Assembly (NCBI GenBank): GCA_017936545.1 | Contig: JAGBFJ010000101.1 | Location: forward strand, 1 to 47,845 | DNA length: 47,845 nucleotides | Source: Sutterella sp. | Lineage (GTDB): Bacteria > Pseudomonadota > Gammaproteobacteria > Burkholderiales > Burkholderiaceae_F | Reading direction: 5' to 3' | Part shown: piece by piece, positions 1 through 47,845 of the stretch | Layout of the letters: every line of letters begins with the position of its first letter | How positions within the stretch are numbered: the first letter of the stretch is position 1 | The notes under the pieces: model-generated | The model's input: the letters and a program-made list of their open reading frames with translations, nothing else | What the model was told of the DNA's origin: nothing | The model's database searches: none | Position numbers and translations under genes: made by a program

Positions 1-416
1 CCGGCAATAAAGCCGGCCGCCGAAAGACGCGCCGCGGAAGGAGAGCGGCCGGCAGCGGCTCTGAAAAGCATCCCGGCTGCCACAGCGCCGAACCCCATGG
101 CGGCGGTATTGACGCCGAGAACCGTCAGTCCCCCGAACTGCAGCAGCACGCCCTGCAGAAGCAGCCCCGTGAAGATCACGGGAAAGGCCGCCCAGCCAAG
201 GAGCACGCCGATCAGTCCGTTCAGAATCAGATGGGCGCTGGAAATGCCGACGGGAACATGAATCAGCGACGCTGCGAAAAACGCCGCGCCCGCCAGCCCC
301 GCCGTCATCATGCGGTCGCTCTCGAGCCTCTTGAGCCCGACGGCAATGCCGCCCGCCGCGAGCACGGCACCGGCAATCAGAACCGGCGCGGAAAGAACGC
401 CTTCAGCAATATGCAT
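1..416 (-). CDS. cbiM: Energy-coupling factor nickel/cobalt transporter, CbiM/NikM family (partial, runs off window)
   Basis: Integral membrane substrate-specific component of an ECF-type nickel or cobalt importer. The N-terminus MHIAEGVLS matches the CbiM/NikM family, in which the amino-terminal Met-His coordinates the metal, so the ATG at 416 is a confident start. Several hydrophobic helices follow (around residues 10-22, 38-55, 62-95, 96-120). About 138 residues are visible and the C-terminus lies outside the window. The start is 2 bp after the stop of the DUF4198 gene, so the two are one operon. The metal cannot be read from sequence; nickel is the inference because hydrogenase maturation genes lie 9 kb away. 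Confidence 0.88.
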   Translation of the reverse strand, partial: MHIAEGVLSAPVLIAGAVLAAGGIAVGLKRLESDRMMTAGLAGAAFFAASLIHVPVGISSAHLILNGLIGVLLGWAAFPVIFTGLLLQGVLLQFGGLTVLGVNTAAMGFGAVAAGMLFRAAAGRSPSAARLSAAGFIA

Positions 417-418
417 GG

Positions 419-1174
419 TTACTTCGCAAAATACGTCCAGAACACGGCGCCGAGCTCGACGTCCTTGTCGGCGCCGTCATGCCGGATTTTAAAATCCGCT
501 TCGGTGAGCGCAGCAAAGCCCCACCAGCCGGCCCAGGGCGCTGTATAGACGAAAATGCCGTTTTCATCGGCCCTGACGACCTGAGTGACGTGATAGTCGC
601 TCGCCGGCGTGCGGTCGCCGTCCCTGTTCAGGTATTCCACCTCGACTTCTGCATGAGGCACGGGTTTTCCGTTCGCCAGAACCCGTCCGCTGAAGCTGTT
701 GCCGGCCCAGTTGCCGAAGGGGCGGGTGAGCGGCACGATTTCCGTCCTGAGTCCGAGCGGCTCATCCCATCCGTCCTCGTCGCCGTAGGCCGGAAGCACG
801 GTCTGGGTATAGTGAATGATGAACTTGTCTTCGGCCGGCTCCCAGTAGGGCTTCGGCGTCAGAACAAAACGGTATACGCCGGGACGGCGGACTTCAAACG
901 CCGTTTTCCAGGACGGCTTGCCGTAAAACGTATCGGGCGTCAGCCTAGGAAGCAAATCCGTCGTCTTCCCGCCGGCCGTGACGGAGAACGCTTCAGGCTT
1001 TTCCATCGTCATACCGGTGCGCTCCATCGGATGCGCAAAAGCAACATCAACCGTCACGGTTTTCCCGGAGCGGTCCGCCACCGCATCCGCGGAAGGCACG
1101 ACTATTCCGAAATGCGCCTGCGCGGCGAACGATACCCCCAGCAGCGCCAGTCCCGTCAAACACGACGACCTCAT
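419..1174 (-). CDS. DUF4198 periplasmic nickel/cobalt uptake protein (NikK/CbiK-like)
   Basis: Exported DUF4198 protein, a family that often accompanies NikM/CbiM transporters and is thought to deliver the metal ion in the periplasm. Two adjacent ATG codons lie at 1177 and 1174; the second has GGAGG 6 bases upstream and is taken as start. It begins MRSSCLTGLALLGVSFAAQA, a signal peptide, followed by mature HFGIVVPSADA, with a histidine right after the predicted AQA cleavage site as in metal-binding members. The rest is beta-rich (KTVTVDVAFAHPMER, GVYRFVLTPKPYWEP, KPVPHAEVEVEYLN, DENGIFVYTAPWAGWWGF), typical of DUF4198. A longer open frame back to 1240 is rejected because it would run through the operator-like repeats. 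Confidence 0.82.
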   Translation of the reverse strand: MRSSCLTGLALLGVSFAAQAHFGIVVPSADAVADRSGKTVTVDVAFAHPMERTGMTMEKPEAFSVTAGGKTTDLLPRLTPDTFYGKPSWKTAFEVRRPGVYRFVLTPKPYWEPAEDKFIIHYTQTVLPAYGDEDGWDEPLGLRTEIVPLTRPFGNWAGNSFSGRVLANGKPVPHAEVEVEYLNRDGDRTPASDYHVTQVVRADENGIFVYTAPWAGWWGFAALTEADFKIRHDGADKDVELGAVFWTYFAK

Positions 1175-1234
1175 CATCAGCCTCCCTTTCAGCATTGAAG
1201 CCGCATGAAGTTCCTGACGATCAGTCCCGGCAGG

Positions 1235-1273
1235 CTTCATACGAATTTAAAAATCTTCATACGCATTTTATGA
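1235..1273 (-). promoter_or_regulatory. Operator-like repeats upstream of the nickel/cobalt uptake genes
   Basis: On the minus strand CGTATGAAG occurs twice exactly 20 bp apart (plus-strand CTTCATACG at 1235-1243 and 1255-1263). The second copy is also part of an inverted repeat, TCATA (1257-1261) and TATGA (1269-1273), with a 7-bp spacer. The stretch is AT-rich compared with its surroundings and lies 60-100 bp before the start of the DUF4198 gene. GTATGA/TCATAC half-sites recall the E. coli NikR operator, but the spacing differs, so the regulator is not assigned. Confidence 0.4.
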
Positions 1274-1388
1274 CAAGACATACCGTCGCTGAGCAATAGT
1301 CTTCTCGGCGTCTTGCCTGTTGATACTTGGCCGGCAGTCGGAGGCTGGATCCCGGCCGACTGAACGGACGTCTCCGGCTCAGACCGTC

Positions 1389-1853
1389 TTATGCAAACCG
1401 TCTTTCTTTCGGCGGTCTGAGGAGCGCCACGGCAAAAGCCGCCACGGGGAAACCGTAGACCATCATCGTGAAGCCCTGAACCAGAACAGGCCACCCGGGC
1501 GCGCGCATGCTGATCCAGCTGAGCATCATGCAAAAGAGCGCCGCATAACCGAGGAAAGCCGTAAGAAAACGAATGCCGCGGCTTCGCCGGCAGAAAGCCA
1601 GATAGAGCACCGCGCCGACAATGATCGCAGCCGCGAGAAGCAGTCCGTTTCCCGTCAGGCTCAGAATTTCCAGTGCCTCGCGGGGCGCTTCGGATTCCAT
1701 CCACGCCGATAGCTGTTCGGGCGTCATGCCGCCTCGCACGGAGGCCAGTTTGTCGGAAAAAGTCGCATAGGCGGCACAGGCATCGGAGAGATTCACAGCG
1801 AACTCCTGAAGGGTCAACGCCAGCATTCTGAACCATTCCGCGGCGGCTGTCAT
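1389..1853 (-). CDS. Uncharacterised membrane protein, three predicted helices
   Basis: Not recognised. About 154 residues from the ATG at 1853. A soluble N-terminal half (residues 1-75) precedes three hydrophobic segments: GLLLAAAIIVGAVLYLAFC, FLTAFLGYAALFCMMLSWI and VLVQGFTMMVYGFPVAAFAVALL. The tail RPPKERRFA is basic, placing it in the cytoplasm. The start is uncertain: the frame also permits a TTG at 1886, and neither has a good ribosome site. The stop lies inside an inverted repeat (CTCAGACCG at 1378-1386 with CGGTCTGAG at 1413-1421). It is upstream of the nickel uptake genes on the same strand, but a 214-bp gap with operator-like repeats suggests separate transcription. Confidence 0.5.
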   Translation of the reverse strand: MTAAAEWFRMLALTLQEFAVNLSDACAAYATFSDKLASVRGGMTPEQLSAWMESEAPREALEILSLTGNGLLLAAAIIVGAVLYLAFCRRSRGIRFLTAFLGYAALFCMMLSWISMRAPGWPVLVQGFTMMVYGFPVAAFAVALLRPPKERRFA

Positions 1854-2056
1854 GCCGCACGCATCGGCTAGAGCCCGATTTTTCAAGTCGACTTATCCCG
1901 TCCGGTCGGACTTTCCGCCTGTGTCTACGTACAATCCATACCGCCTTTTCGTGAGACAGCATTTCACTGAACGTGCGATTATTAAGAGGCAGAGACATTT
2001 TGAAGGCCCTGTGCCGCAGATCGCCTCCGCACCCTTTTCAACTGCCGGACAACTAT

Positions 2057-3076
2057 ATGTTCAAAGACAAAAAATTCCGGGTCGACGAACGACTCATTCC
2101 TCAGGAATGCCACCGCGCGACGGTTGACGACGTCAGCTGGATCGACGGCAAGCTCTGCGTATGCGGGACGCAGATCAAGGACATGCCGCAGGTACTTGAA
2201 AAAATCAACGGCAGCTTCCCCGGCGTCTCCATGTATTTCACGCGGGGAAATCATACGTGGCTGCTTTTCGCCTCCGGCGAAACCGCAGTCAACAATCTGC
2301 GCCGCAAGATGGCGCCCATCCGCGGGTTCAACGACCTGCTGACGATGAAGCACCGCTGGAAACCTCTCGTGAAGACGCCCGGCGCCAAGGGTGCTCAGCC
2401 CGTTCCCAACGCCGGCATCGGCGCCCTGCTCGACTGTCTGTCGACGGGCAGCGGTCTGGCCGGCATGGCTCGAACGGCCGCCAAACAGCGCAGCTTCATG
2501 GTCATGGATCTCGAAGCCATTCCCGGATGGGATGCCGACATTGATGCCGTCTGCACGGCGCTCGACGCACAGATCGCGGCGGGCCGCGAATTCTTCGGTG
2601 CACAGACAGGACCCGAAGGACTCTTCGGCTCTGCCCGCCTTTTCACAGCAACCGATCTGAAGATGGACGACGGCGACCTGATCTGCGGAGGACATGTCGT
2701 CACCGCGGCGATGGAAGTCCTCGTCTGCGGCGAAGAGCTCGGCGCTGCCGAAGGCGACGCCTCCCGCTACTGGCTCCTCAAGGCGGAAGACAAGCTGCTG
2801 CTTCTTTTCCTTCGCAATGCCGAAGAAGCGCAGATCATTCCCGAAGGCCGCATCCGCACCTTCCCGGTGAGCGAGCTTCCCGACTTTGAAGGCGGTCTTC
2901 CGCTCTTCGAACTCAATCTGCTGCTTCAGGAATGCCGATCCGCCGATCCGGCCGAGGTTCAGTCCGAATCGGCCAAGGCCGTCGAAGCACACTGTCTGGC
3001 CATGACCGCCAACTGGTTCGACCGCATTGAAAAAGCAGCGGCCGTCATTCGCGAAAAGCTCGCCAAGCCGATCTGA
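2057..3076 (+). CDS. Hypothetical cytoplasmic protein, 339 aa
   Basis: Not recognised. From the ATG at 2057 (MFKDKKFRVDERLIPQEC) the protein is soluble, acidic and without signal peptide or membrane helix. It looks like a well-folded protein rather than a chance frame: regular alternation (FTRGNHTWLLFASGETAVNNLRRKM, WDADIDAVCTALDAQIAAGREFFGAQTGP, RYWLLKAEDKLLLLFLRNAEEAQIIPEGRIRTFP) and third-position GC bias as in its neighbours. A longer in-frame start at 1973 gives a basic, unlikely N-terminus. It ends just before a strong bidirectional terminator and has no same-strand neighbour, so it is probably monocistronic. Confidence 0.62.
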   Translation: MFKDKKFRVDERLIPQECHRATVDDVSWIDGKLCVCGTQIKDMPQVLEKINGSFPGVSMYFTRGNHTWLLFASGETAVNNLRRKMAPIRGFNDLLTMKHRWKPLVKTPGAKGAQPVPNAGIGALLDCLSTGSGLAGMARTAAKQRSFMVMDLEAIPGWDADIDAVCTALDAQIAAGREFFGAQTGPEGLFGSARLFTATDLKMDDGDLICGGHVVTAAMEVLVCGEELGAAEGDASRYWLLKAEDKLLLLFLRNAEEAQIIPEGRIRTFPVSELPDFEGGLPLFELNLLLQECRSADPAEVQSESAKAVEAHCLAMTANWFDRIEKAAAVIREKLAKPI

Positions 3077-3094
3077 CGCCGTCTTCAGGCGCTG

Positions 3095-3132
3095 AAAAAA
3101 CGCCGGCTTCATTGTGAAGAGCCGGCGTTTTT
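3095..3132. terminator. Bidirectional Rho-independent terminator
   Basis: Perfect 8-bp stem CGCCGGCT (3101-3108) and AGCCGGCG (3120-3127) with six A on the left and five T on the right, so it can end transcription from both convergent genes. Confidence 0.88.
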
Positions 3133-3158
3133 GTGTGCTCCGCGCTGCTGTTGAGCGC

Positions 3159-4424
3159 TCAGCGTCTGACAGGATGCAGCATGACGCGGATGATTTCGCG
3201 ATCCGTATCCACCATGCCCCGGCTGGCGATTTCGCCCACGGCTGCCGCCGTATCGTCGGCCGTCGCCTGAACAATGCCGTCGCCCGACTTGAATTCCTTG
3301 TGATTCTTCACCATGTCAAGCGCTAGCAGCGCCCCCTCGATCGACATCGAGATTTTCGCCGCGCAGGAGGACTTGGCACCGTCGCATAGAAGCCCCGACG
3401 TAATGGCGAGCGCATTGCTGATCACGGCAAGAATGTCCTCGTCGGAAAAACCCTCGAGCATGGCGATGCCCGCGCCGCTGCCGCATCCCGCGCTGACTGC
3501 GCCGCAGTATGCGGAAAGCTTGCCGATGCCCTGCTTGAGCGCAATGGTGACCAGGTCGCTCAGAAGCAGCGCGCGAAGGACTGCCTCGTCCTCCGAGCCG
3601 AGCGCCTCGCCGAAAATGACGACCGGCACGCTGGCCGTAATGCCTTGATTGCCGCTGCCCGATACGATGACCACCGGCAGTTCGCAGCCGTTCATGCGGG
3701 CGTCTGAAGCGGCCGCCGCCCAGGCGCGGGCGCGCACGGCGGGATCCTTCGGATCTCGCATCAGCATGATCTTGCCGATCGTGGCTCCCCAGTCCCCCTT
3801 CAGCCCTTCGCGGGCGATCGCCAGATTGGAATCCATCTGCCGGCGAAGAAGCGGTTCGACATCGGTCAGGTCCATCGTTCTCGCGGCGCGGATCAGATCG
3901 GCAATCGACCAGTTCTCTTCGTGAACCTCCTCTTCCGGCCTATCGCCTTCAGAAAAGACCACAACGCCGTTCTCCTCGATGCGCGTGATGTTGGTGTGAT
4001 ACGTTCGGATCGTGACGGCGACGGTCTTTCCGCCGAGCGTACCCGTCACGCAGATGAAGAAGACGTCGGGCTCATCCGACTGACGGACCGTCATGGGTTC
4101 TGCCGCACGGCGTCGGATTTCATCCCGCTCGGCGGGAGTGACTGCGGCCAGAACCTGCAGACCCGCTTCCGGACGGCGGGCCACGAAGCCGGCCGTCACG
4201 GCCGCTTCGATGCCGGAAAGTCCTCCTGTATTGGGCACGATCACGCTTTTGACGTTCTTGACGATGTTGCGCGAAACCTCAACGTCGATGCTCTCGGGAT
4301 AGCCGCCCAGCCGACGTCCGGCTTCCGCCGCGGCATAAGCAAGAGCGATGGGCTCCGTGCAGCCCATCGCGGGCAGCAGTTCCTTTGCAAGGGCCTTTTT
4401 GTATTCGCCGACGTCAGCGGTCAT
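3159..4424 (-). CDS. cyuA: L-cysteine desulfidase / UPF0597 serine-dehydratase-alpha-like protein
   Basis: UPF0597 family (E. coli YhaM/CyuA), a cytoplasmic iron-sulfur enzyme that breaks L-cysteine into pyruvate, ammonia and sulfide. The start at 4424 has AGGAG 8 bases upstream; the frame stays open to 4676 but that extension is basic and unlike the family. Family motifs are intact: GCTEP near the N-terminus (Cys22), CVTGTLGGK, the GSGNQG loop, CGAVSAGCGSGAGI and CDGAKSSCAAK, whose cysteines are expected to hold the [4Fe-4S] cluster. At 421 residues it has normal family length. No transporter or CyuR-type regulator adjoins it. Substrate preference between cysteine and serine is not decided by sequence. 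Confidence 0.87.
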   Translation of the reverse strand: MTADVGEYKKALAKELLPAMGCTEPIALAYAAAEAGRRLGGYPESIDVEVSRNIVKNVKSVIVPNTGGLSGIEAAVTAGFVARRPEAGLQVLAAVTPAERDEIRRRAAEPMTVRQSDEPDVFFICVTGTLGGKTVAVTIRTYHTNITRIEENGVVVFSEGDRPEEEVHEENWSIADLIRAARTMDLTDVEPLLRRQMDSNLAIAREGLKGDWGATIGKIMLMRDPKDPAVRARAWAAAASDARMNGCELPVVIVSGSGNQGITASVPVVIFGEALGSEDEAVLRALLLSDLVTIALKQGIGKLSAYCGAVSAGCGSGAGIAMLEGFSDEDILAVISNALAITSGLLCDGAKSSCAAKISMSIEGALLALDMVKNHKEFKSGDGIVQATADDTAAAVGEIASRGMVDTDREIIRVMLHPVRR

Positions 4425-4749
4425 CTTTCTGTCTCCTTTTGAAGCATCCCGGCAAAACGGATGCCTGATTTTTTCTGCCGAAATCCTACGCGAGGCGACA
4501 CGGCAGAACAAGCTCGGATTAGACCTGATCCCAATCCGGCCGAACACTTTTACATGAATGACCCGATCCGTTCTGAAACAGAACGCAGGAACCGGCCCGG
4601 CACCCGAGCCTGTCATTTTTCCTTCTGCCGTTACACTGAAGAAACGACAGTGAAGATTCCGCAGGGAATGCAACAAATAATGAACAAATGTTCAGTCATT
4701 CGGTGCCGGTGATAGAGTGACTTTAACCGAAACCAACAGGGAGCCGACC
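4425..4749. promoter_or_regulatory. Divergent intergenic region with a 14-bp inverted repeat
   Basis: No gene in these 325 bp. It separates the divergent cyuA and the Tat-exported protein gene. An inverted repeat TGAACA-AA-TGTTCA lies at 4681-4694, 56 bp before the downstream ATG. ACTTTAACC at 4720-4728 is identical to one arm of the operator-like repeat in front of gntR (20499-20507), but the other arm is missing here. Confidence 0.4.
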
Positions 4750-5223
4750 ATGATTACCCGCCGCCATCTGATTCTCGGAGCCTGCTCCGCCCTGCTTCCG
4801 TTCGCCGGCGTACCGACAGCCGAAGCTCACGACCGGATTCTTGTCGAAGATCTGATCTACGGCGTCTCGGACGCACTCATCCGCAGCTACATCCGCAATC
4901 ACTACGACCGCGCGTACTGGCACAACGGATACTGGTGGCTCGACGGCCGCCGCTACAGCGTCATCGAGTACCGCAACTACCTGATCGAAGACTACTACCG
5001 CGATCGGCGTCACCGGCAGTACGGACACCGCCCGCCTCCTGCGCCGCCGCATCATCGCCCGGCCCCGCCGCCTCATCATCGCCCTGCTCCGCCGACGCGA
5101 GCGGAACTCCGGCATCGGCCTCCCGCGCCGCCGAAGAGAGATCACGGTCATCGTCCGCCCACTCCGGGCGGATCGGGACACCGGCCTCCGCCCGACGGGC
5201 ACCATAGGCCGCCGCGGCACTGA
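4750..5223 (+). CDS. Tat-exported histidine/proline-rich protein
   Basis: Small periplasmic protein of unknown role. The ATG at 4750 has AGGGAG 6 bases upstream. The N-terminus MITRRHLILGACSALLPFAGVPTAEAHD has a twin-arginine-like motif (TRRHLIL), a hydrophobic core and an AEA-type cleavage site. The mature part has an aromatic-rich segment (YDRAYWHNGYWWLDGRRYSVIEYRNYLIEDYYRD, about residues 55-90). A 65-residue tail follows made almost wholly of Pro, His and Arg in repeats such as PHHRPAPP. The histidine density suggests metal binding, which is inference. It could alternatively be a cell-surface or stress protein. No same-strand neighbour. Confidence 0.7.
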   Translation: MITRRHLILGACSALLPFAGVPTAEAHDRILVEDLIYGVSDALIRSYIRNHYDRAYWHNGYWWLDGRRYSVIEYRNYLIEDYYRDRRHRQYGHRPPPAPPHHRPAPPPHHRPAPPTRAELRHRPPAPPKRDHGHRPPTPGGSGHRPPPDGHHRPPRH

Positions 5224-5311
5224 CCGAGCATGAAAATCACGCTTTATCGGCATCCCGCTGACAGCACTCGGGCCGATATCCGTCGGTCAGAAAGCCCGGA
5301 ACTTCTTCAGA

Positions 5312-5357
5312 CCGTCTGACGGAAGACCTTCGCCGAGAAGGCCTTCTTGTCAGACGG
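5312..5357. repeat. Nested inverted repeat (long hairpin)
   Basis: CCGTCTGAC (5312-5320) pairs with GTCAGACGG (5349-5357); between them CCTTC and GAAGG form an inner stem. No T-run follows on either strand, so it is not a standard terminator although it lies between convergent genes. Confidence 0.5.
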
Positions 5358-5472
5358 CGCGAAACCTGCCGTCATTCAGCCGCTGAACATTTCTTCCTCA
5401 GATCAGCCGGCCGGTCCGACTGACGTCAGATGCAAAGGCGAACCGCTGCCAATGAGTAAAACACCGTCTGCA

Positions 5473-5934
5473 TCAGAACAAATTCTTAAGACGGTCAATC
5501 GAAGTGTCGCCGCGCTGCACGCAGAGCACGGCCCAGAGAGCGAGATAGAGAGGCGGAATGAGAAAAAGCAGCGCCCAGAGACGGCTCGCATGTATGTCGT
5601 TGAGCCGCTCGACGGTGATGAGCGCCCAGCCGAGAATCCACTGAAGAAGCAGAAAGCCGACGCCGATGTAAACCGAAATACCGGCGAAGGTCGCACTTCC
5701 GAAAGAGGGAAGAAATCTCACTTTCGCCCAGTAGACGGCGAGGACAAGCACCGGCAGCAGCGACCAGAGAATCAGCGAAGCCATAACGAAATGGAACCGT
5801 CCGATCTGCGCCTGAAGAAAAAACAGCGCCATGCGGCACAGCGCACTATGCCTGGCGGGAACCGTTTCGGCTCCGTCTGCCGCGGCGCTGCGAGTGTCTG
5901 CCGATTGACTCTGAACGGTCGGTTCCCGATTCAT
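5473..5934 (-). CDS. DUF805-like inner-membrane protein
   Basis: About 153 residues with four predicted helices: FVMASLILWSLLPVLVLAVYW, ATFAGISVYIGVGFLLLQWIL, RLWALLFLIPPLYLALWAVL and a weaker first hydrophobic stretch. The segment VERLNDIHASRLWALLFLIPP resembles the R-R-L-x-D-x-x-x-S-x-W signature of DUF805 membrane proteins, whose function is unknown. The N-terminus is polar (about 35 residues, cytoplasmic). Two further ATG codons (5943, 5967) are possible and none has a strong ribosome site. It lies between genes of unrelated function. Confidence 0.6.
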   Translation of the reverse strand: MNREPTVQSQSADTRSAAADGAETVPARHSALCRMALFFLQAQIGRFHFVMASLILWSLLPVLVLAVYWAKVRFLPSFGSATFAGISVYIGVGFLLLQWILGWALITVERLNDIHASRLWALLFLIPPLYLALWAVLCVQRGDTSIDRLKNLF

Positions 5935-6031
5935 GCTTTTCATCCGTCGTAGTTTACGGACAATCATGTTACGTCGGCGCCGGCGTCAGGCCAAGAGAAC
6001 ATTCCCTCACCTCTTCGGGGAAAGAAAGCGC

Positions 6032-6068
6032 AAAAGGGACCAATACCGAAATATCAGTCCCTTTCGCG
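6032..6068 (-). terminator. Probable terminator after ggt
   Basis: AAAGGGAC (6033-6040) and GTCCCTTT (6057-6064) form an 8-bp stem; read on the minus strand it is followed by a short T-run. It lies about 50 bp after the ggt stop. Confidence 0.55.
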
Positions 6069-6116
6069 TATTCAATCATTGTCCTGTCTTTCCGACAGGC
6101 CGCTGATTTGCAGTGA

Positions 6117-7727
6117 TTAGTAAGCCATGATCTGACCGTCGGTGCGCTTTTCCGTCGCGCCGCAGAGCACGCCGCTGCGATCGCGCACGATCACCTGACC
6201 GCGACCCATGTGATAGGGGTCGGGCTGCACGATGACCTGGTGACCGCGGCGCTGCAGGAGACGGACGATATGGTTCGGCGTATCCTGCTCGACTTCGACC
6301 TTCTTGCCGCCCACCCACTGCCAGCGCGGCGCATCAAGCGCCTGCTGCGGGTTGAGGTGCCAGTCGATCATGTTCTGAACGACCTGGACGTGGGCCTGCG
6401 GCTGCATCCAGCCGCCCATGATGCCGAACGGGCCGACGGGTTCGCCGTCCTTCGTCAGGAATCCCGGAATGATCGTGTGGTAAGGACGCTTGCCGCCGAG
6501 CAGCGCGTTTTCATGATTTTCATCGAACTTGAAGTTTTCGGCGCGGTCGTTGAGCGAAATGCCGGTGCCGGGAATGACGATGCCGGAACCGAAGCCGCGG
6601 AAGTTCGACTGAATCATCGAGACCATGTTGCCGTCCTTGTCGGCGCAGCAGAAATACACGGTCGAGGGGCAGCCCGGGTCGCCCGGCTGCGGATCGATGG
6701 CCGTTTCGCCGATGAGCGAGCGGCGGCGGGCGGCGTACTCTTCGGAGAGGAGCTGGTCGACCGTCACCTTCATGTAGGACGGTTCGGCCACATAACGGGC
6801 CGTGTCCACCATGGCGAGCTTCATCGATTCGATCTGCTTGTGCATCGTGTCGGCGCAGTCGCGCTCGCCGAACTCAAAGCCCTTCAGAATCTGAAGCGCC
6901 ATCAGCACGGTGATGCCGTGGCCGTTGGGCGGGAGTTCCCAGACGTCGTAGCCGTGATAGTTGACGGAAATGGGCTCCACCCATTCAGGATGATAAGCGG
7001 CGAGGTCTTCCTTCGTGAGGAAGCCGTTGTGCTTCTTGAAGAAGGCGTCCATCTTCTCGGCAAGCGCGCCGCGGTAGAAGGATTCGCCCTTTGTTGCGGC
7101 GATTTCGCGAAGCGTGGCGGCCATGTCGGGGCAGCTGAAGAGTTCGCCCGGCCTGAGCCAGGTGTCGTTCGGCGCAAAGGTGTCGAACCAGCCCTGGAAT
7201 TCCGGACGGTCGCGATACTTCGAGTAGATGCCGTAGGCCTCCTCCCAGAGACGCGAGATGTTGGGCGAGACCGGATAGCCGTTTTCGGCATAACCGATCG
7301 CCGGCGCCATCACCTCTTCCAGCGGCATGGAACCGAAGCGCTCATGCATGGCCATCCAGCCGCCGACGGCGCCCGGCACGTCGATCGGCTCGACGCCGTA
7401 GGACGGAATCTTTTCATGACCGCGGGCCTTGAGCGCCGCCACGGAGTTGGCGAGCGGCGCGGGGCCCGAAGCATTGAGACCGTACATCTTGCCCTTGTAC
7501 CAGATGATGGCGAAGCAGTCTGCGCCGAGGCCGTTGCCGGTCGGTTCGACCACGGGCATGGAGGACGCCATGGCGACGGCGGCGTCGATCGCATTGCCGC
7601 CCTTGAGAAGAATCTGCAGACCTACCGAAGCGGAATGCGGATTGCCGGCGTTGCACATGCCGTTGCGGGCATAGACCACATGGCGCTTGGAGGAATACGG
7701 ATAGTCCTGTGCATCAAACTTAAGCAT
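6117..7727 (-). CDS. ggt: Gamma-glutamyltransferase family protein
   Basis: Ntn-hydrolase that removes gamma-glutamyl groups from glutathione or gamma-glutamyl peptides and amides. The precursor self-cleaves before a threonine, here Thr356 in GCPSTVYFCCADKDGNMVS, equivalent to the conserved T-T/S-V-D-x-x-G-N site. Other family blocks are GGNAIDAAVAMAS, EPTGNGLGADCFAI, NASGPAP, FRGFGSGIVIPGTGISLNDR and the C-terminal MGGWMQPQAHVQVV. There is no signal peptide, so unlike E. coli Ggt it is probably cytoplasmic (YwrD-like). The ATG at 7727 has AAGGA 7 bases upstream, better than the ATG at 7733. Only 25 bp separate it from the upstream carrier gene: one operon, suggesting uptake followed by hydrolysis. 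Confidence 0.9.
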   Translation of the reverse strand: MLKFDAQDYPYSSKRHVVYARNGMCNAGNPHSASVGLQILLKGGNAIDAAVAMASSMPVVEPTGNGLGADCFAIIWYKGKMYGLNASGPAPLANSVAALKARGHEKIPSYGVEPIDVPGAVGGWMAMHERFGSMPLEEVMAPAIGYAENGYPVSPNISRLWEEAYGIYSKYRDRPEFQGWFDTFAPNDTWLRPGELFSCPDMAATLREIAATKGESFYRGALAEKMDAFFKKHNGFLTKEDLAAYHPEWVEPISVNYHGYDVWELPPNGHGITVLMALQILKGFEFGERDCADTMHKQIESMKLAMVDTARYVAEPSYMKVTVDQLLSEEYAARRRSLIGETAIDPQPGDPGCPSTVYFCCADKDGNMVSMIQSNFRGFGSGIVIPGTGISLNDRAENFKFDENHENALLGGKRPYHTIIPGFLTKDGEPVGPFGIMGGWMQPQAHVQVVQNMIDWHLNPQQALDAPRWQWVGGKKVEVEQDTPNHIVRLLQRRGHQVIVQPDPYHMGRGQVIVRDRSGVLCGATEKRTDGQIMAY

Positions 7728-7752
7728 TTTCATATCCTTGAAAAAGGCTGCA

Positions 7753-8931
7753 TCAGAGGAACTTCACGAAGAAGCCCGCGATGATGATGGAGAAGGTCGT
7801 CACCGTCGCGAAGCCCGCAACGAGATACTTCGACATCAGACGGTCGCTGATGATCTTCTTTTCCGTTTCGTTTTCGGCCACGGCGCTGATGATTTCATTC
7901 ACGATCAGATAGGTGGCGGGGAAGCCGAGCAGCTGGCAGACGGCGACGCCGACGGCAACGTTGCGGGAACCGAGAACCTTCCAGAACGGAAGCACGTAGA
8001 AGAAGACGACCAGAGCCGCGATCACGATAGCAAAAATCACGGCGATCGAATAAGAGAGCGTCAGCAGGTCTTCCGGACGGATGCGGGCCAGCGACGGGAT
8101 GATCGCGCCGAACACGGCGCAGTTGAAAACGCCCGCGCAGTTGGCATGCTTGAGGATGTTGCTCGGGAGAACGCCGGTGCTGCCCACGGCCGCGCCGAGA
8201 ATCAGGGCCCAGATGGTGCCTGAAAGCCCCGTCCACTTGCCGAGCATGAAGGCGAACCAGGCGAAGAAGGCGGTGATGGCCAGGCAAGTGAAGGAACCGT
8301 AGTACTTCTTATGGCGTTCAAAGAAGTTCGGGCCCTTGGAAGAGGACTGAAGCGCCGCGGCGCCGCCGAAATTGGGAATTTCGCCCGTTTCGCGGTACCG
8401 TGCAACGACTTCGCGGGCTTCGCGCAGGCCGAAATAGGAGGCGATCGGCGTGCCGAGGAACTTCTGAACGGCGAAGACGATGGTGCCGAGCGCGGCGGCG
8501 AGGGTAAAGCCCTGATCCATCGCGGCCGACGTCATGATCTGGGTGGCGACGATGCCGCCCGTCACGATCGGAACGGAGACGATGGTTTCCTGATAGCCGA
8601 TCAGCGGGATCATGAGGAAGGCGCAGAGCATCACGACGCCCATGGCGATGCACGCCGTCACGACCGTACGCCATTCGGCAATGAGCTCGCGCATGTTGAT
8701 GGTCGTGCCCATCGAGAAGATGAGGAAGAGAACCGCCCACTTGGCGATCTGATCAAGACCCGCCTTCTTGATGATGTCGGGCGGAATCAGGCCGGACATG
8801 AAGGCGAAGAGGAAGAGCATGAGGCTCACGAACACAGCGGAAAGCTTTGCCTTCGTGGCCACGCCGAGCAGGTCGCCGATGCCGAAAAAGGCCAGGCAGA
8901 CCAGCAGGTACCAGAACATGTTGTCGAACAT
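7753..8931 (-). CDS. Uncharacterised multi-pass membrane carrier, partner of ggt
   Basis: Inner-membrane protein of 392 residues with about ten predicted helices in two halves separated by a polar loop (residues 165-205, LREAREVVARYRETGEIPNFGGAAALQSSSKGPNFFERHKK). The start MFDNMFWYLLVCLAFFGIGDLLG and the intramembrane GGIVATQIMTSAAMDQG and GSTGVLPSNILKHANCAGVFNCAVFG stretches look like re-entrant or discontinuous helices of secondary carriers of the glutamate-symporter type. That assignment is inference from pattern; I do not recognise a named family. It lies directly upstream of ggt in the same direction, so its substrate may be a gamma-glutamyl compound or glutamate. Confidence 0.72.
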   Translation of the reverse strand: MFDNMFWYLLVCLAFFGIGDLLGVATKAKLSAVFVSLMLFLFAFMSGLIPPDIIKKAGLDQIAKWAVLFLIFSMGTTINMRELIAEWRTVVTACIAMGVVMLCAFLMIPLIGYQETIVSVPIVTGGIVATQIMTSAAMDQGFTLAAALGTIVFAVQKFLGTPIASYFGLREAREVVARYRETGEIPNFGGAAALQSSSKGPNFFERHKKYYGSFTCLAITAFFAWFAFMLGKWTGLSGTIWALILGAAVGSTGVLPSNILKHANCAGVFNCAVFGAIIPSLARIRPEDLLTLSYSIAVIFAIVIAALVVFFYVLPFWKVLGSRNVAVGVAVCQLLGFPATYLIVNEIISAVAENETEKKIISDRLMSKYLVAGFATVTTFSIIIAGFFVKFL

Positions 8932-9149
8932 TTGCTTGCCGGCCGCCCTGCGGTCGTAATACCGGATGCGGCCGCTCCTGAGTTGAGGGTTTGTTATAGG
9001 GTCGCACCGACATTCGGGCGCAATGTATCCTAACCCAGAGCTCTCCGTCGCTCATCCGAGAAACCGTCTATGTCTTATAGAAGACCAAGGGTAATCCCCG
9101 AGCTCAGTCCTGTTTCATCCGCCGTTCACTAGTGTCCTTTCTGTAAACC

Positions 9150-9181
9150 GAGCCCGGCTATCCGCTGGGACAGCCGGGCTC
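9150..9181. terminator. Strong 10-bp inverted repeat after the GNAT gene
   Basis: GAGCCCGGCT (9150-9159) and AGCCGGGCTC (9172-9181), loop of 12. It lies 30 bp beyond the GNAT stop. The T-run is weak on the minus strand (GGTTTAC), so termination is likely but not certain. Confidence 0.6.
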
Positions 9182-9210
9182 ATCAAAACGGTTCAGAAGT
9201 TCCGGTTCCT

Positions 9211-9711
9211 TCAGTCTTCGGAGCGGCTGAATTCAAGCTCCATGTCGTACCAGACGGCGCCGCCGTGAACGGACTTCGACACGCCGCGGTTCACGTAGCC
9301 GAACTGCTCGTAATAATGAATCAACGGCTCCTTGCAGGTGAGGATCAGGCCGCGGCGGCCCTCCTGACGGGCCTTTTCGATGAAGGCCTTCATGAGGGCG
9401 GGCGCGCAGCCCTTGCCGCGCATGTCGGGGACGACGCAGAATCCGAAGACGGACTGCCACTGGCCGCGCGGATTGTGAAGACCGGCGTCGTCGAACATGT
9501 CGTCCGAAATCGTGCGCTGATCGGTGACCATGCCGTCGATCAGACCGATCGGACGTTCGCCGTCGCAGAGAATCAGAAAGCAGTCGGGAAAGACCGCCAG
9601 ACGCTTTTCAAAGCTTTCCCGGGTCGCCTTTTCTTCAGGCGGGAACGAAGCAGCTTCAATGTCGGTGAGAATGTCGAGGTCGGCCGCAGAGGCCTGGCGG
9701 ATGGAAAACAC
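9211..9711 (-). CDS. GNAT family N-acetyltransferase
   Basis: Cytoplasmic acetyl-CoA-dependent acetyltransferase of 166 residues. The acetyl-CoA-binding motif is seen in FGFCVVPDMRGKGCAPALMKAFIEKAR (R-x-x-G-x-A type), and C-terminal HYYEQFGYVNRGVSKSVHGGAVWYDMELEF is typical of AANAT-like members. The acceptor is unknown. The start is best taken as GTG at 9711, which has a perfect AGGAG 6 bases upstream; the frame stays open to a TTG at 9735 lacking a ribosome site. Single gene with its own terminator. Confidence 0.82.
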   Translation of the reverse strand: MFSIRQASAADLDILTDIEAASFPPEEKATRESFEKRLAVFPDCFLILCDGERPIGLIDGMVTDQRTISDDMFDDAGLHNPRGQWQSVFGFCVVPDMRGKGCAPALMKAFIEKARQEGRRGLILTCKEPLIHYYEQFGYVNRGVSKSVHGGAVWYDMELEFSRSED

Positions 9712-9841
9712 ATCGGTCTCCTGAAAGGGATTCAAGCCGCCAAATTATAGCGGCCGAACTCGGGTTAATACGTAAGCCTGCTTCTCACTATTCGATGAAT
9801 CAGGTCGCCGATGCCGAAGAAGCAGCAGGACTCGGCCGCCG

Positions 9842-10102
9842 TCAGAGGCTCCCGTCCGCAGGAAGAAATGCCGCTTTCGGATGCCCGCAGTCGGGACAAG
9901 CCCAGTCCGCAGGCAGTTCCTCAAAAGGCGTCCCCGGCTCGACGCCCCAGTCGGGCAGGCCTTCGGCAGGATCGTAGACAAACCAGCAGACGCGGCACTG
10001 CATGCGGGTTTCGGGACGAATCCGAGTCCGCATCAGTCTTTCCAGCGCCTCTGCCGCGCCTGCGCCTTCCAGGCGGTCGGGAAGCGGTTCTGCATTCGTC
10101 AA
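9842..10102 (-). CDS. hupI: Rubredoxin of hydrogenase cluster (HupI-like)
   Basis: Small iron protein with a Fe(Cys)4 site: CRVC and CPDC pairs about 30 residues apart within [15 protein letters not shown] and [15 protein letters not shown]. An N-terminal extension of about 35 residues precedes the rubredoxin fold, as in HupI. The proposed start is a TTG at 10102, because AGGAGG stands 5 bases before it and overlaps the stop of hupH; upstream TTG/GTG codons lack this. It is the last gene of the hupD-F-G-H-I operon. Known role of the family: electron carrier needed for hydrogenase assembly when oxygen is present. Confidence 0.85.
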
Positions 10103-10112
10103 GGCCGCCTCC

Positions 10113-10943
10113 TCATCCGATGGCGCCACGCGCAAGGTCGGCTTCCAGCCACTCGGCGATCTCCCGGCACTTCGCCTCGGTATCTGCGAAGGCTTCCGAA
10201 GACGCGGCCACTTCGGGCGGAATCACCGCCGCAACGTAGGCATCGAGCAGCGTCTTCCCGGCATTGTTGAAAAGTCGGCTGTGCCAGATGCCCCTCACGC
10301 GGGTCCGCTGAATGACGCTGCGGGCAAAACCCGTGATCTCCGCCTCGATCGTGCCGGTGCCGAGCGTCGAGAGCAGCGCGCGGGCGTCGCCCGGCGAAAG
10401 CGGCTGACGGGACAGTTCGGTCATGAAGACAGGATCTTCGGGAATCGCCGACCAGTCGATTTCACTCTGAGCCCGGCGAAGTTCTTCAAGAATGGCGGGC
10501 GCCGCGAAGACGTCCGGACCGCCGTTGACGATGCGGCCGACGGTTTCATCGCCCTCCAGCGCCTCTTTGCGCACGCAGAGCGGCACGCGGGAAAGCACGA
10601 ATGACTCCGAAGCGCCGATCTTCATGCGCCAGAGCGCAGGCACGCCGGTTTCCTCGATGCGCACGAGGCCGTCGTGAAGCGCGATCCGGACTTCGCCCCT
10701 GCCGAGCGCCGCCAGCACAAAGGGCATCCATTCGGGATCAAACCGGGAGAAATCGTAGATTTCGTGAAGGTCCGAGAGAGCCTGCTTTCCTGTTTCCCGT
10801 GCGGCCTCGCGCGCCTCCTGCACACGGGCGCCGACCTCCTTCAGAAATGCCGCCGCCGCGAGCGCCGCACGGCGCTCCGTTTCAGGCGCCATCCGGGGCA
10901 CCTCCGCCCAGACGCCCGCACCTTCCAATGTCAGACTGCTCAT
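10113..10943 (-). CDS. hupH: Hydrogenase expression/formation protein HupH/HyaF
   Basis: 276-residue HupH/HyaF-family accessory protein for an uptake [NiFe]-hydrogenase; the family acts in maturation of the small subunit and its iron-sulfur clusters. The C-terminal domain is well matched: [54 protein letters not shown]. The ATG at 10943 follows GGGAGG at good spacing. It lies 11 bp after the hupG stop, and its own stop overlaps the ribosome site of the rubredoxin gene, so the two are translationally linked. Confidence 0.87.
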
Positions 10944-10954
10944 GATCCCCTCCC

Positions 10955-11398
10955 TCAGCCGTTCAGAACAGCAATGGTTTTCTTCGGCGCGCACCGGCGC
11001 ATGCCGATGTCGGCAAGCTGCTTCAGATACGCGTCCCAGTTCATCAGCCCTTCGGCAGCTCCGAGATAAACTCCGGAGCGAAACAGCGCGACCGCCGGCA
11101 GCCGCCGGATCCCGTACCGCGCCGCCATGGCCCGTCCCCGGGCCGTCTCAGAGAACCAGGCGCCCGCGACGGCCGATCCGAGCGCACGGCGGATTTCAGG
11201 CGCGATGACCGCAATGTCGATCGTTTCCTTCATCCGGTTCGGATCGTCGGCAAAGACCGCGAGCTGCATGCCCTCGGCCTTCGTCAGTAGCCCGAGATCC
11301 TCTTCTTTGAGAAGACGGAACCCTTCCGCGCCGAAAAGCCTTGCAAACGCGGGATGCCCCGCCTGATCCGCCATCAGCGGCTTACGAACGCCTTCCAT
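10955..11398 (-). CDS. hupG: Hydrogenase accessory protein HupG/HyaE (thioredoxin-like)
   Basis: 147-residue HyaE/HupG-family protein. The fold is thioredoxin-like without the CxxC motif: GLLTKAEGMQLAVFADDPNRMKETIDIAVIAPEIRRALG, then RYGIRRLPAVALFRSGVYLGAAEGLMNW (the conserved cis-proline segment). The family binds the Tat signal of the hydrogenase small subunit as an export chaperone. Two adjacent ATGs lie at 11401 and 11398; AGGAGG is 6 bases before the second. The start overlaps the end of hupF by 17 bp, so translation is coupled. Confidence 0.85.
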   Translation of the reverse strand: MEGVRKPLMADQAGHPAFARLFGAEGFRLLKEEDLGLLTKAEGMQLAVFADDPNRMKETIDIAVIAPEIRRALGSAVAGAWFSETARGRAMAARYGIRRLPAVALFRSGVYLGAAEGLMNWDAYLKQLADIGMRRCAPKKTIAVLNG

Positions 11399-11729
11399 CA
11401 TCAGCCTCCTTCTTCTGTCCCGGGACGCAGGCAGCCAGATGCGGCGGCAGCACCGGCCCGCCCGCAAGATCCGCAAAAGCAGCGTCAATGACCTCCGGCG
11501 AAGTCTCGCCCGCCATCACCGCAGCCACGCCGCCGAGTGCTTTCTCGATTTCTTCGGCCTCGTCGGCCTCAATCCGGCGAAGCACGGTTTCGCGAAACAC
11601 CAGCACCCAGTCGCCCGGCCGCAGTTCTCCCGCCAGCGCCGCATCCGCCGTCAGCAGCCGGCCGCAGCGCTCGACCGTCGCCGTCAGGCCGTCGACCGAC
11701 GTCACCCGCATCGGTACCGCAATGCACAT
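11382..11729 (-). CDS. hupF: Hydrogenase maturation chaperone HupF (HypC family)
   Basis: HypC/HupF-family chaperone that carries the Fe(CN)2CO unit to the large-subunit precursor. It starts MCIAVPMRV; Cys2 next to the initiator is essential in the family, which fixes the ATG at 11729 (AGGAGG 5 bases upstream) over an in-frame GTG six bases earlier. PGDWVLVFRETVLRRI is the usual beta-barrel strand. At 115 residues it is longer than HypC (about 80-90) and carries the helical extension seen in HupF. It begins 2 bp after the hupD stop. Confidence 0.88.
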   Translation of the reverse strand: MCIAVPMRVTSVDGLTATVERCGRLLTADAALAGELRPGDWVLVFRETVLRRIEADEAEEIEKALGGVAAVMAGETSPEVIDAAFADLAGGPVLPPHLAACVPGQKKEADDGRRS

Positions 11730-11731
11730 GG

Positions 11732-12427
11732 TCACCTCCTTCCGCCGGATGACGGAAGCACGCGGGCCGCTGCCGAAACGGCATCGGGGATCCCCGTGAA
11801 AAAGCGTTCGTCGCCGCAGCGGCAGGCTTCCTCTTCCGTCGGACGCTCCGCCTCATAGCGGGCAACGCCGAGACAGTCCGCCGTCAGGGGCGCCTCCGGA
11901 AGACCGGCGGGACGCTTTTCATGAGGGAGCCCCCATTCGGCCAGCACGTCCGCGGCCAGGGCAACGGCATCCTCCAGCCGGACCCGCACCGAAGAAGAGA
12001 GGCTCCCGCCGTAGTCGTCGAGCACTGCCGGCTGAATGCCGACGACGGCCACGCTCTCGGGCATTTCTCCGAGAAGCGCCGCCGTGCCGAGCAGCTCGCT
12101 CATGCCGGTCTGATGCGGCGAAAGCTTCGTGGACGTCCAGAGCGCCAGGTCCTGTTTGCTGAGAACCCTCAGCGTGCCGGGCTCCTCGTGCAGTTCGCAG
12201 CAGTCGAAGACCAGCAGACGTCTGGAAGTCGATATGAGATTCATCAGTCCGAAGCCGAGCGTGCCGCCGTCCGCCGTCAGAGTATCCGGCCGATCGAGAT
12301 AGGCTTCATGAAAAGCTGCCGCGGCTCTCGGACCGAAGCCCTCGTCCGCCCAGAGAATGTTGCCGACCCCGAGCACGAGCGCTTCGCGCTCGAAAACCCG
12401 GTCCTTCGTCAGATCCTCAGCCGCCAT
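11732..12427 (-). CDS. hupD: Hydrogenase maturation endopeptidase HupD/HyaD
   Basis: Nickel-dependent protease that trims the C-terminus of the hydrogenase large subunit after nickel insertion. LVLGVGNILWADEGFGPR is the family signature, and the three expected nickel ligands are present: Glu29 (WADEG), Asp75 (VFDCCE) and His105 (SPHQTG). The ATG at 12427 has GGAGG 8 bases upstream. The C-terminus is longer than usual, about 60 residues with several cysteines (TADCLGVARYEAERPTEEEACRCGDERFF). First gene of the operon; the next upstream gene is divergent, so no structural genes precede it. Confidence 0.9.
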   Translation of the reverse strand: MAAEDLTKDRVFEREALVLGVGNILWADEGFGPRAAAAFHEAYLDRPDTLTADGGTLGFGLMNLISTSRRLLVFDCCELHEEPGTLRVLSKQDLALWTSTKLSPHQTGMSELLGTAALLGEMPESVAVVGIQPAVLDDYGGSLSSSVRVRLEDAVALAADVLAEWGLPHEKRPAGLPEAPLTADCLGVARYEAERPTEEEACRCGDERFFTGIPDAVSAAARVLPSSGGRR

Positions 12428-12554
12428 GTTCTCATCCTCCCGAAGACAAAAATCTTTGCTTCTGAACTGACTATAACGAGCACCCTGCAGGTCCGCCATC
12501 CTCCTTCGGTGCCGATTCGATCCCCCATTCGACCTAGGTTGTCCGACGAATTCG

Positions 12555-12598
12555 TTTGTCACGGAAATGTCACGAAGCCGTCACCCCTCTGTCACTCC
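12555..12598 (+). promoter_or_regulatory. PhoB box of four 11-bp direct repeats
   Basis: Four consecutive 11-mers centred on TGTCAC or CGTCAC: TTTGTCACGGA, then AATGTCACGAA, then GCCGTCACCCC, then TCTGTCACTCC. A Pho box is two such repeats with TGTCA cores 11 bp apart, so this is a double box. It lies 44 bp before the start of the PiT transporter gene and predicts induction by phosphate limitation through PhoB. Confidence 0.75.
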
Positions 12599-12641
12599 CG
12601 GCCCTCAGAATGGCCGTGATTCCAACAACCGACATTCGAAA

Positions 12642-14876
12642 ATGGAACAGTACTATCTGATGCTGCTCGCCTTTCTGGCGGTCATCGCAGTCATCGACCT
12701 ATTCGTCGGCGTCAGCAACGACGCCGTGAACTTCCTCAACTCAGCCATCGGCTGCCGGATCGCCTCGTTTCGCACGACGCTTTGGGTCGCAAGCCTCGGA
12801 GTGCTTGCCGGCGCCACCTTTTCTTCAGGGATGATGGAAATCGCCCGTTCCGGCATTTTTCATCCGCAGCTCTTCACCTTCACCGAACTCATGGTCGTCT
12901 TCTTTGCGGTGATGGTAGCCGACGTCATCCTTCTCGATACCTTCAACTCGCTCGGTCTGCCGACATCGACCACGGTGTCGATCGTTTTTGAACTGCTCGG
13001 CAGCGCGCTCGCCGCTGCGCTTTACAAGGTCATCAGCGCCGGCCTTCCGCTGACTGAAGCCGCGGCGTACATCAACAGCTCGAAGTCCCTCGGTATCGTG
13101 TCGGGCATTCTGATTTCCGTCGTCGTCGCCTTTGCCGCAGGCGCCGTCTCCCAGTATGCCGCACGCCTTCTCTTTTCCTTCAGGATTGAAAAAGCCTACC
13201 GCCGCTTCGGCGCCATCTACGGCGGCATCGCCGTCACCGCGATCATCTACTTCCTGGTCATGAAGGGCGCCAAGGGCGCGAGCTTCATGCGTCCCGAATG
13301 GCTCCGCTTCATGGCGGACAATACGGGCGACATTGTCGCGGCGCTCGCCTTCGGCTTCACGATTCTCTTCCAGGCGCTGATCTTCTTTTTCCGCGTCAAC
13401 ATCTTCAAAATCATCATCCTGCTCGGCACCTTCTCTCTGGCCTTCGCCTTCGCCGGCAACGACCTCGTGAACTTCGTGGGCGTGCCGCTCGCCGCCTGGG
13501 ACAGCTTCAGGGAGTGGCAGGCTTCCGGCGTCGCCGACACCGAATTCATGATGGCGGGCCTCCTCAAGCCCACACAGGCGCCGACCCTCTTCCTTCTGGC
13601 CTCGGGCCTCGTGATGGTGGCAACGCTGTGGTTCTCCAAAAAAGCCATGCGCGTCGTGCAGACGTCGATCAATCTTTCGTCGAGCCGCGCCGGCACGCAG
13701 GAACAGTTCGGCGCCTCTCTTCCCGGCCGCGTCATCGTGCGTACGTCGATGAGTCTCGGACGCCTCATCAATCAGTTCATTCCACAGTCGGTGAGCCGCA
13801 GCATCGACCGGCGCTTCGAACCGGCTCCGGTCGTGAAGGGCGAGCCCGAGCTTCCCTTTGACTGCGTGCGCGCCTCGGTCAACCTCATGGTATCGGCCAT
13901 TCTGATTGCGTCCGCCACTTCGCTCAAGCTGCCGCTCTCCACGACCTACGTCACCTTCATGGTCGCCATGGGTTCGAGTTTCGCCGACGGCGCCTGGGAC
14001 CGCGAAACAGCGGTCTACCGAATCTCGGGCGTGCTGACGGTCATCAGCGGCTGGTTCCTGACCGCTTTCTCCGCAAGCACTCTCGCAGCTGCCGTCGCCG
14101 CACTCGTCTTCATCGGCGGAGAAGCCTCCGCGGTCGTTCTCGGCCTGCTGGCTCTCTTCCTCCTCGTGCGCTCGAATCTCAGAAAATCGGGCGGCGATGC
14201 GCTTCCTTCTCAGAGCAGCAGCGGCACGTGGGATGCTCCCGCCGTGCGGACACGGCTTTCCGAAGCCACCGGTACGACGCTTGCGGGCACGCTCAGCCTC
14301 CTTGAGCAGGTTCTCGCCTGCTTCAGCACCGACAGCGAGCGTGAGCTCACCCGCATTAAAAATGCCGCATCGGATCTGTTTGAGGAAGCCTCCGCCAAAC
14401 GCAGCTTCTACTACCGCATGGCGGAGTCCTCGCCCGCGCCCTCAAAGGCCGACTTCGATGCCCGCTACTGCTATCTGAGGGCCTGCACGAATACCCGCGA
14501 GGTCTCCCGCGCGCTTCTCAACCTCGCAACGCTGGCTCGCGAACACGTCGCAAACCGCCACCGTGTCATGTCGGCGCCGGTCGTGCGCGACATTTCCGAA
14601 CTGATCGGCGAACTCATCCGAACCTCCGGCTCGGACGGCATCAGGGCCGACTCCGGAGCGATCCGGGCAAGAGCCCCGCAGATCGTGGCACGCATCGAGC
14701 GGGTGCAGCACAGGCTCATCGAGTCCCAGCCCCAGGAAAACATGTCGATCCGCTGCTGCGAGTTCTATCTCTCCTTCCTGCTCGTTCTGCGCGAACTGAT
14801 CAACCATTACGAAATCGCCTCTCTTCTGGAGGAACAGATCGGTCTTCTTGAAAAGACCGGCACAGACAAGCCGTAA
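12642..14876 (+). CDS. pit: Inorganic phosphate transporter, PiT family, with C-terminal cytoplasmic domain
   Basis: Inner-membrane phosphate carrier. It carries the two inverted PiT signatures: DLFVGVSNDAVNFLNSAIGCR with GLPTSTTVSIVFELLG in the first half, and AGNDLVNFVGVPLAAWDSF with LKLPLSTTYVTFMVAMGSSFADGAWDR in the second. About ten to twelve helices are separated by a central loop (residues 340-425). After the last helix a 190-residue soluble tail (from about residue 550) is predicted helical and resembles PhoU-like regions fused to some PiT proteins. At 744 residues it is longer than E. coli PitA (499). The ATG at 12642 fits the membrane start MEQYYLMLLAFLAVIAVIDL. The PhoB box upstream explains its regulation. 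Confidence 0.9.
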   Translation: MEQYYLMLLAFLAVIAVIDLFVGVSNDAVNFLNSAIGCRIASFRTTLWVASLGVLAGATFSSGMMEIARSGIFHPQLFTFTELMVVFFAVMVADVILLDTFNSLGLPTSTTVSIVFELLGSALAAALYKVISAGLPLTEAAAYINSSKSLGIVSGILISVVVAFAAGAVSQYAARLLFSFRIEKAYRRFGAIYGGIAVTAIIYFLVMKGAKGASFMRPEWLRFMADNTGDIVAALAFGFTILFQALIFFFRVNIFKIIILLGTFSLAFAFAGNDLVNFVGVPLAAWDSFREWQASGVADTEFMMAGLLKPTQAPTLFLLASGLVMVATLWFSKKAMRVVQTSINLSSSRAGTQEQFGASLPGRVIVRTSMSLGRLINQFIPQSVSRSIDRRFEPAPVVKGEPELPFDCVRASVNLMVSAILIASATSLKLPLSTTYVTFMVAMGSSFADGAWDRETAVYRISGVLTVISGWFLTAFSASTLAAAVAALVFIGGEASAVVLGLLALFLLVRSNLRKSGGDALPSQSSSGTWDAPAVRTRLSEATGTTLAGTLSLLEQVLACFSTDSERELTRIKNAASDLFEEASAKRSFYYRMAESSPAPSKADFDARYCYLRACTNTREVSRALLNLATLAREHVANRHRVMSAPVVRDISELIGELIRTSGSDGIRADSGAIRARAPQIVARIERVQHRLIESQPQENMSIRCCEFYLSFLLVLRELINHYEIASLLEEQIGLLEKTGTDKP

Positions 14877-14902
14877 CAGACGGCCGTTACCGAGCATGCT
14901 GT

Positions 14903-14930
14903 GGTCTTCGGCACTATGAAGACCGTTTTC
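14903..14930 (+). terminator. Rho-independent terminator after pit
   Basis: GGTCTTC (14903-14909) and GAAGACC (14918-14924), loop of 8, then GTTTTC. Confidence 0.7.
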
Positions 14931-15025
14931 GGGCGCATTCCGACGGGAACTGCGCCCTCTTTTTTCCTCTGCAGCCCTTCCGGCATCCGTCGCTTCAAAG
15001 AGAAAACAGCAGAATCGCCCGCACT

Positions 15026-15031
15026 TATAAT
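15026..15031 (+). promoter_or_regulatory. Probable -10 element (TATAAT)
   Basis: Perfect TATAAT about 97 bp before the start of the exported small protein gene, in an AT-rich patch. No convincing -35 is seen. Confidence 0.45.
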
Positions 15032-15127
15032 TAAATGCATTCGCTCTCAGTCCGAAGCCGTCTGCCACCCGGACGGCTCTCGGTCTGTCCGAACCGATTT
15101 CGATTTTTGCTCCTGTTCGGTTTTCCC

Positions 15128-15520
15128 ATGAAAAAATTCCTTGCCGCCTGCGCTCTCGGCGTCATGCTCTCGGCAGGATCCCTTCCGGTATCCGCCGCCG
15201 ATCTGCTCGTTCTTCCTCCCACCGTCATCACTGCCGTCCATTCCGCTCAGGACGTCCGTTCCGCCATTCATCAGGCCGCCCGGCACTATAAATGGAAGGT
15301 GGTCAGCGACCTTCCCGGTCTGGTCGTTCTTGAATACCGCCGCGGCGACAAGCTCGGCGTCACGATCAACGTGAGCTACACGCCCAAGAAGTTCAGCATC
15401 GCCTATGTGAAGTCCTTCGGCCTCGGCTATGAAAAGGCCGAAGGACGCGAAACGATCCACCGCAAGTACAACAAGTGGATCACCACGCTGGAAAAGGAAA
15501 TCAGGCGAGCACTCTACTGA
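15128..15520 (+). CDS. Small exported protein of unknown function
   Basis: 130 residues with a clear signal peptide, MKKFLAACALGVMLSAGSLPVSA, cleaved before ADLLVLPP; there is no lipobox cysteine. The mature domain has an alpha/beta pattern: DVRSAIHQAARHYKWKVVSDLPGLVVLEYRRGDKLGVTINVSYTPKKFSIAYVKSFGLGYEKAEGRETIHRKYNKWITTLEKEIRRAL. I recall this layout (helix with a W-x-V strand, then a terminal R-x-Y-N-x-W helix) from small periplasmic or lipoprotein families common in Betaproteobacteria, with no known function. Monocistronic, with its own promoter-like element and terminator. Confidence 0.78.
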   Translation: MKKFLAACALGVMLSAGSLPVSAADLLVLPPTVITAVHSAQDVRSAIHQAARHYKWKVVSDLPGLVVLEYRRGDKLGVTINVSYTPKKFSIAYVKSFGLGYEKAEGRETIHRKYNKWITTLEKEIRRALY

Positions 15521-15541
15521 GATTGCTTCTGTCCGACATGC

Positions 15542-15572
15542 GGACATGCCTTCCCGGGCATGTCCCTTTTTT
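15542..15572 (+). terminator. Rho-independent terminator
   Basis: GGACATGCC (15542-15550) and GGCATGTCC (15557-15565) followed by C and six T. Perfect 9-bp stem 20 bp after the stop codon. Confidence 0.92.
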
Positions 15573-15682
15573 CATCCGATGCGGGATGTTCCGCTTCAGA
15601 GATCCTCGGAAGCATCCCGTGATCTGAAGCTTCTGAATGACCCGTAGTCTGCGCCGCAGCTCCCCGAACGTTTTGTCGCCTG

Positions 15683-15741
15683 TCCGAAAACTGTTCGGAT
15701 GAAACAAAAACCGGACTCCGACTGTCGGCATGCCGACAGTC
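15683..15741 (+). promoter_or_regulatory. Two palindromes upstream of the flavin reductase
   Basis: TCCGAA-5-TTCGGA at 15683-15699, and a perfect 22-bp palindrome at 15720-15741 (half-site GACTGTCGGCA followed by its reverse complement). The second lies 80 bp before the start codon. No T-run follows, so these are more likely operators than terminators. Between the terminator at 15572 and the gene at 15821 nothing else is seen. Confidence 0.5.
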
Positions 15742-15820
15742 TGCAAAGCGTGCAGTTCCTAGACTTCCGTCCAACAGGCTCTCAGCATAAGAAAGAGAGC
15801 GGATATAGGAGGTTTCTCAT

Positions 15821-17755
15821 ATGAACAGCACTCATCTTCTCGGCCGCCGCGCCTTTCTGAGGTCCGCTGCAGCCGCTGGCGCCGCCGGAATCGGCGTGCG
15901 CGGCGCCTGTGCTGCAGACGCGCCGCAACTCACCTACAAGCCGGGTATCTACACGGCGAAGGCTGCGGGCATCAGCAGCGACGTGACGGTCAAAGCCGCA
16001 TTCGACAGCAGCCGCATTGTTGATGTGGTCATCGACGCTGCCGGCGAGACCAAGGGCATCGGCGCCGACATCGGCGAACTGATGGCCAAACGCATGCTCG
16101 CCGCCCAGACCTGCTCGGTCGACGGTGTTTCAGGTGCTACGGTCACCTCCAACGCCGTCAAAACAGCGCTTGCCGACTGCATGAGTCAGGCATCCGGGAC
16201 ATCTGTCGAGGTTCGCGTCGAGATCGACGGATCGAAGAACGAAACGGTCGACCTTGACAGGATCGTGCCCGCCGTGACGGTAAAGACCGAAGCCGTCGTT
16301 CTCGGCTGCGGCGCCGCCGGCATTCAGGCCGCGCTCGTTCTTCAGGCAGCCGGCGTCAAAACCCGTCTGCTGGAAAAGGGGAGCAGCTGCGGCGTCAGCA
16401 ACGGGAGTCAGGCAGGCGGACCCGCGCTGGCTGAAACCCGCGTTCAGGCGGCCGAACGGGCAACCGTGTTGGTGCGGACCCTTTTTGAATGCCAAAACGG
16501 TTTCAGCCGCGGCACCGTGAACGCAGGTCTTCTGCGCAAGTGCGTCGCACAGGGAGAACGCGTCGTCTCCGCCTTCATGGACAACGGCGTCAATATGGGA
16601 CTGAGGCGCGATGCCTACGGCATGGGCTTCAGAGCCCGGCACAACTTTGCCGACAAGGAAGGCCGGCAGCTTCGAGGCACCGACCGATTCGGTCCGCTCA
16701 TTACAAAATTCACGGCCATGGGCGGCGTTTTCGAAACACAGCGGGAAGCTGTTCGGCTTCTTAAAAAGGACGGCGCCGTCGCCGGCGTGCTGGTGAAAAA
16801 CGGAGAAGACGGCACGTATGCGCGCTATGAGGCCAAGGCCGTGCTTGTTGCAACCGGCGGTTACGCCGGAAGCGACGAGATGATCCGCGAACATTTCGGA
16901 GACATCAGCGTCATGCCGCTCTGCAACACTCTTTCGAACGGCGCGGGCTACAGAATGATCATGGAGGCGGGCGGCGTCGCAGACCGCAACTGGGCGCTCT
17001 GCTGCAATGAGTTCGGCGGCGCCAACCGCAAGTGCGCCAAACAGGGAAAGGCGATCGTGCGTTCCAATGACGCGCTCCGTTTTGCCATTTACGGCGGCCT
17101 CATCGTCGACGCCTACGGCGACCGCTTCATGAACGAACAGTACCTCTCCGACCGTCCTCTCGCTCTGGGCGGAGAGATCAGCCTGCGCGCAGCCCGCTAC
17201 TATGCGGTTCTCGACGAAGACATGTACCGGTGCTGCCGCGATGAAGGCATTCTCAGCTACTACGGACGTCCCCGGGACTGGTATGTCGGCATGACAGGCC
17301 TTGCGAAGGAAAAGCTCCCGAATCTTGACAAAGACATGGCCGAGGCCGTCTCCCGCGGGTATGCCGCAGAGGGGACGCTCGCCGAGTGCGCAAAGGCTTT
17401 CGGGCTTGAGAATCTTGAAAAAACTGTTGCCAGATACAACGAGCTCTGCCGGAGCGGATCTGACGATGATTTCTTCAAGAGCAGCTATCTGCTCAAAGCG
17501 CTCAAACCCGGCAGATTCCGGGTTGTCGAATACGAACCCTCCATCTGGTGCACGTTCGGCGGCGTCAAGACCGATGCCTACTGCCGGGCGCTCACGACCG
17601 ACCAGAAGCCGATTCCGGGTCTTTATGTTGCCGGCGTCGACAACGGCAGTCTCTACTGCTCGCCTTATTATGAAAATGAGGGCGCTGCGCTCGGGCTTGC
17701 CTTCACGAGCGGCATCGTAGCCGCCGACTGCATGGTGAAGTTCGTCAGAGGCTGA
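15821..17755 (+). CDS. Tat-exported flavin reductase: FMN-binding plus FAD-binding (fumarate-reductase-like) domains
   Basis: Periplasmic flavoprotein of the fumarate/urocanate reductase type, probably a terminal reductase in anaerobic respiration. Start ATG at 15821 with AGGAGG 8 bases upstream. Residues 1-32 are a Tat signal (GRRAFLRSAAAAGAAGIG, cleavage after ACA). Residues 35-130 are an FMN_bind domain with the covalent-FMN motif DGVSGATVTSNAVKTAL. From residue 155 comes the FAD domain (EAVVLGCGAAGIQAALVLQAAGVKTRLLEKG), ending in IPGLYVAGVDNGSLYCSPYYENEGAALGLAFTSG. There is no haem domain. Where fumarate reductases have H-x-T-M-G-G and the substrate arginine, this has WCTFGG and PYYENEG, so the substrate is probably not fumarate. 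No adjacent cytochrome or membrane partner. Confidence 0.88.
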   Translation: MNSTHLLGRRAFLRSAAAAGAAGIGVRGACAADAPQLTYKPGIYTAKAAGISSDVTVKAAFDSSRIVDVVIDAAGETKGIGADIGELMAKRMLAAQTCSVDGVSGATVTSNAVKTALADCMSQASGTSVEVRVEIDGSKNETVDLDRIVPAVTVKTEAVVLGCGAAGIQAALVLQAAGVKTRLLEKGSSCGVSNGSQAGGPALAETRVQAAERATVLVRTLFECQNGFSRGTVNAGLLRKCVAQGERVVSAFMDNGVNMGLRRDAYGMGFRARHNFADKEGRQLRGTDRFGPLITKFTAMGGVFETQREAVRLLKKDGAVAGVLVKNGEDGTYARYEAKAVLVATGGYAGSDEMIREHFGDISVMPLCNTLSNGAGYRMIMEAGGVADRNWALCCNEFGGANRKCAKQGKAIVRSNDALRFAIYGGLIVDAYGDRFMNEQYLSDRPLALGGEISLRAARYYAVLDEDMYRCCRDEGILSYYGRPRDWYVGMTGLAKEKLPNLDKDMAEAVSRGYAAEGTLAECAKAFGLENLEKTVARYNELCRSGSDDDFFKSSYLLKALKPGRFRVVEYEPSIWCTFGGVKTDAYCRALTTDQKPIPGLYVAGVDNGSLYCSPYYENEGAALGLAFTSGIVAADCMVKFVRG

Positions 17756-17893
17756 GACGCCCGATCAGGAAGAGACGAGCTAAATCGGAATGCCTGATAG
17801 GCGCCCCTGACAGACAGGCTTCGAATCGTTTGGCTCTTTCGAGAGAAAAGCCGCAGAGCGTCGCAGACAGGCCGGAGCTCGTTCTGCCTTCAG

Positions 17894-17923
17894 GAGCGGC
17901 GGCATCAGCGGATGCTGCCGCTC
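17894..17923. repeat. 30-bp near-perfect hairpin
   Basis: GAGCGGC-G-GCATC-AGCG-GATGC-T-GCCGCTC: twelve paired bases per arm around a 4-base loop with one G/T mismatch. No T-run follows. It lies in the 288-bp gap between the flavin reductase and the next gene, where I see no other feature except a TACAAT-like -10 at 18005-18010. Confidence 0.6.
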
Positions 17924-18044
17924 GTATACGGTCCGGTTGGTCCCGGCCGGACTCCTATTAAATATAGGATTTCCCTCAGAACCTCGGATAACGGTCTCTC
18001 ATGCTGTACAATCAACCTCCCGTTTTTATAGGAGTGTCTGTCTG

Positions 18045-19739
18045 ATGAAGGTTGATTACGAGAAGTTCCCTGAGATCCCGCCCGGCTGTCAGCTCAATGA
18101 AAACAAGAAACAGGGCCTCTATCAGGTCTTCCGTGAAGGCAAGCACCGCTCGCCCGGCTGCACCAAACGCAGGGAATCGATCGGCACCATCCGCAAGGGC
18201 GTCTTCACCCCGAGCAAGCAGTGGCTGCTGACTCAGAAGCTTGCGGAAATCAACGACAGAGAGACCAAAGCCGAAGAAGCCGCCGAGCTCGCGAAGGATG
18301 CCGCATCCGACGCAGTATCCTCCGTTTCACCGGCCGGGGAAACGGCGTGCGTGACCTCCGCCGACGCTGCAGAGGCAGGAAAAGCCGCTGCAGATCCGAC
18401 CGATCCCCGCGCCGACGAAAACCCTGCCGCATCAGAAATCCCTGTGCCGGAGGAAGATAGAGCACTCACCCCTGAATCAGGCTGTGCCGCTGGCGATAGC
18501 ACTGCATCTCCGGAAACGCCCTCCGATGCAGTCACGCCTGCCGACGACATCCATCACGACGAAGCCGGCTCTGAAACAGAGCCTCAGGCCGGCGGCGCCA
18601 CACTGCCGGCAGAAAAATCGGCGGATACGGTCCGTGCTGGCGGTGCGCCTGTTTCCGCTGCCCTTGAGGTCCCGGCACCGGCCGGCGATGATGATCACGA
18701 AGCGGCTTCGGAGGGTCTCTCCCCGGCTCATCTTCTGACCGCGCTCTACCTTCAGGCCCTTACGGGAAGCGACGGCTCGGTGGAGGATTTCGTCCGGCGG
18801 CGCGGCGCCATGCTGAAGGAAGCCGTGCCCGGCATCGCGCTCTCCGCCCTGACGGAACGCCATGCGGCGGAAGTCCTTCGCTTCATCGATCCGAAGTCCT
18901 TTGAAAAAACCGCATTTCGCCTGATCAGACCGGTGCTTTTGCACGCTTTCGAGAGAACGTCGGCAGAAAGCGCCCTGAGCCTCTCGCGCGACTGCCGCGG
19001 CAGATTCATGCTGAGCATCGATCTCAGCGGCCGGTCGGCTGATCCGGCCCTGCTGGACGGCTTCCGGGTGACCGGGTGCGTGATGACGACGGGGGCGCAG
19101 TGCGTTCCCAACCGTCTTCTTGAATCGCTTCTGGCCGACGGCTCAGGTTATCTGATCCCTCTCACGGGGGCTCACGCCGTCAAAGCCGCTTCCCAGCTCT
19201 TCAACCGCAGCAGACCCCGTCCGGTCAGCGATGAAGAAGCCGGCGAAGTATCTGAAACCGGCGAAACCCGCCGCAGTCTGGCACTGCTCCTCGGCACGTC
19301 CCTGAACCCCGCCTTCAGAGAACGCTGGCCCGGCGTCGAGACAGGCACGGTGATCCGGCTGCGCACGGAACGAGCGGCCCCCGCCTTCGGCCGTGCCGCC
19401 GCAGACGACCGCTTCTTCGTGACGACGCTTCCCCTTCGGGACGACCTCCTCGGCACGATTGCTGCACTCGCCGTCGAAGCTGCAGCGGACGGCGCCGAAG
19501 ACCGCCTCGTCATCCGGGACGTCTTCCGAGATGACCGCCTGGCCGATGCCGATCCGACCGTGACGGCCTGCCGGCTCGCGCTTCGGGCCAGCGCCCGCGC
19601 GATGCTTGAGGAAAACCGTCTCACTCAGCTCGGAAGCGGTGCGGCGGAAAGCATGCTTTCTCTGCGCGCTCAGCCCCTTCGCTGCTTCGACGTGAAGGAT
19701 GCGCTCGAATGTCTCGGCCGGGCGCTCGGCCTCTGCTGA
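18045..19739 (+). CDS. Probable transposase-derived protein with low-complexity insertion
   Basis: 564 residues from ATG 18045 (AGGAG 10 bases upstream). Residues 1-70 (KFPEIPPGCQLNENKKQGLYQVFREGKHRSPGCTKRRESIGTIRKGVFTPSKQWLL) have the layout of the N-terminal arm of IS1634/IS4-like transposases (ESIG.I..GVF.PS). Residues 75-235 are low-complexity, rich in Ala, Glu, Asp, Pro and Ser. Residues 235-564 are globular: LSPAHLLTALYLQALTGSDGSVEDFVRRRGAML, then MLSIDLSGRSADPALLDGFRVTGCVMTTGAQCVPNRLLESLLADGSGYLIPLTGAHAVK. That last stretch resembles the D-R-G-F strand-helix of a DDE domain with the acidic residue replaced (TTGA). No terminal inverted repeats were found, so it is not a mobile element. 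Homology is inferred from memory of the family pattern. Confidence 0.55.
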   Translation: MKVDYEKFPEIPPGCQLNENKKQGLYQVFREGKHRSPGCTKRRESIGTIRKGVFTPSKQWLLTQKLAEINDRETKAEEAAELAKDAASDAVSSVSPAGETACVTSADAAEAGKAAADPTDPRADENPAASEIPVPEEDRALTPESGCAAGDSTASPETPSDAVTPADDIHHDEAGSETEPQAGGATLPAEKSADTVRAGGAPVSAALEVPAPAGDDDHEAASEGLSPAHLLTALYLQALTGSDGSVEDFVRRRGAMLKEAVPGIALSALTERHAAEVLRFIDPKSFEKTAFRLIRPVLLHAFERTSAESALSLSRDCRGRFMLSIDLSGRSADPALLDGFRVTGCVMTTGAQCVPNRLLESLLADGSGYLIPLTGAHAVKAASQLFNRSRPRPVSDEEAGEVSETGETRRSLALLLGTSLNPAFRERWPGVETGTVIRLRTERAAPAFGRAAADDRFFVTTLPLRDDLLGTIAALAVEAAADGAEDRLVIRDVFRDDRLADADPTVTACRLALRASARAMLEENRLTQLGSGAAESMLSLRAQPLRCFDVKDALECLGRALGLC

Positions 19740-19750
19740 AGCGCTGACGC

Positions 19751-20464
19751 TCAGAGGCGGATGCGGCAGTAGCGGCTGTCCGCCTTTTCAATGCGGTACT
19801 CGCAGGGCGTTCCGTGCGCGTCGTAGGTGATGCGCGTCACGACGAGCATGGGAATGCCCGGAGGCAGCGTGACCATGGCGGCATCCTCTTCGCTCAGAAG
19901 CTCCGCTCTGACGTAGTCGCTCGATGACGCAACAAGCACGCCGTCGGTTTTTTCCAGAAGCGCGTAAAGGTTCTGCCCGGGCTCGCGCTTTTCAAAATCC
20001 TCCGCGCTGATGCGGGGAAAAATCGATCGGACCAGGTAGGACTCGTCGAGTCCCGATGCCTTCTCGTCAAAGCGCATCAGGCGCTTACAGTGAACGACAT
20101 CCCTCCCTTCGGGAATGCCGAGCTTTTCGGCGATGTCGGCCGACGCAGGAATGACTTCAAAAAGAAGCACCCGGTCCCGAAATCGCTCGATGATCGAGCC
20201 GTCGGGACGCTGAAAGCGCTGAAACCGATTCCAGTAGCCGCCCTTGATGTAGCTCGACACGTAGGTGCCGCTGCCGTGACGGCAGATGATGACGCCCTCG
20301 TCCTCGAGCGTCTCGATCGCACGGCGCACCGTGCCGATGCCGACTTTGAACAGACCGGCCAGGCGGTCGAAGGCCGGGAGCTTCTCGCCGGGCCTCCATT
20401 CGCCGTCGGCGATGCGGCGTCGGATACCGGTCTTCACCAGAAGATACTTGTCGCGTCGGGGCAT
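19751..20464 (-). CDS. GntR-family transcriptional regulator (HutC/UTRA type)
   Basis: 237 residues. The N-terminal winged helix-turn-helix is typical: LVKTGIRRRIADGEWRPGEKLPAFDRLAGLFKVGIGTVRRAIETLEDEGVIICRHGSGTYVSSYIK. The UTRA ligand domain follows from about residue 85 (FRDRVLLFEVIPASADIAEKLGIPEGRDVVHCKRLMRFDEKASGLDESYLVRSIFP and PMLVVTRITYDAHGTPCEYRIEKADSRYCRIRL). The ATG at 20464 was chosen because the helix-turn-helix starts right after it; longer starts run through the operator. It is divergent from the transporter and M20 peptidase genes and has a 28-bp inverted repeat just upstream, so it probably represses itself and may act on its neighbours. Effector unknown. Confidence 0.88.
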   Translation of the reverse strand: MPRRDKYLLVKTGIRRRIADGEWRPGEKLPAFDRLAGLFKVGIGTVRRAIETLEDEGVIICRHGSGTYVSSYIKGGYWNRFQRFQRPDGSIIERFRDRVLLFEVIPASADIAEKLGIPEGRDVVHCKRLMRFDEKASGLDESYLVRSIFPRISAEDFEKREPGQNLYALLEKTDGVLVASSSDYVRAELLSEEDAAMVTLPPGIPMLVVTRITYDAHGTPCEYRIEKADSRYCRIRL

Positions 20465-20479
20465 ATTCTGCTCATGGTC

Positions 20480-20507
20480 GGTTAAAGTCTGACGACACAC
20501 TTTAACC
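20480..20507. promoter_or_regulatory. Candidate GntR operator, 9-bp arms
   Basis: GGTTAAAGT (20480-20488) and ACTTTAACC (20499-20507), perfectly complementary with a 10-bp spacer. It lies 15 bp before the gntR start, in autoregulatory position. Confidence 0.65.
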
Positions 20508-20795
20508 CGAATGCTTCCGAACGAGCAAGCGCTGTTCCGCCGCTCGGCGTCCTGCGCCGATGTCCGAATCCGCGATGTCCGAATCGGGTGCGTCTTATTC
20601 GATGAATCCGTCACCGTCCGCTGCTGACGACTCTCCTGCAGGCAGAAGCCGCCTGCCCCCGCCGCTTTTCTCCCTCCGCCCGATGGGGCGCCTTTGCTCC
20701 GGCATTCGCGGCTCATTCAGAATTTCCCGATTTCCGAAGCGCTTGCGTCTCCTCCGCCCATAAGCACTTTGCTCTATGGACATTTATTTCCGCAG

Positions 20796-20812
20796 GGTTA
20801 CAATTTGAAACC
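20796..20812 (+). promoter_or_regulatory. 17-bp palindrome overlapping the -10 of the transporter promoter
   Basis: GGTT-x-CAA-x-TTG-x-AACC symmetry (GGTTACAATTTGAAACC). It contains TACAAT (20799-20804), a good -10; transcription would start near 20811, a few bases before the riboswitch. A repressor bound here would block the promoter. The outer GGTT/AACC is shared with the gntR operator. Confidence 0.5.
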
Positions 20813-20814
20813 AT

Positions 20815-20988
20815 CAAGGTAGAGGCGCGGTTCTCATCAGTAGGCTTTGCTGACAAACCCTGGGGAGGGAGTGAAGCAGAAAGGGAGCACCGCCGAAGGA
20901 CGGCACTGCATCCTCGCGTGCCGGACCTGGGCTGCAGGAGAACATCCTGCGGACTGTCGCAGAAATGCGGAGCGCTGCCGGATACTTG
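20815..20988 (+). promoter_or_regulatory. Lysine riboswitch (L-box) in the leader of the NhaC-family transporter
   Basis: About 174 nt with the conserved L-box elements in order: AGAGGCGCGG at 20821, CAGTAGGC at 20838, GGGAGGGAGTGAAGCAG, then GCACCGCCGAAGG at 20889, CTGGGCTG, GTCGCAG and GCGGAGCGC near 20968. These follow the order of the E. coli lysC leader (AGAGGCGCG, AAGTAAC, GCATCGCCGAGG, GGGTTGTC, GGAGCAC). The P1 helix closes as CAAGGTA (20815-20821) with TACTTG (20983-20988). An intrinsic terminator follows at 21045, so lysine binding should stop transcription before the transporter gene. Recognised by eye; not scored with a covariance model. Confidence 0.85.
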
Positions 20989-21044
20989 TCAGTCCTGCCG
21001 TTTTACGGCGATCCTTTGTCGTACCCGCAAAGAACTGCCAATGG

Positions 21045-21085
21045 GGCTGTGAGTCCGGAAGAAGGCTCACGGCCTTTATTGTTTT
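21045..21085 (+). terminator. Attenuator terminator between lysine riboswitch and transporter gene
   Basis: GGCTGTGAG (21045-21053) pairs with CTCACGGCC (21066-21074) with one G-U wobble, followed by TTTATTGTTTT. It ends 28 bp before the GTG start and is the expression platform of the riboswitch. The 650 bp between gntR and the transporter hold only control elements, no gene. Confidence 0.85.
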
Positions 21086-21113
21086 CAACTCTTTGCTGAC
21101 AGGGGAACCCGCT

Positions 21114-22535
21114 GTGCAAAACAACACTCAGGAACGTACCGTCGCGCCGTGGCAGGCCATGCTGATGCTGGCCGTCGGCGTCTTCATCATCTTCTTCGGC
21201 CTCATGGGTCTCGGCGTCAACGCCCGCATCGTGCTTGCGGTCGACGGCGTCATCATGTGCCTGATGGCCTGCCTTTTCGGCATTCCCTACGATGCGCTGC
21301 AGAAGGGCATCAAGGACACGATCGCCTCGATGCTGATCGCCATGCTGATTCTGCTCGCCGTCGGCGTGCTCATCAGCTCCTGGATGGCGGCGGGCACGAT
21401 TCCCGTCATGATCTACTACGGCATGCAGGTGATCACCCCGGCCCTCTTCCTGCCGGTCGCCTGCATTCTCTGCACGCTGATGAGCACCTTCGCTGGCACT
21501 TCCTGGGGCACGCTCGCCACTGTGGGCGTCGCCTGCATGGGCGTGGCCGAAGGTCTCGGCGTGCCGCTCGAAGCCGCCGCCGGCGCGATCTGCGTCGGCG
21601 CCTTCTTCGGCGACAAGATGTCCCCGCTCAGCGACTCGACCGTCATTACGGCCACGGTCACGGACACGCCCCTGATGGAAGGCATCCGCCACGCCCTGAT
21701 TTCCACGGGTCCGGCCTACATCATCAGCCTTCTGTTCTTCTTCATCTACGGCCTGAACTTCGGCAACGGCACGGTTGAAAGCGCAGCCTACACCGAAATT
21801 CTTCAGACGATCGCGAAGAGCTTCAGTCTCAATCCGATCACGCTTCTGCCCGTTGCCGTCGTGATCGCGCTCATCTGCTGGAAGAAGCCCACGCTGCCCA
21901 CGTTCGTCGCCGGCATCGCCGTCGCCGCCGTTCTCGCCATGCTTCTGCAGGACGTGAGCCTCAAGAACACCCTCACCTACATGTATTCCGGCTATTCCGG
22001 CCACAGCGGCTCCGCACTCGTCGACAAGATGCTCAACCGCGGCGGCTTCACCTCGATGCTCTCCACGATCGGCCTTCTGATGGCGGCCGCCATGTTCGGC
22101 GCCCCGCTTCGCACGGCCGGCGTCGCCCAGGTGCTGCTCGACCTCGTCAAGAAGGCCGCCCGGAACAGCCGCATCATGAGCTTCCTCGTCATGTGCCTGC
22201 ACGCCGTCTTCTTCACGATCACCGGCGCCTACTACGTGAGCTACCCCGTCATCGGCGCGATGACGAAGGACATGTTCCCGGAATACCGCCTGCAGCGCAA
22301 GAACCTCATGCGCATGATGCTCGACACCGGCACGGGCCTTGCTCCGCTGGTTCCCTGGTCCACCACGGGTTCCTACACGGCCTCCACGCTCGGCGTCGCC
22401 AACATGGCCTTCCTGCCCTTTGCACCGATGCTCTGGCTCTCGATTCTCTTCTCGGTCTTCTATGCCCTCACCGGCATCGGCATGGCGAAGCTTCGCGAAA
22501 ATACCGAAGAACCCGCCAAGCCGCAGGCCGCCTGA
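21114..22535 (+). CDS. NhaC-family antiporter, lysine-riboswitch controlled (putative lysine transporter, LysW-like)
   Basis: 473-residue inner-membrane carrier of the NhaC Na+/H+ antiporter superfamily with about eleven helices. Characteristic stretches are STFAGTSWGTLATVGVACMGVAEGLGVPLEAAAGAICVGAFFGDKMSPLSDSTVITATVTDT, and near the C-terminus LVPWSTTGSYTASTLGV. The start is GTG at 21114 with AGGGGA 7 bases upstream; the frame remains open leftwards to 20847 but that part is the riboswitch. NhaC-type carriers behind L-boxes have been proposed to import lysine (LysW), so lysine is the inferred substrate. It lies 45 bp before the M20 peptidase gene, in one operon. Confidence 0.88.
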   Translation: MQNNTQERTVAPWQAMLMLAVGVFIIFFGLMGLGVNARIVLAVDGVIMCLMACLFGIPYDALQKGIKDTIASMLIAMLILLAVGVLISSWMAAGTIPVMIYYGMQVITPALFLPVACILCTLMSTFAGTSWGTLATVGVACMGVAEGLGVPLEAAAGAICVGAFFGDKMSPLSDSTVITATVTDTPLMEGIRHALISTGPAYIISLLFFFIYGLNFGNGTVESAAYTEILQTIAKSFSLNPITLLPVAVVIALICWKKPTLPTFVAGIAVAAVLAMLLQDVSLKNTLTYMYSGYSGHSGSALVDKMLNRGGFTSMLSTIGLLMAAAMFGAPLRTAGVAQVLLDLVKKAARNSRIMSFLVMCLHAVFFTITGAYYVSYPVIGAMTKDMFPEYRLQRKNLMRMMLDTGTGLAPLVPWSTTGSYTASTLGVANMAFLPFAPMLWLSILFSVFYALTGIGMAKLRENTEEPAKPQAA

Positions 22536-22580
22536 ATCCGACACTGCTGAAACCGAATTACTCATTATAGGGAACCCATT

Positions 22581-23723
22581 ATGGAAACCGTTATCCGCCG
22601 CTGGCACGAACTCATCGGAATCAAGTCCGTCACGGGCCGCGAAGTCGACGCTGCCGACTATGTTGCCGGCGTGCTCGAAAGCTTCGGCCTTGAAGCGCAC
22701 CGCAGCTATTTCCCAGAAGACACCGACAAGGAACGTCCGAGCGTCTGGTGCGTTCTCGACAGCGGCCGTCCCGGCAAGACCATGATGCTGATCGGTCATA
22801 TCGACACGGTCGACGTGAATCCGGCCAATTGGCGTACGGACCCCTTCAAGGCCACCGAAATAGACGGCCTCGTCTACGGCCGCGGTTCGATGGACATGAA
22901 GGGCGGCATCTCCTGCATTCTCTCGACACTGGAATACTTCGCCGCTCACCGCGATGAATTCAGCGGCCGCATTCTCGGCTGCTTCGTCGCCGACGAGGAA
23001 GGTCTCAGCAAGGGCACCTACCAGCTCGTCGACGAAGGCAACATCCAGGCCGACTGCGCCATCATGGCCGAATGCCGCTACGACAACGTCGCCGTGGGCT
23101 TCCGCGGCCGCTTCAGCTTTGAAATCACCGTGAAGGGCGTGGCCGCGCATGCGAGCCGCTATCCCGAAGTCGGCGAAAACGCGCTCATCAGCGCCGGCCG
23201 TCTGGCCGCCGCCATCGAAGCGCTGCCGACGCTCACGCATCCGAAGCTTCATCACGGCACCTGGTGCGTGCGCTACATCGAAGGCGGCCATTCCGGCGTG
23301 CTCGTCGTGCCCGACAGCTGCTATATGTTCGTCGACCGCTACGTCGTGCCAGGCGAAACCGCCGAAACCTGCATCGCCCAGATGCAGGAAGCCGCCGAGA
23401 AGCTCGGACTCGGGGACAAGTGCGACATCCGCCTGAAGCCCCGCAAGAGTCCCTACATGCAGTCCTTCGCGATTCCGGAAGACCATCCGCTCGTCACGAC
23501 GCTGCGCCGCAACTTTGCCGAAGTCACCGGAGAAGAACTGCGCATCGAATACGACCCCTCGGTCTGCGACTCGAACATCCTTGCGGTGTCGCTCGGCATT
23601 CCCGTGGTCACCTTCGGTCCGTCCGGCGGCAACATGCACGGCGATAACGAATACGGCGTGCCCGAACAGGTCCTCAATTGTCTTGAAATCTACAAGAAGA
23701 CGGTCCGCGACATGCTTGCCTGA
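22581..23723 (+). CDS. M20 family metallopeptidase (ArgE/DapE/CPG2 type)
   Basis: 380-residue cytoplasmic zinc hydrolase. Metal-binding blocks: MMLIGHIDTVDV (His and Asp), YGRGSMDMKGGISC (bridging Asp), FVADEEGLSKGT (catalytic Glu and ligand Glu), AECRYDNVAVGFRGRF and C-terminal FGPSGGNMHGDNEYG (His). The dimerisation domain lies at about residues 180-290 (HASRYPEVGENALISAGRLAAAIEAL). It shares the transcript of the lysine-riboswitch-controlled transporter, so a lysine-containing substrate (acyl-lysine or a lysyl peptide) is a reasonable inference; sequence alone does not separate deacetylase from dipeptidase. Confidence 0.87.
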   Translation: METVIRRWHELIGIKSVTGREVDAADYVAGVLESFGLEAHRSYFPEDTDKERPSVWCVLDSGRPGKTMMLIGHIDTVDVNPANWRTDPFKATEIDGLVYGRGSMDMKGGISCILSTLEYFAAHRDEFSGRILGCFVADEEGLSKGTYQLVDEGNIQADCAIMAECRYDNVAVGFRGRFSFEITVKGVAAHASRYPEVGENALISAGRLAAAIEALPTLTHPKLHHGTWCVRYIEGGHSGVLVVPDSCYMFVDRYVVPGETAETCIAQMQEAAEKLGLGDKCDIRLKPRKSPYMQSFAIPEDHPLVTTLRRNFAEVTGEELRIEYDPSVCDSNILAVSLGIPVVTFGPSGGNMHGDNEYGVPEQVLNCLEIYKKTVRDMLA

Positions 23724-23750
23724 TCTCTTCCGATCCGGCTTCTGAACTGA

Positions 23751-23791
23751 TGCCCGGTCTGCAGTCCCGCTGCGGCCGGGCATTCTCTTTT
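23751..23791 (+). terminator. Rho-independent terminator after the M20 gene
   Basis: TGCCCGG (23751-23757) with CCGGGCA (23776-23782), an inner GCAG/CTGC stem, then TTCTCTTTT. Confidence 0.8.
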
Positions 23792-23850
23792 CCGGAATAC
23801 TGTTCCGCCGGGCCGGCATTCCTTGCCTGCCGGCATCGGCACCGTCTCTC

Positions 23851-25218
23851 TTACTGAGCCGTTTCCCGCACCTGAGCCTCGTTGACCTGACGGCGAAAGC
23901 GCTCGAGAATCACCGCGCAGACGAAAAACGACAGGCATTCCGCAACGGCCTGGGCGGCGCAGAGACCTTCGATGCCGAAGACGAGCGGCAGTCCGGCCAC
24001 GGCGGGCAGAAAGAAGACGCCCTGTCTCAGGCTGGCGAGAAAGGTCGCCGTGCGGGCTCTGCCGAGCACCTGGAACGTCATGTTGGCGATCATGCTGACC
24101 GGAACGAAGGGAAAGCCGAGCGCCGTAAACTGCAGCGCCATGACGCCGATCGCGAGCACCTCGGGCTCGCGGATTTCAAAAAGACCGATGATGTCGGGCG
24201 CCAGGATCCAGGCGGCGACGGCGGCCGAGCACATGAAGGCGAACCCCGCCGACACAGTGCAGACCAGCGCCAGACGAATCCGATCAAACTTCCGGGCGCC
24301 CCAATTGAATCCCAGTACAGGCTGAAAACCCTGTCCGAGTCCGATCATGACCGCGTTGACACTCATCAGCACGCGTCCTTCGATGCTCATCGCGGCAACG
24401 GCGGCGTCACCGAAGGCGCCCGCCGACAGGTTGAGCACCGATGCGGCCGCCGCGCCGAGCAGATTGCGCGTGAGACTCGGAACGCCGTTTCCGAGAATTC
24501 TCGGCGCGAGCTCGCGAATGCGGGCAAACGTCGGCCTCTCAAGACGGATGAGTCCCCGGCCGAGGATGTAGTGCGACAGCAGTCCGGCAAAACTCACTGT
24601 CTGCGAAAGCACCGCCGCCCAGGCGGCGCCGCGGATGCCGAGATCGAACGTGAAGATGAAGAGCGGCGTCAGCAGCACGTTGAGGATGCCGCCCGACACC
24701 AGGCCGATCATGCCGATGAAGGCCAGGCCTTCGCTTCTGAGGAGATTGTTGAGCGTGAACGACGCGCACATCACCGGCGCGCCGAGAAGCAGGATTTCCG
24801 AATAGGCCCGCGCCCAGGGTAGGATGCCCGGCGTGGCGCCCGCCGCCCTCAGGAGGGGGTCGAGAAAGAGTTCGCCCAGCACCAGGTAGAGGAAACCGCC
24901 GGTGAGCACCATGACGAAGCCCGTGCCGGCAATCCGGCCGGCTTCGTCGACCCGGCCGGCGCCGAGCAGACGGGAGGTCTGCGAAGCGCAGCCCTGACCG
25001 ACCATGATGCCGATAGCGCCCATCAGGGTCTGCAGGGCGAACACGACGCCGAGCGCGCCGACCGCGGCCGTGCCAAGATACGACACGAAATAAGTGGAGG
25101 CCGTGTTGTACACCGCCGGCGTCAGCATGCTGATCATGGTCGGGATGCCGAGGCGAAGCACCAGCGGAAAAACCGGTGCCATCAGCATTCGTGTGCGGGT
25201 GGATTGATCGGCGGCCAT
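23851..25218 (-). CDS. MATE family efflux transporter (MepA-like)
   Basis: 455 residues, twelve predicted helices in two repeats, as expected for multidrug and toxic-compound cation antiporters. Repeat-1 features: LVLRLGIPTMISMLTPAVYNTASTYFVSYLGTAAVGALGVVFALQ and GIMVGQGCASQTSRLLGAGR. Repeat-2 features: SLTRNLLGAAAASVLNL, then GRVLMSVNAVMIGLGQGFQPVLGFNWGARKFDRIR, the MepA-type signature. The ATG at 25218 fits the family N-terminus. It is divergent from the lipoprotein gene; substrate unknown. Confidence 0.88.
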   Translation of the reverse strand: MAADQSTRTRMLMAPVFPLVLRLGIPTMISMLTPAVYNTASTYFVSYLGTAAVGALGVVFALQTLMGAIGIMVGQGCASQTSRLLGAGRVDEAGRIAGTGFVMVLTGGFLYLVLGELFLDPLLRAAGATPGILPWARAYSEILLLGAPVMCASFTLNNLLRSEGLAFIGMIGLVSGGILNVLLTPLFIFTFDLGIRGAAWAAVLSQTVSFAGLLSHYILGRGLIRLERPTFARIRELAPRILGNGVPSLTRNLLGAAAASVLNLSAGAFGDAAVAAMSIEGRVLMSVNAVMIGLGQGFQPVLGFNWGARKFDRIRLALVCTVSAGFAFMCSAAVAAWILAPDIIGLFEIREPEVLAIGVMALQFTALGFPFVPVSMIANMTFQVLGRARTATFLASLRQGVFFLPAVAGLPLVFGIEGLCAAQAVAECLSFFVCAVILERFRRQVNEAQVRETAQ

Positions 25219-25285
25219 GAAAGAACTGCAAAACGAAAAACGGATCTGCCAGCGGAAATGTCTGCTTGCTATTTTAGACGGCCCC

Positions 25286-25312
25286 GTCGGCGCCGACTTT
25301 GCTAAAGTCGGC
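25286..25312. promoter_or_regulatory. Overlapping palindromes between MATE and lipoprotein genes
   Basis: GTCGGCGCCGAC (25286-25297, perfect) overlaps GCCGACTTT-GCT-AAAGTCGGC (25292-25312, 9-bp arms). Located in the divergent promoter region, 30 bp before the lipoprotein ATG; operator or hairpin. Confidence 0.45.
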
Positions 25313-25342
25313 CTGATGCTTTGTTCGTTCGGAAAACTCTTT

Positions 25343-25696
25343 ATGCACCGGCGCCTCTTACTTGCGTCTCTTTCTCTTCCGCTTCTTGCCTCCTGCGCGT
25401 CCCGCCCTTCCGCGCCTACGCTGACGGGCAGATGGCTTCAGCCAGTTCCGGGCATGCCCGGCGCCGAACAGGGCTTCGAACTGCTGCCGGACGGCAGCGC
25501 ACGCTCCCTCAGCATGGTCTCCCTCGTCTACGAGCGCTGGTCCTCCGACGGCAGAACCCTGGTGCTCGCCGGCAAAAGCGTCGGCAACCGGCAGACCATC
25601 CCCTTTGAAGAGCGCCTTCTCATCGTGAAGCTCACCGAAACGGAGCTTCGCGTCCGAAACGGTGATTTCGAACTAGCCTGGCATCGGGCTCTCTGA
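25343..25696 (+). CDS. Lipocalin-like lipoprotein
   Basis: 117 residues. MHRRLLLASLSLPLLASCASRPS is a lipoprotein signal with lipobox LLASC, so the mature protein is lipid-anchored at Cys18. The domain LTGRWLQPVPGMPGAEQGFELLPDGSARSLSMVSLVYERWSSDGRTLVLAGKSVGNRQTIPFEERLLIVKLTETELRVRNGDFELAWHRA matches the small lipocalin-like family in which a G-x-W opens the barrel and short beta strands follow. Ligand unknown. The ATG at 25343 is preferred over in-frame upstream codons because the signal peptide begins there. Monocistronic. Confidence 0.75.
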   Translation: MHRRLLLASLSLPLLASCASRPSAPTLTGRWLQPVPGMPGAEQGFELLPDGSARSLSMVSLVYERWSSDGRTLVLAGKSVGNRQTIPFEERLLIVKLTETELRVRNGDFELAWHRAL

Positions 25697-25706
25697 GCAT
25701 CTCTCT

Positions 25707-26060
25707 TCAGTTTTTCAGCGCTAGACCGTTCTCTCTGAGCCACCTGCGAACCCGCCGGTCCCGTGCACCGGCCGATCCGAAAATCGGGAGATGCGCGCCG
25801 AGACGAACGCCGGCGAGCGCCGCCTCAAGATCCGATCGGGTCTTCATGACGCCGCCTCCGCCGTGGGTGCTGCCGGTCACTGCAAACAGTCCCCCCAGAC
25901 CTTGCCCTCGCAGCCAGGCGGCAAGAGGCTCGGCCGCCCGCCCGTCCCAGGTCGTCGTCAGAATGACCAGCGCATCGTAGTCCGCACGCTCAAGCAGCGG
26001 ACTTCGGACTGCTCTGACGGTGCCGGCCGTTCTTTCGAGCCTGATTTCCCGGACGATGAT
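25707..26060 (-). pseudogene. Flavodoxin-like protein, N-terminally truncated remnant
   Basis: Only the C-terminal 118 codons remain, ending in TGA at 25707. The translation reads YDALVILTTTWDGRAAEPLAAWLRG, then FAVTGSTHGGGGVMKTRSDLEAAL, then VRRWLRENGLALKN. The W-x-G loop, the T-H-G-G-G-G loop and the terminal V-x-x-W-L helix are hallmarks of flavodoxin-like proteins. The FMN phosphate loop and the rest of the N-terminal half are absent, with no start codon or promoter in place. The remnant ends exactly where the hydrolase reading frame begins on the other strand, pointing to a deletion that removed both 5' ends. Confidence 0.7.
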
Positions 26061-27061
26061 CCGCCGCGCCTGTCTCCCAGAACCCCTTCGGTCTCGTCTA
26101 TGAAGGCGCCGTCCGTGAAAACACCGTTGGTCAGGTCAACCTCACGCCCGTGAGCTACATCCTTCACGGCCGCCGCATTGCCGCCAATGTCTATATGCCG
26201 GCGGGCTTCGACCCTGCCAAAAAGTATCCGGCCGTCGTGGTCGCCCATCCGAACGGCGGCGTGAAGGAACAGGTGGCCGGCCTCTATGCCCAGCGTCTCG
26301 CTGAACTCGGCTACGTCACGCTGGCCGCCGACGCCTCATTGCAGAGGGTGAGCGAAGGCGAACCGCGCAACACCGACAAGCCCTATTACCGCACCGAAGA
26401 CATCCGCGGCATGGCGGACAATATTTCGACATATGCCGGCGTCGATGCCTCGCGCCTCGGCGTGCTCGGCATCTGCGGTGGCGGCGGCTATACGATCAAT
26501 GCCGCCAAGTCCGACCGCCGCTTCAAGGCGGTCGCCACCCTCTCCATGTTCAACACCGGAGAAGTCCGCCGCAACGGCTACATGAATTCGGCCCTCGGCA
26601 CGGTGAAGGAACGCATGCAGGCTGCGTCCGATGCCCGAGCGAAGTCTCTCGCCGGCGGCGAGCCTGTCTATGCCGGCAATGTGGACCTTGATCACGTCAC
26701 GGATGAAGCCGTCGCCAAGATCACAAACGATCTTTACCGCGAAGGACTGATTTACTACGGACAGACCCACCGTCATCCGAATTCGACCTTCCGCTACACC
26801 GAGGCGAGCCTGATGGCCCTCATGACCTGGGACGCGCGCGACCGGGTCGAGCTGATCACGGCGCCGCTGCTCATGATGGCGGGCGACAAGGCCGACTCGC
26901 TCTACATAACGAAGGAAGTCTTCGAGCTCGCCACGGGCACGAAGGACAAGGATCTCTTCCTGATTCCGGGCGCAACGCATATTCAGACCTACTGGCGTCC
27001 TGAATACGTGAATGCCGCCGTCGGCAAGCTTGCCGACTTCTACGGCCGTCACATGAAATAA
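26060..27061 (+). pseudogene. Alpha/beta hydrolase (YcjY-like), 5' end missing
   Basis: Hydrolase family with intact core: KKYPAVVVAHPNGGVKEQVAGLYAQRLAELGYVTLAADAS, the nucleophile-elbow region LGVLGICGGGGYTINAAKSD and C-terminal LMMAGDKADSLY and IPGATHIQTYW. Cys in GICGGG takes the nucleophile position, as in dienelactone-hydrolase relatives. Family-like sequence extends upstream of the first usable start (GTG 26150) through FGLVYEGAVRENTVGQVNLTPVSY to a TGA at 26057. The signal peptide and start codon expected before SAAPVSQNP are gone. Translation from GTG 26150 (303 residues, no good ribosome site) might still give a cytoplasmic protein, so pseudogene status is probable rather than proven. 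Confidence 0.7.
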
Positions 27062-27138
27062 CCGGGGCCGGACTTGCGCGGTGCCGTTCTCTCCGGCGCC
27101 GCTTCCGTACAATGCCGACATACACCGAGGGGACCGCT

Positions 27139-27978
27139 ATGCCCGATTCCGACTGGCAGTTTCATGCCGACAGGCTCATGAGCCGCATTGCCGAACGCTA
27201 TCGCGAGAACAGACGCGACTGGACGAAGATCCGCGGGCTCAACCTCAGCTGGAGCGACCATGACGAGACGGAAATGAGCTGCTTCTACACCTTGTCCGCC
27301 GCCCTCATTCTCCAGGGCGACAAACGCGTTCGGGTAGGCAGCGTCGAACACGTCTACGGCGCCGGCGGCATGGTGTCGCTCTCGCTCAAGCTCGATCCCT
27401 ATTTCCTCGCCGAGCTTGCCCGCGAGGGCGGCCTGGCGTCCGGCAGCGGCTGCGTCAGCGAAGATGCCCAGGCTCTCTGCGTCTGCGAGAGTACGGCCGC
27501 CATCGTCGAAGCCTTCGATCAGCTCGTACGCCTTCTGGATGACGAAAACGAGCTGAAGGTCCTTGAAGAAGGCTGCCGGAGGCGCATTCACTGGCTCGTC
27601 CTCACCCACAGCCGCAGTCTCAACCTGCGGCAGCTCTGCGACCGCCGTCTGCCGGGCTCTCGCATCGCCGAGGCCGTCGCCTGGATCCGCGAACACTATC
27701 GGGAGCCGCTGCCGGTTGAAAAACTGGCTTCAGTGAGCGCCATGTCGGTCTCGACCTTCCATCACCACTTCAAGGCCATTACGTCGCTTTCACCCCTGCA
27801 GTACCAGAAGCGCATGCGGCTCCATGAAGCCAAGCGCCTGATGCTTTCAGAAAACCGCAGCGCGTCGACCGCCGCCTTCGAAGTGGACTACGTCAGCGTG
27901 CAGCAGTTCACCCGCGACTACAAGCGGCTTTTCGGCAATCCACCCGGCCGCGATGCCAAGGAAAGCAAAGGCGGCTGA
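27139..27978 (+). CDS. AraC-family transcriptional regulator (AraC_N type), sensor domain apparently shortened
   Basis: 279 residues; ATG 27139 with GAGGGGA 5 bases upstream. The C-terminal HTH_18 domain is complete: RIAEAVAWIREHYREPLPVEKLASVSAMSVSTFHHHFKAITSLSPLQYQKRMRLHEAKRLML, then STAAFEVDYVSVQQFTRDYKRLFGNPP. The N-terminal AraC_N cupin-like domain shows ALILQGDKRVRVGSVEHVYGAGGM running directly into VSLSLKLDPYFLAEL. In family members about 20 residues (VSSVDLPV...ASPE.PYL) normally lie between, so an in-frame deletion is likely. Such regulators commonly sit beside YcjY-type hydrolases and flavodoxins, as here. A TACAAT -10 lies at 27108-27113. Confidence 0.8.
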   Translation: MPDSDWQFHADRLMSRIAERYRENRRDWTKIRGLNLSWSDHDETEMSCFYTLSAALILQGDKRVRVGSVEHVYGAGGMVSLSLKLDPYFLAELAREGGLASGSGCVSEDAQALCVCESTAAIVEAFDQLVRLLDDENELKVLEEGCRRRIHWLVLTHSRSLNLRQLCDRRLPGSRIAEAVAWIREHYREPLPVEKLASVSAMSVSTFHHHFKAITSLSPLQYQKRMRLHEAKRLMLSENRSASTAAFEVDYVSVQQFTRDYKRLFGNPPGRDAKESKGG

Positions 27979-28055
27979 GCTGTTCCCGAAAACCCTCACG
28001 CACGGACCGCCCTCGGCTACAATCTGCCTTTTCGATTTTTTCTTTCGCTTTTCTC

Positions 28056-29048
28056 ATGATGCAGAGCCTCCCGGTGCCGCCCCTTGCCGTCGCTCCCATG
28101 GAGGGACTGACGGGCTTTCCCTTCAGAAGGGTTCACGCCCGCCTTTTCGGCGGCGCCGAAAGCTACTGGATTCCGTTCGTCACGCCGACCGCGCTTCCCC
28201 GCTTCACGGACCGTCAGATGCGCGAACTTCGCCCAGAAATCAACGAAGGCTTCCGAGCGGTTCCCCAGCTGCTGACGCGCCGCTCCCAGGACTTCATCTG
28301 GGCCGCCAAAGCACTCGCCAAGATGGGTTACGACGAAGTCAATCTCAATCTCGGCTGCCCCGCCGGCACCGTCGTCGCCAAGGGCAAAGGCTCCGGTTTT
28401 CTTCGCGAACCCTATGCTCTCAACGATTTCCTGACCGACATCTTTTCCGCCGATCTGCCGATTGCGATCTCCGTCAAGACGCGCGTAGGCTTTGCCGACG
28501 AAGACGAATTCGACCGTCTCTGCGGCATCTATTCGCGCTATCCGATGAAGTCGCTCACGATCCATCCGCGGCTCAAGACCGATCAGTACAAGGGAACGGT
28601 GCGCCTCGGCACGCTCGACCGCGTCTACGCGTCACTTCCCATGCCCGTCGGCTACAACGGCGACATCGTAACGCCGGCCGACTGCTTCGCCGCGACCGAC
28701 CGCTATCCGAATCTTGCCCACGTCATGATCGGACGCGCCCTGATGGCCGATCCGGCGCTTCTGCGCAAGATCCGCGGCGGACCGGCAGCGACGCTCGACG
28801 AACTCGAAACGTTCCGTCACGCCCTTTTCGAGTCCTATCTCGACGCCTTCGGCAGTCTCAAGAACACCATGATGCGTATGAAGGAATACTGGTTCTATCA
28901 GCTGAGCCTTTTCGATGAAAGCGAAAAGCCGGGCAAAGCCATCTTCAAAGCCAAAACACTGGAAGACTTCGAGACTGCCGTGCGCACCGTCATGGCCGAA
29001 TGCCCGCTGCGAACCGATGCCCGCATGGGCTGGTACAAGCCGCTCTGA
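28056..29048 (+). CDS. dus: tRNA-dihydrouridine synthase
   Basis: 330-residue FMN enzyme that reduces uridine to dihydrouridine in tRNA D-loops using NADPH. TIM-barrel motifs: LAVAPMEGLTGFPFRR, then VNLNLGCPAGTVVAKGKGSGFL with catalytic Cys101, ISVKTRVGF, SLTIHPRLKTDQYKG (FMN-binding His/Arg), PVGYNGDIVTPAD and HVMIGRALMADPALLRKI. The C-terminal helical tRNA-binding domain is present (residues 245-330). Which Dus subclass it is cannot be decided by eye. Start is one of two adjacent ATGs; a TACAAT -10 is at 28018-28023. Confidence 0.9.
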   Translation: MMQSLPVPPLAVAPMEGLTGFPFRRVHARLFGGAESYWIPFVTPTALPRFTDRQMRELRPEINEGFRAVPQLLTRRSQDFIWAAKALAKMGYDEVNLNLGCPAGTVVAKGKGSGFLREPYALNDFLTDIFSADLPIAISVKTRVGFADEDEFDRLCGIYSRYPMKSLTIHPRLKTDQYKGTVRLGTLDRVYASLPMPVGYNGDIVTPADCFAATDRYPNLAHVMIGRALMADPALLRKIRGGPAATLDELETFRHALFESYLDAFGSLKNTMMRMKEYWFYQLSLFDESEKPGKAIFKAKTLEDFETAVRTVMAECPLRTDARMGWYKPL

Positions 29049-29081
29049 CGAAACACGTTTCCCTGCAGCTGCAGAAAGCAC

Positions 29082-29113
29082 AAAGGCGAATCGTCCTGCA
29101 CGATCCGCCTTTT
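29082..29113. terminator. Bidirectional terminator between dus and P1 peptidase
   Basis: AAAGGCG-A-ATCGT and ACGAT-C-CGCCTTTT, loop CCTGC; A-run on the left and T-run on the right serve both convergent genes. Confidence 0.8.
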
Positions 29114-29131
29114 CTATCCCGAACGGGATTT

Positions 29132-30118
29132 TTACGGTGTTTTGCCCTCCTCCCGGAGCATGGCGAGCACCGTTTCAAGCGGTACCGGTTCCGCGACCGA
29201 ACCGTCAAACGTGCGTACCGGCATCGCCGCAAAGAGCGAATTGAGGATCGCCTCCTCCGCCGCTTCAATCGCCTCCATGAAAAGCGGCGTCATGTCGTCG
29301 TTTCTGACCGTGCGGAAAGTCGGACAGCTGAGTGCCGGCGCATCGTGAGCGATTCTGTTTTCCGGCGCCGTTGAAAAGGCCAGCACGAAGTCGCCCGATC
29401 CGTTGGAACCGACGCCGCCCGTTCTGGCGAGGCCCATGAAGGCGCGCTTGGCCAGGCGTTCGAGATTTCTGGAATCGAGAGGAGCATCCGTGGCGACGAT
29501 GATGACGGCGGAGCCGTCGGCCGATTCCACGGCCTTCTGCCAGGGCCAGCCGCCCGCCGCGGACGGCAGTACGCGCGACGACGTGCCGATGCCCGCCTTG
29601 AAGCCGAAGGCCTTCGTCCCCGTGCCCGCGCCGACGCATCCTTCCGCAACCGGCCCCGCGGAAGCGCCTTCAAGCGCCGCTCTGACATGTTCAGGTCTGA
29701 CGAAGCGTGCGCGGATGTCGTTGAAGCCGCCGTCGTTCGTTTCTCCGACGAAGGCGTTGACGCTTCGCACGCCGGCGTTCTCCGGATAGGAAAACGTCCA
29801 GTCGATCAGTCCGTCCAGACCAGCCGCCACGGAAAGCGTATTGGTGAGAACAATCGGCGTCTCCAGATTGCCGAGCTCCAGGATCTGAGGATAGCCGGTC
29901 ATTTTGCCGAAGGCGTTGGCGATGAAGAACCCGGCCGGTACCTTTTCCTGAAAGAGATTGCCCGGATGCGGCCGGATCGCCGTCACGCCCGTATGCATGC
30001 CCTTCCCGTCGTCGCTCAGCGTGACGTGGCCGACCAGGACGCCGGACACGTCCGTCAGCGCATTGTGCGGACCGGATTCGAAAACCCCGATGCGCAGACC
30101 GCAGTCGCGAACTCTCAT
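29132..30118 (-). CDS. P1 family peptidase (DmpA/BapA-type aminopeptidase, S58)
   Basis: 328-residue Ntn-fold peptidase that self-cleaves before a serine to give two subunits; members release N-terminal amino acids or beta-amino acids from small peptides. The processing site is RTGGVGSNGSGDFVLAFST, with nucleophile Ser238. Other family blocks: LTDVSGVLVGHVTL, TGVTAIRPH, NAFGKMTGYPQILELGNLETPIVLTNTLSVAAGLDGL, VNAFVGETNDGGFNDIRARFV and VGAGTGTKAFGFKAGIGTSSRVLP. No signal peptide, so cytoplasmic. It follows the small protein gene by 65 bp in the same direction. Confidence 0.88.
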   Translation of the reverse strand: MRVRDCGLRIGVFESGPHNALTDVSGVLVGHVTLSDDGKGMHTGVTAIRPHPGNLFQEKVPAGFFIANAFGKMTGYPQILELGNLETPIVLTNTLSVAAGLDGLIDWTFSYPENAGVRSVNAFVGETNDGGFNDIRARFVRPEHVRAALEGASAGPVAEGCVGAGTGTKAFGFKAGIGTSSRVLPSAAGGWPWQKAVESADGSAVIIVATDAPLDSRNLERLAKRAFMGLARTGGVGSNGSGDFVLAFSTAPENRIAHDAPALSCPTFRTVRNDDMTPLFMEAIEAAEEAILNSLFAAMPVRTFDGSVAEPVPLETVLAMLREEGKTP

Positions 30119-30183
30119 CCCGAACTCCTCAGCAGGATCTCACTTCCGTTCCGAATGATGCCGGCAGCGCGGTACGCATCCGG

Positions 30184-30381
30184 TCATCTGGCCGTATGTG
30201 TGCTGATCGTCATCCTGCGGCTGTTGTACACAACGATCACGCTGTTCTTCTTCACGGTCACGGTGTTCGCCGTGTAGCCCATCAGCTCGCCGGTCACGCA
30301 AAAGAGCTGATAGCGCTTCATGTCGTAGACGCAGACCAGCGGTCCGCGCTGAATGGCTGTGGCAATGACTGGATCGGCCAT
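30184..30381 (-). CDS. Small conserved protein of unknown function, 65 aa
   Basis: ATG 30381 with AGAGG 7 bases upstream. The sequence ADPVIATAIQRGPLVCVYDMKRYQLFCVTGELMGYTANTVTVKKNSVIVVYNSRRMTISTHTAR is built of short beta strands. It resembles, from memory, a family of tiny bacterial proteins with a V-x-V-Y-D-x-x-x-x-Q-L segment and a second V-x-V-Y copy (here VCVYDMKRYQLF and VIVVYNSRRMTI), that is, an internal repeat. Function unknown. The strand pattern and ribosome site make it a real gene despite its size. Probably cotranscribed with the P1 peptidase. Confidence 0.65.
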   Translation of the reverse strand: MADPVIATAIQRGPLVCVYDMKRYQLFCVTGELMGYTANTVTVKKNSVIVVYNSRRMTISTHTAR

Positions 30382-30490
30382 GATTGCGCCTCTTGAAATG
30401 AACAAACAATGATGCGCTTCGCAGCGGCATCGTCTCTCTGATGATACCGCCGCAGCTGCACGGACTGGGTGCCGTCCACCGATTCCGAGC

Positions 30491-32050
30491 TCAGCTCAGG
30501 AAGAACCGGCAGGCCGGATTGTCGGTTTCGTCCCAGTAGCGGTAGCCGAGATTGCGGCGGCTGAGCTTCTTCAGGAAGTCTTCAAAGAGCGCATCGTCTT
30601 CCGGCGGCACCTGGATGCCGACGAACACACGGGCGAAGTCGGCGCCGTTGTTCCGGTAGTGGAAGAGCGAGATGTTCCACTGCGGTGCGAGAGACGTCAG
30701 AAAGAGCATCAGCGCGCCCGGGCGTTCCGGGAATTCAAAGCGCAGCAGATGTTCGTTCGTCGCCAGCTTGCTGTGTCCGCCCACCATGTGGCGAAGATGA
30801 AGCTTGCTCAGCTCGTCGTTCGTCAGGTTGAGCGCCGGCAGATTGTTCTCGTTGAAGAGCTTCTCGAGCGCATCGGCATCATCGGGACCGGAGGTCTGAA
30901 TGCCGACGTAGATGTACGCCTTTTCCGTGTCGCTGATGCGGTAGTTGAATTCCGTCACGCTGCGGCTGCCGACCAGTTCGCAGAGCCTGCGGAACGCGCC
31001 GCGTTCTTCGGGGATGGTGACGGCAAACACGGCTTCTCGGCCTTCGCCGTACTCGGCGCGTTCGGAGACGAAGCGCAGACGGTCGAAATTCATGTTGGCG
31101 CCCGAGGTGATCGCGACGAGCGTCATGCCCTGCGCGTTTTCACGCCGCACCCAGGCCTTGAGGCCGGCAAGCGAGAGCGCGCCGGACGGTTCGACGATGG
31201 TGCGGGTATCCTCGAACACATCCTTGATGGCCGCGCAGATTTCGTCGGAGTCCACCAGGATGATGTCGTCGAGATTCTCCATGCAAAGTCGCAGCGTTTC
31301 GTCGCCGACGCGCTTCACAGCGGTGCCGTCGGAGAAAAGACCGACGTCGTCGAGTGCCACGTTGCAGCCGGCGTCGATCGAACGCTTCATCGCGTCGGAA
31401 TCGACGGTTTCAACGCCGATCACCTTGATTTCGGGATAGATGGCCTTGATGTAGGTGGCCACGCCCGCAGCGAGGCCGCCCCCTCCGATCTGAACGAAAA
31501 TCGCATCGGGCCGGGAACCGTCCGAGGGCTGATACTGGCGCAGGATCTCCATGCCGATCGTCCCCTGACCCGCAATGACAAGCGGATCGTCGAAGGGATG
31601 CACGAAGGTGAGCCCCTCCTGCTGCTGAAGCTTCACGGCATGGGCCGCCGCGTCGGAGAAGCTGTCGCCCGCCAGGACGACTTCGCCGCCGAGATTGCGG
31701 ACCGCCTCCACCTTGAGTCGCGGGGCCGTCACCGGCATGACGATCACCGCACGGCATCCGAGCCGTCTGGCAGCCAGCGCCACACCCTGGGCATGATTGC
31801 CGGCAGAGGCGCAGATGACGCCGCGGGCCCGTTCTTCAGGACTCAGGTGCACCATCTTGTTGAAGGCGCCGCGAAGTTTGAAGGAAAAGACCGGCTGCTG
31901 GTCTTCACGCTTCAGAAGCACCTTGTTGCCGATGCGGCGGGAGAGTCTGCGCGCTTCGTCGAGCGGCGTCTCTTCAGCCACGTCGTACACGCGGGCCGTC
32001 AGGATGCGGCGTAGATACGTATTGCGGTTCAGCGTTTCACTTGCGGACAT
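30491..32050 (-). CDS. ilvA: Threonine ammonia-lyase, biosynthetic
   Basis: 519-residue PLP enzyme that converts L-threonine to 2-oxobutanoate and ammonia, the first step of isoleucine synthesis. The PLP lysine is Lys58 in VFSFKLRGAFNKM; phosphate-binding GGGGLA and SAGNHAQGVA are present. Two C-terminal ACT-like regulatory domains (about residues 335-415 and 430-515: VFAVTIPEERGAFRRLCELVG and LRFEFPERPGALMLFLTSL) mark the long isoleucine-inhibited form rather than the catabolic TdcB. Length matches E. coli IlvA. The start is ATG 32050, with a weak ribosome site. Confidence 0.94.
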   Translation of the reverse strand: MSASETLNRNTYLRRILTARVYDVAEETPLDEARRLSRRIGNKVLLKREDQQPVFSFKLRGAFNKMVHLSPEERARGVICASAGNHAQGVALAARRLGCRAVIVMPVTAPRLKVEAVRNLGGEVVLAGDSFSDAAAHAVKLQQQEGLTFVHPFDDPLVIAGQGTIGMEILRQYQPSDGSRPDAIFVQIGGGGLAAGVATYIKAIYPEIKVIGVETVDSDAMKRSIDAGCNVALDDVGLFSDGTAVKRVGDETLRLCMENLDDIILVDSDEICAAIKDVFEDTRTIVEPSGALSLAGLKAWVRRENAQGMTLVAITSGANMNFDRLRFVSERAEYGEGREAVFAVTIPEERGAFRRLCELVGSRSVTEFNYRISDTEKAYIYVGIQTSGPDDADALEKLFNENNLPALNLTNDELSKLHLRHMVGGHSKLATNEHLLRFEFPERPGALMLFLTSLAPQWNISLFHYRNNGADFARVFVGIQVPPEDDALFEDFLKKLSRRNLGYRYWDETDNPACRFFLS

Positions 32051-32572
32051 ACGAAATCAAGTATCGGAAATCGGAGGAAGAGGGAAAACGCCGGCCGTAT
32101 TCCCCTTCGGATGCCTGAAAAGCCCTCCGGGAGAAGCGGCCGTCTTTTTCAGTCGGATTCAACGAGAATACACGGATTCCGGGGAAAAAGGCGGCTCCCC
32201 CTCCCCTTTTGGAGACAAGAGAACTCCGTTTCAGCAACACGTCGTCATTTCCGGAGGCCTTCCGTCCATCTCCGGCAAGCCCTAGGGGACCGCTTCACCT
32301 AGAAACGGCCCCCTTCACGACGACCGGCTCCTTGGGTTCGGCCGCACGCCGGTCGGCGTCTTCGGAGAACGGCCGCGAATGCGCCTTGTGGCACAGACCG
32401 ATTCACGCTGCATTGGTTCAATATATCCGGACTGTTTCGGGAATCATTCTGAGCGGGTCAAAAGGCGAGACAGGTATAAAAATCACGGGGGCTTGCCTTA
32501 TTCATCATCAGTCAGATCAGTGAGAAGAGAAAGCCTTCTTCGGGGATTAGTCGTTCTGAAACCGACTGTCTC
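32051..32572. other. Intergenic region without recognisable gene
   Basis: About 520 bp between ilvA and the ancestral end of the gsiB pseudogene. I find no convincing open frame, RNA gene or terminator. It must hold the ilvA promoter. Confidence 0.5.
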
Positions 32573-34157
32573 TCAGCGAAGTTCAGCCTCCCGGAAATCG
32601 AACCCGCCGTCGGGCAGAATCCGAAAGCCGCTCAGGCGTTAACTGCGAAGAAGAATGTTCTGCTCGACCGCCAGAAAGAGCCATGGCGCATCCTTCCAGA
32701 CAATTTCCTGAGCGACGCGATAGTGCCGGACCTTGGCCTCACGATCCGTCGTGCGGAGGGCGGCCTTAAGCTCCGCATCGAAAGCCGGATTGCGGTAATA
32801 AGCCGTGTTCATGAGACGGGGAGGAAAACTTTCTTCAGCCAGGACAGGACGCAGGGCCCAGTCCGCTTCGCCCGTGGACGAAGACCAGCCGAAGTAGTAC
32901 ATCCGCACGCCTGCCTCGTCCGGACTGCGGACGCTTTCCACCCGAGCAACGCGCTGACCGGCTTCCAGCGTCTCGACTTTGACGCGAACGCCGACCTGGG
33001 CCAGCTGCTGCTGAATAACTGCACCGCCTTGCTGCCCATCGAATGATTGAAGGCGGACCAGAGCGTCGTGCTGAAGCCGTCCGGATAGCCGGCTTCTGCC
33101 AGCAGTTCTCGGGCCTTCTTCGGATCATAGGGCCAGGGATCAAACGAAACCGCATAGTCCACAGCTGCGGGCATGACGCCGGCCGCAGGATCCGCATAGT
33201 CCTTGAACACCACCCGGCAGAAAGCCTTCTTGTCGACGGCGTAGTTGAGGGCCTGCCTCACCCGCACATCGCTGAAGGGTTTGACACGGGTATTGAAGGA
33301 AACAATGCGCTCGATGATCGACGGCGATGCTTCAATGCGGATTCCGCCGCTGCTCTCCATCGCCCGAGCCTGGTCGGCCGGCACGGGATAGGCTGCCTGA
33401 GCCTCACCGGTCCCCAGCATCGCCGACCGCGTGCTGCTTTCCGCCATCGGAAGCCAGGTAATGCCGTCGAGCTTCGGAAGGCCGGCAATCCGATAGCCGT
33501 CATACTTCTTCACTTTAAGGACCGATGTCGGGCTGTAGGTCTCCAGAACATAAGGACCGGTACCGCAGGGCTGACGCGACAGCGCTTTCCCGTCGGCCAG
33601 TGCCGACGGACAGACCATGGCAGCCGAGGGATGCGCCAGCTGGTTGATGAAGGCCGAGAAGGGTTCCTTCAGCATGAATTTCACGGTATACGGACCGACC
33701 GCTTCCGTTTTGGCAATATTCGAGTAAAGCCCGTATCGCTTCAGATGACTGGCGGGATTCGTCACGCGGTCGAAGTTGGGCTTGACGGCCTCGGCATTGA
33801 AAACCGTTCCGTCATGAAAGCGCACGCCTTCGCGAAGCGTAACCGTCCGTCGGCGCTGACGGCGTAACCGGCAGCAAGCACGGGGACGGGCTTCATGGCG
33901 GCATCGAAGCCGAAAAGCCCTTCGTAGAAAGACTTGGCCACGTTCTGAGAAAGCGTATCGTTGGCATCGTAGGGGTCGAGCGTCGTGAAGGACGAACCCA
34001 AGGCAACGGTGAGTTCGGATGCGCAGGCCGCGGCGGATAAAAGTCCGCAGGCTAAAACAGCCGTCAGCGCAGCTGAGGCGAAGCAGTGGAAGACATGAGC
34101 AGGACAACAAAAACCGAGAATCGGCGGGACGTGAAAACTTTCTCCCGCTTGCGGCAT
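32573..34157 (-). pseudogene. gsiB: Glutathione/peptide ABC transporter substrate-binding protein (GsiB), inactivated
   Basis: Clear GsiB homologue spread over different frames. N-terminal part: [40 protein letters not shown]. Middle: [22 protein letters not shown] through PFSAFINQLAHPSAAM and PWPYDPKKARELLAEAGYPDGFSTTLWS. C-terminal part: MYYFGWSSSTGEADWALRPVLAEESFPPRLMNTAYY. Lesions: a frameshift near 33850 in an ACGG tandem repeat (looks like loss of one 4-bp unit), a 1-bp loss near 33016 (QLF versus FIQQQLAQ), and an in-frame TAA at 32639-32641. After that TAA, 21 further codons (RLSGFRILPDGGFDFREAEL) match the GsiB C-terminus, ending at TGA 32573. The signal peptide also lacks a proper in-frame start. 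No permease or ATPase genes follow. Confidence 0.88.
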
Positions 34158-34354
34158 CTGATGATTCTGAACGGCTGAAGAGCAAGCGGAGGACCGCCCG
34201 CAAATTACCACCGGCAGAGCAGAAAGGACGGAAGCAAACAGGCAGATTTTGTTCTGGCGCAGGGTTTTCGCCGGTCTTTGCATCGTGCGCACCGAAGCGG
34301 TGCGGAATCTTGGCGGCCTATAATGCCCAAACTCTTCAGAACGAATTCCTCAGC

Positions 34355-34708
34355 ATGCCCATCCGTCTTTTCCCTGCTGCTTCAGGCAGTCCGGCGGCCG
34401 ACGCACTTCCGGCCGCCCTGCTTCGCCGTCATCCTGAAATCGAACTGTGGTTCAGCGAACATGCCCGGCATGATGTCGACGGCACCCTGATCGTCGCCAA
34501 GCAGCAGCTCGCCGACCTGACGGTTTTCTGCACGGAAACCCTCACTTCCCGTTACGGAGCACCTCAGTTCTACGATTGTTCAGGCGGCGTCTGCCGCCCG
34601 CTCGACCCCGCGGACCCCGACGGTGCCGCGCTCTCGGACACCGCGCGTCAGCTGACTGCTCTGCTCTGGAACGAGGCGGACGAATTCCGCGTTGAAATCA
34701 CCGGCTGA
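34355..34708 (+). CDS. Hypothetical protein, 117 aa
   Basis: Not recognised. From ATG 34355: MPIRLFPAASGSPAADALPAALLRRHPEIELWFSEHARHDVDGTLIVAKQQLADLTVFCTETLTSRYGAPQFYDCSGGVCRPLDPADPDG, then a helical end TARQLTALLWNEADEFRVEITG. It is acidic and soluble, without signal or helices in the membrane. The start follows a TATAAT (34319-34324) by 30 bp, and a strong terminator follows the stop, supporting a real single-gene unit. No strong ribosome site. The open frame extends further upstream but without plausible start. Confidence 0.6.
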   Translation: MPIRLFPAASGSPAADALPAALLRRHPEIELWFSEHARHDVDGTLIVAKQQLADLTVFCTETLTSRYGAPQFYDCSGGVCRPLDPADPDGAALSDTARQLTALLWNEADEFRVEITG

Positions 34709-34734
34709 TCTGAAGATCTGTCCGGCAAATAGGG

Positions 34735-34772
34735 AAAAGGCCGTCCGGCTAATGCCGGAAGCGGCCTTTTTT
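34735..34772. terminator. Bidirectional Rho-independent terminator
   Basis: Stem AAAAGGCCG-TCCGGC and GCCGGA-AG-CGGCCTTTTTT, loop TAAT. It ends both the 117-aa protein gene and the five-gene ABC operon on the opposite strand. Confidence 0.88.
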
Positions 34773-34785
34773 GTTGAAACGAGGA

Positions 34786-35304
34786 TCAGCGCACGACCGT
34801 TACGAAGAGCTGATCGGGATCCGCCGCCAGCACGGCCTTCGCAAGTCCTGCCTTGCATGCCTCCCAGTGAGCAAGGAGTTCAGGAGAACGCTCGCCGCCC
34901 ACGACCCGGCGTCCGGTCCGGACGAAATCTTCGGACAGCGCGCCGCCGGCAAGCCGAACGGCTGCTGTTTTATTCCCGATCGAGACTTCAAAATACATCC
35001 TCCCGTAAACGCCCTCCGGTGCATTTTCCGGAGGATTCTCAATCACGTGCCATTCGCCGCGCGTCACGGCACGGGTCGTCATTTCGACGGCATCGCGCAC
35101 GCCGGGTCCGGGAAAGCCCGTGCGGAACACGATGTCCGAGCGTTCCGGCGGCGCTTCGGGCGCCAGCACGCGAAGAGCATGCGCCATCAGTCTGAACCCG
35201 AGCGCCAGACCGCCGATGCTGTCGCGCCCGTGGTAAAGAACACAGGCCTCAAACGGGATGTCCAGTCTGACGCCCTGATCAAGAACAGATACGATTTCCG
35301 TCAT
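34786..35304 (-). CDS. Uncharacterised protein B of ABC operon, paralogue of its neighbour (FmdE-like?)
   Basis: 172 residues, soluble. The start ATG 35304 overlaps the stop of the preceding gene (ATGA), so translation is coupled and the two products are probably made in equal amounts. Core: LYHGRDSIGGLALGFRLMAHALRVL, then TGFPGPGVRDAVEMTTRAVTRGEW, then YGRMYFEVSIGNKTAAVRL. The order HG...G-ALG-R...AL, an acidic strand, then a T-R-G segment recalls FmdE-type proteins (formylmethanofuran dehydrogenase subunit E), whose metal-binding cysteines are absent here. This relation is inferred from pattern. It shares GVRD-x-x-E-x-x-TRAVT-x-G and MYFEV with protein A. Last gene of the operon. Confidence 0.65.
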   Translation of the reverse strand: MTEIVSVLDQGVRLDIPFEACVLYHGRDSIGGLALGFRLMAHALRVLAPEAPPERSDIVFRTGFPGPGVRDAVEMTTRAVTRGEWHVIENPPENAPEGVYGRMYFEVSIGNKTAAVRLAGGALSEDFVRTGRRVVGGERSPELLAHWEACKAGLAKAVLAADPDQLFVTVVR

Positions 35305-35873
35305 TTGACGGTCCTCCCCGACATGAGTGAAATGAGACGCTCGGCCGAACAGGGACGCACCTCCGCAAACACATCCGGCATGGCCAGAATGCGTCCGACC
35401 TTGGCGAATTTGTAGGCTACATAGGCCGCATGGACGGCAGGATCCGCCGTCCCCTGCTGATAGGCCGCCACCTGACGGCACCATTCCGCATCGAAAATGC
35501 TCTCCGAAAAGGTGTACGCCATGGCCCTGTCCGCGCAGGCGACTTCAAAATACATGGCGCCGCCGATCGGCGTCGCGGGAAATGTCGCAGCGGACGGATC
35601 AAGAACGAAACGGCCCTGAGTAACTGCCCGGGTGACGAGCTCGATGCAGTCCCTGACACCCTCGCCGGCAAAAGCCGTGAGAATGCGGATGCTGCGCCGG
35701 TCCGGGACGCCGTCCTCGGTCAGGTCGGCAAACGCACGGGATAAAAGCCGCAGCGTGACGGCGCTCGCAATGACGTTTTCCAGGCCCGCATAGGCGATCA
35801 TATCGTCTCGCGTGAAGGAAAGAATGCCTTCCGGCTCCCTCACGCGCACGGAAAACGGCGTCTGAACAAACAT
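35301..35873 (-). CDS. Uncharacterised protein A of ABC operon, paralogue of its neighbour
   Basis: 190 residues, soluble. Aligns along its length with protein B: TAFAGEGVRDCIELVTRAVTQGRFVLD against TGFPGPGVRDAVEMTTRAVTRGEWHVI, GGAMYFEVACADRAMAYTFSESIFDAEWCRQV against YGRMYFEVSIGNKTAAVRLAGGALSEDFVRTGRRV, and a shared C-terminal H-x-x-Y/W helix followed by AMPDVFAEV or AADPDQLFV. The tail PCSAERLISLMSGRTVK is specific to A. It lies 15 bp after the substrate-binding protein gene. Because both copies are kept and overlap, a heterodimer is a fair inference. Function unknown; I do not recognise a named family. Confidence 0.65.
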   Translation of the reverse strand: MFVQTPFSVRVREPEGILSFTRDDMIAYAGLENVIASAVTLRLLSRAFADLTEDGVPDRRSIRILTAFAGEGVRDCIELVTRAVTQGRFVLDPSAATFPATPIGGAMYFEVACADRAMAYTFSESIFDAEWCRQVAAYQQGTADPAVHAAYVAYKFAKVGRILAMPDVFAEVRPCSAERLISLMSGRTVK

Positions 35874-35888
35874 AACCTCACCCGGCGG

Positions 35889-36830
35889 TTACTTCTGCAT
35901 GGCGATCGGAAGCACGATGGACTTCACGTCCACGGGCTGACGCATCATGCCGTTTTCAACCAGGAACTGCTGGTCGATTTCCAGCCCCTTCACATCGGCT
36001 TCAGTCAGCGCGTTGTAATAGTTGGACCACTTGGCCAGTTTTTCAGCGTCGGCGATCGAAATGCCGTGTTCCTTCGCGCCGATCTTCACCGCTTCATCCC
36101 AGTTGGCGTTGATCCATTCCAGCGCTTCACGTTCGACGCGGACCACCGTCGCCAGTGCTTCCGGATGCTTTTCGGCAAAGCTCTTGCTGGCCGTCATCAC
36201 GAGGTTCACGTTGACGATGTCCTTGGCCGTCGTAATGACGCTGCAGCCCGCTTCCTGAGCCTTGATGATGCCGGAAGCGGCAAGAAGCGCGGCATCCACC
36301 TGTCCGCTTGTCACGGCGGCCATGGCAGCGGGAATGTCCATTGCCAGGAATTCAACGTCGGAGGCCTTCATGCCGTTCTTCACCAGAGCGGCGACGAGAA
36401 GCTGATGCAGAACCGTGCCGCGGGGGCCGGCCACCTTCTTGCCCTTCAGATCGGCCACGGTGAGCTTCGTCCCCGGCTTGCCGATGATGGCGAAGGTATC
36501 CGCCGGATGAGATACGCCGCTCGCCACGTAGACGGGATTGCCTGCGCCGTTGGCCATCAGAAGCGAAGCCGTATTCATCACGGCGGAAACGTCAACCGAT
36601 CCGGCGGCCATCGCCTGCGCCTGCTTGGCGCCCGACGTAATGACCTTCCATTCCACCTTCACGCCGTCCTTTTCAAAGGCTTTTTCGAGCATGCCCTTTT
36701 CCTTCATCACCATGTTCTGAAGGTTGAAGGGGGCCTTCACGTAGACCATCGTCACCTTTTCGGGCATCGGGCCGGCAAAGGCGGCACTCACGGCGGCCGT
36801 CATCAGGGCGGCGGCAAAAAGCTTCTTCAT
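35889..36830 (-). CDS. ABC transporter substrate-binding protein, SsuA/TauA/THI5-like
   Basis: 313-residue periplasmic binding protein. Signal peptide MKKLFAAALMTAAVSAAFA is cleaved before GPMPEKVTMVYVKAPF. The family pattern of sulfonate/nitrate/thiamine-precursor binders is seen: MVMKEKGMLEKAFEKDGVKVEWKVITSGAKQAQAMAAGSVDVSAVMNTASLLMANGAGNPVYVAS, and LKGKKVAGPRGTVLHQLLVAALVKNGMKASDVEFLAMDIPAAMAAVTSGQVDAALL. ATG 36830 has AAGGA about 9 bases upstream. The ligand is not predictable; no sulfonate monooxygenase or thiamine genes accompany it. Confidence 0.87.
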   Translation of the reverse strand: MKKLFAAALMTAAVSAAFAGPMPEKVTMVYVKAPFNLQNMVMKEKGMLEKAFEKDGVKVEWKVITSGAKQAQAMAAGSVDVSAVMNTASLLMANGAGNPVYVASGVSHPADTFAIIGKPGTKLTVADLKGKKVAGPRGTVLHQLLVAALVKNGMKASDVEFLAMDIPAAMAAVTSGQVDAALLAASGIIKAQEAGCSVITTAKDIVNVNLVMTASKSFAEKHPEALATVVRVEREALEWINANWDEAVKIGAKEHGISIADAEKLAKWSNYYNALTEADVKGLEIDQQFLVENGMMRQPVDVKSIVLPIAMQK

Positions 36831-36853
36831 GTTTGCGGTTCCTTTATAAACAG

Positions 36854-37585
36854 TCAATGAACAAAAAATTCGTGCAGGATGCGCTCGGTCAGCTGGCTGA
36901 GCCCGGACGTCGACAGCGTGCGGGGATAATCCCAGGGCACCTCATACTGAGAAACGAGACGCCCCTCATCGAGCCGGCACACTTTTCGAGAAAGAAGCAC
37001 CGCTTCGGCGACATCGTGCGTCACGAGGACCGTCGTCACCGGGTGCTCGGAATAGATTCGAATGAATTCGTCGTAAAGCTGCCGGCGGGTGAGCGCGTCC
37101 AAAGCGCTGAAAGCTTCGTCGAGCAGAAGAACGTCGGGTTCCGAAACGAGCGCGCGGGCCAGCCCTACGCGCTGACTCATGCCGCCCGACAGTTCGGCCG
37201 GCATCAGATCCGCCGCCGCTTCCAGACCGGTCAGCGCCAGAACGGCATCGGTTTTAGATCGCCGCTGATGAGGGGGCAGATGCCTCACCGCGACCGCGAC
37301 ATTTTCCCGGACGCTCATCCAGGGGAAGAGCCGGTGCTCCTGGAAGACCACGGAAATGCGGGGAACAGCGCTGCCGGATTCCCCGGTGAACGTCATTTTC
37401 CCGGCATCCGGCGCTTCAAGTCCCGAAAGGAGTCTTAAAAACGTCGTCTTTCCGCATCCGCTCCGGCCGATCACGGCGGTGATGCTGCCTGCCGGCATGT
37501 CGAGCGTCAGATCATCGACAGGGGTTACCGTGCGGCTCGGCGTGACGAAGCGCTTGGTCAGATGTTCAACATGCACGCCGATCAT
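36854..37585 (-). CDS. ABC transporter ATP-binding protein (SsuB/TauB-like)
   Basis: 243 residues with all ATPase motifs: Walker A GRSGCGKTT (40-48), Q-loop VVFQEHRLFPWMSV, signature LSGGMSQRVGLARAL, Walker B DVLLLDEAFSALD and switch LVTHDVAEA. It energises uptake with the permease and binding protein of the same operon. Its ATG (37585) overlaps the permease stop (ATGA), and the binding protein gene starts 23 bp after its stop. Confidence 0.93.
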   Translation of the reverse strand: MIGVHVEHLTKRFVTPSRTVTPVDDLTLDMPAGSITAVIGRSGCGKTTFLRLLSGLEAPDAGKMTFTGESGSAVPRISVVFQEHRLFPWMSVRENVAVAVRHLPPHQRRSKTDAVLALTGLEAAADLMPAELSGGMSQRVGLARALVSEPDVLLLDEAFSALDALTRRQLYDEFIRIYSEHPVTTVLVTHDVAEAVLLSRKVCRLDEGRLVSQYEVPWDYPRTLSTSGLSQLTERILHEFFVH

Positions 37586-38334
37586 CGGGCACCTCCCTGA
37601 AGCCGGCGGCAGAGCGCCTCCACCAGTTTGGAAATCACCGTATCGGCAGCAATGCCCAGCACGACGATCGTGATGATGCCGACGAAGACGACGTCGGTCT
37701 TTCCGAATTCCGCCGATTCGGAAATGAGAAAACCGAGCCCGGAAGAGGCCGCGATGAGCTCCGCGCCGACCAGTGCGCGCCAGCTGTAGCCGAACCCTAG
37801 CCGAAGACCGGTCAGTATCCCCGGCAGAGCCGACGGCAGGGTCAGCATGCGGAAGGTTTCAGCCGGCGTGAAGCGAAGAAGCTTCGCCACTTCCTTCAGT
37901 TTCGGATCCACGCTTTTTACGGCGGTCAGCGCATTGAGATAAATCGGGAAAAAACTCGAGAGAAAGACGATGGCGATTTTCGGCGCTTCGTCGATGCCGA
38001 GCCAGAGAATAAGAAGCGGAATCAGCGCCAGCGGCGGCGTCAGACGAAGCGCTTCCACGACGAAGGAGGAAAAACGGCCGGCTGCGGGACTGACGGCGAA
38101 CCAGACGCCGAGACCGATGCCGACGGCGGAGGCCAGACCGAAACCGGAAAGCGTGCGAAAGGCGCTCATCCCGATGTGCTGCCAGAGCGCACCGCTTTCG
38201 AACAGTTCCGCAAAAGACGATGCCACCATTTTCGGCGGCGGGAGAAGTATGGAGGGAATGCCCGCATGCTCCCCTGCCAGATACCAGGCGGCAAAAAGCG
38301 CCAGCGGCAGAATGAGAGCAATCAGACGGTTCAT
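37582..38334 (-). CDS. ABC transporter permease (SsuC/TauC-like)
   Basis: 250-residue inner-membrane permease with six predicted helices. The ATPase-coupling EAA loop is SVDPKLKEVAKLLRFTPAETFRMLTLPSALPGILTGLRLGFGYSWRALVGAELI, typical of the SsuC family. ATG 38334 (MNRLIALILPLALFAAWYLAG) is preferred; ATG 38349 is also possible. First gene of the five-gene operon ending at 34786. The region upstream holds a Fur-box promoter and a terminator, so the operon may be read through from there or use a nearer promoter. Confidence 0.9.
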   Translation of the reverse strand: MNRLIALILPLALFAAWYLAGEHAGIPSILLPPPKMVASSFAELFESGALWQHIGMSAFRTLSGFGLASAVGIGLGVWFAVSPAAGRFSSFVVEALRLTPPLALIPLLILWLGIDEAPKIAIVFLSSFFPIYLNALTAVKSVDPKLKEVAKLLRFTPAETFRMLTLPSALPGILTGLRLGFGYSWRALVGAELIAASSGLGFLISESAEFGKTDVVFVGIITIVVLGIAADTVISKLVEALCRRLQGGAR

Positions 38335-38454
38335 GCAAACGATTCCCATAGTCGGCGAGCCCGAAAGCAGCAGATTGCGCCCGGTCTCTGAAGGAGATTA
38401 TAGGCAGGAGCCTTTTCGCATCCTGAAGACCACGTGCCGCCCTCAGGGCGGCGA

Positions 38455-38614
38455 TAAAAATAGGCGATCCGCCTGCCTGCAGGACGAATCGCCTTTGAAG
38501 ACCCTGAATGCGCAGGAGATCGCATTCTGTCAGCATCCGCCGCGGTTTCCCCTCCGCAAGCAGTGCCGGCGGCAGCCTGCGGTACTTCTTTTAAAAAGGC
38601 CCCGGCTGTCTGCG
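38455..38614 (-). ncRNA. Candidate Fur-regulated small RNA (or attenuated operon leader)
   Basis: A Fur-box promoter fires leftward from about 38614 and a strong terminator stands about 160 nt later, with no convincing gene between. Three hairpins can be drawn: CCGCCG/CGGCGG (38567-38572 with 38537-38542), GAATGCG/CGCATTC (38506-38512 with 38521-38527) whose 8-nt loop reads ATCTCCTG on the RNA strand, and the terminator. An unpaired UCUCCU loop is complementary to Shine-Dalgarno sequences, a common feature of sRNAs that block translation. Alternatively it is the leader of the ABC operon with the terminator as attenuator. No known riboswitch motif was seen. Confidence 0.5.
38456..38494 (-). 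terminator. Rho-independent terminator of the candidate sRNA/leader
   Basis: On the minus strand AGGCGAT and ATCGCCT (38488-38494 with 38462-38468), with inner CG and CCTG/CAGG pairs, followed by ATTTTTAT. Confidence 0.8.
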
Positions 38615-38620
38615 GGACAC

Positions 38621-38650
38621 ACTATACCATAAACGAGAATGATTCGCATT
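38621..38650 (-). promoter_or_regulatory. Promoter with Fur box, leftward
   Basis: On the minus strand TGCGAATCATTCTCG (38648-38634) matches the 7-1-7 Fur consensus TGATAAT-N-ATTATCA at 10-11 of 14 positions. TGGTATAGT (38629-38621) is an extended -10 (TG-N-TATAGT). The Fur site covers the -35/spacer, the usual place for iron-dependent repression. The 400 bp from 38335 to 38734 hold only this promoter and the candidate RNA. Confidence 0.65.
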
Positions 38651-38734
38651 ACTGAAATTAACTCCAAAATCCGATCAAACCTTTCCCCGATTAAGGTCCC
38701 GACAGCCTCTGTTTCCGCTAGTCAGAGATGATGT

Positions 38735-40012
38735 TCAGACTGCCCGTGACGACGTGAGCTGTACGATTCTGACAAAGATGCCGAAAGCTTCCGGAAGCGA
38801 AACCGTATCCTGAATATCGAAATCGGGCCGATGATGACCGCAGTGACGGCAGCCGAAACAGAAGTAGCCGGCTTTGCCCCCTTTGCTTCGGACTCTTCGT
38901 GCGAGCATCGAGCAGTCTTCGCTGCCGCGTTCGGTGGTGAAGCGCCGCACGCTGCTGACTGCGGGCATCGACCGGGCGGCCTTTTCCAGAATCAACACGC
39001 ATTCCTCGTCGCATTCGAACACGGCGGCCTCGCCCGCTTTTTCAATCCGGCACCTGATGCCGTAGACTGTCGCCATGCCTTCGATGATTCTCACAGCCTC
39101 CGCCGTCATGAAATCGTTGACCGCCTGAGTCGCGCCGCGCACCTCCATCTGGAAGAAGGCATGAGCCGGCACGACATTGCGGCCTTCACCCGCCACCAGA
39201 CGTCCGACCGCGATGCGGGACGCGCCTTCGGAATGGCGAGGTATGCCGAGAACGGACGTCACCGCCTGACAGGCAGCCGCCAGAGCCGATCTGCCTTTTT
39301 CCGGATCGGATCCCGCATGCGCCGGAATGCCCTCGTAGTACACGTCGAGCTTCGTCGTCGCCAGAAAGCCGTGCGTCAGCACGCCGACTTCACCCGGTCC
39401 GAATTCACAGCCCGCATGCGCTGCAAACAGATAATCGAGTCCGTCGGCAATGCCGCTCGCCGCCATGGCGCCTGCGCCGCGCACGCCTTCTTCGGCCGGC
39501 TGGAACAGCAGAACAAAACGTCCCTGCAGCTCGTCCAGATGGTCGGCAATCCAATGAGCCAGCCCGAGACCCACGGCGGCATGTCCGTCGTGGCCGCAGG
39601 CATGCATCAGGCCGGGACGGATTGATGCAAATCCTTCGCGCACGGGAGGATGATCCGGCGAATCGGATTCTCCCGTCACCACGCAGTCGAGCTCGAACCG
39701 AAAACCGACCGTTTTTCCCGGTCTTCCCGTATCAATTTCGCCTGCGCAGCCCGTAAAGCCCGCCATGCGGCGTAGCACCGTCTCCGGCACGCCCGCCCTT
39801 CGAGCCCTATCCTCGGCCTCTTTGACGAGGGTCGGATTCCTGCCCATCACTGCTTCCGGATTGATGACGTCCGTGCCGGTCTTCACGGCAAAGCCGAGCG
39901 ACTCCAGACGCTCAATCACGGCCGCCGTCGTTTCAAATTCCGTCCAGCCTTCTTCCGGCACGCGGTGAAAACGTCTGCGCCACTCAACAATTTCATTCTC
40001 GTAAAGGTTCAT
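38735..40012 (-). CDS. AbgA-like amidohydrolase (p-aminobenzoyl-glutamate hydrolase family, M20D)
   Basis: 425-residue metallohydrolase close in pattern to E. coli AbgA: EIVEWRRRFHRVPEEGWTEFETTAAVIERLESLGF, a family insertion VINPEAVMGRNPTLVKEAEDRARRAG, FASIRPGLMHACGHDGHAAVGLGLAHW, LLFQPAEEGVRGAGAMAASGIADGLDYLFAAHAG and SEGASRIAVGRLVAGEGRNVVPAHAFFQMEVRGAT. The di-metal Cys/His/Glu ligands of M20D enzymes are present. AbgA works with AbgB to cut p-aminobenzoyl-glutamate; no AbgB or AbgT is adjacent, so the substrate may be another N-acyl amino acid. ATG 40012 has AGGAG 9 bases upstream, immediately after an intrinsic terminator that separates it from the next M20D gene. Confidence 0.85.
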   Translation of the reverse strand: MNLYENEIVEWRRRFHRVPEEGWTEFETTAAVIERLESLGFAVKTGTDVINPEAVMGRNPTLVKEAEDRARRAGVPETVLRRMAGFTGCAGEIDTGRPGKTVGFRFELDCVVTGESDSPDHPPVREGFASIRPGLMHACGHDGHAAVGLGLAHWIADHLDELQGRFVLLFQPAEEGVRGAGAMAASGIADGLDYLFAAHAGCEFGPGEVGVLTHGFLATTKLDVYYEGIPAHAGSDPEKGRSALAAACQAVTSVLGIPRHSEGASRIAVGRLVAGEGRNVVPAHAFFQMEVRGATQAVNDFMTAEAVRIIEGMATVYGIRCRIEKAGEAAVFECDEECVLILEKAARSMPAVSSVRRFTTERGSEDCSMLARRVRSKGGKAGYFCFGCRHCGHHRPDFDIQDTVSLPEAFGIFVRIVQLTSSRAV

Positions 40013-40027
40013 TGCCAACTTCTCCTG

Positions 40028-40056
40028 CAAAAAGAGCCGGGCTTGCGCACCGGCTC
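40028..40056 (-). terminator. Intrinsic terminator between the two M20D genes
   Basis: On the minus strand GAGCCGG (40056-40050), 9-nt loop, CCGGCTC (40040-40034), then TTTTTG. It is only 20 bp before the abgA-like start, so it also limits read-through into that gene. Confidence 0.82.
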
Positions 40057-40066
40057 CTGCTTGTTA

Positions 40067-41269
40067 TCACGCGGAAAGCACCCTCAGACGGCGTTCGGCA
40101 ATCGATGCAATCAGCGTCGCCGCCGCCGGCAGGACCTCGTCGTTGAAGTCAAACGCCGGGCTGTGGAGCGTCGCCTGATGGGCCTCGTCTTTGACGCCCA
40201 CGCGCATGATCGCTCCGGGAATCACGGCCTGATAGGCCGAGAAGTCTTCGCTGCTCATGAAGGGCTTCATTTCATCCACGACATTGTCGGCGCCGTAAAG
40301 CGCCTTGGCGGCTTCAATGCCGGCCAGCGTTGCCGTTTTGTCGTTGTTGACGCTTGCGCAGCCGCGCTGCCAGGTGATTTCAGCCGTGCAGTCATTGGCT
40401 TCGGCGATGCCGGTCACCATGCGGCGGAACTTCTCTTCAATCATCTTTCTGGCTTCGGGAGAGAACGTGCGCACCGTGCCCGAGAGCGTCAGGAAAGCGG
40501 GAATGACGTTCGGCGTTTCATATCGGCCGGCATTCACAGAACAGATCGACACCACGCCCGTATCGATCGGGTCGAGCTTGCGGGAAACCAGGGTCTGAGC
40601 CGCCATGATGATCTGAGCACCCACCGGAAGCGGATCGACCCCGAGATGAGGACGGCCGCCGTGCGTGCCCACGCCCTGAATCCGGATCCAGAAGGAGTCG
40701 GCAGCCGCCTGAAGAGGACCGACGCGGAAACCGAAGACACCCTTGCTGAGCATCGGCTCGGTATGCGCACCGTAGATTTCCTTCACGTCATACTTCTGCA
40801 GCACGCCCGACGCCACCACGGCATCGGCGCCGCCCGAGATTTCCTCGGCAGGCTGGAAGATGCCCACCACGCGCCCCGGGAAATCGCGCTTTTCACAGAG
40901 ATAGCGCAGCGCGCCGAGAAGCCAGGTCTGATGTCCGTCGTGGCCGCAGGCATGAGCTCGGCCGTCGATCGTGCTCTTCCAGGGATTGGTCGAGCAGTCC
41001 GTCATCGGAAGCGCGTCGATGTCCGCGCGCAGCGCAACCGTTGCGCCCGGTGCACTGCCGTCGATCACGGCGATCACGCCGCCCTTCACGGTTTCAGTGT
41101 CCACGACGGGAACACCCCATTTCATAAGCAGTCCGGCGATCCGGGCCGCGGTCTGCGCCGTGTCGAAGCCCAGTTCGGGATGCATGTGGACGTCATGACG
41201 AATGGCGGCGAGCTCATCGGCCCAGGCTGCGATTTCAGGAAATACCTTGTCGGCGTGCACGATAGTCAT
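40067..41269 (-). CDS. M20D amidohydrolase (hippurate/N-acyl-amino-acid hydrolase family)
   Basis: 400-residue zinc or manganese amidohydrolase. Motifs: AAIRHDVHMHPELGFDTAQTAARIAGLLMKWG, VALRADIDALPM, RAHACGHDGHQTWLLGALRYL (Cys and two His ligands), GIFQPAEEISGGADAVVASGVL (two Glu), YGAHTEPMLSKG and the C-terminal FMSSEDFSAYQ. The dimerisation insert begins at GTHGGRPHLGVDPLPVGAQIIMAAQTLVSRKLDP. It removes acyl groups from N-acyl amino acids; exact substrate unknown. The next gene is a second M20D enzyme on the same strand, separated by a terminator. Confidence 0.88.
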   Translation of the reverse strand: MTIVHADKVFPEIAAWADELAAIRHDVHMHPELGFDTAQTAARIAGLLMKWGVPVVDTETVKGGVIAVIDGSAPGATVALRADIDALPMTDCSTNPWKSTIDGRAHACGHDGHQTWLLGALRYLCEKRDFPGRVVGIFQPAEEISGGADAVVASGVLQKYDVKEIYGAHTEPMLSKGVFGFRVGPLQAAADSFWIRIQGVGTHGGRPHLGVDPLPVGAQIIMAAQTLVSRKLDPIDTGVVSICSVNAGRYETPNVIPAFLTLSGTVRTFSPEARKMIEEKFRRMVTGIAEANDCTAEITWQRGCASVNNDKTATLAGIEAAKALYGADNVVDEMKPFMSSEDFSAYQAVIPGAIMRVGVKDEAHQATLHSPAFDFNDEVLPAAATLIASIAERRLRVLSA

Positions 41270-41417
41270 GTCTGAAAAGTCCTCGGAAAATCAGGTACTG
41301 AGAATAGCTGACATTGTATGCCCGGCGGCCGGGCCGTGCCGAGTCGCGAGCGTCTCCCCCGACCTCCGGCAGTTTGTTCTACCTTTGGCCGTGGACCGTG
41401 CACCCGTTTACTTCTCC

Positions 41418-41906
41418 ATGGACATCGACAATTTCCTCGCAGCTCTTACCAGCAGTTTTGCTCTCGGCCTTTTCTGGCTTCACGTCGGACGCCTGATGCG
41501 CCCAGGACAAAGCATTCGAACCCGCTATCCCGACTGGCTTCGCGCGCTCTGCGATATTCCGGAAACCTCTGCCCTGCTGCGGGGACGCAACCTGACCGAT
41601 CGTGAGTTTGCCGCTGCGGTTCCCACTCTGGACGTGCTCAGAATACTGATCACGGCGAAAGTCCGTCCGACCGAACGGGATTATTACAAGCGGTTCTATG
41701 CCGCACTCAATGCCTTCATTCTGTCCGCCGGCTTTTACGCTCTCTCTCCCTATCTCATCTACGGCAGCTGGGACTACGGTTCCGTCGGAGCGACGTCTGC
41801 ATCCGCTCTGATGTTTGCCGCTGCCGCCTGGCTCTGCCGCGTCGCCGCCGAATTCCGGCTAAAGCGCATCAGAGAATTCATTGCACGCGAGGAAGCGACC
41901 TCCTGA
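41418..41906 (+). CDS. Hypothetical membrane-associated protein, 162 aa
   Basis: Not recognised. From ATG 41418: MDIDNFLAALTSSFALGLFWLHVGRLMRPGQSIRTRYPDWLRALCDIPETSALLRGRNLTDREFAAAVPTLDVLRILITAKVRPTERDYYKRFYAALNAFILSAGFYALSPYLIYGSWDYGSVGATSASALMFAAAAWLCRVAAEFRLKRIREFIAREEATS. Likely two or three membrane segments (around residues 8-24, 95-115, 122-140) with a cytoplasmic, charged C-terminal helix. Start chosen because the frame upstream overlaps the divergent M20D promoter. No partner gene on this strand nearby. Confidence 0.55.
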   Translation: MDIDNFLAALTSSFALGLFWLHVGRLMRPGQSIRTRYPDWLRALCDIPETSALLRGRNLTDREFAAAVPTLDVLRILITAKVRPTERDYYKRFYAALNAFILSAGFYALSPYLIYGSWDYGSVGATSASALMFAAAAWLCRVAAEFRLKRIREFIAREEATS

Positions 41907-42207
41907 TCGGCTATTCCGGAGGTAATTGTCTCTTTATGTTATACAAGAACAATATATTCAAGTCTTAAATCCATCCCCCCGTTCAGATACAGCTGTTCCT
42001 TTTATCTGACTTCATTTCCTGAAAAACAAGCGTTTCCTAGCTGATTCACATCACACCCGCCCTACGGGCTTCCCCCGAGGCTGTCCGAGCATTTTCTCTC
42101 CATAATGCTTCAGCCGCCTCCTCCCCGTAAGCGGCAGGACGTCTGCTCTTCATAACGACTATTCAGCTGCAGGCGTTTCGCAATCCTTCCTTTCAGGAGA
42201 TCCGTAC
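41907..42207 (+). promoter_or_regulatory. Upstream region of the symporter operon
   Basis: 301 bp without gene. It contains an AT-rich patch (41935-41970, with TATATT at 41953-41958) and a TGTGATGTGAATCA-like element on the minus strand near 42041-42056, only loosely CRP-like. Promoter position not settled. Confidence 0.3.
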
Positions 42208-42450
42208 ATGAATGCTTTTGACAATGCATTCGAAGTCAAGTGGACAGTGATATTCCTCCTGGAATACCTGTTCATCATGCTTCCCTTCCCCTTCTTTTAC
42301 GACACCAGCTACACCCCCTGGATGTTCGGCGTTCCGCGCTTCATTTACTGCTGGCTGGCCTACGGTCTGTTCGTCATTCTGACGATAGTCGCCTGGTGGC
42401 GCGCCTGCCTGATGCGGCCTGAGTATCACGAATACGAGGACAAGGAGTAA
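42208..42450 (+). CDS. Small two-helix membrane partner of sodium:solute symporter
   Basis: 80 residues, ATG 42208 with AGGAG 8 bases upstream. Two membrane helices (VIFLLEYLFIMLPFPFFY and FIYCWLAYGLFVILTIVAWW) and a charged tail MRPEYHEYEDKE. Short proteins of this kind (YhdT/DUF3311-like) often precede SSS-family symporters and may be a subunit or assembly partner. Its stop is 3 bp before the symporter ATG, with the symporter ribosome site AAGGAG inside its last codons, so the two are translated together. Confidence 0.78.
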   Translation: MNAFDNAFEVKWTVIFLLEYLFIMLPFPFFYDTSYTPWMFGVPRFIYCWLAYGLFVILTIVAWWRACLMRPEYHEYEDKE

Positions 42451-42453
42451 GCC

Positions 42454-43950
42454 ATGCCGTATCAAGTTGAAACAGCAACCGTTCCCTTCCTTCTGGTGAC
42501 GGTCTCTTATCTGGTCCTTCTCGGACTGCTCGGCTGGTGGGGCAACCGTCAGAACCGCAATCTGCGCGACTTCTTCACGATGTCGGGCTCCGCCGGCGCC
42601 ATTCTCTCCGGTCTCGCCTACTTCTCGACGCAGTATTCGATGTCGACCTTCATGGGCGTGCCTGGTTCGATCTATCACGTCGGCTACGCCGGCATGAGCG
42701 TCTCCGTGCCGGGGATCGCCTTCTCGATGATCATCCCCGCTCTTCTCGTCGGCCGCCGTCTGATCAAGCTCGGCCACCGCTACAAGATGCTCACGATGGC
42801 CGACTACCTGGCCGACCGCTATGAATCGACCGCCATTCGCGGACTTCTGGCCGTCTTGATGCTGATCTTCCTGGTTCCCATGATGGGCGCCCAGACGATC
42901 GGCGCTGGCGTTATCTTCACGACCTATACCGGCGCTCCTCAGTGGGTCGGCATCGTCGTGATGGGCGTGACCGTGATTCTCTACTGCATGGCCGGCGGCA
43001 TTCGCTCCGTCATGATGACGGACGTCATTCAGGGCGTGCTGATGGTGATCACGGCCGTAACGACGTTCTTCGTCTCTCTCAAGCTCGGCGGCGGTCTTGA
43101 AACCATCAACGCCAAGCTCGCAGCGGCTGATCCCAACTACATGCAGTTCCCGGGGCACAACAATTCGTATCCCTGGCAGAACTACGCGTCGATGATCGTC
43201 ATGTGGAGCTTCTTCTGCATCGGCCAGCCGCATCTCTTTACTAAGTTCTTCACGATGAAGAACTACAGCACGATGTTCAAGGCCGTCATTCTCGGCACGC
43301 TCGGCATGTGGTTCTCGGCGAGCTTCATCGAATGGTGCGGAGTCACGGGTGCCGCCAGCTTCCCGGGCATCACCGGCAAAAACTCCGACTTCATCGTTCC
43401 TCTGATTCTGCAGGGAGGTCTCCCGCCGGTCATTTCGGCGCTGATGGTGGCGGGCATCTTCTCCGCCGGCATGTCGACGATTTCCTCGCTCCTTCTCACC
43501 TCGACCTCCGCCGTGTCCCGCGACCTCTATCAGCGTATTCTGAAGCGTGACGCCTCGGACGAAGACACTCTGAAGCTGTCCCGACTCGTGACCGTCGTCC
43601 TCGGCATCATCGCCATCGGCATCGGCATTCTCAAACCGGGCTCGATCTTTACAATCATTCTCTTCGCCTTCGGCGGTCTCGGCATCTGGGCTGCTCCGAT
43701 CATTCTCGGCATGTACTGGAAGCGCACCACGACGACCGCGGTCTTCACGGCCGTGATTCTCGGCGAACTCTTCTACTTCCTGCTTCTCACGCAGTGCAAG
43801 TGGCTGGCCTTCGGCTTCAATCCGCTCATCGTTGCCTGGATTGTCACGATGGTCATCCTGTTCGTCACGAGTCTCGTCACGAAGCCCGTGTCGGAGGCGA
43901 CGATCCGCCGTCATTTCGACGACCTCGACCGTCCTCAGAACGCTCAGTAA
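42454..43950 (+). CDS. Sodium:solute symporter (SSS family, PanF-like)
   Basis: 498 residues, about thirteen predicted helices. SSS features: NRNLRDFFTMSGSAGAILSGLAYFSTQYSMSTFMGVPGSIYHVGYAGMSV, LTMADYLADRYESTAIRGL, GGIRSVMMTDVIQGVLM and AGIFSAGMSTISSLLLTSTSAVSRDLYQR, where the serine/threonine-rich stretch carries the sodium site. The overall pattern is nearer to pantothenate-type than sugar symporters. Given the downstream creatininase-family and M28 hydrolases, the substrate is probably an amide or peptide-like compound, but this is inference from context. Confidence 0.9.
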   Translation: MPYQVETATVPFLLVTVSYLVLLGLLGWWGNRQNRNLRDFFTMSGSAGAILSGLAYFSTQYSMSTFMGVPGSIYHVGYAGMSVSVPGIAFSMIIPALLVGRRLIKLGHRYKMLTMADYLADRYESTAIRGLLAVLMLIFLVPMMGAQTIGAGVIFTTYTGAPQWVGIVVMGVTVILYCMAGGIRSVMMTDVIQGVLMVITAVTTFFVSLKLGGGLETINAKLAAADPNYMQFPGHNNSYPWQNYASMIVMWSFFCIGQPHLFTKFFTMKNYSTMFKAVILGTLGMWFSASFIEWCGVTGAASFPGITGKNSDFIVPLILQGGLPPVISALMVAGIFSAGMSTISSLLLTSTSAVSRDLYQRILKRDASDEDTLKLSRLVTVVLGIIAIGIGILKPGSIFTIILFAFGGLGIWAAPIILGMYWKRTTTTAVFTAVILGELFYFLLLTQCKWLAFGFNPLIVAWIVTMVILFVTSLVTKPVSEATIRRHFDDLDRPQNAQ

Positions 43951-43968
43951 CCTCAAGAGGCACTACAC

Positions 43969-44745
43969 ATGTATCTGGCTGAACTCAACTGGCAGCAGGC
44001 CGAACCGGTCCTGAAGGATCCCGACACCGTCGTTCTCATTCCGGTGGGCTCCACCGAACAGCACGGCTGCGTCGGCCCTCTGGGCACCGACTGGCTCATT
44101 CCCGAAGAGTTCTGCCGCCGTCTCGGCGGCATGGACAAGGTGCTCGTCACGCCGGTGATTCCGTTCGGCGTGGCGACCCACCACATCAACTTCCCGGGCA
44201 CCATCGATCTCGGTATTGAAACGATGATCGGCGTCATGACGGCGGTTTTCGAATCGCTTTATCGTCACGGCGCCCGGCGCTTCGTCGTCGTCAACGGCCA
44301 CGGCGGCAACGACCCCGCCATCGAAAAAGCGGCGCTGTCCATGTACCGCCGCGGCGCTCAGGTCTCCCTGATCGACTGGTGGGGCATTGCCCCCAAGCTC
44401 AATCCCGACTGGCCGACGGGTCACGGAGACGCTCAGGAAGCCGCCGCCGTCATGGCCTTCCGTCCGGATCTCGTCAACGCCGGGTATCTGACCGACAACG
44501 TCGTGAATGATCCGACGCCCGCCCTCAGGCAGGTGCACATCAACACCGTGCTTTTTGAAGGTGCCCCCGTCAAAATCATTCGCGAAATCCGCGATACGGT
44601 CAATACCGGCGGACTCGGCGGACTGGAGTCCAAATTCGCCACGCGCGAATGGGGAACGGCCATGATGGACGGTCTCACCGAATGGATGCGGCGATTCATC
44701 CTCGAATTCCGCCGCATTCCGCTTCCTGCCAAAAAATGGGAGTAA
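43969..44745 (+). CDS. Creatininase-family amidohydrolase
   Basis: 258-residue metal-dependent cyclic or linear amide hydrolase. Ligand motifs: VLIPVGSTEQHGCVGPLGTDWLI (Glu30, His32, Asp41) and FVVVNGHGGNDPAIEKAA, then TGHGDAQEAAAVMAF, where creatininases have H-A-G-E-x-E; the GHGDAQE variant alters one ligand position. The family includes creatininase, mycofactocin MftE and FAPy deformylase, so substrate is open. It follows the symporter by 18 bp and precedes the M28 gene by 6 bp: one operon for uptake and breakdown of one compound. Confidence 0.86.
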   Translation: MYLAELNWQQAEPVLKDPDTVVLIPVGSTEQHGCVGPLGTDWLIPEEFCRRLGGMDKVLVTPVIPFGVATHHINFPGTIDLGIETMIGVMTAVFESLYRHGARRFVVVNGHGGNDPAIEKAALSMYRRGAQVSLIDWWGIAPKLNPDWPTGHGDAQEAAAVMAFRPDLVNAGYLTDNVVNDPTPALRQVHINTVLFEGAPVKIIREIRDTVNTGGLGGLESKFATREWGTAMMDGLTEWMRRFILEFRRIPLPAKKWE

Positions 44746-44751
44746 TGCCCC

Positions 44752-46413
44752 GTGAGTCTCGAATCAGTATTGAAAAATATTGATGCGGACCGCCTGATGC
44801 AGACGGTGAAAGCCGTCTGCACGGGCGAGCGTCTTTCCAATGAGGCCGAAAAGGCCTCTTTTGCTGTGATGAAGCAGCTCTTTGAAGACGCTGGCGCCGC
44901 CGTCCGCATGGAATATCACCGCGGCTACGTCAGTACGCCCGATGCCGCGGCGCTGACCGCCGGCGGACGGGCCTTCGACTGCCGGACCCATCCGATGACG
45001 CCGTCGGCCGACCGGCTGGAAGCCCCGCTCGTTTATGTACCGCTGCGGGAGACGGCGTCCGCCGATCCGAACGCGCTTGCCGGAAGAATCGTCCTCACAG
45101 ACGGTCTTGCGATGGAGCCGGTCGTGCGCACGCTGTCTGAAAAAGGCGCCGTAGGCGTGATTTTCATCACCGGCCTGTTTATCCACAACATGATCATCAG
45201 CCGCGTCTGGGGCTCGCCCACGCCCGAGACCATGCATGACTATGTGTCCGTCCCCGTCGTCAGCGTCTCCATGTCCGATGGCGAAGTGCTTCGGAAAGAA
45301 GCCGCCCGAGGCGCATCGGCCTGCGTTTCGACAACGGTCACATCCCGCTGGACCGATATTCCCTGCCTGGTAGCCGAGTACAGGCATCCCTCCGGGAACT
45401 TCGTCATGGTGACGGGGCACAACGACAGCTGGCATCTCGGCGCCATGGACAATGCCTCGGGCAACGCCTGCGCGATCGAACTTGCCCGGGTCTTCAAGAG
45501 CGTCCTTCCCCGGATGAAGCGGGGCGTGCGCTTCGTCATCTGGTCGGGGCATTCCCACGGGCGTTATGCCGGATCAACGGCTTACTGCGATGCGCATTTC
45601 GAGGAACTCTGGCAGCACTGCATCCTCAACATCAATGCCGACTGTCTGGGCGGACAGTGCGCTTCAGTCATGACTGAATCCCCGGCAATGGCCTCCACCG
45701 CGGATCTGGCACGTACCGCCCTGAGAGAAGCCGCCGGCGTCACGGACTGGATCGGCTGCCGCTATTCGCGCAGCTGCGATCAGAGTTTCTGGGGACCCGG
45801 CGTTCCTTCCGTCTTTTCCCAGGTGTCCGAGCAGCCTCCGTTCGAGGGTGCTGCAGCGGAGGCCTTCAAGCTGATGTTCGGCAGCGGCCGCTCAGGCGGT
45901 TTCGGCTGGTGGTGGCATTCCGTCGAGGACACCCCGGACAAACTGGATCCCGAACTGCTGAAGCGCGATGTCACCGTCTTCGCTTCGGCTCTCTGGCACG
46001 CCCTTTGCGACGAAAGACTGCCTCTGGACGCCGAAGCCGAACTCCGCGAGTTCACCGCTCTATGCCGGGACTGGGAAAAGCAGGCTGACGGCGCTCTCGA
46101 CTTCTCGGTTCTGATGAAGCGTCTCGACGTTCTCCGCCGACGGCTTGCGGATGCGCTTCAGCAGGCCGATGCGGACCGTGCAAATGACATCACGCACCGC
46201 GTTTTGCGTGCGCTGATTCCGCTTTCCTACGTCGAAGGCAGTATTTTCTTTCACGACGAAGCCCTTCGGCAGCCGCCCGTTCCGATGCTGCGAGACATCG
46301 GCCGGCTGGCGGGCGCCGATCCTCATCTGAGGGAATGCCTGCTGGTCAAACTTCGGAGAGAAATAAACCGGCTGATTCTCGGTACGGACCTCATCCTGAC
46401 TGAACTGTCCTGA
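44752..46413 (+). CDS. M28-family peptidase homologue with PA domain, catalytic glutamates replaced
   Basis: 553 residues; GTG start at 44752 with GGGAG 9 bases upstream. N-terminal helical part, then a PA-like domain (about residues 90-200, LVYVPLRETASADPNALAGRIVLTDG and GAVGVIFIT), then the M28 core: VMVTGHNDSWHLGAMDNASGNACAIELA (His223, Asp233), FVIWSGHSHGRYAGSTAYCD and WWWHSVEDTPDKLDP. Typical M28 enzymes have G-E-E in the third block for the catalytic and metal-binding glutamates; here it is GHSHG (266-270), giving extra histidines. A 150-residue helical C-terminal domain follows. No signal peptide. It may use a different metal site or bind without cleaving. Confidence 0.83.
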   Translation: MSLESVLKNIDADRLMQTVKAVCTGERLSNEAEKASFAVMKQLFEDAGAAVRMEYHRGYVSTPDAAALTAGGRAFDCRTHPMTPSADRLEAPLVYVPLRETASADPNALAGRIVLTDGLAMEPVVRTLSEKGAVGVIFITGLFIHNMIISRVWGSPTPETMHDYVSVPVVSVSMSDGEVLRKEAARGASACVSTTVTSRWTDIPCLVAEYRHPSGNFVMVTGHNDSWHLGAMDNASGNACAIELARVFKSVLPRMKRGVRFVIWSGHSHGRYAGSTAYCDAHFEELWQHCILNINADCLGGQCASVMTESPAMASTADLARTALREAAGVTDWIGCRYSRSCDQSFWGPGVPSVFSQVSEQPPFEGAAAEAFKLMFGSGRSGGFGWWWHSVEDTPDKLDPELLKRDVTVFASALWHALCDERLPLDAEAELREFTALCRDWEKQADGALDFSVLMKRLDVLRRRLADALQQADADRANDITHRVLRALIPLSYVEGSIFFHDEALRQPPVPMLRDIGRLAGADPHLRECLLVKLRREINRLILGTDLILTELS

Positions 46414-46432
46414 ACAGGACGGAATAACCGAC

Positions 46433-46467
46433 TGCGGCGGGGAAAGCCGATAGTGCCTTCCCTGCCG
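46433..46467. terminator. Hairpin between convergent genes
   Basis: GGC-G-GGGAA and TTCCC-T-GCC flank a 20-nt region between the M28 and ATPase genes; no T-run, so a weak terminator at best. A small GTCCTG-AA-CAGGAC repeat covers the M28 stop codon (46407-46420). Confidence 0.35.
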
Positions 46468-46492
46468 TATTCACACTCCTGTTCTATCAGTC

Positions 46493-47845
46493 TCACGACT
46501 CGTTTTTGAGCTGCTTCGCCGCTGCCATGAGGTTTGCCAGCTCATCGTTGAAAAGCTGTTCTGCGGCGGATTCCTTCAGAATGCCGGGCTGGTCCGGCGT
46601 CAGCAGAAAAGTCATATACATCGGCAGCGTCAGAATGCCGCCCGAACGCCCGATCTGATAATCCCCCAGCTTGAACGCCTGTTCCACGTGATATTTTTCG
46701 GGATGTCTGAGAATAGTGGCGGTACTTCTGGTCTTTCCCTGAGATGCCTTCGCCTCAACGAGCGCGGTGCGTCCCCTCCATTTGATCACGAAGTCCACTT
46801 CAAGCCGATTCTGCTGTTTTTCGTAGAAATAAAGCCCTCGCCCCATTTTTGCCAGCATTCCGGCCACCAAATTCTCGAAAATCGGACCTTTATACCCGAA
46901 CAGCTGTCCAGCCAGAATATCAAACTGCGATCCTTCTCCGAGCATGGCGGCGAAAAGCCCGGGATCCGAGAGATAAACCCTGAAGTTGGAGACATCCGCA
47001 TTCCCTGAGAGCGGCAGCTCGGGCAGCGTCAGGTTGAAGCATCGCAGAATAACGCCCGCATCTTCCATCCACTGCAGAATACCGACAAATTCCGAAGACC
47101 GGCCGCCTTTTCGAACCCGGGAATACTGAAATTTCGGGTTGTTCTTGGCCAGCTGAGCCGGGATGGAATTAAAGCAGTCCCGAATGCACTTTTCATCACT
47201 GCCAGGCGCATATTTGCACATATCGTCCGCATACGAAGCAAGAATGCTCTTCTGAACGCGGAGAACCGAAGCCATGTTTCGGGTCTCGAAAAAGAGCTGA
47301 ACGACTTCGGGCATCCCGCCGACCACCGCATACTGCGTGAGGAGCTCCCGCAGCCGTCCGTGAAGCGCTGCCGGTACAGACACCTCTTTTGCCAGACAGT
47401 CTTTCAGAATCCCTATCAAATCCTCGCCGATACCTGCCGCCCAAAGGAACTCCTCGAAGTCCAGGGGATACATCTGCTCAATGTCTTCGTATCCGACCGG
47501 CACCGACTGAGGTTTTTTCCCGTAACCAGCCACACCGAGCAAAGAGCCCGTGGCAATGACATCGAATCTGCCGTCCAACTTGAAAAACTTCAGAGCCGTC
47601 CGAGCCTGAGGACACTCCTGAATTTCATCAAGAATAATGACCGTATTTCCCGGAACAAACACTGACGCCACGCCAGCGGCCGACATCATCATGATCAGAT
47701 GATCGACTTCCAGCGAGCCCGCAAAAATCCTCTGATATTCGGGGTTCTGAAAAAAATTGATATAAACCGTGCTTTCATAATGCTCGCGAGCGAACTTCAT
47801 CGCTGAAAAAGTCTTTCCGCACTGACGGCAGCCTTTCAGAACCAA
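46493..47845 (-). CDS. AAA ATPase with DUF4143 domain (partial, start outside window)
   Basis: At least 450 residues visible. Walker A LKGCRQCGKTF is at the very edge, so some 20-30 N-terminal residues are probably missing, although a TTG start at 47845 cannot be excluded. Walker B is VIILDEIQECPQARTALKFF, followed by sensor-1-like VIATGSLLG. The middle has the winged-helix part (YADDMCKYAPGSDEKCIRDCFNSIPAQLAKNNPKFQYSRV), and the C-terminus a DUF4143 nuclease-like segment: RLEVDFVIKWRGRTALVEAKASQGKTRSTATIL, resembling a D-x(n)-E-x-K fold. These proteins are common in gut bacteria and archaea; some are linked to mobile or defence loci, but their function is unknown. Confidence 0.85.
   Translation of the reverse strand: MVLKGCRQCGKTFSAMKFAREHYESTVYINFFQNPEYQRIFAGSLEVDHLIMMMSAAGVASVFVPGNTVIILDEIQECPQARTALKFFKLDGRFDVIATGSLLGVAGYGKKPQSVPVGYEDIEQMYPLDFEEFLWAAGIGEDLIGILKDCLAKEVSVPAALHGRLRELLTQYAVVGGMPEVVQLFFETRNMASVLRVQKSILASYADDMCKYAPGSDEKCIRDCFNSIPAQLAKNNPKFQYSRVRKGGRSSEFVGILQWMEDAGVILRCFNLTLPELPLSGNADVSNFRVYLSDPGLFAAMLGEGSQFDILAGQLFGYKGPIFENLVAGMLAKMGRGLYFYEKQQNRLEVDFVIKWRGRTALVEAKASQGKTRSTATILRHPEKYHVEQAFKLGDYQIGRSGGILTLPMYMTFLLTPDQPGILKESAAEQLFNDELANLMAAAKQLKNES

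Follow-up and report, generated by a model that had tools for sequence, protein, structure and literature searches.

The window (the whole stretch of DNA that was analysed, 47,845 bases) contains a structured leader followed by two forward-strand genes, the first encoding an NhaC-family secondary carrier and the second an M20 metallohydrolase (Table 1). A scan of the window with the Rfam covariance model RF00168 recovered a single match at the gathering threshold, which extends through the model end to end (positions 1 to 182) and scores 89.1 bits (gathering score, 30 bits; E value, 3.3e-22), in agreement with the lysine riboswitch (L-box) called in the first-pass annotation; an E value of 3e-22 rules out a chance resemblance. 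In the RF00168 alignment, 42 of 49 upper-case consensus positions are identical in the window aptamer, and the seven differences comprise four in the first-hairpin loop, one gap in the P5 loop, and two in a P5 pair that has changed on both sides from A-U to G-C. Among the 53 consensus pairs 44 are standard, 3 are gapped, and 6 are of other kinds, and an alignment of 14 cassette aptamers revealed compensatory changes in 29 of 45 predicted pairs. By its conserved core and helices the leader is a lysine riboswitch, with lysine as the putative ligand. The P1 helix, initially placed at 20815-20821 with 20983-20988, is moved by the covariance model to the coordinates in Table 1, and one fold includes a possible outward extension (20813-20815 with 20981-20983).

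Table 1. Features of the riboswitch-carrier-hydrolase locus (positions in the window)
Feature	Position	Strand	Basis
Sigma-70-like promoter, TGGACA - 16 - TACAAT	20777..20804	+	Consensus match alone
Lysine riboswitch (L-box) aptamer, RF00168	20812..20985	+	Covariance model, consensus positions, compensatory changes
P1 helix, 5' strand	20817..20822	+	Covariance-model alignment
P1 helix, 3' strand	20975..20980	+	Covariance-model alignment
Candidate antiterminator, 5' strand, overlapping the end of P1 (pairing partner, 21043-21056)	20980..20996	+	Nascent-RNA folds (weak)
Intrinsic terminator, hairpin 21043-21076 plus T-rich tail	21043..21087	+	Terminator search, folds
Likely Shine-Dalgarno sequence of the NhaC gene, AGGGG	21101..21105	+	Read by eye, inferred
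NhaC-family (PF03553) secondary carrier, 473 aa	21114..22535	+	Profile matches
M20 metallohydrolase, ArgE/DapE type, 380 aa	22581..23723	+	Profile and sequence comparison

The carrier and the hydrolase

Family matches fit the GTG start proposed earlier for the NhaC gene (21114) and agree with ATG 22581 as the start of the M20 gene. The carrier exceeds the cut-off for Pfam PF03553 (157.6 bits; cut-off, 23), falls just short of the NhaC Na+/H+ antiporter equivalog TIGR00931 (365.8 bits; cut-off, 370), and reaches 273 bits against an arginine/ornithine antiporter model whose cut-off is 650. The hydrolase matches the catalytic (PF01546, 100.6 bits) and dimerisation (PF07687, 54.0 bits) domains of its family, and residues H73, D105, E139, E140, E164, and H353 (window numbering) are invariant in 23 M20 sequences; these we take to be the metal-ligand and general-base positions, with roles carried over from DapE. 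It matches no NCBIfam equivalog at the curated cut-off, scoring below it for the ArgE/DapE subfamily TIGR01910 (198.3 bits; cut-off, 217.6), DapE (TIGR01246; 111.9 of 361.8), ArgE (TIGR01892; 128.4 of 297.7), YgeY (161.7 of 321), and [LysW]-lysine hydrolase (71.9 of 363), and its closest solved relatives are mostly DapE enzymes. The divergent GntR/UTRA gene (19751-20716, minus strand) was rejected as a member of the unit, being unmatched at an E value of 1e-5 in the open reading frames of 42 other L-box places.

Promoter and expression platform

The -10 element annotated at 20799-20804 (TACAAT) was recovered together with a -35 element (TGGACA) at 20777, as the one promoter-like site found compared with a shuffle mean of 0.1. 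We also found the intrinsic terminator expected 57 bases past the aptamer, as a T-tailed hairpin-like site at 21043-21076 that precedes the start codon; the hairpin folds at approximately -18 to -22 kcal/mol, varying with the bounds used, and the region 20600-21150 holds three terminator-like sites, two of them overlapping, compared with a shuffle mean of 0.5. In the nascent-RNA folds of all seven leaders examined, the terminator arm pairs, wholly or in part, with the 3' region of P1. The strength of the candidate antiterminator pairing in the window was equalled by 73 of 300 shuffles, and we rejected a firm antiterminator since no duplex stood clearly above shuffles in any of the seven leaders (73 to 202 of 300 as strong).

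Terminators are also present in leaders L047, L082, L083, L084, and L090, and that of L080 carries a plain terminator that was recognised by eye and missed by the automated search. No terminator was seen in five Sutterellaceae leaders of the Parasutterella/Turicimonas group (L035, L036, L037, L039, and L042), so a single expression platform for all leaders was rejected. The Shine-Dalgarno regions of these five tend to be paired (mean unpaired, 0.01 to 0.53, compared with 0.30 in the window; values that carry no shuffled control), and we offer translational control in this group only as a suggestion.

Distribution and phylogeny of the gene pair

The L-box-NhaC-M20 unit is present in 10 of 101 genomes surveyed (that of the window and its relatives), where the M20 gene always lies behind an L-box. 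Among 62 M20 loci found, the 22 examined for neighbours (L074 to L095) share at least 49% identity and come from Sutterellaceae, Clostridia (assigned by record title, two with no family given), and Synergistota, and an NhaC gene adjoins the M20 gene in all of them; seven (L074 to L079 and L081) repeat loci of Sutterellaceae relatives already counted in the genome survey (G042, G016, and others), and L091 and L092 share one genome. Gene order is reversed in four. In the 17 NhaC-first loci measured, the intergenic gap is at most 33 nt in 16 (one an overlap) and 153 nt in the other; in the window it is 45 nt. That the carrier and hydrolase are kept together in relatives upholds the original reading of a two-gene unit behind an attenuated riboswitch, presumably transcribed as one message.

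An L-box is present at 5 of the 15 pair loci outside the Sutterellaceae and was not found at gathering score at the other 10, so a link to lysine is not universal; L085 to L089 have none at an E value of 1 either, L091 to L095 were searched at the gathering threshold only, and the sequence of L094 reaches just 147 nt upstream of the M20 gene. Within the family of genome G492, the M20 gene was detected at an E value of 1e-80 in 1 of 200 genomes, G492 itself.

The M20 and aptamer trees agree with joint movement of the switch and the genes across phyla; on the NhaC tree the rows with an L-box do not form a single group (three changes). Locus L065, a LysP locus, groups with the LysP rows on the aptamer tree, and L050, a near-copy of L049, was omitted from the trees and from alignments A2 and A3. 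The M20 and aptamer phylogenies suggest that the switch and genes were transferred together between phyla, and the simplest direction would appear to be from Clostridia to an ancestor of the Sutterellaceae that carry the unit.

Other L-box modules and lysine fermentation

Several other transporter and hydrolase sets lie behind L-boxes. An APC-M38 unit occupies this position in 19 of 43 loci; the M38 and APC genes of genome G002 are each under their own L-box. An LAO-like ABC transporter with an M20 gene (L193) and a dipeptide-epimerase-like gene with OppA (L190) are likewise found there (L189, L194, and some permeases were identified from sequence starts only). A separate L-box also heads a dapA-dapB-dapD operon in the genome of the window, next to a divergent M20D gene. 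The literature searched yielded no description of M20 or M38 hydrolase modules behind L-boxes (the search by hydrolase terms being little informative) and no paper pairing a lysine riboswitch with NhaC and a peptidase. L-boxes before NhaC carriers are already published.

The genes kce and kdd, indicative of lysine fermentation, are absent from all 15 genomes that have an L-box on a close pair and both present in all 5 that lack one (Fisher test, 6.4e-5, or 0.012 after collapsing lineages), in a contrast that was spotted first and tested afterwards and whose L-box-less side amounts to about three lineages. Absence was read from assemblies whose completeness is not stated for the non-Sutterellaceae genomes. 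The four genomes with the 50%-identical Synergistaceae pairs have neither kce nor kdd, although the search for L-boxes beside these pairs found none. In genomes G494 and G495 L-boxes lie upstream of kce-kdd.

Function of the unit

We consider it probable that the lysine riboswitch of the leader shuts off a two-gene lysine-salvage unit by premature termination, and that the genes and the switch moved between phyla together. When lysine is scarce, RNA polymerase would read through the leader, and the carrier would take up lysine or, more likely, amide-bound lysine (N-acyl-lysine or a small lysyl peptide), from which the M20 enzyme would then liberate free lysine; lysine bound to the aptamer would hold P1, allow the terminator to form, and close the unit. 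Support for lysine import by the carrier, and for release of lysine from an acyl or peptide form by the hydrolase, is indirect only; it comes from the pairing of the two genes in 22 of 22 loci, from the confinement of the L-box on close pairs to genomes that lack the lysine-fermentation genes, and from the other transporter and hydrolase sets behind L-boxes.

The carrier might instead be the only lysine gene, through LysW-like uptake of free lysine or lysine/proton exchange, with the M20 protein a general peptidase or deacylase that shares its transcript and whose product need not be lysine. Published L-boxes before NhaC-type carriers, Betaproteobacteria included (PMC5584792), and the sub-cut-off score with the arginine/ornithine antiporter model give this reading some weight, but we regard it as unlikely, given that the pair stays together in three phyla even where no L-box was found or the order is reversed, and that other amide hydrolases recur behind L-boxes. 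Less probable still is a DapE- or ArgE-like deacylase acting on acylated diaminopimelate (DAP) or DAP-containing wall peptides, such that the unit feeds lysine synthesis via DAP; the closest solved relatives and the subfamily score lean in this direction, against which stand the scores below all three curated cut-offs (TIGR01910, TIGR01246, and TIGR01892) and the separate dapA-dapB-dapD operon under its own L-box, with its neighbouring M20D gene. An ON switch by which high lysine induces an exporter or antiporter plus hydrolase for lysine disposal is very improbable: PMC5584792 describes activating L-boxes upstream of genes for lysine catabolism, and L-boxes do precede kce-kdd in two genomes, but a terminator-like hairpin follows the window aptamer and the close-group genomes with kce/kdd are exactly those without an L-box on the pair.

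Returning to salvage, we tentatively extend it to a regulon, an idea somewhat less secure than that of the single unit: the lysine riboswitch of gut Sutterellaceae and Clostridia may govern several unrelated modules that each combine an uptake system with an amide hydrolase or a peptide-processing enzyme (NhaC with M20, APC with M38, LAO-like ABC with M20, and dipeptide-epimerase-like with OppA) and harvest bound lysine. The NhaC-M20 module would cross phyla with its switch, and lysine fermenters would have lost or never had the switch, so that their salvage proceeds free of feedback. If this is correct, lysine riboswitches would control the recovery of bound lysine in addition to lysine synthesis and the transport of free lysine, a testable substrate class would be available for several gut hydrolases and carriers that are as yet uncharacterised, and a riboswitch would have travelled from one phylum to another together with its operon. 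The kce/kdd contrast allows the function to be tested by comparison of fermenting with non-fermenting relatives.

Comparison with known systems

The nearest published arrangement is the L-box upstream of the NhaC-type lysine carrier gene lysW (COG1757), as set out in PMC5584792; there, as in the window, the riboswitch directly precedes a carrier of the NhaC superfamily, and the window unit differs in having an M20 hydrolase fixed behind the carrier. Among 29 L-box loci in other orders of its class, 12 gave a match to the window carrier, by partial alignments of 22 to 34% identity; the loci span only 1.5 kb on each side, and no protein in them was identified as LysW. A peptidase under lysine riboswitch control was called unusual in the first-pass annotation; the oligoendopeptidase F of Mycoplasma is a published precedent (PMC5584792), and the present survey adds further cases. 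That Mycoplasma operon resembles the window in placing a peptidase gene and a membrane protein under a lysine riboswitch; its peptidase belongs to another family (COG1164) and is interpreted there as transport related. The epsilon-lysine acylases (M38), reviewed in PMC11511702, hydrolyse the amide bond of N-epsilon-acyl-lysine and so release lysine; they differ from the window M20 in fold family and are likened to the M38 partner of APC by family alone (background on PF07969, PMC13081902). ArgE/DapE-type M20 deacylases share both family and catalytic residues with the window hydrolase, in which the DapE stretch GGGTSDGR reads DPSVCDSN and no curated cut-off is reached.

The leader and its gene pair

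The first-pass annotation had placed a lysine riboswitch with an attenuator ahead of an NhaC-family transporter and an M20 peptidase, and that observation is real: the leader contains a full-length covariance-model match to the L-box aptamer (Rfam RF00168) at 89.1 bits (E 3.3e-22; gathering score, 30 bits), the sole gathering-level Rfam match in the window, and a terminator-like hairpin starts 57 bases past it. The earlier reading was mostly right in outline and wrong in its P1 coordinates, which were shifted; in the covariance model, P1 joins 20817-20822 to 20975-20980. The aptamer core is kept, with 42 of the 49 strongly conserved consensus positions identical and the others located in loops or accounted for by a single P5 pair with a compensatory change. 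Scanning 22400-23900 for terminator-like sites gave none, whether between the NhaC and M20 genes or just past M20. The divergent GntR/UTRA regulator probably starts farther downstream than listed, given a domain onset near residue 90; no match to this regulator was found at the other L-box places.

Features of the window
Feature	Position	Strand	Remark
Flavocytochrome c-like FAD/FMN-binding protein	15821-17755		twin-arginine-like signal, judged by eye
GntR/UTRA regulator gene	19751-20716	-	divergent
Sigma-70-like promoter	20777-20804	+	3' end seven bases upstream of aptamer
L-box aptamer	20812-20985	+	RF00168
Terminator-like hairpin	21043-21076	+	followed by T tail
NhaC-family carrier	21114-22535	+	GTG start, downstream of hairpin
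M20 hydrolase	22581-23723	+	45 nt downstream of carrier gene

Probable switching mechanism

In nascent-RNA folds, the 5' arm of the terminator pairs with 20980-20996, overlapping the end of P1; OFF switches usually work in this way. This pairing is without clear excess over shuffled sequence, as 73 of 300 shuffles pair as strongly with the terminator arm in the window and 132 to 202 of 300 do so for six other leaders. The direction is probably OFF, a reading that leans mostly on the terminator following the aptamer, because the antiterminator pairing is not clearly above shuffles. Terminators are also present in leaders L047, L082, L083, L084, and L090; those of L049, L050, and L062 are weaker, and one was read by eye in L080. 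None was found in the five leaders searched in the Parasutterella/Turicimonas group, so this branch appears to have altered the output end of the switch.

Recurrence in related genomes

Across 101 genomes (the window's own and 100 relatives), 43 L-boxes are spread over 28, with three in the window's genome (79% complete). They precede an APC-M38 unit (19 of 43), the NhaC-M20 pair (10), DapA with or without followers (8), LysP (3), and, in genome G002, M38 and APC under separate L-boxes (2); one has none of nine reference proteins inside 5 kb. Ten of the 101 genomes carry the window-type M20, with an L-box upstream every time, and carriers at least 73% identical are confined to the same 10. At locus L060, two successive L-boxes (2501-2675 and 4644-4820) precede an M38 amidohydrolase and an APC transporter, respectively, genes that elsewhere share one L-box. 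At locus L004, no recognized gene belongs to the L-box (1501-1675; G000:C62:21344-21518). Roughly 600 nt farther downstream is a DAHP synthase-aroB-aroA-aroC-like operon, identified by eye; the short Phe-, Tyr-, and Trp-rich reading frame ahead of it looks like an aromatic attenuator.

A scan of the contig collection for M20 gave 62 loci; neighbors were checked for those at ≥49% identity, and 22 of 22 adjoin NhaC. These comprise seven Sutterellaceae (the same records as relatives in the 101-genome set), nine Clostridia, Pyramidobacter, and five Synergistaceae, with gene order reversed in four of the last five. An L-box was found at 5 of the 15 non-Sutterellaceae loci (L080, L082, L083, L084, and L090) and none at L085 to L089, even at E 1.

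History and probable transfer

Among the Clostridia rows of the M20 tree, the nine Sutterellaceae rows come out as a single group (99/98), and all 14 L-box rows fall on one side of one branch (91/94). The carrier tree likewise has one Sutterellaceae group (100/100), and there the L-box label needs three changes. The tree of 47 aptamers unites the nine from Sutterellaceae cassettes (100/95) and places them with the aptamers of the Clostridia and Pyramidobacter cassettes; a weak branch (78/92) separates this set from the Sutterellaceae dap, APC, and LysP L-boxes. The simplest reading is that switch and genes moved jointly between phyla. An L-box-dapA-dapB-dapD arrangement with a divergent M20D gene is also alike in Clostridia (L199 and L201) and Sutterellaceae (L005, from the window's own genome), and DapA of the two Clostridia genomes is 72 to 74% identical to that of Sutterellaceae locus L051; this likeness hints at a second horizontal transfer.

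Parallel modules and lysine fermentation

Whole-genome searches of nine Clostridia and Synergistota genomes recovered 19 L-boxes in seven of them, five on the NhaC-M20 unit and 14 elsewhere, with downstream genes assigned for all of the latter except L196. At L193 (1128-5803), the L-box precedes an ABC set made up of a lysine/arginine/ornithine-like binding protein (92.5 bits; model cut-off, 256), a permease, and an ATPase, and then an M20 peptidase gene, the 5' end of which overlaps the 3' end of the ATPase gene. L191 has an M20D-type hydrolase above its subfamily cut-off, and L190 (837-4429, reverse-strand count) has a dipeptide-epimerase-like enolase-superfamily gene (top PDB match L-Ala-D/L-Glu epimerase, 360 bits; under the NCBIfam cut-off) and then an OppA-type binding protein. 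Oligopeptide-type transporters follow at L192 and L198 (495-2222 and 2337-2504, reverse-strand count), the latter an ABC set with a divergent Amidohydro_3 (M38) gene. The remainder precede an amino-acid-type ABC set (L189, by eye), a DcuC-type carrier (L195), NhaC/Tet(35)-like carriers (L197; L194 by eye), dapABD (L199 and L201), and kce-kdd (L200 and L202). It is mainly because combinations of transport and an amide-bond enzyme recur behind L-boxes that we read the pair as salvaging lysine from bound forms.

The nearest PDB relatives of the window's M20 protein are mostly DapE enzymes, and it reached no curated cut-off among NCBIfam models. Positions that we take, from DapE, to be metal ligands and general base are invariant in 23 sequences. 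As a test of the lysine-supply idea, 24 genomes were searched for kce (NF052387) and kdd (NF052381), two genes of lysine fermentation. Within the close group, both are absent from 15 of 15 genomes whose pair has an L-box and present in 5 of 5 whose pair lacks one (Fisher 6.4e-5; 0.008 for non-Sutterellaceae only; 0.012 with lineages collapsed), a post hoc contrast, noticed and then tested, that involves about three L-box-free lineages and non-Sutterellaceae genomes of unstated completeness. Neither kce/kdd nor an L-box on the pair was found in four distant Synergistaceae genomes (in one, the leader covered was just 147 nt). Lysine-burning cells would profit from feedback-free salvage.

Relation to known systems

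L-boxes are described ahead of lysW/NhaC carriers, including in Betaproteobacteria, ahead of a Mycoplasma oligoendopeptidase F operon, and ahead of lysine catabolic genes (PMC5584792); the main text of that paper contains neither "Sutterella" nor any word starting with "peptidase" (a search that "oligoendopeptidase" falls outside). Every epsilon-lysine acylase known so far is reported to be an M38 protein (PMC11511702), a hint as to what the APC-M38 units might do. In the literature searched, we found no description of L-box-linked M20 or M38 units. The NhaC-M20 unit, with its predicted substrate, is not a new kind of system but a new operon type inside a known riboswitch class.
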